Shown here in pieces: positions 1-42,673 of a stretch of 42,673 nucleotides of DNA. The notes beneath the pieces were generated by a model. That model saw only the letters and a list, made by a program, of their open reading frames with translations, searched no databases and had not been told where the DNA came from. A program made the position numbers and the translations under genes. Origin of the DNA: Clostridia bacterium (GTDB taxonomy: Bacteria; Bacillota; Sulfobacillia; SLMV01); NCBI GenBank assembly GCA_003552525.1, contig PUNF01000194.1:1-42673 (forward strand), written 5' to 3'. The stretch's first letter is position 1. Every line of letters starts with the position of its first letter.

Positions 1-2
1 CG

Positions 3-314
3 TGGTCCGACACCGTCAAGACCGGGGACGGCTCGATGATCGAAATGTCCGGACACCTCGCCCACTACGATCGCCGCCGTGGGATCGCCCGCAGTGTCAT
101 CACCTATTGCCTAAAGAAGCGAAACCGGTTACAACAGGTGGAGACCGAGGACTTCATCCTTCGCTACCACGACACCGACGCCTTCTGCGACCGGCTCACG
201 CGCTGCGGGTTCGCCGAACCCCAACTCCAGGTGGGTTACCACGATGCACATGCACCCCCCACTGCGGAACAGCCCACGATCATCATGGCCCGAAAACCCA
301 CCCGAACCCGCTGA
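3..314 (+). CDS. C-terminal part of a SAM-dependent methyltransferase-like protein (truncated at window start)
   Basis: Frame 3 is open from the window edge to a TGA at 312-314: WSDTVKTGDGSMIEMSGHLAHYDRRRGIARSVITYCLKKRNRLQQVETEDFILRYHDTDAFCDRLTRCGFAEPQLQ..., typical of methyltransferase C-termini. Confidence 0.5.
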   Translation, partial: WSDTVKTGDGSMIEMSGHLAHYDRRRGIARSVITYCLKKRNRLQQVETEDFILRYHDTDAFCDRLTRCGFAEPQLQVGYHDAHAPPTAEQPTIIMARKPTRTR

Positions 315-422
315 GCCCATGCGCGCGCGAACACGGCGGCAGGGTATCCCCGCGCGATCATCGAAATACCGGGACAATGCAGCGACATCACCCATGCAAA
401 GCAGGCCGAGGGAGGTCTATCG

Positions 423-1577
423 ATGCCCGACCTTCGCGTAAACTACGCGGGATTGCAGTTGAAGCACCCCATCATGGCGGCCGCGGCCGGGATCACCGCC
501 ACCGTGGAACGCATGCGACGGGCCGAAGAGGCCGGCGCCTCCGCGATATGCGTCAAATCGCTCTTCGAAAACCCCATTCCCCGCCAGGGGGATCCCAGCC
601 CGCACATGCGCATCATCCGCCACGGACAGGGTCCCCGGGCCTTCACCCTGTACTCCTACGAGCAGGCGGCCCACATGGACGAATACGCGTACGCGGACCT
701 GATCCGCCGGGCCAAGGAGTCGCTCGGGATCCCGGTCATCGCCAACATCGACTGCGCCAGCCCCGAGGCGTGGTCCCGTTACGCCACCATGGTCGAAGAG
801 GCCGGCGCCGACGCCGTGGAGGTGAAATCCTGTCCCCACGGCGAGCACCTGATGACCGGCGACGAGCTCGCGGCGGCGGTGGAAACCGTGAAAGCCCTGG
901 TCGCCATCCCGGTCATCGCGAAGATGCCGTCTCAGCTCACCAATCCCTACCTGGCCGCCCTAGAGCTACAGCGCCGCGGTGCCGATGGCCTGGTGATGTT
1001 CAACCGCCTGGTGGGGCTCGACATCGACGTGGACGCCCACGCCCCGGTGATGCACGGAAGCTTCGCCGGGCACGGCGGTCCATACACCGTGCCCTACCGG
1101 CTGCGGTGGATCGCCCAGGCCTTCCCCGAGCTCGACATCCCCATCTGCGGCACCGGTGGCGTCAGCACCGGCGAGGACGTGGCCAAGTATATCCTCGCGG
1201 GCGCCACCTGTGTGCAGCTGGCCACGGCGGCCATCGTGGAGGGCTACGAAGCCTTCGGCCGCATCCGGGATGCCTTCGCCCAATGGATGGAACGTCACGA
1301 GCACGCGTCCGTGGACGACGTGCGCGGGATCATCGCCCACCGCGTGCTGGGGATCGGCGAAGTATCCCGGCACCAGACCGTGCGGGCCGAGATCGCCCCC
1401 GACCGCTGCACCTCCTGCGACCTGTGTCGCCGCGTCTGCATCTACGACGGGGTGGCATACCGCGGGGATCACGGGGAAAGCAACTACCAGGTCAACGAAA
1501 ACTGCGTCGGTTGCGGTCTCTGTCGGGACCTGTGTCCCGCGGGCGCCATCGCGATGCGCGCCCTCGACGCGGAGTAA
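423..1577 (+). CDS. Dihydroorotate dehydrogenase-like / PreA-like flavoprotein with C-terminal 2x[4Fe-4S] ferredoxin domain
   Basis: DHOD-type TIM barrel (NYAGLQLKHPIMAAAAG, IPVIAKMPSQLTNP, CGTGGVSTGEDVAKYILAGATCVQLATA) followed by CTSCDLCRRVC and CVGCGLCRDLCP. Confidence 0.85.
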   Translation: MPDLRVNYAGLQLKHPIMAAAAGITATVERMRRAEEAGASAICVKSLFENPIPRQGDPSPHMRIIRHGQGPRAFTLYSYEQAAHMDEYAYADLIRRAKESLGIPVIANIDCASPEAWSRYATMVEEAGADAVEVKSCPHGEHLMTGDELAAAVETVKALVAIPVIAKMPSQLTNPYLAALELQRRGADGLVMFNRLVGLDIDVDAHAPVMHGSFAGHGGPYTVPYRLRWIAQAFPELDIPICGTGGVSTGEDVAKYILAGATCVQLATAAIVEGYEAFGRIRDAFAQWMERHEHASVDDVRGIIAHRVLGIGEVSRHQTVRAEIAPDRCTSCDLCRRVCIYDGVAYRGDHGESNYQVNENCVGCGLCRDLCPAGAIAMRALDAE

Positions 1578-1646
1578 GCACAGGACCCCACGGGACCGGG
1601 CGCGACCGACAGATCACAAGACACGCGAAAACGGGAGGGGATCCCC

Positions 1647-2558
1647 TTGAAACTACACGGAATCATCCCGGCCACGGTACTGCCGATGACCGAGGCGTGC
1701 ACCATCGACGAACCGGCCCTCGAACACTACATCGGATGGCTCCTCGACCAGGGTTGCCACGGCCTCGCAATCAACGTCGACACCGGGGAGGGTCCACACC
1801 TGTGGCCCGAGGAGAAGGTCCGGGTGCTCGAAATCGTCAGCGGCGTGGTCGCCGGCCAGGTGCCCATCATCGCCGGCCTGGGTGCCACCTTCGACGATGC
1901 CGCGGTGCGGGCGGCCCGGGAAGCGGAGGAGGCCGGGGCCGATGGCCTTCTCGTGTTCCCCATTCCAGCCTGGCGGGGGCAACCGCTGCCCCCCGAGATG
2001 GTTTACAACTACCACCGACGGGTCGCCGAAGCCGTCTCCATACCCCTGGTCGCCTTCCAGCTGCAGGATGCCCTGGGCGGTGTGGAGTTCGATCGCGAGG
2101 TGCTGGCGCGCCTGTTCGAGATTCCCGAGGTGGTGGCCATCAAGGAGGCGGCCTTCGACGCGAGGAAGTACGTCGATACCGTGCGCTTCCTCCGGTCCCT
2201 GCCACGCGACGTCACCATCCTCACGGGCAACGACAACTTCATCATGGAATCCTTCGTACTGGACGCCGACGGCGCCCTGATCGGTTTCGGCACCCTGGCC
2301 ACCAGGATGCAGGTGGACATGTACGAGGCCTGGAGGGCGGGCAATACCCGGGAGGCCCTGGACCTGGGAGAGAAGATCCAGGGATTGGCCGACGTCATCT
2401 TCGACCACCCCGTCCGGGACTACCGGGTCCGGACCAAGGAGGCGCTGGTCATGCAGGGCGTCATCCCCCGGGCCACCGTGCGTCCCCCGCTGCGGCCCGT
2501 GGACGACGACGAGCGCCGGCGCATCGGGGAAGCCCTGGAACGCATCGGTTTACTCTAA
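1647..2558 (+). CDS. DapA/DHDPS-superfamily aldolase/lyase (divergent active site)
   Basis: N-terminal GIIPATVLPMTE, TGEGPHLWPEEK, Schiff-base motif VVAIKEAAFD, LTGNDNFIME; RBS GGGAGGGGA upstream. Confidence 0.85.
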   Translation: MKLHGIIPATVLPMTEACTIDEPALEHYIGWLLDQGCHGLAINVDTGEGPHLWPEEKVRVLEIVSGVVAGQVPIIAGLGATFDDAAVRAAREAEEAGADGLLVFPIPAWRGQPLPPEMVYNYHRRVAEAVSIPLVAFQLQDALGGVEFDREVLARLFEIPEVVAIKEAAFDARKYVDTVRFLRSLPRDVTILTGNDNFIMESFVLDADGALIGFGTLATRMQVDMYEAWRAGNTREALDLGEKIQGLADVIFDHPVRDYRVRTKEALVMQGVIPRATVRPPLRPVDDDERRRIGEALERIGLL

Positions 2559-2635
2559 GCACGGGAAGGCGGCAGCACCCGACCAGCGACCACGACCGGC
2601 ACAATCGCAGATGGACCCCGGGAGGGATAGTGCGG

Positions 2636-3124
2636 ATGTATCGAGAGGAACGGATCAATACCGAGGATAGGGGCGCATTCTACGACGCCCTGGCGGAGCA
2701 GATGGAGGCACTGTTGGAGGGCGACCTGGGCCCCGTCGCCAACCTGGCCAACGCCGCAGCCCTGATCTACCTCCAGGTGGAAGGGCTCAACTGGGCGGGC
2801 TTCTACCTGTTGCGGGGTGAGGCGCTCGTCCTGGGCCCGTTCCAGGGCAAGCCAGCCTGCACCCGCATCGCCATGGGCCAGGGCGTCTGCGGAACGGCCG
2901 CACGCACGCGCAAAACGCAGGTGGTTCCCGACGTCCACGCGTTCCCCGGGCACATCGTGTGCGATCCGGCGTCGCGATCGGAGCTCGTGGTGCCCATCCT
3001 GCGGGGCGATGACCTCGTCGGGGTGCTCGACCTCGACAGCCCCCACCCCGCGCGGTTCGACGAGGACGACGGGCGGCACATGGAACGCATCACCGCCATC
3101 ATCGCGGATTATCTCGACCGGTAG
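2636..3124 (+). CDS. Free methionine-(R)-sulfoxide reductase (GAF domain fRMsr)
   Basis: LNWAGFYLLRGEALVLGPFQGKPACTRIAMGQGVCGTAA...HIVCDPASRSELVVPI; all three fRMsr cysteines present. Confidence 0.9.
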   Translation: MYREERINTEDRGAFYDALAEQMEALLEGDLGPVANLANAAALIYLQVEGLNWAGFYLLRGEALVLGPFQGKPACTRIAMGQGVCGTAARTRKTQVVPDVHAFPGHIVCDPASRSELVVPILRGDDLVGVLDLDSPHPARFDEDDGRHMERITAIIADYLDR

Positions 3125-3153
3125 GGAGTATCGCGAGGGAATCCGATGGGATC

Positions 3154-3183
3154 GGGAGGCGGGGCCTTCGGGCGCCGCCTCCC
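3154..3183 (+). terminator. Hairpin downstream of fRMsr gene
   Basis: GGGAGGCGGGGCC-TTCG-GGCGCCGCCTCCC, one mismatch, TTCG tetraloop, followed by CTTTGT. Confidence 0.6.
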
Positions 3184-3210
3184 CTTTGTACCCGGTCGCG
3201 CTGCAGTCAA

Positions 3211-3290
3211 TCTTTCGGATCATCCGCGTGCCGATGGGGTGGGCCCAAAACGCGCCACCGCCGATGAAGATGCCATCCACCGGGCCCTGC
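3211..3290 (-). pseudogene. Remnant of the C-terminus of a second serine hydrolase gene
   Basis: Minus-strand reading GPVDGIFIGGGAFWAHPIGTRMIRKID matches the C-terminus of the hydrolase at 3840-5249 (NPVQFLFDGDGALWAIHMGMRMIRKTG) at 14 of 27 positions; TCTTTCGGATCATCCGC (17 nt) is identical in both copies. Confidence 0.7.
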
Positions 3291-3347
3291 CCGCGTGAAG
3301 CCCCACCCCGGTGTCGTCCCGGGGCTCGTCGGAAGCATCCCGGGGTC

Positions 3348-3740
3348 CTACTGCGCGGCCACGGCGAGCGCCTCCTCGATGGCCTTCAAGATAACCATGC
3401 TACTGTAGGTGGCGCCGGAGACGGCATCGACCTCCAGGGACTGCTCCGCGAGGACCCGTTCGATAACGGCCTCGGCCGCCGCGCCCCGCCCGTGCATGTG
3501 TCGCGACAGGTCGATGCGCGTCATCCTGTGATCCTCCACGGTGATCTCGACGGCGACGGAGATCGGGATGATGGTGTGGGCGCCGGAATAGGTGCCGTCT
3601 GCGATCGCCGAAAGGTCGACATCGGCGACGCCCAACTGCGCCAGCCGCTCGAGGTTCGCCTCGAGCGTTTGCACCGCCAGGTAGGCCCCGGCGCCCAGTA
3701 ACACCAGGAGCACAAGGATGATGACCCACTTCCTGTTCAC
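3348..3740 (-). CDS. Membrane-anchored FMN-binding domain protein
   Basis: N-terminal TM segment VIILVLLVLLGAGAYLAV plus DGTYSGAHT...VDAVSGATYSSMVILKAIEEAL (FMN_bind motif); GTG start at 3740. Confidence 0.8.
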   Translation of the reverse strand: MNRKWVIILVLLVLLGAGAYLAVQTLEANLERLAQLGVADVDLSAIADGTYSGAHTIIPISVAVEITVEDHRMTRIDLSRHMHGRGAAAEAVIERVLAEQSLEVDAVSGATYSSMVILKAIEEALAVAAQ

Positions 3741-3839
3741 AACCCATCTCCCTTCTCGCCCGGCTCCCGGCACCCGGCCGGGAGACGATCTCCGCGCTGC
3801 GGGCCGCCCTCCCCGGGGGTGTCCGCCCCCGATCGCGCG

Positions 3840-5249
3840 TCAGCCCGTCTTTCGGATCATCCGCATGCCCATGTGGATGGCCCACAACGCGCCATCACCG
3901 TCGAAGAGAAACTGCACCGGGTTTTGGACGTCCGGGCCCACTTCGATGGTGGCCAGGGTTTCGTCGTGGAATACCACGGGCCGGTCTTTTCCGGCGAGGC
4001 GCGCCACCAGGGCGCCGTCCTTGACGTCGAAGGATACCGCGCTGCCCTCGCCCGAGCGGAAGCGGCCGACGTAATCTTGCAGTGTGTCTTCGGACAGGGT
4101 GATCTCCGGCTTTGTGGGCGCCGCGTCGACATCCAACCCGGCCGCCGCGTTAATCAGCGCCAGGGATAGGTTCTCCACCGGGATGTTGGTGAGGTTGGCC
4201 TGCACCGCCACGGTGACGTCGAGCTCGCGGGCCAGCGCCAGCTGGGCGGCCACGCCCTTGTCGCTCCCCCCGTGGCGCACCAGGGTCAACCCCATGTGAT
4301 CCTCCACCACCTGGAGGCCGTAGCCGTAATGCAGCCCCGGGCGGATCTGTACCTGCGGCGAAGTCATCGCCTCCACGCCCTCGGGCGAGAGGATGGCGAC
4401 GTCATCCACCGTACCCCCGAGGCGGTATACCTCGAAGTAGCGGAGCAGGTCCCGCACACAGGACTTCATGTGTCCACACCCGTACATGGCCTTCTTCTCC
4501 CACCATCCCGGGGCGGCGAATACGTCCTTCTCCTCCCCTTCGCCGGTGGAGACATACAGCTCGGTCACCTCGCCCATGGCATCGATGGCGTCCGGATCGT
4601 ATCCCGAGCGCGTCATGCCGAGGGGGTCGAAGATGTTCTCCTGCACGAAGGTGGCGTAATCCTCGCCGGATGCCCGCTCGATGATCGCGGACAGCAACCC
4701 GTAGCCCTCGTTGGAATAGCTAAACTGCCCACCGGGGGGACCGAGCATCTCGAAATCCAGGGTGGGCAGTAACTCCATCAGGTCCTCGAAGGTGTCGATG
4801 GGGTATATCTCGTCGGGATCGAAGGCCAGCGCCATCCGGTGGGCGTTGGGGTCGCGCCGGATATCCCGCAGCTGGGCGTAGAATCGGCTGGGCAGAGACG
4901 GCAATCCGCTGGTATGGCAAAGAAAGTCGTGGATGCGGATCCCATCGGCGTCAGCACTCCCCGGGAGGCGAAACTCGGGCAACCACTCCCGCACCGCGTC
5001 TTCGGGGGAAAGCACGCCCCGGTCGGCCAGCTGCATGGTGGCCAGGGCCGTCACGCTCTTGGTAATGGAGCCCACGCCGAAGATCGTCTCCGTGGTGGGG
5101 GCCAGCCCTTCCTCGCGATCCCGGTACCCGAAGCCATCACCGTACACGATCGTTCCGCCGCGGGCGAGCCCGGCGGCCAGCCCGGGAATGCGATGTCGCT
5201 CCCGTATCCCCTCGAAATAATCCTTGATGCTATCAACCTGCAGTTCCAT
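3840..5249 (-). CDS. Serine hydrolase, beta-lactamase class C / penicillin-binding family
   Basis: FGVGSITKSVTALATMQL (SxxK), FSYSNEGYGLL (YxN), VRHGGSDKG (HxG); RBS GGAGGA upstream. Confidence 0.9.
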   Translation of the reverse strand: MELQVDSIKDYFEGIRERHRIPGLAAGLARGGTIVYGDGFGYRDREEGLAPTTETIFGVGSITKSVTALATMQLADRGVLSPEDAVREWLPEFRLPGSADADGIRIHDFLCHTSGLPSLPSRFYAQLRDIRRDPNAHRMALAFDPDEIYPIDTFEDLMELLPTLDFEMLGPPGGQFSYSNEGYGLLSAIIERASGEDYATFVQENIFDPLGMTRSGYDPDAIDAMGEVTELYVSTGEGEEKDVFAAPGWWEKKAMYGCGHMKSCVRDLLRYFEVYRLGGTVDDVAILSPEGVEAMTSPQVQIRPGLHYGYGLQVVEDHMGLTLVRHGGSDKGVAAQLALARELDVTVAVQANLTNIPVENLSLALINAAAGLDVDAAPTKPEITLSEDTLQDYVGRFRSGEGSAVSFDVKDGALVARLAGKDRPVVFHDETLATIEVGPDVQNPVQFLFDGDGALWAIHMGMRMIRKTG

Positions 5250-5285
5250 CCATCCTCCTCCGTTCACTGCCGGGGGAAAGACCCC

Positions 5286-5879
5286 CTATTCCTCGCCCAT
5301 GTTCTGCAGGACACGGGACAGTTCCTCCATCACCTCCCGGGATCCGGCCCCGGGGGGCACCCGGAGGGGGTTTGCCACCCGCACCCGGACCGCGCCGCGA
5401 CGGGGCACATAGCGCCCGACGGGCAACACCGTCTCCGTCCCGTCGATCCGGACCGGGTAAATGGGAACACCGGTACGCAGGGCGAGGAACCCGGCACCGC
5501 GCTCGAGGCGATCCCCCAAATCCTCGCGCACGCCACCCTCGGGAAAGAGGGCCACGGGCGCCCCGGACCGGAGGACGCCCTCGGCGCGCTGCAGGCTGCG
5601 GCGGCTGGCCGCGGGCCCCCCGAGGGGCAGGACCCCCGCCCCGCGGACCACCCACCCCACCACCGGGATGCGAAAGAGGTAGCCGGCGGCGAGGAAGGTC
5701 ATGGGTCGGGGGACGAGTGCGGCGAGGAGGAGCGGGTCGATCACGCTGCGATGGTTCGCACTCAGGATAAAGGGGCCCTCCGCGGGCAAGCGCTCGACGC
5801 CCCGCGCATCGACGCGGATCCAAAGCGGGAGGATGCGCCGAAGGAGCGCACGGCCGTAACGATACGTGCGGGTCGGCAT
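5286..5879 (-). CDS. plsC: 1-acyl-sn-glycerol-3-phosphate acyltransferase (PlsC-like)
   Basis: LSANHRSVIDPLLLAA (NHxxxxD), ALFPEGGVRED (FPEG), GVPIYPVRIDG. Confidence 0.85.
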   Translation of the reverse strand: MPTRTYRYGRALLRRILPLWIRVDARGVERLPAEGPFILSANHRSVIDPLLLAALVPRPMTFLAAGYLFRIPVVGWVVRGAGVLPLGGPAASRRSLQRAEGVLRSGAPVALFPEGGVREDLGDRLERGAGFLALRTGVPIYPVRIDGTETVLPVGRYVPRRGAVRVRVANPLRVPPGAGSREVMEELSRVLQNMGEE

Positions 5880-5987
5880 GTCCCGCACCCCCTTCCCTTC
5901 ACCCGTGGATCCCGCGCACGGGGCGCGGGCCCGGGCGCGCGACACCCGGGGGTTCCCCCGGGTGTGCGAAAACGATCCCTGCATGTC

Positions 5988-6368
5988 TCAATGCGCATCG
6001 CGGTCCCCGGCCCCGGGCATACCCGGCAATTCAACATTTTCCACCCGCCGGGGCATGTCAGCCGGATCTTCCCCCGGGACATCCCGCACCGTCTCTGCGA
6101 GCCGGCGCTTTTCGTCCGCACCCATGGACTTGATACGTGCCTCGAGGCGCGCCGCCGAAGCGCGATCCACCACCCGCCACGCGGCCAGCATCCGCCGCGG
6201 GGCAAAGGCACGGGTGTAGCGCCCACCGCGGCCGGCCCGGTGGGCCCGCCAGCGACCACGGAGGTCGTTGGTGATGCCGGTGTAGATGCGCCCCCCGCGA
6301 CACTCCAAAAGATACACGAACCACGACGCGGAAGGCGTCGGATCAGGATTCTTCCTCGAGGTCGTCAT
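5988..6368 (-). CDS. GIY-YIG nuclease superfamily protein (UPF0213/YhbQ-like)
   Basis: WFVYLLECRGGRIYTGITNDLRGRWRAHRAGRGGRYTRAFAPRRMLAAW; domain start of small GIY-YIG proteins. Confidence 0.85.
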   Translation of the reverse strand: MTTSRKNPDPTPSASWFVYLLECRGGRIYTGITNDLRGRWRAHRAGRGGRYTRAFAPRRMLAAWRVVDRASAARLEARIKSMGADEKRRLAETVRDVPGEDPADMPRRVENVELPGMPGAGDRDAH

Positions 6369-6618
6369 CCTCGCCGGGCACCGCCTCCTGCAGCAGCGCC
6401 AGGGCACGCTCGACCTCGGCCTCGGGCACCCAAATGCGGACGCCGGACCACGGGTTCACCGATCCCGGCCCCAGGATCACCGATCCCGCCGGGTCGTATT
6501 GCGGACGGGCATCGATGCCCTGGGATTCCAACAGGGCCAGGACCACCCGGGCCTCGGACAGGTTGGGTACCTCCCAGACCGCGATCCATCCATCCCAGTT
6601 TTCCTCGTATCTGTCCAT
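6343..6618 (-). CDS. DUF2007-like small protein
   Basis: VWEVPNLSEARVVLALLESQGIDARPQYD...VRIWVPEAEVERALALLQE; overlaps the start of the downstream GIY-YIG gene. Confidence 0.6.
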   Translation of the reverse strand: MDRYEENWDGWIAVWEVPNLSEARVVLALLESQGIDARPQYDPAGSVILGPGSVNPWSGVRIWVPEAEVERALALLQEAVPGEDDDLEEES

Positions 6619-6800
6619 GCGTCTTCGCTCCATTCCGTCACACCCTCATCGTTACGGAGATCGCCGTCGGCGTCAATCTCGGGGTCGGGGGCCACCGGCG
6701 GCGAAGACCGTTGGGCTCCCCTTCCCCACCACCCTGTGATACTATTCCCTTAACGTCACGCGGGTATGCCCGCACGCATGGCAAGGAGCGTGGTGCAGCA

Positions 6801-8489
6801 TTGGCAAGGAGGAGGCGGAAACCGGCGCTTTGGCCGGAACGTCGGTGGCTTGAAGCATTTTCGCACGGTCGCTGGGCATTGGCCCTGGCCCTGGTGCTGT
6901 TTTTGGGTACCATCCTTTACCGACCGGCCGCGACCGGGGGCCCGTCAGAAACCGACCCTCCCGGGGAGCCCACCTACGAGCAGGTCATTCGCATCGCCCT
7001 CGCCAGCGAACCGCGAACCCTGGATCCCCACGCCCCCGCCGAACCCGGCTCGCGGATCATCGCCGATCTCCTCTTCGACAGGCTGGTCTACACGGACGAA
7101 GACGGGCGCGTACATCCGTCCCTCGCCGAATCCTGGGCGTTTTCCCGGGGCGGCAATACGCTGCGGTTTACCCTGCGAGGGGGCATTCGCTTCCACGACG
7201 GGACCCCGGTGGATGCAGACGCCGTGGTCTATACCTTCCGCCGCCTCATGGACCGGTGGCCCGAGGACGACTGGCGCGTACTCCTGGGTCCCCTCGAGGG
7301 TCTCGAGGCCCCCGATGTCTACACGGTAGTCATGCATTTCTCCCGGCCCCATCCGGAGATCCTTTTCCGGCTCGCCTCCCCCCTGGCCGGGATTCTCTCC
7401 CCGGCCGGCACCCGCGATCGGGGTGATGGCTTGCCGGGTCCCACGGGCTCCGGTCCCATGCGGCTGGCGGGGCCGTTCCCATCGAACCCGATCCGGCTCG
7501 TTCCCCACGCGGACCACGCCGTCCCGCGCGGCGATCCGCGTTCACCCGCACTCCCTCCCCTCGATGCGGTGGAGCTGGTGCCCCTGCCGGATGCGGATGC
7601 GCGCCGGGAGGCGCTGGAACGCGGGATCGTGCACGCCATCCCCACACACGCACCCACGGAACTCGCGGACGCGTTCGACCTGGTGCAACAGCCGCTGGGG
7701 CACAACCTGACCTTCGTCGGTTTCGATCATACGCGGGCGCCCTTCGATGACATCCACATGCGCCGGGCGGTCGCCCACGCCATAAACCGGACCGCCCTCC
7801 TGGAACGCGTGCTCGACGGGAACGGGGTCGCCAATTACACGCCCCTTCCGGTGGGTGCCTGGGGCCATGACCCCGCGCTCGCGGAGCACGCCCCCGATTA
7901 CGACCTCACCGCGGCCCGCGCGGCGATCGCGGACGCCGGCTATCTCCCCGCCCCGGGCGGGGGCTGGGAGAACGAACGGGGGGAATCCCTGGCACTCAAG
8001 TTCTGGGTGCACTCGACGCCGGCGACGATACAGGCGGGAAGGGTGTTGCGCGAACAACTCGAGGCGGTGGGGATGACGGTGGATATGCAGGTGATGGAAC
8101 CGGCCACCCTGCGGGCGCGGCGCGACGAAGCGGACACGTATCACCTCAAGCTCACCCGCTGGACCTGGCCGGACAATTCTCTGCTGTCGGTGCTTTTTTT
8201 CAGCCCGGGTTGGGCGGGTCGGTACAGCCACGCAGGGGTCGATGACGTACTGCGGGCCCTCGATGCGGCGACCGATATCGAGCGACGCCACCTCCTCGGG
8301 GTCGAGGCCGGGCGCCGCCTGATGGACGATATCGCGATGGTCCCGCTTTACACCGACGGCTCGACCTATGCCCATCGGCCCGAGCTGCGCGACCTGCGCA
8401 TCGACACCAGGGGACTCCTCCGCCTCGGTGAAGCCGTGCTGCTAGGTCCACCGGAGTCCGACGAAAAGGCCGGCAACCGGACGCCCTAG
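6801..8489 (+). CDS. ABC transporter substrate-binding protein, peptide/nickel family (SBP_bac_5)
   Basis: IRIALASEPRTLDPHAPAEPGSRIIADLLFDRLVYTDEDGRVHPSLAESWAFS...; N-terminal TM/signal LALALVLFLGTILY; probable TTG start with AGGAG upstream. Confidence 0.85.
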   Translation: MARRRRKPALWPERRWLEAFSHGRWALALALVLFLGTILYRPAATGGPSETDPPGEPTYEQVIRIALASEPRTLDPHAPAEPGSRIIADLLFDRLVYTDEDGRVHPSLAESWAFSRGGNTLRFTLRGGIRFHDGTPVDADAVVYTFRRLMDRWPEDDWRVLLGPLEGLEAPDVYTVVMHFSRPHPEILFRLASPLAGILSPAGTRDRGDGLPGPTGSGPMRLAGPFPSNPIRLVPHADHAVPRGDPRSPALPPLDAVELVPLPDADARREALERGIVHAIPTHAPTELADAFDLVQQPLGHNLTFVGFDHTRAPFDDIHMRRAVAHAINRTALLERVLDGNGVANYTPLPVGAWGHDPALAEHAPDYDLTAARAAIADAGYLPAPGGGWENERGESLALKFWVHSTPATIQAGRVLREQLEAVGMTVDMQVMEPATLRARRDEADTYHLKLTRWTWPDNSLLSVLFFSPGWAGRYSHAGVDDVLRALDAATDIERRHLLGVEAGRRLMDDIAMVPLYTDGSTYAHRPELRDLRIDTRGLLRLGEAVLLGPPESDEKAGNRTP

Positions 8490-8556
8490 CGGCCGGCGTA
8501 CCCCTTCGGCAGCGCGGCGGGAGTCGAAGATCGGTCGCCGCACACGCGGGGACCAA

Positions 8557-9072
8557 CTAACCCGGCAGGTCCCTGCCCTGCTCTGCATAGCGCAGGAGAT
8601 CCCACATCAACCCCGCACCATCCCCGTAGAGCACGTAGGATGCGCCGTCTATTTCGACGATCAGATTGGTTCTCCCGTCGAAGAAGTTAATCCGGGTGAG
8701 CGCACGGCCATTGCCCGCATCCTGGTATACGTGTACCCTCACCGTCCGCGGTTCACGCGGATCGCGGTCGACCTGCCCGTACCGGGCCCCCGGGGTGACC
8801 ACCTCGGGCCTCAGGGACCGTCCCTCGAGCGTGGCCAGGAAGTCCTCGATCAAGGCCTCGTCCTCGATGGACCACGCCCGGAGCGTGGGACCCGGGAAGA
8901 GGACCTGCACCTCCAGCTCCGATATCTCGGCTTCGCCGAGGCCGCCCTCGACGGTGTCGACCAGGTCGCGGGGCCAAAAGGCGAATACCAGGAGTGCCGC
9001 GAGGGCGAGACCCAGCACAGCACCGATCCATTTCCTCCGGTTTCCGCGTCGCCATGGATGTCTTTGGGACAA
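8557..9072 (-). CDS. Hypothetical protein with N-terminal transmembrane/signal segment
   Basis: ORF with one N-terminal hydrophobic helix (WIGAVLGLALAALLVFAFW), probable TTG start; no family recognised. Confidence 0.5.
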   Translation of the reverse strand: MSQRHPWRRGNRRKWIGAVLGLALAALLVFAFWPRDLVDTVEGGLGEAEISELEVQVLFPGPTLRAWSIEDEALIEDFLATLEGRSLRPEVVTPGARYGQVDRDPREPRTVRVHVYQDAGNGRALTRINFFDGRTNLIVEIDGASYVLYGDGAGLMWDLLRYAEQGRDLPG

Positions 9073-9302
9073 ATGCGGGCACCCCCCGTTTCACGCAGCC
9101 ACTCGTTCTGCTCCTTCTCCCGCGCATCTTACACGAGAAGGCGGGCCAGAGCCAAGGGTCGGGTGATCCCCGACACCCCTGGCAGGGGTCCCGGGCCCGG
9201 AATCTCCCCGAGAAAGCACGCCTTCGGGGGGACACCATCGCCCAGCAAGGGGTTTGCGATCCGAGCCGAGGAAGGGAGGTGGGCCCGGGTACCCGGCGGA
9301 CC

Positions 9303-10136
9303 CTACGGCCGGCCCCCGGGCATTGGCTGGCAGCGGGGGCAAATGTCCCCCGGCGTGTTCCCGGTGCGGATGCGGATGACCGTGGTCCCGCACATCCCAC
9401 ACGGGCCGCCCTCGCGGTAACCGACCACGAAACGCTCCCGGCCGAAGCGCCCGGGCCGGCCGTAGAGATCCCGTTCGTAGTCCGCACCGCCCAGGCGCAG
9501 GGCCGTCTCCAGGACCCCGCGCATGGACCGGTGCAAACCAAGGATTTCGTCCTCTTCGAGGGTGGGGATCTTCCGGAGGGGATGCACGCCGGCCCGCGCC
9601 AGGATATCGTGGGCGTAGAAGTTCCCGATGCCCGCGATGCGGCGTTGATCCAATAAGAAGGCCTTGATCCCGCCGCGCCTCCCGGCCAGCATCCCCCGGA
9701 AGGCGTCGATGTCCAGGCCCGCATCCAGGGCGTCGGGCCCCAGCCGACGCACCGGGTGCGCGTCATCGTCGCGGGCGACGTAGTGCAGATGTCCGAGCCA
9801 CCAGAACCGGATGAAGATCCCCGATCCCTCCCGGGTCTGCAGGCGGACGCGGTAGTGCGCCGCGGGTTCTTCGGCGAACCCCGGGAGGCGAGTCTCCGCA
9901 CCCATGCCCAGGTTGATCGCCAGGAGATCGCCGGACGCGTCGTAGAGGCTCAGCAGGATCCACTTTCCCCTGGGGCGGACCCGCACCACCGTCCGACGCA
10001 GGATCCGCGCCCGCATCCATTCCGGCGTCCCGTTGAGACACCGCGGGCGCGTCACCTCGAGCGTCGCGAAGGTGTGGCCCCGGAGCGCATCGTGCAATGC
10101 CTTTGCGATGGTCCGGATCTCGGGCAGCTCGGGCAT
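9303..10136 (-). CDS. Fpg/Nei (MutM)-family DNA glycosylase
   Basis: Starts MPELPEIRTIAK; IKAFLLDQRRIAGIGNFYAHDILARAGVHP; C-terminal zinc finger CGMCGTTVIRIRTGNTPGDICPRCQ. Confidence 0.9.
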   Translation of the reverse strand: MPELPEIRTIAKALHDALRGHTFATLEVTRPRCLNGTPEWMRARILRRTVVRVRPRGKWILLSLYDASGDLLAINLGMGAETRLPGFAEEPAAHYRVRLQTREGSGIFIRFWWLGHLHYVARDDDAHPVRRLGPDALDAGLDIDAFRGMLAGRRGGIKAFLLDQRRIAGIGNFYAHDILARAGVHPLRKIPTLEEDEILGLHRSMRGVLETALRLGGADYERDLYGRPGRFGRERFVVGYREGGPCGMCGTTVIRIRTGNTPGDICPRCQPMPGGRP

Positions 10137-10138
10137 AC

Positions 10139-11752
10139 TCAGACCCCCGCGGCGCGGCGGCGCAGGACGCGGCCGGCGCGGACACCGAGGTGGCGGTCGT
10201 CGCGGACGGTCTCCCGGCCGTTGACGAACACCGACCGGATGCCGACCGGGTATTGCAGGGGCGCGATATAGGTGGCGCGATCGGCCACGGTCTCTGGATC
10301 GAAGAGCACCAGGTCGGCCCGCATCCCGGGCCGCAGCAGCCCGCGGTCGCCGAGACCGAGGCGGGCCGCGGGCAGTGCCGTCATCTTCCGCACGGCCTCT
10401 TCCAGAGTGAGGATGCCGCGATCGCGCACGTAGGTTCCCAGCACGCGCACGAAGGTGCCAAAACCCCGCGGATGGGGCTTGCCCCGGGCCAGGGGGCCGT
10501 CGGCGGCCCCGACCCCGGAGTCGGAGCCGATCATGGTCACCGGATGCACCATGATGCGCTCGAGGTCCTCGGTGCCGATGGTGAAATATACCCCGCCCAC
10601 GTTGCCCCGGTTGTCCAGCAGGAGGTCGAAGGCGGTGTCGAAGGGATCCTTTCCCCCCGCCTCCGCGATCTCCGCCACGGTGCGGCCCTCGAGTGCCGGG
10701 TACGCACAACGCGTCACGAGGGTGTTCTCCCAGCCGACCCCGCGGTAAAGGCTCACCCAGCCGTCCACACCCTCCTCGATGTCGCGCCGCATCTGGTCAC
10801 GGGTCGCGGGGTCCTCCAGGCGCCGCAACAGGGCGTCGACGCCCCCCTCGTGGGCCCACCCGGGCAGGTAGGCGGCCAGGCCCGTGGCCGAGGCTTCGTA
10901 GGGATACTGGTCGCCGGTGACGTCGATGCCGCGCGCACGGGCCTCCTCGAGCATCTCCAGCAGGCGGAGGCTCGATCCCCACATGTGCCGACCCATGGCC
11001 TTCAGGTGCGCCACCTGCACCGGGATCTCGGCCGCCTTCCCGATGGCGAGCGCCTCCTCGATGGCCAGGAACAGGGTGTCGTTCTCGCCGCGGATGTGGC
11101 TGGCATAGATCCCGCCGGCGCGACCCGCCTCGCGGGCCAGCGCCACCAGTTCCCCGGTACGGGCGTAGCTGCCGGGAGCGTAGATCAGGCCCGTGCTCAA
11201 GCCCCACGCGCCCTCGGCCATGCAGCTCCGAAGCAGCGTCCGCATCTCGTCCAGCTGTCCATCGGTCGGGGACCCGGCGTCGAATCCCATCACCGCGCTG
11301 CGCAGGGTTCCGTGCCCGACCAGGGCGAGCACGTTCGGGGACATCCCGCCATCCTCCAGCCACGCGAGGTACGCGCCCATGCCGAGGGGTTCTTCGGGCA
11401 ATTCCAGGGTGGGATGGTCCACCGCCAGCCGGCGGCGGGCGCCCGAGAGCGCCGGGCCCACAAGCGGGGCCGCCGAGTTTCCGCAATTGCCGACGACGGT
11501 GGTCGTCACGCCCTGTCGAATGTGACTGTGCCCATCTCCGTCCACCAGCAGGGGCCAATCGGAGTGGGTGTGGATATCGATGAACCCGGGGGCCAGGGCG
11601 GCTCCGTCGGCCGAAAGGACTTCCCGGGCATCGGCGCCGGCGAGGTCCCCGACGGCGGCGATGGTATCCCCGGCCAAGCCCACGTCGCCCCGGTACCAGG
11701 GCGCCCCGGTGCCGTCGACGATCCGGGCGTTGCGAATGATTACGTCCAGCAT
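10139..11752 (-). CDS. N-acyl-D-amino-acid deacylase (D-aminoacylase) family amidohydrolase
   Basis: MLDVIIRNARIVDGTGAPWYRGDVGLAGDTIAAVG...APGFIDIHTHSD...TTTVVGNCG...MIGSDSG; amidohydrolase signatures. Confidence 0.88.
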   Translation of the reverse strand: MLDVIIRNARIVDGTGAPWYRGDVGLAGDTIAAVGDLAGADAREVLSADGAALAPGFIDIHTHSDWPLLVDGDGHSHIRQGVTTTVVGNCGNSAAPLVGPALSGARRRLAVDHPTLELPEEPLGMGAYLAWLEDGGMSPNVLALVGHGTLRSAVMGFDAGSPTDGQLDEMRTLLRSCMAEGAWGLSTGLIYAPGSYARTGELVALAREAGRAGGIYASHIRGENDTLFLAIEEALAIGKAAEIPVQVAHLKAMGRHMWGSSLRLLEMLEEARARGIDVTGDQYPYEASATGLAAYLPGWAHEGGVDALLRRLEDPATRDQMRRDIEEGVDGWVSLYRGVGWENTLVTRCAYPALEGRTVAEIAEAGGKDPFDTAFDLLLDNRGNVGGVYFTIGTEDLERIMVHPVTMIGSDSGVGAADGPLARGKPHPRGFGTFVRVLGTYVRDRGILTLEEAVRKMTALPAARLGLGDRGLLRPGMRADLVLFDPETVADRATYIAPLQYPVGIRSVFVNGRETVRDDRHLGVRAGRVLRRRAAGV

Positions 11753-11775
11753 GGTCGCCTCCTCGCGAGACCCGC

Positions 11776-13173
11776 TCACAGGATCTTCTCGGGATTAAGG
11801 ATCCCCCTCGGGTCGAAGCCATCCTTGATGCGCCGCATCAGTTCCAATTCCACCGGATCGGTGTGCGCGCGCAGGTAGGCGCGCTTGGAGTAGCCGATGC
11901 CGTGCTCTCCACTCACCATGCCCCCGAGGGCGGCGGTCTTCTGGTAGATCCGCTCCATCGCGGCATCGCGGCGGCGTTCCCAGGTACCATCGGGCAAATC
12001 ACCCCGGAGGATGTTGATGTGCATGTTCCCATCGCCCGCGTGGCCGAAGCTGGAAAAGGTCAACCCGCATTCCTCCGCGACGCGATCGGCGTAGGCCATC
12101 ATCTCCGCCATGCGGTCGCGGGGGACCACCACGTCGCACTCGTCGATGTCCGTCCATCCCAGCGCCTCCAGGAACGCGCCGCGGGCGTCCCAGAGTGCTT
12201 TCTGCCGCTCCGGCGTATCGGCGATGAGCACATCCTCTGCGCCCCCGTCGAGGCAGATGTGACCGGTGCGATCGATGAGCCGGTCCATCTCCGCGGGAGA
12301 CGACGCCTCCATCCGAAGCATGAGGTAGGCGGGGGCGTCGCCGTGGGGAAATTCCCGGCCCAGGTAATCGGTGGAAGACTCGAGCACGTCCCGCCTGAAG
12401 AACTCCAGGGCCTGCGGGATGATGCCGGCCTTGCCCAGGACGGGGACCAGCGCGACGGCGTCCTCGGCCCGGGCAAAGGGGACCAGGAGCGTGGTCAGTA
12501 CCTCGGGCAGCGGGAGCAGGCGCACGGTGATCTCGGTGACGATCCCGAGCGTCCCCTCGCTCCCGATCATAAGGTGCATCAGGTTGTAACCGGAGGCGTT
12601 CTTGGCCACCTTGCCGCCGAGACAGAGCACGGAACCGTCGGCGGTGACGACTTCCATACCCCGGACGTGATCGCGGGTCACCCCGTACTTCACCGCCCGC
12701 ATCCCCCCGGCGTTGGTCATGACGTTCCCGCCGATGGTCGCGCTCTTTTCCCCCGGATCGGGTGCGTAGAGGAAGCCCCGTTCCTCCATGGCCTCCTGGA
12801 ACGTCAGGAGCACGACACCGGGCTGTACCCGGGCCACCATGTTGGCCTCGTCCACCTCGAGGATGCGGTCCATCCGCCCGGTGACGAGCAGGATTCCCCC
12901 GGCCACGGGCGCGGCCCCGCCCATGAGGCCGGTCCCCGCGCCGCGGGTGGTGACGGGGATGCGATGGGCGTGCGCCAGCGCCATGATCCGGGCGACTTCC
13001 CCGGTGGTCGCCGGGAAGACGGCCACCTCGGCCCAGCCGCACACCGGGGCCATCTCGTCATGGGAGTATTCCTCGGGCAAGCGATCCCGGGGCACGAGGT
13101 TTTCCGGGCCCACGATATCCTCCAGCGCGCGCAGGCATGCATCGGTCACGGTTTCATACGGCACGGGCGTCAC
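11776..13173 (-). CDS. FAD-linked oxidoreductase, GlcD/D-lactate dehydrogenase family
   Basis: PVTTRGAGTGLMGGAAPV (FAD-binding type 4), GGNVMTNAGGMRAVKYGVTRDHV, SSFGHAGDGNMHINIL, MVSGEHGIGYSKRAYL; GTG start candidates at 13173 or 13164. Confidence 0.88.
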   Translation of the reverse strand: MTPVPYETVTDACLRALEDIVGPENLVPRDRLPEEYSHDEMAPVCGWAEVAVFPATTGEVARIMALAHAHRIPVTTRGAGTGLMGGAAPVAGGILLVTGRMDRILEVDEANMVARVQPGVVLLTFQEAMEERGFLYAPDPGEKSATIGGNVMTNAGGMRAVKYGVTRDHVRGMEVVTADGSVLCLGGKVAKNASGYNLMHLMIGSEGTLGIVTEITVRLLPLPEVLTTLLVPFARAEDAVALVPVLGKAGIIPQALEFFRRDVLESSTDYLGREFPHGDAPAYLMLRMEASSPAEMDRLIDRTGHICLDGGAEDVLIADTPERQKALWDARGAFLEALGWTDIDECDVVVPRDRMAEMMAYADRVAEECGLTFSSFGHAGDGNMHINILRGDLPDGTWERRRDAAMERIYQKTAALGGMVSGEHGIGYSKRAYLRAHTDPVELELMRRIKDGFDPRGILNPEKIL

Positions 13174-14353
13174 CCCTCTCCTCGATCCGATCCAACAGCG
13201 CAGGAATGATCTCGTACGCGTCCCCCACCAGGGCGTGGTGGGCGACATCGAAGATCGGCGCGTTTTCGTCGGGGTTGATGGCGATGATGCGTTCGCTTCC
13301 GCGCATCCCCGCCACGTGCTGGATGGCGCCGCTGATCCCGCACGCGATGTAAAGCTTCGGCCGGACCGTGCGGCCCGATAATCCCACCTGCTGCGTGGAC
13401 GGGAGCCAGCCGGCCTCCACCAGGGGACGGGAACACCCGACGACCCCACCCAGGGCATCGGCGAGGCGATGGAGCATGTCCAGGTCCTCGGCCCGGCGGA
13501 TGCCGCGCCCGGCGGCCACCACCACGTCGGCGTCGGCGACCGTGTCGGCGGCCGGTTTTTCCCGGACCTCCAGGACGCGCCCGGGGTACTCCGGGTCCGG
13601 TCGGAAGGGCAGGCGCTCCAGCGTCCCCGTCACGGGCAAGCGTCCCGCCCGGGGCATAACCCGCGGGCGGACCGTGGCCATCTGCGGGCGATGGTTCCCA
13701 CTGAGAATGGTGGCCATGATATCCCCGCCGAAGGCCGGCCGCGTCTGCAGCAGCTCTCCCCTTTCGTTGACCTCGAGCGAGGTGCAATCGGCGGTCAACC
13801 CCGTGCGCAGGCGCACGGCCAGGCGCGGGGCCAGGCTGCGGCCCACCGGGGTGCCCGCCATCAGGACGATCGACGGGAGCGCGTGTCGAACCGCGCCCTC
13901 GAGGGCATCGGTGTAGGGCTCGGGGCGAAAGTGTGCGAGGGACGGGTGGTCCAGGACGAGGACGCGGTCCGCACCGTGGACGAGGCACTCCCGCGCCTCG
14001 GCATCCACGTCGGCCCCGGCGACCACCACGGATAACGCCTCCCCGAGGGCATCGGCGAGGCGGCGGCCCTCGCCCATCAGCTCCAGGGTCACCGGATCGA
14101 GGCCATCCGCCGCGCGCTCGGACACCACCATGACGCCGCGGTAACGGGAGAGGTCCGCGACATCGCCCGCATCCTCCTCGCCCGGCAGGCCCAGGGCGCC
14201 GCGGGGGCAGGCGTCGATGCACAGCCCGCAAACCCGGCACCCGGCCCCAAAGCGCGGGACGCCCTCCTCGAGGACCACGCCGTCGAAGGGACAGACCGCG
14301 ACGCAGGCGCCGCAACCATCACAATTTTCGTACGCTACGCGAAGCACGCTCAC
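13154..14353 (-). CDS. etfA: Electron transfer flavoprotein alpha subunit with N-terminal 2x[4Fe-4S] ferredoxin domain
   Basis: CDGCGACVAVCPFDG and CRVCGLCIDACPRGA, then EtfA signature LYIACGISGAIQHVAGMRGSERIIAINPDENAPIF; GTG start overlaps the etfB stop (GTGA). Confidence 0.92.
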   Translation of the reverse strand: MSVLRVAYENCDGCGACVAVCPFDGVVLEEGVPRFGAGCRVCGLCIDACPRGALGLPGEEDAGDVADLSRYRGVMVVSERAADGLDPVTLELMGEGRRLADALGEALSVVVAGADVDAEARECLVHGADRVLVLDHPSLAHFRPEPYTDALEGAVRHALPSIVLMAGTPVGRSLAPRLAVRLRTGLTADCTSLEVNERGELLQTRPAFGGDIMATILSGNHRPQMATVRPRVMPRAGRLPVTGTLERLPFRPDPEYPGRVLEVREKPAADTVADADVVVAAGRGIRRAEDLDMLHRLADALGGVVGCSRPLVEAGWLPSTQQVGLSGRTVRPKLYIACGISGAIQHVAGMRGSERIIAINPDENAPIFDVAHHALVGDAYEIIPALLDRIEERGDARAV

Positions 14354-15147
14354 AGGTATTTCCACTCCTCCAGTTGCGCCAGCAATCGGTCGGTCAGTTC
14401 CCCGGGGCGCCCCCGCCAGGTCTCCCGCTCGGGATTGCCCGGCGGCGGGAAGATCTCCTCCACCCACGTGGGCGATCCCTCGAGTCCGAAGTAGGCTTCC
14501 TCGCCCTCCGGTGGCGCGAGGTCTTCGCGACACCAGGTCTCGATGGGGCGATCGCGCGTGGCGAGGCGCCGTCGGAAGGAGGGGAGCCGGGGTTGGTTCA
14601 CCTCGCGCGTGACGGTCAGGAGGGCGGGGAGCGCGAGCGCGACGCGCTGCACGCGGTCCCCGGCGTCCACGACGGCGCATACCTCCCGCCGGTCCGCCTC
14701 CTCGATGCGCAGTACGTAGGAGGCGTGCGCAATGTGCAAAAACTCCGCCACGCCCGGACCCACCTGGGCGGTATCGCCGTCGGTGGTCTGCATCCCGGCC
14801 AGGACCAAATCGTGGGGAATATCCCGGAGGGCCCGGGCCAGGGTGTAGGCGGTGGCCAGGGTGTCTGCCCCGGCAAACGCGGCATCCGAAAGCAGGATGC
14901 CGCGATCTGCGCCCATCCAGAAGGCCTCCCGCAGCGTGTCCTCGGCCTGGGGTGGTCCCATGCTCAACGCGGTCACCGTCCCCCCGAGGCGATCGCGCAG
15001 GGCCAGGGCGGCCTCCAGGGCGTGGAGGTCGTAGGGATTCGTCTGTGCGGCCACCCCCTCGCGGACGAGGTTGCCCGTCTCCGGGTCCACCTCGACCTCG
15101 CCGGTCCGGGGCACCTGCTTCACCAAAGCAACGAATTCGATGTGCAT
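14350..15147 (-). CDS. etfB: Electron transfer flavoprotein beta subunit
   Basis: MHIEFVALVKQVPRTGEVEVDPETGNLVREG...NPYDLHALEAAL...GMQTTDGDTAQVGP. Confidence 0.92.
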   Translation of the reverse strand: MHIEFVALVKQVPRTGEVEVDPETGNLVREGVAAQTNPYDLHALEAALALRDRLGGTVTALSMGPPQAEDTLREAFWMGADRGILLSDAAFAGADTLATAYTLARALRDIPHDLVLAGMQTTDGDTAQVGPGVAEFLHIAHASYVLRIEEADRREVCAVVDAGDRVQRVALALPALLTVTREVNQPRLPSFRRRLATRDRPIETWCREDLAPPEGEEAYFGLEGSPTWVEEIFPPPGNPERETWRGRPGELTDRLLAQLEEWKYL

Positions 15148-15219
15148 CACCATCCGATCCGCATCGGGCGGGTAGGGCCCCACCCGTCATGATTGCCTGC
15201 GCATCCCGGCCGTGGCGCC

Positions 15220-15248
15220 TTGTGCCCGACGCCGGGGCGGGATACATT
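15220..15248 (+). promoter_or_regulatory. Candidate sigma70-type promoter for the methyltransferase/TPK pair
   Basis: TTGTGC (15220-15225), 17-nt spacer, TACATT (15243-15248). Confidence 0.45.
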
Positions 15249-15278
15249 GGGAGTCAGGAGATCCCGGGAGGTGCGACG

Positions 15279-15998
15279 ATGTCCGATGCAGCGGAAAACA
15301 CGCGCGATCCCTTCGCCGAAAGATCCCATGACTACGATCGATGGTACCATACTTTGACCGGCGCGTTTATCGATCGCGTCGAAACCGCGCTGGCCTTCGA
15401 CATGTGCCCGCCGCGCCCCGGGGAGCGCGTGCTGGACGCCGGCTGCGGCACCGGGAACTTCGCGCTGAAGCTGGCCCGGCGCGGCTGCCGCGTCACCGGG
15501 GTGGACATCTCCCCCGGGATGCTCGCGCGCGCCCGGGAACATGCCCGCGCGGCGGGATTGCAGATCCGCCTGGTCCGGGCGGACATCCGCCGCCTGCCGC
15601 TGCCCGATGCGTGCTACGATACCGTCTACTCCATGACCGCCGTGGAGTTCATACCCGAGCTGGACGTCGCCCACGCGGAATTGATGCGGGTGCTCCGGCC
15701 GGGCGGGCGCCTGCTGATCGGTACCATCTCGCGCGAGGGTCCCTGGGGGCGGGCGTACGCGGCCCGGGCAAAGCGAAAGCCCGATTCCATCTTCGCGCAC
15801 GCGCGCTTTCCGGCGCCCGAAGAGGTCCGCGCACTGGACCCGGAAAACCTGGTGGACCTGCGGGAATGCCTCCACATCCCCCCCGATGCACCCGAGGCGG
15901 CCTTCACGCCCGGGGAGGAGTGCCGGCGACGGGCCGAAGGTGCGCCGGGCGGCTTCTTCTGCGCCCTGTGGCATAAGCCCGCCGGGGGATCGCCATGA
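15279..15998 (+). CDS. Class I SAM-dependent methyltransferase
   Basis: RVLDAGCGTGNFALKLARRGCRVTGVDISPGML...MRVLRPGGRLLIGTI. Confidence 0.9.
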   Translation: MSDAAENTRDPFAERSHDYDRWYHTLTGAFIDRVETALAFDMCPPRPGERVLDAGCGTGNFALKLARRGCRVTGVDISPGMLARAREHARAAGLQIRLVRADIRRLPLPDACYDTVYSMTAVEFIPELDVAHAELMRVLRPGGRLLIGTISREGPWGRAYAARAKRKPDSIFAHARFPAPEEVRALDPENLVDLRECLHIPPDAPEAAFTPGEECRRRAEGAPGGFFCALWHKPAGGSP

Positions 15999-16666
15999 CG
16001 GGGGCCGCACGGTGGGTCATCGTGGCGGCGGGCGGGACCCTCGCGCCGGATGCCCTGCGGGCGCTCCTGCGCCCGGGGGATCGACTGGTCGCCGCGGACG
16101 GCGGCGCCGACCTGCTGGCCGCGGCCGGGGCGCATCCGGAGGTGGTCATCGGCGACCTCGACTCCATCTCCCCGGGCCTGGCGCAGTCCCTCGAGACCGG
16201 TGCGGATGGAATCTCGCTGATCCGCCACCCGGTGCGAAAGGATGCCACCGATGCCGAGCTGGCCCTCGCGTACACCCTCGGGGAGGCGGACGCGCGGGCC
16301 GAAATCCTGATGGTCGGGGTGTTCGGGGACCGGATCGATCACGGCATCGGGATCATCGGCGTGCTGGCGGGCCTGCCCGAGGCGACGCGGCGCCGCATCA
16401 CGCTCAGCGACGGCCGCCAGTGCGCCTACGTCGTCGGCACCCGCCGCGTCCTGTACGGGCGACCCGGGGACACCGTGTCCGTCCTGCCCATGACCCCCCG
16501 GGTGGCGGGCGTCACCCTGGAGGGCTTCTCCTTCCCGCTCCGCGACGGCACCCTCACCTGGGGCAACACCCTGGGCGTGAGCAACCACCTCGAGGGGCCC
16601 GAGGGCCGCATCACCATCCGGGGACGGGGCGTCGCCCTCGTGATCCACACCCTCGATACCGCCTAG
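15995..16666 (+). CDS. Thiamine pyrophosphokinase
   Basis: DRLVAADGGADLLAAAGAHPEVVIGDLDSI...KDATDAELALAYTL...GVFGDRIDHGIGII; ATGA overlap with the upstream gene. Confidence 0.9.
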   Translation: MTGAARWVIVAAGGTLAPDALRALLRPGDRLVAADGGADLLAAAGAHPEVVIGDLDSISPGLAQSLETGADGISLIRHPVRKDATDAELALAYTLGEADARAEILMVGVFGDRIDHGIGIIGVLAGLPEATRRRITLSDGRQCAYVVGTRRVLYGRPGDTVSVLPMTPRVAGVTLEGFSFPLRDGTLTWGNTLGVSNHLEGPEGRITIRGRGVALVIHTLDTA

Positions 16667-17502
16667 AGTCGGTAATATTGCGGCTTCCTGCCGGAAAAGT
16701 ACGCACCACAGTGGATGCCGCCGTCCCGCGCGGCCCGGGCCGCGCGCCCGATGCCCCAGGCCATGTGCGAGGGCTGGTGGGAGTCGCTGCCCAGCGTCAC
16801 CGCCCGGCCCCCGAGTTCGCGATAGGCCTCGAGGATCTCGGCAGAGGGGTACAGCGCATCGGCGTTTTGGCGAAGACCCGAGGCATTGATCTCGAGGAGC
16901 CGGCCCCGCCGGAGGAGGTCTTCGAGGAGGGCGCGTACCTGCCCCCAAAGCGGCGATCGCGCCGACAGGCCCCGCCCCGCGTCCCGCGCCGGGCCGAAGC
17001 GCTTGGGCAAATCGAAGTGGCCCACGGCATCGAAGTCGACCTCGGCCGCCATGGACCGCATATCCTCGAGATAGGGCGTGAAGTAATCGAGGGGATCGGC
17101 CCCGGACTCAAAGGAGCGCGGGAAGGAGTAACACGTGTCCCCGCACACGTGCACCGAACCCAGCACGAAATCGAAGGGATAGCTCCCGAGGAACGCCGCG
17201 ATGTCCCCGGCGGCACCGCGATAATAACCGATCTCGATCCCCAGCCCGATCCACAACCGATCCCGGTAATGGCGCTTCAGCGCCCCGACCTCGCGGATCA
17301 ATTGCTCCATGGTCCCGGGGTCCGGCACCACGTCGCCGGGGGCGAACTCGGCGTGGTCGGTGAAGCAAAGGCCCGCCACCCCCATGTCCTCGGCGCGGCG
17401 ACAGACCGCGTCCAACTCACTCTCGCTGTCCGGGGAGAAACGGGTGTGCACGTGCATGTCGAAAAGGCCCCGCGCGCCACCCCGCGATGTGCTCGGGCTC
17501 AT
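16663..17502 (-). CDS. PHP-domain histidinol-phosphatase (HisJ-like)
   Basis: DMHVHTRFSPDSES, CFTDHAEF, VLGSVHV, LEINASGLR, VTLGSDSHQP. Confidence 0.88.
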   Translation of the reverse strand: MSPSTSRGGARGLFDMHVHTRFSPDSESELDAVCRRAEDMGVAGLCFTDHAEFAPGDVVPDPGTMEQLIREVGALKRHYRDRLWIGLGIEIGYYRGAAGDIAAFLGSYPFDFVLGSVHVCGDTCYSFPRSFESGADPLDYFTPYLEDMRSMAAEVDFDAVGHFDLPKRFGPARDAGRGLSARSPLWGQVRALLEDLLRRGRLLEINASGLRQNADALYPSAEILEAYRELGGRAVTLGSDSHQPSHMAWGIGRAARAARDGGIHCGAYFSGRKPQYYRL

Positions 17503-18059
17503 GCGCGCTCCAGGTACTCACCCGAGCGGGTATCGACGCGCACCATGTCCCCCCGTTCGATGAAGAGGGGAACCTGCACCTCCGTGCCGGTCTCGAGCGT
17601 CGCGGGCTTGGTCCCCCCGCCGCTGACGGTGTCGCCCTTGACGCCCGGTACGGTGTCCACCACCTCCAGCGCCACCGAGGCGGGGAGCGTCACCCCCACC
17701 AGGCGTCCCTTGAAGGTGAGGACCTCCACGTTGTCGTTCTCCTTGAGGTAGTGGACCGCGTCGCCGATGTCCTCGCCGGAGAGGCGCTCCTGCTCGTAGG
17801 TCTCGATGTCCATGAAGTGGTAACCCTCGCCGTCCTGGTACAGGTACTGCATCGTCCGCTTCTCGAGGTGTGCGCGGGGCACCTTTTCGCCCGCGCGCAT
17901 GGTCTCCTGCGTAATGGCCCCGGTCATGAGGTTTTTGAACTTCACCCGGACGAAGGCCGGTCCCTTGCCGGGCTTGACGTGCTGCGACTCCAGCACCTGC
18001 AGGAGCTCGCCGTCGCGCTCGACGGTCAATCCGGAACGAAAATCATTGGTCGAAATCAA
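17499..18059 (-). CDS. efp: Translation elongation factor P
   Basis: ISTNDFRSGLTVERDGELLQVLESQHVKPGKGPAFVRVKFKNLMTGAITQETMRAGEKV...; TTG start overlaps the upstream stop (TTGA). Confidence 0.95.
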   Translation of the reverse strand: MISTNDFRSGLTVERDGELLQVLESQHVKPGKGPAFVRVKFKNLMTGAITQETMRAGEKVPRAHLEKRTMQYLYQDGEGYHFMDIETYEQERLSGEDIGDAVHYLKENDNVEVLTFKGRLVGVTLPASVALEVVDTVPGVKGDTVSGGGTKPATLETGTEVQVPLFIERGDMVRVDTRSGEYLERA

Positions 18060-19132
18060 GGTTCGTTCACCACCAGTTCTTTGGTCGGTGCGGTGAGCAC
18101 CTCGGTGCCCTCCGCGGTCACGACGACGAGATCCTCGATGCGGACGCCGAAGGACCCGGGGAGGTAGATCCCGGGTTCCACCGTGACCACCATGCCCGCC
18201 TCCAGCGGCTCGTCGCCGTTTTTGTAGCTGAGCCGGGGATCTTCGTGCACGGCCAGGCCCACGCCGTGCCCGAGCCCGTGCCCGAAGCATTCGCCGAACC
18301 CGGCCCCGTCTATTATATCCCGGGCGACCCGGTCGATATCAAAGCCCGTGGGGCCGGGGCGGATGGCCTCCAGCGCGGCGCGCTGGGCGGCGAGGACCGT
18401 CTCGTACACGCGCCGGCGCTCTTCGCCGGGTTCCCCCACCGCCACGGTGCGGGTGGCGTCGGAACAATACCCCCGGTAACGGATGCCGTAATCGAAGGTG
18501 ACCAGGTCACCCGACTGCAGGCGCCGCCCGGAGGCGCGCCCGTGGGGAAGCGCCGAGCGCTCGCCCGAGGCCACGATGAGCGGAAAGGCCAGTCCCTCGG
18601 CCCCGAGGCGACGGGCGCAGAACTCCAGGTCCAGGGCGATCTCTTCCTCGGTGCGCCCCGCGCGGACGGTGGGCAGGATCTCCTCGAACGCCTCGTCGGC
18701 GATGGCCGCCGCCCGGCGAATGATGTCCAGCTCGTCGGCGTCCTTGACCATGCGGAGCGTCTCGACGACACCGGTCGTCGGGATCCATTCCACGTCCGGT
18801 ATGGCCTCCACCCATTTCCCGTGGTCGGAAACCGTGACGTGGCCGGCCTCAAAGGCCAGGCGCGCGATGCCCAGGTCCCCGAGCAGGCGGGCCAGGGCGG
18901 GCAGCAATTCCCTCCCCTGGGGCAGCACGGTACAATCGGCGGCCTCGGCCTCGGCCTGTTCCTCGTAGCGCGCGTCGACCAGGAGGTGGGCGCCCGCCCG
19001 GGTCACGACGACGACCCCGGCGGAACCGGTGAAACCGGTGAGGTAGCGGCGATTGTCCGAAGCGGTGACGAGCAGGCCGTCCACGGGGCCTTCATCCAGG
19101 GCGGGCAGCAGGCGTTGCAGTCGTTCCTTCAT
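18056..19132 (-). CDS. Xaa-Pro aminopeptidase / M24 family metallopeptidase
   Basis: DLVTFDYGIRYRGYCSDATRTVAVG, FGHGLGHGVGLAVHEDPRL, GMVVTVEPGIYLPG. Confidence 0.92.
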   Translation of the reverse strand: MKERLQRLLPALDEGPVDGLLVTASDNRRYLTGFTGSAGVVVVTRAGAHLLVDARYEEQAEAEAADCTVLPQGRELLPALARLLGDLGIARLAFEAGHVTVSDHGKWVEAIPDVEWIPTTGVVETLRMVKDADELDIIRRAAAIADEAFEEILPTVRAGRTEEEIALDLEFCARRLGAEGLAFPLIVASGERSALPHGRASGRRLQSGDLVTFDYGIRYRGYCSDATRTVAVGEPGEERRRVYETVLAAQRAALEAIRPGPTGFDIDRVARDIIDGAGFGECFGHGLGHGVGLAVHEDPRLSYKNGDEPLEAGMVVTVEPGIYLPGSFGVRIEDLVVVTAEGTEVLTAPTKELVVNEP

Positions 19133-19147
19133 GTTGCCTCCTTCTGT

Positions 19148-19173
19148 GCGGCGGGTGCCGGGGCACCCGCCGC
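19148..19173 (-). terminator. Perfect GC hairpin after glyA (no U-tract)
   Basis: GCGGCGGGTGCC-GG-GGCACCCGCCGC, 12-bp perfect stem between the glyA stop and the RBS of the next gene. Confidence 0.45.
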
Positions 19174-19184
19174 GGTGTCCGTTC

Positions 19185-20438
19185 TCAGGGACGATCGGGA
19201 TAGAGCGGGAAGGCCTCGCACAGCGCGGCCACGTCCCGGCGCACGCCGTCGAAAGCGGCCGTGTCGTCGGCATCGGCGGCCAGGGTCCGGTAGATCACGT
19301 CGGCCACGCGATCCATGGCCTCCACGTCCATGCCCCGGCTGGTCAATGCCGGGGTGCCCAGGCGGATCCCGCTGGTCACGAAGGGACTGCGGGTTTCGAA
19401 GGGGATGGTATTCTTGTTCACCGTGATGGCCACCCGGTCCAACCGCTCCTCCGCTTCCTTGCCGGTGATATCCATGCTGTTGAGGTCCACGAGCATGAGG
19501 TGGTTGTCGGTACCGCCGGAAACCAGGCGGAACCCGCGCTCGGTGAGGCCACGCGCCAGCGCCTTGGCATTGTCCAGGATCTGCTGCTGGTAGGTGCGGA
19601 ACTCCGGCTGCAGGGCCTCGAGAAACGCCACGGCCTTGGCGGCGATCATGTGCATCAGGGGGCCGCCCTGGATGCCGGGGAAGATCGCCTTGTCCACCTT
19701 CTTGCCGATCTCCTTGTCGCCGGCGAGGATCAATCCACCCCGCGGACCGCGCAGGGTCTTGTGGGTGGTGCTGGTGGTGATGTGGGCGTGGGGCAGCGAG
19801 CTGGGATGCAGGTCCGCCGCGATGAGGCCGGCGATGTGGGCCACGTCGGCCAGGAGGTAGGCGTCCACCTCGTCCGCGATGGCGCGGAGCCGCTCAAAGT
19901 CCAGCAAACGGGGGTAGGCGGAGGCACCCGTGACCAGCATCTTCGGACGGATCTCCTTCGCCTGCTCGAGCAGGACGTCGTAGTCGAGGGTTTCCGTCTC
20001 CCGATCCACCCCGTAGCTTTGCACCTCGTACAGGCTGCCCGAGAAGTTGACCGGGCTGCCGTGGGTCAGGTGGCCGCCGTGGCTGAGGTCCATGCCCAGG
20101 ATGGTATCCCCGGGGTCCAGCAGGGAAAAGTAAACGCCCATGTTCGCCTGCGAACCGGAGTGCGCCTGGACATTGGCGTGGGGGGCGCCGAACAGTTCCT
20201 TCGCCCGGTCCCGGGCGAGGTTCTCCATGACGTCGACGAACTCGCAGCCCCCGTAGTAGCGCTTGCCGGGGTAGCCTTCGGCGTACTTGTTGGTCGGGAC
20301 CGTCCCCATGGCTTGCAGCACGGCCTCGCTGACGAAATTCTCCGATGCGATGAGTTCCAAACCGGTCCGCTGGCGCTCGCGCTCCTTTTGCAGCGCCTCG
20401 TAAATCTCTGGATCGACCCGCTTAACCTCTTCTAACAT
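19185..20438 (-). CDS. glyA: Serine hydroxymethyltransferase
   Basis: [44 protein letters not shown]...[17 protein letters not shown]. Confidence 0.96.
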
Positions 20439-20487
20439 GTGCAATTGACACCCTTTCCTCGGGAATCTCGGGGCCGCCGCCCGGGGG

Positions 20488-21915
20488 CTAGCGGCCGGTA
20501 ATATGTATCGGTGCGCCGATGCCGACGTGGGCCGCCTCCATGACGGCCTCGGACAGGGTGGGATGTGCGTGCACCGTGTGGGCCAGGTCGTCGATGGTGA
20601 GGTCGTTTTGTATGGCGATGGCACCCTCGTGGATCAGTTCCGACGCCCCGGCCCCCAGGATGTGCAACCCGAGGACGCGGCGGGAGTCGCCGTCGAAGAC
20701 GATCTTGACCAGGCCGTCGGTGTCCCCGCGGGATACCGACTTGCCCAGGGCGGCGAAGGGGAACTTGGCCACCTCCGTGGCCGCAAACGCCTCGCGGGCC
20801 TCGTCTTCGGAGCGTCCCACGGACGCCGCCGGCGGCAGGGTGAACACCACGCTCGGAACCGCGTGGTAGTTCACGGCTTCGCGGCCCTCGCCCAGGGCAC
20901 ATTCCACAGCCACCAGGGCCTCGGACGAGGCCACGTGGGCGAGCATCATGCGGGCGACGGCGTCGCCGATGGCGAGAAACCGCGGGTTGGTCGTGACCAT
21001 GCGCGCGTCGACGGCGATGGCGCCCTTTTCGTGCTCGATGCCCAGGGCATCGAGGGGAATGTCGTCGGTATTCGGCAGGCGACCCGTCGCCACCAGCACG
21101 GTATCGGCATCCACGCTCTGTTCCTTGTCCCGGCGCTCGTAGTGCACACGGAGGCCATCCCCGGCTTCCTCGACGGCCTTCACCGTCGCCTTGGTGTGGG
21201 TGGTGATCCCCTTCTTGCGGAGGATCGGGCCCATCCGCCGCGTGATCTCCCCGTCCACCGGCGGCAATAGCTGGGGAAGCATCTCCAGCACCGTGACCTC
21301 GCTGCCGAGCGCGGCGAAGATGGAGGCGAACTCCATGCCGATGATGCCGCCGCCGATGACCACCAGCTGCGCGGGCAATTCCTCGAGGGCGAGCATGCCC
21401 CGCGAATCCACCACGCCGGGCAAGTCCAGCCCCGGGATGGGCGGCCACGCCGAGCGGGATCCCACGGCCAGGAGCACGCGCTCGGCATCGACTTCCACCG
21501 CTTCGCCCGACCCGGGTTTGACCCGGAGCGCACCGTCTTCGGTGATCTGTCCCCGGCCGCGGAGGACCTCCACGCCGTTGCCCTCCAGCAACTGGCCCAC
21601 GCCCCCGCGGAGGCCCTCGACGATCTCGTCCTTCCGCTTCATGGCGGCCGGGAAATCACTCGATGCCCCCTCTATGTGCAATCCGAAGGACGTTCCCTCC
21701 CGGGCATCCTCCAGCACCTCGGCCGTACGATACAGGGCCTTGGTGGGGATGCAGCCCCAGTTGAGGCAGGTCCCTCCGAAATGTTCTCCCTCGATCAGCA
21801 GCACCCTGGCACCCAGCTGGCCGGCGCGTATTGCGGCCGTATACCCCCCGGGTCCAGCGCCGACGATGGCCAAATCGTAGCGTCCCGTGCCCGGTTCTCC
21901 GTTGCGATCACTCAT
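20488..21915 (-). CDS. lpdA: Dihydrolipoyl dehydrogenase
   Basis: [36 protein letters not shown]-terminal [14 protein letters not shown]. Confidence 0.95.
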
Positions 21916-21928
21916 GGGAAACCTCCCG

Positions 21929-22762
21929 TCATTTGATGGCGCGATTCCAGCGCTCCGTCGCGTACTTCTCCTCGGTCAATTCTGCCGCCCGCGCCCGCTC
22001 GGCGGGCTCGTAACCCGCGGGCTCGAGGCGTAACCCAAAATGTTCGGCGAATCCCGCCTGCATGTGTTCGGCCAGTTCATCGAAGGATACCTCGCGGCCG
22101 ACGCATTCGCTCACCGCGGTGGCCTTGGTCTGCAGGATGCGTTTGATGGCTTCGGTGCGGGTCCCCAGGTTGAGGCAGTCCACCACGGCGTCCCGGTCGA
22201 GTTGCAGCGGGATGGACCCGTGCTGCAGGATGACCCCGCGCACCCTCCCCTGGGCGCTGCCCACCAGTTTCTTTCCTTCCACGGAAACCTCCGAGGTGGT
22301 GGTGGAATCGAAGCAGGCCGCGGAGAGGCGGGACAGGGAGTCCCGCGTCGGGGGCGGGTCCTCGGACAGCGCGGCCGGGATGCCCAGGCGGCGAAGCCCC
22401 GCCACCAGGCCCTCGCTGATCACGCGATAGGTGTCCAGCACCGATCCCGGCAGAATGTCCCCGGAGACCACCACCGCGTAGGTGAGCTCCCGGTGGTGCA
22501 ATACCGCGCGTCCCCCGGTGATCCGGCGCACCCACTCGAAACCGTGTCGCCGACACCCCTCCTCGTGCACCTCGCGGCCGAAGGACTGGAAGTAGCCGAT
22601 GGAAATGGCGCCGGGCGTCCAGCGATACAGGCGCAGGATGGGGGGCGAGACGCCGGTGGCGTGGGATTCGAGCAGGGCCTCGTCGAGGGCCATGTTGCGG
22701 GCACCGGACGCGGCCTCGTCGATGATCAACCGCCACGGGGTTTCAGCCATCGCATGCTTCAT
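21929..22762 (-). CDS. lipM: Octanoyltransferase LipM-like / lipoate-protein ligase A family
   Basis: WRLIIDEAASGARNMALDEALL...ISIGYFQSFGREVHEEGCRRHGFEWVRRITGGRAVLHHRELTYAVVV...ACFDSTTTSEVSVEGKKLVGSAQGRVRGVILQHGSIPL...EEKYATERWN; closely follows the LipM pattern, including the Cys. Confidence 0.82.
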   Translation of the reverse strand: MKHAMAETPWRLIIDEAASGARNMALDEALLESHATGVSPPILRLYRWTPGAISIGYFQSFGREVHEEGCRRHGFEWVRRITGGRAVLHHRELTYAVVVSGDILPGSVLDTYRVISEGLVAGLRRLGIPAALSEDPPPTRDSLSRLSAACFDSTTTSEVSVEGKKLVGSAQGRVRGVILQHGSIPLQLDRDAVVDCLNLGTRTEAIKRILQTKATAVSECVGREVSFDELAEHMQAGFAEHFGLRLEPAGYEPAERARAAELTEEKYATERWNRAIK

Positions 22763-23759
22763 GTTCTCTTCTCCTCCCCCCGACGCTGCCTGGAAACGAC
22801 AGTGCCATGGTCGCCAGCGCGCCGCGAACCTCCCGGTCGCTCGGCGGCCGCGGGTAGTTGTAGGGCGTCTCGCCCGGTCGCTCGTTGTAATACGGTCGGT
22901 TGCAGTCGGGACAACCCGAGGTCCGGATGGCGCGCGCCACGTCCGAAGGCGCGATGGGCACCTCCAGGGCGCGCAGACGCCCGTCGACGAAGGCAAAGTC
23001 CGCCGTCGTCGCGCGTCCCTCGACCAGCAGCTGCCGGGCCAGCTGCATACGACGATAGTGCCCCGGGTCCGGCGGCGCGGCCGCCGCCAACCGGGTTCCC
23101 CGTACCGGGGTGAAGGCGAAGAGCGCGACGGTGGCGCCGGCGCCGATGGCCCGCGCCATCGCCGCCACCAGCTCCTCCTCGGTCTCGCCCAGGCCCACGA
23201 TGAAATGGGTCGATATCCGATCCCGGTGGACCCGGGCCAGGGTTTCGATCAGGCACATCCGCGCCTCCCAGCCCCCGTCGCACCCGCCCTTGTGCCGGCG
23301 AAAGAGCGCCGGCGTGGCGGCATCGAGGGCCAGGCCCAGGCGTTCGACGCCCGCTTCGAGCAGTGCCGTGGCCGTCGCGCGATCGGAGACCGCGGCATTG
23401 ACCGACACCGGCAGCCCTCCACCGGTCGCCCGGTAGGCATCGAGGAAGCGGCGGGCATCCGCGAGGCCGTCCTCCCCGCCGATCACCTGCAGGCACAGGC
23501 GGCGCGGACCGTCCCCTTCCGGGGCGTGGTCCCGCAGGGCGCGCAGGACGCCGTCCACCGGGTAGGCGGGCCAGACCACCCGCGACAGCCGATCACATGC
23601 GGCGGAATCGGGATGGCCCTGGGGACAGAAGCTACACCCGTGGGGGCAGGGTCCCCGGCCCACCATCGCGTAGACCGTGCCCACCTCCACGTCCCGTCGG
23701 AACGCGTCCAGTCCCAGGGCGGCGGCGCTTCCGGCCGAAAGGCGTACGACGTTCAACAT
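22743..23759 (-). CDS. Radical SAM protein, LipS1/LipS2-type lipoyl synthase component (COG2516-like, biotin-synthase-related)
   Basis: VRLSAGSAAALGLDAF, GPCPHGCSFCPQ (CxxxCxxC), RISTHFIVGLGETEEELVAAM, C-terminal TSGCPDCNRPYYNERPGETPYNYPRP. Confidence 0.8.
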   Translation of the reverse strand: MLNVVRLSAGSAAALGLDAFRRDVEVGTVYAMVGRGPCPHGCSFCPQGHPDSAACDRLSRVVWPAYPVDGVLRALRDHAPEGDGPRRLCLQVIGGEDGLADARRFLDAYRATGGGLPVSVNAAVSDRATATALLEAGVERLGLALDAATPALFRRHKGGCDGGWEARMCLIETLARVHRDRISTHFIVGLGETEEELVAAMARAIGAGATVALFAFTPVRGTRLAAAAPPDPGHYRRMQLARQLLVEGRATTADFAFVDGRLRALEVPIAPSDVARAIRTSGCPDCNRPYYNERPGETPYNYPRPPSDREVRGALATMALSFPGSVGGRRREHEACDG

Positions 23760-24742
23760 CTTCCCCCCGTCCCGGTCGAATCGGTCAGGAACGCACAGCA
23801 TTCGTCAAAAACCGCGTCGGCGTCCCCCAGGAAATCGGCGGCCGGCCGCGTGGGTTGGACGATCCAGTCCAGCCCGAGGGCCGCCGCCACGAGATCGAGG
23901 GCCACGCGATACCGGCCCGGCGGCCGCATGCAACCCAGGCCGATGTCGGCCCGGGGAAGCTGCGCCCTGGCGGCACAAAAGACCCGGTGCACTTCCGACA
24001 GGTCCGGGGGCGAAAGGGCGGCGAAGCCCGTGCCCGGCGCCGGCCACAGGACCAGCAGCACCAGCGCGTCCACGCCTTCCTCCGCGAGGACCTCGAGGGC
24101 CCGGTATTCACCGCGGACCTCGCCGGCGTGCAGGCCCACCACCAGGTGGCAAACGACCGGGGCGATTTCCCCGAGCAACCGGTACACCGCGCGGTAGTCC
24201 GCGACCGTCGCGTCCAGGCCCAACACCTCGCGGATGGTGGCATCGCACCCGACGAAATCGAAGGAGATGCGGTCCACCCACCCGCGCATCGCCTCGACAT
24301 CGGCGCGGGAAACCAGCCCGGGGTGCCAGTTGATGCGCCCGGTGGCGGCGAGGGCCCGCAGCAGCCCGGGTGCGGGCGGCACCACGCGCCCGCCGGCATC
24401 GCAGCCTCCGCTGATGAGCCAGCTCTTGGGCGGATCCGCGCCGGCGGCGTTAGCCGCGGCCGCATCGGGATCCTCCATGGATGCGAGGAACTTCCCGCCG
24501 CAGTGCGGGCAGTCCAGGGCACATGCCGCACCGGTGGTGGACACCGGCTGCGTCCGCCGCGGCCGGACCGCCCGCGGCAGGCGCAGGACACCCGTATCAC
24601 CGGCGGCCGGTGCAAAGGCCGCGGCGTCGCGGGCCAGTACCCCGGCCCCGGGGACACCCGATGCCTCCAGGGCTTTTCGGAGGGCGCCGCGGACGGGATC
24701 CACCGCTCCCCGGCGCCCCTTGGTGGTCATCACGTCGTTCAT
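23753..24742 (-). CDS. Radical SAM protein, LipS1/LipS2-type lipoyl synthase component (COG1856-like, biotin synthase homolog)
   Basis: QPVSTTGAACALDCPHCGGKFLASM (CxxxCxxC), WLISGGCDAGGRV, ISFDFVGCDATIREVLGLDATVADYRAVYRLL, IGLGCMRPPGRYR, C-terminal FDECCAF. Confidence 0.8.
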   Translation of the reverse strand: MNDVMTTKGRRGAVDPVRGALRKALEASGVPGAGVLARDAAAFAPAAGDTGVLRLPRAVRPRRTQPVSTTGAACALDCPHCGGKFLASMEDPDAAAANAAGADPPKSWLISGGCDAGGRVVPPAPGLLRALAATGRINWHPGLVSRADVEAMRGWVDRISFDFVGCDATIREVLGLDATVADYRAVYRLLGEIAPVVCHLVVGLHAGEVRGEYRALEVLAEEGVDALVLLVLWPAPGTGFAALSPPDLSEVHRVFCAARAQLPRADIGLGCMRPPGRYRVALDLVAAALGLDWIVQPTRPAADFLGDADAVFDECCAFLTDSTGTGGRC

Positions 24743-24752
24743 GGATCCCCCG

Positions 24753-26261
24753 TCATGCGTCGGAGGCATCCGCCTCGTCCACGGGCTGCCAGCACACCAC
24801 GGGTGAGCGGGCGGCTCCGCTTTCGTCGAGGCGGCGCACCGGCGTGTGCATCGGGGCCTCGTGCAGCCGCTCGGGATCCTCGGCGGCATCCTCGGCGATC
24901 TGTATCATGGCGTCGATGAACGCATCCAGTGTCTCCCGGCTCTCGGTCTCGGTGGGCTCGATCATGAGGGCCTCTTCCACGATGAGCGGGAAGTAGACCG
25001 TCGGCGGGTGGATGTCGTAATCCAGGAGGGCCTTCGCGATGTCCACGGTGGCCACCCCGTGTTCCCGCTTCTGCCAGCGACCCGAGAGGACGAACTCGTG
25101 CATGCACGTGCGATCGAAGGGCAGGTAATAGTGCGCCTTCAACGCCTCCATGAGATAGTTGGCATTCAACACGGCGTCCCCGCTGACCGCCTTCAGCCCG
25201 TCGGGGCCGTGGGAGCGGATGTAGGCGTAGGCCTTCAGCACCACGCCGAAGTTGCCGGTGAAGGCACGCACCTGCCCGATGCTCTTGGGAATGTCCCAGC
25301 ACAGGTGGTAGCCGTCGTCGTTGCACTCCACCAGCGGTGCGGGCAGGTAGGGTACCAGCTCGGGCACCACCGCGATGGGCCCGGAACCGGGTCCACCCCC
25401 GCCGTGGGGCGTGCCGAAGGTCTTGTGCAGGTTGAAGTGGACGATGTCAAAGCCCATGTCCCCCGGCCTGGAGTAGCCCAGGATGGCGTTGGCGTTGGCC
25501 CCGTCGTAGTAGAGGAGCCCGCCCACGCCGTGGATGATCTCGGCGATCTCGAGGATGCTCTCGTCGAAGACGCCGAGGGTGTTGGGGTTGGTGAGCATCA
25601 GGCCGGCGACGTTCTCGTCGACGATGGCCCGCAGCGCCTCGATGTCCACGCACCCCCGCTCATCCGAGGGCACCTCGACAGTGCGGTAGCCGGCCATGGC
25701 CGCCGTCGCCGGGTTGGTCCCGTGGGCGGAGTCGGGGACGATGATGACGTCCCGGTCCTCGCCGCGATCCTCGTGGTAGGCGCGGATGAGCATGATCCCG
25801 GCCAGCTCGCCGTGGGCACCGGCGGCGGGCTGCAACGTGGCGCGCTCCATGCCGGCGATCTCGCAGAGGTACTTCTCCGTCTCGTGCAGCAGCTGCAACG
25901 CGCCCTGCACGGTGTGGTCGGGCTGGTAGGGATGCAGGTGGGCGAACCCGGGGAGGCGCGATACGTCCTCGTTCACCTTGGGGTTGTATTTCATGGTACA
26001 CGAACCCAGCGGATAGAACCCGGTGTCCACGCCGTGGTTCATCTGCGAAAGCTTCACGAAGTGTCGCACCACGTCCACTTCCGCCACGCCCAGGATGCCG
26101 ATTTCCTCCTCCCGGAGGGCCTCGGCGGGGAGCAGGGCGTCCATCGGCTCCTCCGGCACGTCCAGCGGGCCGAGCCGCACGCCCCGGCGCCCGGGAGAAC
26201 TCAGCTCGAAGATCAACGGTTCCTTGACCTGCAACTTCCGTCCCTCGCCTTCTCTGGTCAT
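24753..26261 (-). CDS. gcvPB: Glycine dehydrogenase (decarboxylating) subunit 2
   Basis: [16 protein letters not shown]...[17 protein letters not shown]...[25 protein letters not shown]. Confidence 0.96.
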
Positions 26262-27604
26262 GCCGATCCCTCCAATCCCGCCACCAGGCGATCGATCTCT
26301 TCCTTGCTGCGCTTCTCGGTGACCGCGACCAGGAGCACGTCCTCGAGGGAATCATCGAAGCGGCCGAGATCGACCCCGGCCATGATCCCGTCCTCGAGGA
26401 GCGCGGCCACGATCTCGCGCGCCGGGCGCGGGCACTGCACGGCAAATTCCTTGAAGAAGGGACGATCGAAGCGGAGCCCGTATCCGTCGAGATCCGCGAT
26501 CGCCCGGGCCGCATAGTGGGCCTTCTGCGTCGTGTGCTCCGCCACCTCGCGCAGCCCCTCCTGGCCCATGAGGCTCAGGTACACGGTGGCCGCCAGCGCG
26601 TTGAGCGCCTCGTTGGTGCAGATGTTGGAGGTGGCGCGTTCGCGGCGGATGTGCTGTTCGCGGGTTTGCAGGGTCATGACGTAACCGCGCGTGCCGTCGA
26701 CGTCGGTGGTCTGGCCGATGACGCGCCCGGGCATCGCGCGAATGTTCTTCTGCGTCGAGGCAAAAAAGCCCAGGTAGGGACCGCCGTAGGACATCGGATT
26801 GCCCAGGGGCTGCCCCTCCCCGACCACGATGTCCGCCCCGTACTGCCCGGGGGGCTTGAGGACGGCCAGGGAGATGGGGTCGCAGGCCACGATCAGCTGG
26901 GCCTTGCCCATGTCCCCGGAGAGGTCGGCGAGTTCCTCCATCGATTCGACCACGCCGAAGAAATTGGGGTTTTGCACCAGGACGGCCACCACGTCATCAT
27001 CGAGGGCCTCCCGGAGCGCCGATACGTCGGTGGCGCCGTCCACGGCGGGTACGACGTCCATGGTCCACCCCAGGCTGTGGATGTAGGTTCCGACCACGGT
27101 GCGGTACTCGGGGTGCACGGCCTCGGATATGAGCACGCGCTCTCCCTTGCGCTTGACGCGCCCGGCCATGAGGGCGGCCTCGGCCATGGCGGTGGAGCCA
27201 TCGTACATGGAGGCATTGGCCACGTCCATGCCGGTCAACTGCGTGACCAGGGTCTGGAACTCGAAGATGGCCTGCAGCGTACCCTGGCTGACCTCCGGCT
27301 GATACGGCGTGTACGCGGTGTAAAACTCCCCGCGGGTCAGCATGTGATCCACGGCGGCGGGTATGTAGTGGTCGTATACCCCCGCGCCCAGGAAGGATAC
27401 GCATTCGTCGAGGCTGACGTTCTCGGCGGCGAGCCGGCGCATGTGCCCCACCAGCTCCATCTCGGACAGTGCCCCGGGCAGCTCCAGGGGGCGCCCGAGG
27501 CGCACCTTCTCGGGAATGGTCGCGAAAAGGTCGTCCACGGAGTCGACGCCGATGGCCGCCAGCATTTCCTTGCGATCGGCATCGGTGTTGGGAAGGTATC
27601 TCAT
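26258..27604 (-). CDS. gcvPA: Glycine dehydrogenase (decarboxylating) subunit 1
   Basis: [19 protein letters not shown]...[52 protein letters not shown] overlap with gcvPB. Confidence 0.96.
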
Positions 27605-27629
27605 CGGTTCACCCGATCCCTTCGTATGA

Positions 27630-28004
27630 TCATTCCAGGCTGGCCTCGTAGTCTTCCGCGCTCATCAGGGCATCGAGCTGCGACTCGTCGGAGAGCTGGA
27701 TCTTGACCAGCCACCCCTCGCCGTACGGATCACTGTTGACCAGCTCCGGCGCGTCCATGACCTCTTCGTTGGCCTCGACGACGGTGCCCGAGACCGGCAT
27801 GTAGATGTCCGATACCGCCTTCACGGACTCGACGACACCCATGGCGTCGCCCTGGTCGAACTCCTCGTCTTCCTCGGGCAGCTCCACGAACACGATGTCG
27901 CCCAGCTCGTTCTGGGCGAAGTCGGTGATGCCCATGGTGGCCACGCCGTCTTCTACCTTGATCCACTCGTGGTCTTCTGTGTACAAGAGATCCTCTGGAT
28001 ACAT
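27630..28004 (-). CDS. gcvH: Glycine cleavage system H protein
   Basis: [38 protein letters not shown]...[16 protein letters not shown] (lipoyl Lys). Confidence 0.97.
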
Positions 28005-28008
28005 TTCT

Positions 28009-29121
28009 CTATCCCTCCCGCTGGTAAAATGGAATTTTTACTACCACGGCACTTAGCTTACGTTTACGTACCCCGATCTGCAACTGCGTACCCCACTTGA
28101 TCATCTTCGGCGGCACGAAGCCGAGGCCGATGTTCTTGCCGAGCGTCGGGGAAAAGGAGCCGCTGCTGACGTGCCCCACTTCCTCGCCGTCGGTATCGTA
28201 TATGGGGTAGCCCGTGCGGGGTACGCCCCGTTCCTGCATCTCGAAGCCGACGAGGCGCTTGGCCAGGCCCTCTTCCTTGGCCCGCTTCAACGCGTCCCGG
28301 CCGATGAAGTCACCGGCGTCGAGCTTGACGGCAAAGCCCAGCTTGGCCTCCAGGGGGCTGATATCCGGACCCAGTTCCTGCCCGTACAGGGGAAGGGCGG
28401 CCTCGAAGCGCAGGGTATCCCGTGCGCCGAGCCCCGCGGGCTGCAACCCGTGGTCTTCGCCGGCCTCCATCAGGGCCTCGTAAATCCCGGGCGCGTCTTC
28501 CGGCGCGCAGTAGATCTCGAACCCGTCCTCGCCGGTGTACCCGGTGCGGGACACCAGCGCAGCGTGCCCGGCCACGGACACATCCGCGTCGAAGCGGAAA
28601 AAGCCGATGTCGGCGGGATCCCGGTCGGCGACCGCGCGCAGGATGGCCTCGGCCCGGGGGCCCTGTAACGCCAGCTGGGCGGTATCGGGGGATTCGTCGA
28701 CGACTTCCACGTCGAAGGCGGCGGCCTGCTCCGCGATCCATTGGTAGTCCTTTTCGGCGTTGGCCGCGTTGACCACCATCAGGAACTCGTTTTCACCGAC
28801 GCGATAGGTCAGCAGGTCGTCCACGGTGCCCCCGTCGGGGTAGCACATGGGACTATACATGATCTGGTTGTCGGCGATCACACTGAGGTCGTTGGTCAAC
28901 AGGAAATCGACGCACGCGAGGGCCTCGGGACCCGTGACGCGGACTTCTCCCATGTGGGAGACGTCGAACAGCCCCGCCGCCTCGCGCACGGCGCGGTGCT
29001 CCTCGAGAATCCCCTCGTACTGGACGGGCAGCGCCCATCCGCCGAAATCGATGATCTTGCCTCCGTACTTCTCGTGGATGTCGAACAGCGGCGTTTTCCT
29101 GAGATCTTGACCTTCGGACAT
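28009..29121 (-). CDS. gcvT: Aminomethyltransferase, glycine cleavage T protein
   Basis: [70 protein letters not shown]. Confidence 0.97.
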
Positions 29122-29150
29122 ACCATCACCTCCACGTAATCATACCACGC

Positions 29151-29173
29151 GTCCCGGCCCGGGCGGCCGGGAC
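29151..29173 (-). promoter_or_regulatory. Perfect 9-bp leader hairpin between riboswitch terminator and gcvT
   Basis: GTCCCGGCC-CGGGC-GGCCGGGAC on the + strand. Confidence 0.6.
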
Positions 29174-29176
29174 AGC

Positions 29177-29217
29177 AAAAGGGGACAGCGGCGCGCAGCT
29201 GGCAGCCCTCTGTCCCC
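29177..29217 (-). terminator. Intrinsic terminator of the glycine riboswitch expression platform
   Basis: RNA sense: GGGGACAG...CTGTCCCC followed by TTTT; the 5' arm is the 3' end of aptamer II. Confidence 0.8.
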
Positions 29218-29360
29218 TTTACCTGAGAGATTCCCCGGGCAGGTCCCGGGTTGCTCCTTCGGTGCTCGACTGGCGAGTCTCTCCAGAGATCCGTCGGGCT
29301 ACGGTCCAAGGCCTGAGAGTTTACCCCTTCGGCGCACACCTCGCGATGCGACTCTCCCGC
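29207..29360 (-). ncRNA. Tandem (two-aptamer) glycine riboswitch
   Basis: RNA sense: GCGGGAGAGT...GCGCCGAAGGGGTAAACTCTCAGGCCTTGGACCG...CTGGAGAGAC...GCACCGAAGGAGCAACCC...GAATCTCTCAGGTAAAGGGGACAGAGG; two copies of the glycine aptamer core, directly upstream of gcvT. Confidence 0.93.
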
Positions 29361-29377
29361 AGCCGTCATTCGGTTCG

Positions 29378-29986
29378 CTATCCATTCGTGATCCGGACAC
29401 TGCCCGCAATCGGGGGCACGGGTGCCCGTTGGTATTTTTCGCGAAACGCGGGGAAACTCCTCCCCCGCGCCCACATCCTTTCGCCGTGCACGCCCCGGGC
29501 GGCGCAGTCCCGGGGCCGAATGGAGGCGTCGGCCTCGGCGACGAGCACGATCTCGCCGAAGGATCCCAGCAGGAGGGGCGTCGGCCCCGGTGCCTCCACC
29601 CGCAACACGACGGTGGGATGCTCCAGCGCCGTTCCGGTGATCGGGTGGGACGCGGGCGCGTCCGGCGCGGCATTGATCACCCAGACATCGATGGCGTCGG
29701 CCTCGATATCCCCGAGGGCCTCGAGGTTCAGTGCGGTGTATTCCCGGGCCTTGGCGTCGGCTATGTCCTCCAGCAGGCGTACTTCTCCCTCGACCAGTGC
29801 ATCCCAATCCACCGATTGCACAGCCGCCAGCGCGGCCAGGTCCGTGCCCGATTGCAGGCGCGCCCGGTGCAGCAGGAGGTTGCCCAGGTTGACCACCAGG
29901 GCGGTACTGGCCAGGATGACCGGGAGCCAGAGCACGAGCATGGTCGCGGCGGCGCCCCGTTGCCTAGCGATCGTCCAACCGCTCAC
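29378..29986 (-). CDS. TadG/pilus-assembly TadE/G-like protein
   Basis: QRGAAATMLVLWLPVILASTALVVNLGNLLLHRARLQSGTDLAALAAVQ, typical TadG-like N-terminus. Confidence 0.75.
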   Translation of the reverse strand: MSGWTIARQRGAAATMLVLWLPVILASTALVVNLGNLLLHRARLQSGTDLAALAAVQSVDWDALVEGEVRLLEDIADAKAREYTALNLEALGDIEADAIDVWVINAAPDAPASHPITGTALEHPTVVLRVEAPGPTPLLLGSFGEIVLVAEADASIRPRDCAARGVHGERMWARGRSFPAFREKYQRAPVPPIAGSVRITNG

Positions 29987-30368
29987 TGCGCGTCACCACC
30001 TCCGCCTCGAGGAGAATCTCGGCCGGGATGATGGGAATGAGGAAGGGGGAGCGCACCCGGTAGGGATATGCGACCTCTACCCGCACCGGGCGACCGTAGG
30101 CCACCTGCTGCGGGCTCACCCCCACCTCGCCGGCCTCCGGGTCGAGCCCACCCATGTCGAGCAGCGCATCCACCCGATCCTCGACCGCACCGGACCAGCC
30201 CCCGTCGATGGATGCCTGCCGGGCCCCGTCGCGCGCCGCGCCGGTGACGACCAGCTGGGCGTCCAAAATGAAGCCCAGTTCGAGGCACATCAGTAGGAGC
30301 ATCAGCAGGATGGTACTCACCAGGGCGAACTCCGCCGTTACCGCGCCACGCTGTCCGTTCGCTTTCAT
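29964..30368 (-). CDS. TadE-like pilus assembly protein
   Basis: NGQRGAVTAEFALVSTILLMLLLMCLELGFILDAQLVVTGAARDGARQAS. Confidence 0.85.
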   Translation of the reverse strand: MKANGQRGAVTAEFALVSTILLMLLLMCLELGFILDAQLVVTGAARDGARQASIDGGWSGAVEDRVDALLDMGGLDPEAGEVGVSPQQVAYGRPVRVEVAYPYRVRSPFLIPIIPAEILLEAEVVTRSERLDDR

Positions 30369-30385
30369 CGATCTCACCTCCGCCC

Positions 30386-30416
30386 GGCCCCGGGGAACGC
30401 GGGGTTCCCCGGGGCC
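30386..30416 (-). repeat. 13-bp perfect inverted repeat between flp and tadE
   Basis: GGCCCCGGGGAAC-GCGGG-GTTCCCCGGGGCC. Confidence 0.8.
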
Positions 30417-30422
30417 CCTTTG

Positions 30423-30617
30423 CTAGCCGCTCCCCGTGATCTCGCTGACGATATCGCTCAATTGGTCGCTGAGCGCACCCTCGAGACTGGTCAGGCTCGC
30501 GATGAGGGCGATGGCGACCAGGGCCAGTATCAACGCGTACTCGGCGGTCGCGGCACCGCGCTCTCCGCCGGCGCCGCGCGCCAGCACGGCCATGGCCTTC
30601 GCATGAAGTGTACGCAT
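30423..30617 (-). CDS. flp: Flp/Fap-type pilin
   Basis: 65 aa, GGERGAATAEYALILALVAIALIASLTSLEGAL: class III prepilin motif. Confidence 0.9.
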   Translation of the reverse strand: MRTLHAKAMAVLARGAGGERGAATAEYALILALVAIALIASLTSLEGALSDQLSDIVSEITGSG

Positions 30618-30658
30618 CACGTGACATCCCTCCCCTCGCGCCGGGTCGCGCTTCACAC

Positions 30659-31273
30659 TCAGCCGGTAAGAAAGGTCAACAGGTTGGGCAGCACGATCAA
30701 CACGAACGCCGGGGGAAAGAGGAGGAACACCGTGACCAGGGTGATACGCAGGCCCAGGGTGCGAAGGTGCGCGCCCACCTCCGAGCGCCGCCTGCGCACC
30801 ATGTGCCCACGCAGTTCCGCCAGCGCCGACGCCAGGGGCAGGCCGTCGCGCACAGAATCCACGAGCAGCCACGCCACCTCCCCAGATTCCCCTCCCCCGG
30901 CCTCGAGATCCCGGGCCAATCCCTCGAGGAGGGAGTCCCCGACGGCGTGCCGGGCCAGGCTGTGCGCCAGCACCGGGTGCAGCCGGCTTCCCGCCATCGG
31001 CGCGGTTTGCGCCACGGCATCGGGCAGGTTCAACCCGCAGGAGGCCGCGACGTACAGCATGTCCATCCACTCGATGACATCGCGGTCGAAGGCGTCCTCC
31101 TCCCGCCGCCGCCCACGCCGGTCGAACATGTCGAACGCGGGGCGCAGGCGCCCCGCCCCCCGTCCACCCCGGAGACGGTGCCACAGGGTGCCCAATCGAC
31201 CGCCCCAGAGCAACGTCCCCGACGCCACCAGGAGCCCGCACCCGCCGCAGAATACCAGGTGGACCGGGATCAT
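30659..31273 (-). CDS. tadC: Type II secretion system F domain protein, TadC-like
   Basis: DVIEWMDMLYVAASCGLNLPDAV...DGLPLASALAELRGHMVRRRRSEVGAHLRTLGLRITLVTVFLLFPPAFVLIVLPNLL. Confidence 0.85.
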   Translation of the reverse strand: MIPVHLVFCGGCGLLVASGTLLWGGRLGTLWHRLRGGRGAGRLRPAFDMFDRRGRRREEDAFDRDVIEWMDMLYVAASCGLNLPDAVAQTAPMAGSRLHPVLAHSLARHAVGDSLLEGLARDLEAGGGESGEVAWLLVDSVRDGLPLASALAELRGHMVRRRRSEVGAHLRTLGLRITLVTVFLLFPPAFVLIVLPNLLTFLTG

Positions 31274-31980
31274 GTGGCCAACCTCCCGGCCCGGGCCAGG
31301 ATGCGGTGGATGAGGAGAATGCCCAGGATCCACGCGGAACCGGCCGCGGCGAGCGCCGCCCGCCCGAACCCGACCTCGAACAGCGGGGTGAGCATATCGC
31401 CCCGGCCCAGGAGCCCAAAGGCGGCGGCTGCCAGGGGAATACAGGCCACAATGATGGCCGAGTACCGCGCCTCGGCGGTCTCCTCTCCGATCCGCGCGCG
31501 CAGTTCCCGCCGTTCCCGCACGACGCGTTCCAGGGCACCCAGGCCGTGCCCGAGTTCCCCGCCGGTCTCCCGGCTCAGGGCCAGGGCGGTGATGAAGCGG
31601 CCGTATGTCGGGTCCGGCAGGCGTTCGTAGGATTCCCGCAGCGCCGTCTCGAGGGGCACACCCACGGCATACGCGTCCAACACGGTTCCGAGCTCCCGCA
31701 CGAGGATGCTCCCCCGGGCCTCCCGGGCACCCGACCGAATCACCTCCAGGACGGTCCGGCCGGCCCGGGCGCGCCGCATGAACATGGGCATGTTCTCCTC
31801 CAGCTCCGCACCCATGCGTTCCCGCTCCCTCCGCCGGCGGTGTGTGCGCCAGCGTGCGCGGGCGCGCGCGACGACGGCCGCCGTGGGCGCGGGGTTCGCG
31901 GCCGGTATGCCCTGCGCAAGACACACCGCTGCCCCCGCCCCGAGGCCCAGTCCCGCGGATATCAACACGCGCAGCCACAT
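31270..31980 (-). CDS. tadB: Type II secretion system F domain protein, TadB-like
   Basis: MFMRRARAGRTVLEVIRSGAREARGSILVRELGTVLDAYAVGVPLETALRESYERLPDPTYGRFITALALSRETGGELG; ATGA overlap with tadC. Confidence 0.85.
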   Translation of the reverse strand: MWLRVLISAGLGLGAGAAVCLAQGIPAANPAPTAAVVARARARWRTHRRRRERERMGAELEENMPMFMRRARAGRTVLEVIRSGAREARGSILVRELGTVLDAYAVGVPLETALRESYERLPDPTYGRFITALALSRETGGELGHGLGALERVVRERRELRARIGEETAEARYSAIIVACIPLAAAAFGLLGRGDMLTPLFEVGFGRAALAAAGSAWILGILLIHRILARAGRLAT

Positions 31981-33153
31981 CTAGGCGTCCTCCCTTCCAC
32001 GATCGAGCGCGTCCACCGCGCAGACCGCGACGATCCGGCGTTTCCCGTCCGCATCCCGGACCAGGTGCACGATGCGGTCGAAGGACTCGCGGACCTGCTC
32101 GACCACTGCCCGGTAGGGAATGCCGGAGTCGGCCATCTGCACGAGGTGCACCATGCGCGTCAGCGCATGCCGCGCACCGGCGGCGTGAATGGTGGCGAGG
32201 GAACCCGCGTGGCCGGTGGTGAGAGCGACCAGCAGTTCGAAGGCCTCGGCACCCCGTACTTCCCCGATGATGATGCGGTCGGGCCGCATCCGAAGCGCGT
32301 TGCGGACCAGCTCCCGCATGGTCACCGCGCCCCCGCCGTCGGGATTCGGGAGGCGGGTCTCCAGCCGCAACCAGTGCGGGTGTTGCAGCTGCAGCTCGGT
32401 GGAATCCTCGATGGTGACGATGCGCTCGCCGGACGCAATGCCGCGCGATAGCGCGTTCATGAGCGTCGTCTTTCCGGTACCGGCCGCGCCGCAAATGAGC
32501 AGGTTCTCGCGGTGGTTGACGGCATCCCGGAGTTGGACGGCCGTGTCCGCGTCCAGCGTCCCGCGTTCGACCAGGTCCTCGAGGTCGAACATGGCGCTGC
32601 TGAACTTGCGCACGGTCAGGTAGGGACCGTCGACGGCCAGGGGCGGCAGGATGCCGTGCACGCGCGATCCGTCCGGCAGCCGCCCGTCCGCCCACGGGTG
32701 CGCGAGGTCGATCCGACGTCCCGCGTCCCCGAAGATCCGCTCCAGCAGGTCTTCCAGCTCCTTCCGGTCGGTGAACCGCGCCTCGGTACGCCGCAGCGTG
32801 CCATCGCGTTCCACCCAGATCTCCCCCGGGCCATTGACCATGATCTCGTTGACCCGGTCGTCGGCCAGCAGGTCGGTTATGGGCCCGAACCCGAGCAGGG
32901 TCTGTGCGATGCGGCGGACGCCATCGCGATCGGTGGGTGCGTCGCCGACCCGCTGGTACTCCGCGATCAGGGTGCCCACCAGCCGGTAGAATTGCCCGCG
33001 CGCCTTCTCCTCGGCCCGGGCGCGTTCCAGCAGGGGCCGATGTGCCCGTAGCACGCGGCCCTGGATCTCCCGGAGCATCGGTGCATCGCGCTCCCCCGAT
33101 GCCCGCCACGCTTGGTCCGTTCCGTGTTCGTATCGTGCGTCGCGCTCATCCAT
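31981..33153 (-). CDS. tadA: Tad pilus assembly ATPase, CpaF/TadA family
   Basis: LGFGPITDLLADDRVNEIMVNGPGEIWVERDG, ICGAAGTGKTTLMNALS, IIIGEVRGAEAFELLVALTTGHAGSLATIHA. Confidence 0.95.
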   Translation of the reverse strand: MDERDARYEHGTDQAWRASGERDAPMLREIQGRVLRAHRPLLERARAEEKARGQFYRLVGTLIAEYQRVGDAPTDRDGVRRIAQTLLGFGPITDLLADDRVNEIMVNGPGEIWVERDGTLRRTEARFTDRKELEDLLERIFGDAGRRIDLAHPWADGRLPDGSRVHGILPPLAVDGPYLTVRKFSSAMFDLEDLVERGTLDADTAVQLRDAVNHRENLLICGAAGTGKTTLMNALSRGIASGERIVTIEDSTELQLQHPHWLRLETRLPNPDGGGAVTMRELVRNALRMRPDRIIIGEVRGAEAFELLVALTTGHAGSLATIHAAGARHALTRMVHLVQMADSGIPYRAVVEQVRESFDRIVHLVRDADGKRRIVAVCAVDALDRGREDA

Positions 33154-34333
33154 GCAAGAGTTCCGCTCCCTTCGCCCATACCTTTCGCTTGAGCACCTGC
33201 CACCACGCGACCCGATGGGCCCGATTGGGCGCGGCGCCGTAAACCTCGCCGATGATTGCATCCATCGCCGCCCCGATGGGGGAATCGGGCTGTGCGCCGC
33301 ACACCGGTTCCCCGCGGCCGATGGCATCGGATACGCTCGCGCCGAGATCGGGGATGGAGGCCAGCACGGGAATGCCGAGAGTGGCCCGGACCTGTGCCGA
33401 CCGCAGCGAACTGGCCGGGGCGAACCGGTTCAGGACGGCGCGGCCCCGGTCGCCAAAGGATCCCGTCCCCATCCACGGTGCGAGGCGCTGGAGGGAAGTG
33501 GGATCGTCGGAAACCGGGCACAGCAACAGGTCCGCCGCCTCGATCGCCGCCGGACCCACGAAGTCGGCGCCTCCCGAGGCGGTATCGACCACCAGGGCAT
33601 CGTACATGCGCCGCATGCAGCGGAGGGTGGGCAACAACGCGTCGGTACCCGCCAGTTCGACGAGCTCGCGGCGCCCGGGGGCGGCGAGCACGTCGATGCC
33701 GCTGCCGTGCCGCGTGATCAAGCCGCGGAGCAGTTCCGGCGTGACATCGCCACCGTAGGCCACGGCATCCATCAGGGTGGGCCCCTCGGGGAGGCCGAGG
33801 TGCGCGCGTACATCCCCACCGCCCACGTCAAGGTCCAACAGGCCGGTTTTCAAACCCAGCCCTGCGACCAACCGGTGGGCCAGGGCGACGGCCAATGTCG
33901 TCTTGCCCACGCCCCCCTTGGGATTGAACAATACCAGGGTGTGGGGACGGGCCAGGCCGGCGCGCTCCCCGTCATCCTCCGTCGTCCGCCCCCCAGGGGA
34001 AGGCCGTTCCCCCGCGCGTCCCGCCTCCGCGGGGACCTCCGCCAGCAATACGCCGGGCGGCGGGGTCGGCACCCCATCGGTGGAATCGTGCAGGCACACG
34101 ACCACCGAGAAGGCGTCGCACCAACCGGTCAGCGTGGACGCCGGCAGGTCCGCCATAGTACTGGCGTCCACCAGGAGGATCTCGTCCGCCCCGCGGGGCG
34201 CGAGACCCGCTTTCGGGTCGACGATCACGCGGGCGATCCGCGCCATCCCGGCGCCCTGCACCCGCGCGGCCAGCGAAAAATCGCGGGTCACCAGCGTCGC
34301 CGGCGTGGCCTCGCCCGCGGTGGCGGCCCTCAT
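33146..34333 (-). CDS. CpaE/TadZ-like ParA/MinD-family ATPase
   Basis: TLVLFNPKGGVGKTTLAVALAHRLVAGLGLKTGLLDLDVGGGDV; ATGA overlap with the upstream cpaB stop. Confidence 0.88.
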   Translation of the reverse strand: MRAATAGEATPATLVTRDFSLAARVQGAGMARIARVIVDPKAGLAPRGADEILLVDASTMADLPASTLTGWCDAFSVVVCLHDSTDGVPTPPPGVLLAEVPAEAGRAGERPSPGGRTTEDDGERAGLARPHTLVLFNPKGGVGKTTLAVALAHRLVAGLGLKTGLLDLDVGGGDVRAHLGLPEGPTLMDAVAYGGDVTPELLRGLITRHGSGIDVLAAPGRRELVELAGTDALLPTLRCMRRMYDALVVDTASGGADFVGPAAIEAADLLLCPVSDDPTSLQRLAPWMGTGSFGDRGRAVLNRFAPASSLRSAQVRATLGIPVLASIPDLGASVSDAIGRGEPVCGAQPDSPIGAAMDAIIGEVYGAAPNRAHRVAWWQVLKRKVWAKGAELLHG

Positions 34334-35061
34334 TGCGCGTCCGGCGGCGTCCATCGGATCTCCTCCCCTCCCAGGTATTCGTACAGGTTGCCGCTCCCGA
34401 CCCCTTCGCCCAAAGGCGCCGGGTCCGGGTGATAGGGGCCGGTCACCAGGTATAGTGTGCCGGTGGCCATGGCGTACGAGAGCACCTCGGCTTCGCGCGG
34501 TGCGACGGCCAGGATCGCCGTGTCCGGCGGGGTCCCCTTTCCCTCGCTCCAGCGATCGCCCGCGCCTCCCCGCACGTCCTCGACGCGCACATCCTGCAGC
34601 AGGGTCCGCGCCATGGCACCCCCGTGCATATCGGCCTCAGAGAAATGGATCACGTCGACCCGGTGCCCAGGCCGCAGGGTGCCCCCGACGGCGCGATCCG
34701 GGGCGGAGGGTACGGCGACGGCCCGTTCATCGCCCGCGAGCGCCCAGGGCAGTCCCGCGACGGTGGAGCCCGGCTCGACCAGGTCCCCCGCGAGGACCGC
34801 GGTTCCCCGCGGGATCTCTCGCTCGCTGTAGCGCCCCCGGACCCCCTCTACCGCGCCCAGCGCATCCTCGTGCACGGCGTCGGCCGGCAGGGTGCGGGTC
34901 TCCACCATGGTCGGATCCAGCGCGGCGTGGGCGGGTATGTCCTCCCGCGCCACCACGATCGTGACGTCCGCCTCACCCAGAAGGAGGGATCCGAAGCCGG
35001 CCGCGGTGGCCACGGCCCCCAGCACCAGGGCGACCATCAGTCGCCTCCTGGATATCCACAT
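34330..35061 (-). CDS. cpaB: Flp pilus assembly protein CpaB/RcpC (SAF domain)
   Basis: TM helix, then VVAREDIPAHAALDPTMVETRTLPADAV...GRYSEREIPRGTAVLAGDLV...LRPGHRVDVI. Confidence 0.88.
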   Translation of the reverse strand: MWISRRRLMVALVLGAVATAAGFGSLLLGEADVTIVVAREDIPAHAALDPTMVETRTLPADAVHEDALGAVEGVRGRYSEREIPRGTAVLAGDLVEPGSTVAGLPWALAGDERAVAVPSAPDRAVGGTLRPGHRVDVIHFSEADMHGGAMARTLLQDVRVEDVRGGAGDRWSEGKGTPPDTAILAVAPREAEVLSYAMATGTLYLVTGPYHPDPAPLGEGVGSGNLYEYLGGEEIRWTPPDAQ

Positions 35062-35125
35062 ATTTCCATCACCTCCGGACGTCAAGGATGCCAGAGGCGG
35101 GGTCGTCTTGTCAATATTTCCCAGG

Positions 35126-35154
35126 TTGACTTTTCCATTTTCCGCTGCTAGACT
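35126..35154 (+). promoter_or_regulatory. Sigma70-type promoter for SLH protein gene
   Basis: TTGACT (35126-35131), 17-nt spacer, TAGACT (35149-35154), upstream of the 35190 ATG. Confidence 0.65.
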
Positions 35155-35189
35155 GCCGTCACCGACACGGCCCGAGGGGAGGTGCGACC

Positions 35190-36656
35190 ATGTACACAGG
35201 CTACGGTTGCACATGCAATCGCGGGGCCGCGGGGGCGATCGTGGGGTGTATCCTGCTCCTTATGATCGCGGCAGGTTCCCCGGTCTTCGCTTCGGTGGAG
35301 CCGGGGGACGAAACCGACGCGGCTTCGGACACCTGGTACCACGACCTTTGTCCGCACTGGAGTCGACCGTACGTGCTCACCCTCTGGGAGGAGGGGGTCA
35401 CCAACGGGTACGTATTCCCCATCATGGGGCCGGGCTGGGACTGGACGTACGGGTACGATTTCCAGCCCGACGATCCGATGACCCGCGGGCAGGTCCTGCT
35501 GATGATGTCGCGGGTGTTCAACCTGGATCCGATCAACGAGGTGCCGTCGCCGTGGCCGGATCTGCCTCCCACGTTCTCCCTGTACGGGCTGCCGGCCTAC
35601 GCCGAGATTCGCGCGGCGGTCGAATCCTGGGAGATCGCCGAGCCCGGCGCATCCCTCTCCCCCATGAACTCCCTCACCCGCGTGTACACGGTGGAGTTGA
35701 TCCTGGCCGCGCTGGGGTTGGACGCCTACCCGGCGACGCTTCCCGACGCGAAGGTGGATGCGCTGCTCGCGCCGTTCGACGACCGGGCGGAGATCGCGCC
35801 CGCGGACCGTCCCGCCATCGCGGCGGCGGTGGAACTGGGGTTGCTGATCGGGTACGAGGACGACACCCTGCGGATCTACGAATCGCTCACGCGCGCGGAG
35901 GGCGCCACCATCCTGTACCGCTGCTGTCTCATGGTGGTGGATCCGGCCCATGGCCGCTTTCACCCCGACGGCGACGGACACCGGGAGTCGCTCCCCATCG
36001 GCGCGCAGGGGTTGCGCAACGCGAGCAATGCGCGGTGGCAGGTGCAAATCGAGGATGCGGATGGGCACGCGGTGCGGGGACTCCCGACGGCGAGCGGCAC
36101 GCCCGGCGATCCCCACGCGGTCACCTGGGACGGGTGCGACGACGCGGGGGATCCGGTGGATTCGGGCCGCTACTTCGTCGGCGGATGGGTCGAGGACCGG
36201 CGCGGGAATCGCTCCGATGCGGTCCGCGTCCCCGTCGCGCTGGTCCGCCGTTCCCTGGACGCCAAAGTGGAACCCGAACGGGGATCCCGCTCGACGCCGC
36301 GCACCATAGGGGCCACGGTACGGGGCAGCCCCAGCGGGGTCCGGGTGCAGACTGACGACGAGACCGTGCGGGCACTCGAAAGGGAGGCACCCGCACCCGC
36401 CTGGGAAGAAACGACCTGGTCCCTCGAGACCACCCCGGAGACACTCGGCCTCGATGCGGGGACGCACACGCTGACCGTCGTCGCCGATTTCGGGCCCGTC
36501 GACCGGCGGGCATCGATCACGCTGGAAGTGGAGGCGGATGATGATGATCCGCCCGATCCGGGAGACCCCGGTGACGGCGAGGATGGGGACGACGACGGGG
36601 ACGACGGGGAAGAAGATCCCGGGGAGGCGGCGCTCTATACGTCGCTGGTTCGCTAG
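35190..36656 (+). CDS. Secreted S-layer homology (SLH) domain protein with FlgD-like Ig domain and acidic C-terminal tail
   Basis: Signal peptide (GAIVGCILLLMIAAGSPVFA); SLH-like repeats (RPYVLTLWEEGVTNGY...DPMTRGQVLLMMSRVF; AAAVELGLLIGYEDDTLRIYESLTRAEGATILYRC); WDGCDDAGDPVDSGRYFVGGWVEDRRGN; D/G/E-rich tail. Confidence 0.85.
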   Translation: MYTGYGCTCNRGAAGAIVGCILLLMIAAGSPVFASVEPGDETDAASDTWYHDLCPHWSRPYVLTLWEEGVTNGYVFPIMGPGWDWTYGYDFQPDDPMTRGQVLLMMSRVFNLDPINEVPSPWPDLPPTFSLYGLPAYAEIRAAVESWEIAEPGASLSPMNSLTRVYTVELILAALGLDAYPATLPDAKVDALLAPFDDRAEIAPADRPAIAAAVELGLLIGYEDDTLRIYESLTRAEGATILYRCCLMVVDPAHGRFHPDGDGHRESLPIGAQGLRNASNARWQVQIEDADGHAVRGLPTASGTPGDPHAVTWDGCDDAGDPVDSGRYFVGGWVEDRRGNRSDAVRVPVALVRRSLDAKVEPERGSRSTPRTIGATVRGSPSGVRVQTDDETVRALEREAPAPAWEETTWSLETTPETLGLDAGTHTLTVVADFGPVDRRASITLEVEADDDDPPDPGDPGDGEDGDDDGDDGEEDPGEAALYTSLVR

Positions 36657-36662
36657 CGCGTC

Positions 36663-36692
36663 GGAGGGGGAGGACCGCGGTCCTCCCCCTCC
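36663..36692. terminator. 30-nt perfect palindrome between convergent genes
   Basis: GGAGGGGGAGGACCGCGGTCCTCCCCCTCC; no T-tract on either side. Confidence 0.65.
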
Positions 36693-36714
36693 AAAGATCT
36701 CGGCACCGGCCGCA

Positions 36715-37914
36715 CTAGGCCCTGTCGAACTCTTCCTTCATGGCCTCGCGCAGCGCGGGATCGGTGAAGCAATCCACGACGGTCATGGCCATGGCCTTGG
36801 CCCCCAGGAGCATGCCGCGCTTGCCGGCCTCGGAGGCGGCCGCGGCGGCGAACTCGATGCTATGCCCGGCCACCGACGGCGGCACGATGGCGACGTAGGG
36901 GTGGATCGAGGGCACGGCGTGGCTGACGTTCCCCATGTCCGTCGATCCGCCGCCGCGCAACGTCTCGTCGATGTCTTCGCCAAGGGCACGGACATTCTCT
37001 GCATAGGCACCGGCGAAGGTGAGATTGGGCTTCATATTGGCGTAGCGCTGCCCGGTATTGCGAAACTCCGCGGTACAGCCGGCGGCGCGGGCGCCACCTT
37101 CGGCACAGTCCTTGATCCGCTCCACGACGTAATCGAGGTATTCGACTTCCGCGGCCCGGGCGTACATCCGGATCTGCGCCCGGTCGGGGACGATGTTCGG
37201 CGAGTGGCCCCCCTCGGTGATGACCCCGTGGATGCGCACGTCGTCGGTGACGTGCTGTCGCAGCGCATTCCATCCGTTGAACGTCTGGATGGCGGCGTCC
37301 AGGGCGTTCCGACCCGCCTCGGGTGACGCGGCGGCGTGGGAAGACTTGCCGTGATAGGTAATTTCCATGGCCTCGCGCGCGAGGCTGCGCCCACCGATCC
37401 CGTTCAACGAGGACGGGTGGATCATGAGCGCGCAGTCGACATCGTCGAATATGCCCGCCTCGACCATCAGGACCTTGCCCCCGGCGTCGTCCACCGCACC
37501 CTCCTCGGCGGGGGTGCCGATGACCAGCAAGGTGCCGGCGAAACCCTCCTCCGCCAGGGCGTCCAGGGTGGGCAGAAGGGCCATGCCCGCACCCACCGCG
37601 GATGCCGCGATGATGTTGTGCCCGCAGGCGTGCCCCATATTGGGCAACGCATCGTATTCCGCCAGGATTGCCACCCTGGGCCCGTTGCCGTCGCCGAAGG
37701 TCTTCTGCGCCAGGAAACTCGTCTGCATGTCGGCCACGCCGCGCTCCACTTCGAAGCCGGCTTCTTCCAGCATGTCGGACAACAACGCGGCGGCCCGGTG
37801 CTCTTGGTGCCCGAGCTCCGGGTGGGCATGCATGTCCAGCGCCGCATCCCAGAGGACGGCGGCGCTGTCATCGACCCGCGCGACGACCGCCTGTTTCATC
37901 CCTGCCTTCTCCAA
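36715..37914 (-). CDS. M20 family metallopeptidase / amidohydrolase
   Basis: HAHPELGHQEHRAAALLSDMLEEAGFEV, LAEYDALPNMGHACGHNIIAAS, GTPAEEG, HAAASPEAGRNALDAAIQTFNG; start either TTG 37914 or ATG 37899. Confidence 0.9.
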   Translation of the reverse strand: MEKAGMKQAVVARVDDSAAVLWDAALDMHAHPELGHQEHRAAALLSDMLEEAGFEVERGVADMQTSFLAQKTFGDGNGPRVAILAEYDALPNMGHACGHNIIAASAVGAGMALLPTLDALAEEGFAGTLLVIGTPAEEGAVDDAGGKVLMVEAGIFDDVDCALMIHPSSLNGIGGRSLAREAMEITYHGKSSHAAASPEAGRNALDAAIQTFNGWNALRQHVTDDVRIHGVITEGGHSPNIVPDRAQIRMYARAAEVEYLDYVVERIKDCAEGGARAAGCTAEFRNTGQRYANMKPNLTFAGAYAENVRALGEDIDETLRGGGSTDMGNVSHAVPSIHPYVAIVPPSVAGHSIEFAAAAASEAGKRGMLLGAKAMAMTVVDCFTDPALREAMKEEFDRA

Positions 37915-38002
37915 TGTCCATTCCCCCTCCCGGTTCCCGCCCCGCGGGAACCCCTCGCGTGCAGATTTGATCGCGACCCCTATCCTTTCGCCGGCGGGAA
38001 CA

Positions 38003-38689
38003 TTATTCCTCGAGGGCCGGGGAAATCCAGTGGTCGAGCACGCGGCGCAGCACCGCATCCCGGCCATCGCCGGATGTATCGATGACCTCGTGGACGAGCG
38101 CGCTCCTTTGCGCCAGGGCGAGGAAACGATCCTGGGCACGCAGGTAGTGGTCGACGACGGCCGCGGGCCCGTCGGCGAGCACATCGAGGTAGGACAACCA
38201 CCCGGGCCAGCGGGGACGAAACAGGCGCCGTCGCAGGGTGTCACCGTCGACGACGAAAAGGCACATCCGGCAACCCAGGGCGCCCAGCGCGGCGTCGACG
38301 GGCTGCAAGTCGCCCCAACGGAGGTAGGCGTAGTCGATGAGGTGGGTGAGGTGAAACCGTTCGATGACGTAAAGGAATCCATCGGGACCCGCGGGGGCGA
38401 AGCCCCGGTCCCGCAACAGCGCGGCCTGTTGCTCGAGGAAGGCGACGATGCCGCCGAGGTGTGCCGCGTGGTCCCCGGGATCCAGGGTCCCGGCCCGATA
38501 GGCCCGTTCCAACACCCGCTGTGTCAGCTGCTCCGGGAAGAAGAAGCGCCCGGGCTCGGGCAGGGCTTGTACGCGTTGCGAGGCCGACAGGGCCCGAAAC
38601 ACGGTGCTCTTCCCGCTACCCGGAATGCCCTCCAGGAGCAGTCCCCGTGGCCCCGCCGGGTCGCCCGCGCCGTTCACCGCCCGATCCAC
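38003..38689 (-). CDS. P-loop nucleoside/nucleotide kinase-like ATPase
   Basis: GLLLEGIPGSGKSTVFRAL Walker A; ERFHLTHLIDY; thymidylate-kinase-like organisation. Confidence 0.65.
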   Translation of the reverse strand: MDRAVNGAGDPAGPRGLLLEGIPGSGKSTVFRALSASQRVQALPEPGRFFFPEQLTQRVLERAYRAGTLDPGDHAAHLGGIVAFLEQQAALLRDRGFAPAGPDGFLYVIERFHLTHLIDYAYLRWGDLQPVDAALGALGCRMCLFVVDGDTLRRRLFRPRWPGWLSYLDVLADGPAAVVDHYLRAQDRFLALAQRSALVHEVIDTSGDGRDAVLRRVLDHWISPALEE

Positions 38690-39162
38690 GCGATGCCCTC
38701 GGGCGTGATCTCACAGCGCCGGTAGGGGCCGAAGGCCCCGAGGAGATCGACCTCGAACGCGTACGCGTCCCGATCGACCCCATAGCCGCGCAGTCGATGG
38801 ATGTGGCGGAGGCGGTCCTCGTCCAGGTAATCGCCCAGCACGGGCGGATCGTCCTCTTCTTCGGCGTTCTCCCGGGCATCCACCGGCTGCAACAACAGCA
38901 ACTCGTTGATGTTGGTGGCGAAAAACTGTATCTCTTCCCCGGGTTCCAGGATGGGGCCCTCTTCGGACCACATGTCATCGATGGCGGCCGCGAGTTCCTC
39001 TGCCGTGCGGATGGCCGCAGCACTCCGTATCTCGTATATGTTCTCGATGACCCGCGGGTAGAAGACGAGTGCCAGGACGACGATCGATACCAGTATGAGC
39101 AAACGCTGCCAGGTGAGTAAACGGCGCAACAGCGTCCACGGTTGAATCCCTCGATCACTCAA
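38674..39162 (-). CDS. Single-TM pilin/pseudopilin-like hypothetical protein
   Basis: N-terminal TM LLILVSIVVLALVFYPRVIENIYEIRSAAAIRTAEELAAAIDDMWSEEG; next to pilT/pilB; no canonical GFTLxE site. Confidence 0.5.
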   Translation of the reverse strand: MSDRGIQPWTLLRRLLTWQRLLILVSIVVLALVFYPRVIENIYEIRSAAAIRTAEELAAAIDDMWSEEGPILEPGEEIQFFATNINELLLLQPVDARENAEEEDDPPVLGDYLDEDRLRHIHRLRGYGVDRDAYAFEVDLLGAFGPYRRCEITPEGIAWIGR

Positions 39163-39181
39163 GTCGTTGACCTCCAGATGA

Positions 39182-40243
39182 TCAGCCCATCAGCGACCGT
39201 TCCAGCTCCGCCCGGTCCACGCAGTGGGAAAAGGCGACGGACCGCGATATGGCGCCCGTGAGCACCAGTTGGGCCAGGGCATGGTCCATGGTCTGCATGC
39301 CGACGGACCGCCCGGTCTGCATCATGCTGTATAGCTGGTGTTCCTTACCCTCGCGAATTAGGTTGCGCACGCCCGAGGTATTGATGAGTACCTCTCCGGC
39401 CACGCAGCGTCCGTCGCCACTTAGCCTGGGCAGGATCTGCTGGGCCACGATGGCCTGCATGCTGCCGGCGAGCTGCTCGCGAATCTGCCCGCGCATGGCA
39501 TCGGGGAAGATGTCGATGATGCGGTTGACCGCCAGGGCGGCCGTCTGCGTGTGAAGGGTCGAGAGGACGAGGTGTCCGGTCTCGGCGGCGGTGAGGGCAA
39601 TGGCGATGCTGTCCCGGTCCCGCATCTCGCCGATGAGGATGACGTCCGGATCGTGACGGAGGGCATGGCGCAGGGCGGTCGGGAACGAGTGCGTATCGGT
39701 TCCCAGCTCGCGCTGCTTGACGATGGAGTTCTTGTGCACGTGCAGGAACTCGATGGGATCCTCGATGGTGATGATGTTCACCCGGCGTTCCTCGTTGATC
39801 TTTCCGATCAAAGCGGCCAGGGTGGTGGTCTTCCCGGAACCGGTGGGTCCGGTAAGGAGCACGAGTCCCCGCGGAAGCATGGCGAAATCCTCGATGACGT
39901 CCGGGAGCCCCAGGTTGGAAAACAGGGGGATCTCCCAGGGAACGACGCGAAAGACGGCGGCAAGACTATTGCGCTGGCGCATGACATTCCCGCGAAAACG
40001 ACTGATGCCGGGGATCGAGTAGGAGAAGTCCAACTCGAGGTCGCGCTCCAGCTCCTCGTAGTGGTGTGCCTCCAGTAGTGGCTCCAGTAATCTCGGTACG
40101 TCTTCGCCCTCGACCAGGGGGTAATCCTCCAGCGCGAGGAGCTCCCCGTACAGGCGTACCATGGGCGGCAACCCGGGTGCCAGGTGAAGGTCGGATCCGT
40201 TCATATCCACGGTCTTCTGCAGAATCTCTTTGATATCCATCAA
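39182..40243 (-). CDS. pilT: Type IV pilus retraction ATPase PilT
   Basis: GSDLHLAPGLPPMVRLYGEL, GLVLLTGPTGSGKTTTLAALIG, AETGHLVLSTLHTQTAALAVNRIIDIFP. Confidence 0.95.
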   Translation of the reverse strand: MMDIKEILQKTVDMNGSDLHLAPGLPPMVRLYGELLALEDYPLVEGEDVPRLLEPLLEAHHYEELERDLELDFSYSIPGISRFRGNVMRQRNSLAAVFRVVPWEIPLFSNLGLPDVIEDFAMLPRGLVLLTGPTGSGKTTTLAALIGKINEERRVNIITIEDPIEFLHVHKNSIVKQRELGTDTHSFPTALRHALRHDPDVILIGEMRDRDSIAIALTAAETGHLVLSTLHTQTAALAVNRIIDIFPDAMRGQIREQLAGSMQAIVAQQILPRLSGDGRCVAGEVLINTSGVRNLIREGKEHQLYSMMQTGRSVGMQTMDHALAQLVLTGAISRSVAFSHCVDRAELERSLMG

Positions 40244-41961
40244 AGCACCACCCTCATCACTTCCTCGAGGGATGTAATTCCCTCGCGGACCTTTTGTAAA
40301 CCGTCCTGCCGCAGCGTCACCATGCCTTCCTCGATTGCCTGGCGCCGGATCTCCCCGGCCGATCTTCTTTCAAGGGTCAACCGCTGGATGTCTTCGGAGA
40401 CCGGCAACAATTCGAATATGCCGATACGCCCACTGTAGCCCGTACTCGCACACCGGAGACACCCGCCCTGCTTGGGCCGATAGAGGCGGATGTATTGCTC
40501 ATCATCCCCCAGGGGGAAATCGGGGATGCTTTCGGCGTGTTCGCGATGCATGTAATACTCCTCCTTGCACTGGGGACAGAGTACCCGCGCCAGGCGCTGG
40601 GCGAGCACGCAGGCCAGGGAGGAGGCTGTAAGATACGGCTCCACTTCCATCTCGGTGAGGCGGCTCACCGCACCCGAAGCATCGTTCGTGTGCAACGTGG
40701 CGAAGACCAGGTGCCCGGTCAACGCGGATTCGATGGCGATCCTCGCGGTATCCGTATCCCGGATCTCCCCCACCATGATGATGTCGGGATCACAGCGCAA
40801 AATGGAGCGTAAACCGGAGGCGAAGGTAAGTCCGGCCTTGGGGTTAATCTGGATCTGACTGATCGCTTCCATGCGCCGTTCCACGGGATCCTCGACGGTA
40901 ATCACGTTCTTTTGTGTCCGGTCCACGGTAGCAAGGCTGGCGTAGAGCGTGGTACTCTTGCCGCTGCCCGTCGGCCCCGTCACCAGGATGAAACCGTACG
41001 GCAGGTTCACGGCGGATTCGTATTGCTTGAGCACGTCGGGGACGACGCCGAGCTCGGGAAGCGTGATCATGCGGGCCGAACGGTCCAGCAGGCGAAGGGT
41101 GAGGCGCTCTCCAAAGCTGGCCGGCAGCGAGGCCACGCGGACGTCGATGGTCCGCCCCTCGATGCGCAGGGTCATGCGGCCGTCCTGGGGGATGCGGCGT
41201 TCGGCGATATCCATTCCGGACATGACCTTGATCCGAGAGACCAGGGACGCGTGCATACGCCGTGGTGGCTGCATCACGTCGTGCATCACGCCGTCGATGC
41301 GGAAGCGGATACGCAGGTACTTCTCGTGCATCTCGATATGGACATCGCTGGCCTTCGCGGAAACCGCCTGGGAAAGGATAATGTTCGCCAGCTGCACGGC
41401 AGGTCTTTCGGAGGCCTCCTCCGCGGGATCGATGTCCTCAGAGGTATCGATCTCCTCTTCATCGGCCTGCTCGACCCCCACGCTCTCGTGGGAATAGCGG
41501 CGAATGGCCGCCTCCAACTCATTGTCCACCACCACCACGGGCTCGATGTCGAATCCCGTGAGGATGCGGAGGTCATCGAGGGCCAGGATATCCATGGGAT
41601 GTTTCATCGCGACGAGGAGACGATCGTCGCGGAATCCCATGGGAAGAGCGTTGTAGCGCTTGGCGTCCTCCGGCGTGATCGTCGCCATGGCGGCGGGATC
41701 GGGGCTGTCGGTTTCGAGGCTCATGAACGCCACGCCCGCCTGCTCGGCGACGACCTCCGCAATGTCGCGCTCATCCACGTACCCGAGCTCGAGTAGAATC
41801 TTCCCGACCAATCCTCGCTCATTCCGGCGAAAACCCTGGTTGGCCAGGGCTTCCTGAAGCTGTTCTTCGGTGATAATGCCCTTTTTCACCAACCGGTCCC
41901 CAAGGAAATCCCGGGGCTGTCGGTTGCGACCTCTCGGTCGATCGTGTTCTCTATCTGCCAT
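40240..41961 (-). CDS. pilB: Type IV pilus assembly ATPase PilB/GspE with N-terminal MshEN domain
   Basis: FLGDRLVKKGIITEEQLQEALANQ, ILVTGPTGSGKSTTLYASLA, LCPQCKEEYYMH...GGCLRCASTGYSGRIGIFELL. Confidence 0.95.
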   Translation of the reverse strand: MADREHDRPRGRNRQPRDFLGDRLVKKGIITEEQLQEALANQGFRRNERGLVGKILLELGYVDERDIAEVVAEQAGVAFMSLETDSPDPAAMATITPEDAKRYNALPMGFRDDRLLVAMKHPMDILALDDLRILTGFDIEPVVVVDNELEAAIRRYSHESVGVEQADEEEIDTSEDIDPAEEASERPAVQLANIILSQAVSAKASDVHIEMHEKYLRIRFRIDGVMHDVMQPPRRMHASLVSRIKVMSGMDIAERRIPQDGRMTLRIEGRTIDVRVASLPASFGERLTLRLLDRSARMITLPELGVVPDVLKQYESAVNLPYGFILVTGPTGSGKSTTLYASLATVDRTQKNVITVEDPVERRMEAISQIQINPKAGLTFASGLRSILRCDPDIIMVGEIRDTDTARIAIESALTGHLVFATLHTNDASGAVSRLTEMEVEPYLTASSLACVLAQRLARVLCPQCKEEYYMHREHAESIPDFPLGDDEQYIRLYRPKQGGCLRCASTGYSGRIGIFELLPVSEDIQRLTLERRSAGEIRRQAIEEGMVTLRQDGLQKVREGITSLEEVMRVVL

Positions 41962-42164
41962 GTTCTCCCCCCGGCAAGATCGGTCTCCGCTATATGCGTT
42001 ACTCCCCGAATGGTGTCTTTGCGAACAGGTGCACCTTCATTCCTTCGGTATTCGATATCCTCCAATGCGGTTCCTTCTCGCCCATTCGCCTCGGGGGGAG
42101 GGAAAGTACGAAGCGAGGAGGAAGTGGTGGTTTGGCAATCCACTCGTCATTGGAGGCGGAACTA

Positions 42165-42673
42165 TTGGAGTTCATACATGTCGTGTTTGTTCTCTTGTTC
42201 GGCAGCGTCCTCGGCAGCTTCAGCAATGTACTCATCGCGCGCCTCCCGCGTGGCGAAACGATTTCGGGGAGGAGCGCCTGTCCCGAGTGTAAAACCACCC
42301 TCGGTGTTTTTGATCTGGTGCCGGTGGTCAGCTACCTGCTGTTGCGGGCACGATGCCGATACTGCGAGCAGCCGATTCCCGTCCGCTATCCCATCGTAGA
42401 GGCGATATCGGGTGTACTGCTGCTTACGGCATATTGGCGGTTCGGCCCGAACCCCTCTTCGCTTGTCATCTCCGGAGTCTACGTTATCTTCGTGGTATCG
42501 ATCTTCTTTATTGATTTTGACCACGCGATCGTACCCAATAGCCTTACGTATCCCGTCGGGATCATGGCCCTGGGATTGGCCGTACTCGGGCACCCTATCG
42601 CACCCCGCCTTTCGTCGGCCCTCCTGGGGGCAGTAATCGGTGGGGGCGTGTTCTTGCTCATGTTCATCCTCAC
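42165..42673 (+). CDS. pilD: Prepilin peptidase (PilD/GspO family), truncated at window end
   Basis: Not in the supplied ORF track. TTG start with GGAGGCGGA RBS; reads MEFIHVVFVLLFGSVLGSFSNVLIARLPRGETISGRSACPECKTTLGVFDLVPVVSYLLLRARCRYCEQPIPVRYPIVEAISGVLLL...IFFIDFDHAIVPNSLTYPVG. Confidence 0.93.
   Translation, partial: MEFIHVVFVLLFGSVLGSFSNVLIARLPRGETISGRSACPECKTTLGVFDLVPVVSYLLLRARCRYCEQPIPVRYPIVEAISGVLLLTAYWRFGPNPSSLVISGVYVIFVVSIFFIDFDHAIVPNSLTYPVGIMALGLAVLGHPIAPRLSSALLGAVIGGGVFLLMFIL

Follow-up and report, generated by a model that had tools for sequence, protein, structure and literature searches.

A canonical tandem glycine riboswitch upstream of gcvT with a second CUGUCCC copy in a genome-specific, most likely incidental hairpin

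The stretch of DNA analyzed here (42,673 nucleotides at its full length, hereafter the window) carries on its minus strand the glycine-metabolism genes gcvT, gcvH, gcvPA and gcvPB, which were identified by their Pfam domains and run from position 29121 down to position 24753. Upstream of gcvT, cmscan placed two RF00504 aptamers in tandem, both above the gathering score (Table 1). Immediately upstream, on the same strand, is a Tad pilus cluster (TadG-like, TadE and T2SSE ATPase; Pfam) at 29378-33327. With 8 nt between the end of the TadG-like frame (29378) and aptamer I, the riboswitch may be transcribed as part of the pilus operon or from a promoter within the TadG-like gene.

Table 1. Features of the riboswitch, its expression platform and the start of gcvT, with coordinates in the window.
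Feature	Coordinates	Strand	Basis
Glycine riboswitch aptamer I (RF00504)	29292..29369	-	cmscan 51.6 bits, gathering 32
Glycine riboswitch aptamer II (RF00504)	29205..29291	-	cmscan 57.4 bits, gathering 32
Aptamer II P1 3' strand, CAGAGGGC	29205-29212	-	P1 pairs from folding
Terminator hairpin, GGGGACAG with CUGUCCCC plus upper stem-loop	29181..29217	-	folding, 7/7 family platforms
Terminator 5' arm GGGGACAG, aptamer II 3' strand	29210-29217	-	sequence
Terminator upper stem and loop, 21 nt	29189-29209	-	sequence, folding
Terminator 3' arm CUGUCCCC with first CUGUCCC copy	29181-29188	-	sequence
Terminator U-tract UUUU	29177..29180	-	sequence
Second CUGUCCC copy, last five nt within hairpin 2	29169..29175	-	sequence
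Hairpin 2, GUCCCGGCC-GCCCG-GGCCGGGAC, perfect 9-bp stem, 5-nt loop, genome-specific	29151..29173	-	folding, genome search
Extended -10-like element TGGTATGAT, candidate riboswitch-independent promoter	29139..29147	-	7/7 family, 1/14 other class members
gcvT Shine-Dalgarno (SD) GGAGGUG	29127-29133	-	sequence
gcvT start codon ATG	29119-29121	-	sequence
gcvT, first gene of gcvT-gcvH-gcvPA-gcvPB	28009..29121	-	Pfam GCV_T, GCV_H, GDC-P

Folding of the expression platform yielded a terminator hairpin of -22.8 kcal/mol with pair probabilities of at least 0.99, in which the 3' strand of aptamer II pairs with the first CUGUCCC copy ahead of a U-tract that is short in the window (4 U). The terminator stem overlaps and excludes aptamer II P1/J3-1, and because CAG serves both structures, the terminator and P1 are mutually exclusive, as in an ordinary switch. 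The initial annotation had read this pairing in the same way, and the strings it named all lie on the minus strand where it had placed them, with CUGUCCC occurring twice. Its layout was correct in its elements but joined GGGGACAG directly to GCUGUCCCC, thereby omitting the 21 nt of the upper stem and loop.

To place these features in context, we used the window's family of eight genomes, all of which carry the riboswitch (8/8) and seven of which have a readable platform. The second same-genus genome (G002) was left out because its contig breaks off within aptamer II and its assembly lacks gcvT; this leaves G001, whose GcvT is 78% identical, as the one relative from the same genus whose platform can be read. 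The terminator was kept in all seven readable platforms, each of which folded better than its shuffles (z -2.9 to -5.7), and 96% of the outer-stem cells in the family alignment were paired, compared with 44-60% when the stem was slid by 1-3 columns. Five of the eight outer pairs are invariant across the family, as the 5' arm belongs to the conserved aptamer, and since most stem pairs never vary, covariation support for the terminator is thin. In many of the other platforms of the same class (among L001-L030), GGACAG of aptamer II, examined by eye, likewise forms the terminator 5' arm with a downstream TGTCC. Two tandem glycine riboswitches of the class (L004 in G059 and L008 in G028) precede a thioredoxin-reductase-like frame (MADRYDLVIVGGGPAG..., recognized by eye) rather than gcvT.

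In the absence of glycine, the aptamer II 3' strand would pair with the first CUGUCCCC and transcription would end at UUUU, while glycine binding would hold aptamer II P1 and allow RNA polymerase to continue into gcvT. The Bacillus subtilis gcvT tandem riboswitch turns its operon on through a rho-independent terminator that forms without glycine (PMC5666159), and it is from this system that we infer the direction of the glycine response. The riboswitch itself is ordinary, one more case of a textbook tandem glycine riboswitch upstream of glycine-cleavage genes.

The second CUGUCCC copy is partly taken up by the perfect 9-bp hairpin that the initial annotation had described (hairpin 2), with five of its seven nucleotides sitting in the 5' arm. 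Hairpin 2 had a folding energy of -20.3 kcal/mol and pair probabilities of 0.93-1.0, ends 17 nt before the gcvT SD, and is followed by GCGUGGUAUGA with no U-tract. The two hairpins had been proposed to be mutually exclusive; instead, both the terminator and hairpin 2 appeared in the minimum free energy structure (MFE), whether the platform (-57.8 kcal/mol) or the entire leader was folded, each with a probability above 93%. The second copy had also been proposed as an alternative partner for the aptamer strand, giving at least three structures, and it is indeed complementary to GGGGACAG, exactly over 7 nt. However, when the second copy was constrained to pair with the aptamer strand, the energy rose to -37.8 kcal/mol from -57.8 kcal/mol, a cost of ~20 kcal/mol, and the probability of this pairing was 0 at printed precision in both the free and the P1-held ensembles, such that there was no appreciable second-copy pairing with the aptamer strand. 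From the order of the sequence, moreover, the second copy lies beyond the U-tract and is therefore absent when the termination decision is made.

The P1-held ensemble, in which aptamer II P1 was constrained, served as a stand-in for the glycine-bound state; like the other folds here, it is an equilibrium calculation, with ligand and tertiary contacts lying outside the model. Holding P1 abolished the terminator and left hairpin 2 in place, with the second copy still unpaired with the aptamer strand. When the P1-held fold ended exactly at hairpin 2, the outer three pairs of the hairpin frayed to 0.24-0.80, and they were restored once the following bases were included. Pairing of the first copy with the hairpin 2 3' arm (GUCCC/GGGAC) was also considered and rejected, its probability being near 0.

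Hairpin 2 was missing from all six other readable family platforms, including that of the same-genus G001, which aligns poorly to the window over this region, and none of the six has a second CUGUCCC at the window's position. Unlike the window, these six relatives show no arrangement of a second CUGUCCC with a hairpin; the initial annotation had itself named such an absence from close relatives as evidence against its proposal. We also considered whether hairpin 2 might be preserved among the relatives as a structure in different sequence, but rejected this because the six segments folded no better than shuffles: between the terminator and the -10-like element described below, the window's segment had a z of -4.4 against its shuffles, compared with -0.7 to +1.5 for the six other members, and the longest perfect stems in the other family spacers were 3-6 bp. 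The hairpin 2 sequence occurs once in the window's genome, which led us to reject a repeated genomic element, and that occurrence was the sole mismatch-free match in the nine genomes searched. Among the other family spacers, only that of G005 (L011) contains a second CTGTCCCC (CUGUCCCC in RNA), 68 nt downstream of the terminator stem and past the -10-like element; ~1% of shuffles are expected to contain CTGTCCC.

In dinucleotide shuffles of the window's own 47-nt spacer, a 9-bp stem was rare (P 0.002) and CUGUCCC rarer still (P 0.0007), although the two values are linked, since the stem is built in part from the copy. Given this improbability, selection may have played a part. Across the 42.7-kb window (68% GC), however, perfect stems of 9 bp or more with loops of 3-8 nt occur at nine separate sites, which makes hairpins of this kind common in the genome; with nested loops counted, there were 15 perfect-stem hairpins in the whole window versus a Markov mean of 2.65 counted likewise. 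One of these strong hairpins, at 30386-30416, is a perfect 13-bp GC-rich stem without a U-tract that precedes the TadE gene and follows a short frame resembling an Flp pilin (by eye, with its stop at 30423), and similar hairpins lie at 36663-36692 and 19148-19173. Some of them (30386-30416 and 19148-19173) directly precede an SD-like sequence. As to its origin, the second copy could stem from a 13-nt slippage duplication, in which GCUGUCCCCUUUU is followed by GCUGUCCCGGCCG.

In the same spacer, all seven family members have an extended -10-like element, TGnTA(a/t)(a/g)(a/c)T, between the terminator and gcvT. Its distance is 29-40 nt from the terminator stem upstream and 5-83 nt from the SD downstream (n=7), and for each spacer 2-18% of shuffles are expected to carry the looser TGnTAnnnT. 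Among platforms of the same class, the element is confined to the window's family (7/7), being found in 1/14 members outside it, where 0.65 were expected. It was found with a promoter pattern set in advance, five letters of which are fixed, and an open search for any 6-of-9 letter motif common to the seven spacers found none in either real or shuffled data, so the element rests on the preset pattern rather than on unbiased discovery. Genome-wide, TGNTATRAT outnumbered its reversed control 2-4-fold in four genomes of the family, with 75 versus 37 occurrences in the window's genome, 39 versus 10 in G001, 112 versus 32 in G005 and 103 versus 33 in G007. Twenty places were inspected in the window's genome, and several of the TGGTATAAT sites among them are followed, 24-51 nt downstream, by a start codon that has an SD and opens a long frame. 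All four TGGTATGAT sites inspected there look like coding sequence (Trp-Tyr-Asp), which makes the window's exact variant the weaker evidence, and by eye no convincing -35 box was seen near the element.

Given its conservation and its likeness to promoter motifs elsewhere in the genome, the -10-like element could be a riboswitch-independent promoter. We tentatively suggest, from sequence, that the family's gcv operon may have a second, extended -10 promoter directly after the terminator that would supply a constitutive baseline under glycine control, a reading that we regard as possible while giving it somewhat less than even weight. Transcription starting 6-7 nt downstream of the element would, in the window's genus, coincide with the SD (29133-29132), such that the transcript predicted by this same tentative reading would begin at about the SD itself. 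If it is a promoter, the element would show an operon bypassing its own riboswitch for its basal level, which would be modestly interesting. A literature search found no report of a riboswitch with an internal promoter 'downstream of the riboswitch' or a second promoter 'downstream of the terminator'; a broader literature on riboswitches, internal promoters and terminators exists.

With regard to hairpin 2, we consider it very likely that the locus is a canonical tandem glycine riboswitch, a transcriptional ON switch, whose second CUGUCCC lies in a genome-specific and most likely incidental hairpin. Hairpin 2 would form locally and autonomously, after the decision and in both states, and would need no role. 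Because it is genome-specific and formed too late and too independently to belong to the switch, we infer that the hairpin and the repeated motif are probably incidental, at most a passive spacer or mRNA-stabilizing hairpin. The initial annotation was thus essentially correct in what it observed, and its reading of the terminator, an ordinary one, holds; the additional switching state finds no support.

The best-surviving alternative is that hairpin 2 is functional but passive in the read-through mRNA, where it might shield the ribosome-binding site of gcvT from the riboswitch or protect the mRNA from exonucleases. Its stability in both states, its position relative to the SD and the similarly placed hairpins elsewhere in the window would suit such a role, but with the hairpin missing from the six other family platforms, whose segments fold like shuffles, we consider it rather unlikely. 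A back-up terminator or pause signal would fit a GC-rich stem right after the first terminator, but appears highly improbable given that GCGUGGUAUGA comes next without a U-tract; a terminator scan called no site here, although the same scan misses the first terminator, the form of which is outside its criteria. Less probable still is that the 23-bp palindrome is a DNA operator upstream of the -10-like element, controlling a second gcvT promoter: the palindrome ends 3 bp before the conserved TGGTATGAT, but it is unique in the genome with no second site and is missing from relatives that retain the -10-like element. A three-state switch, in which the second CUGUCCC would vie with the first for GGGGACAG with hairpin 2 gating access, would make for a more complex platform, but despite the exact complementarity it is the least probable reading of all, as the energetic penalty, the near-zero probability in every ensemble, the transcription of the second copy past the termination point and the lack of conservation of both copy and hairpin all argue against it.

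We therefore return to the canonical riboswitch with a most likely incidental hairpin. Like B. subtilis gcvT, the window combines tandem aptamers with a single expression platform containing an intrinsic terminator and a gcvT operon downstream (PMC5666159). What may set the window apart from that system, seen from the window's side only, is the added hairpin that follows the U-tract and carries a second CUGUCCC, together with the -10-like element before gcvT.
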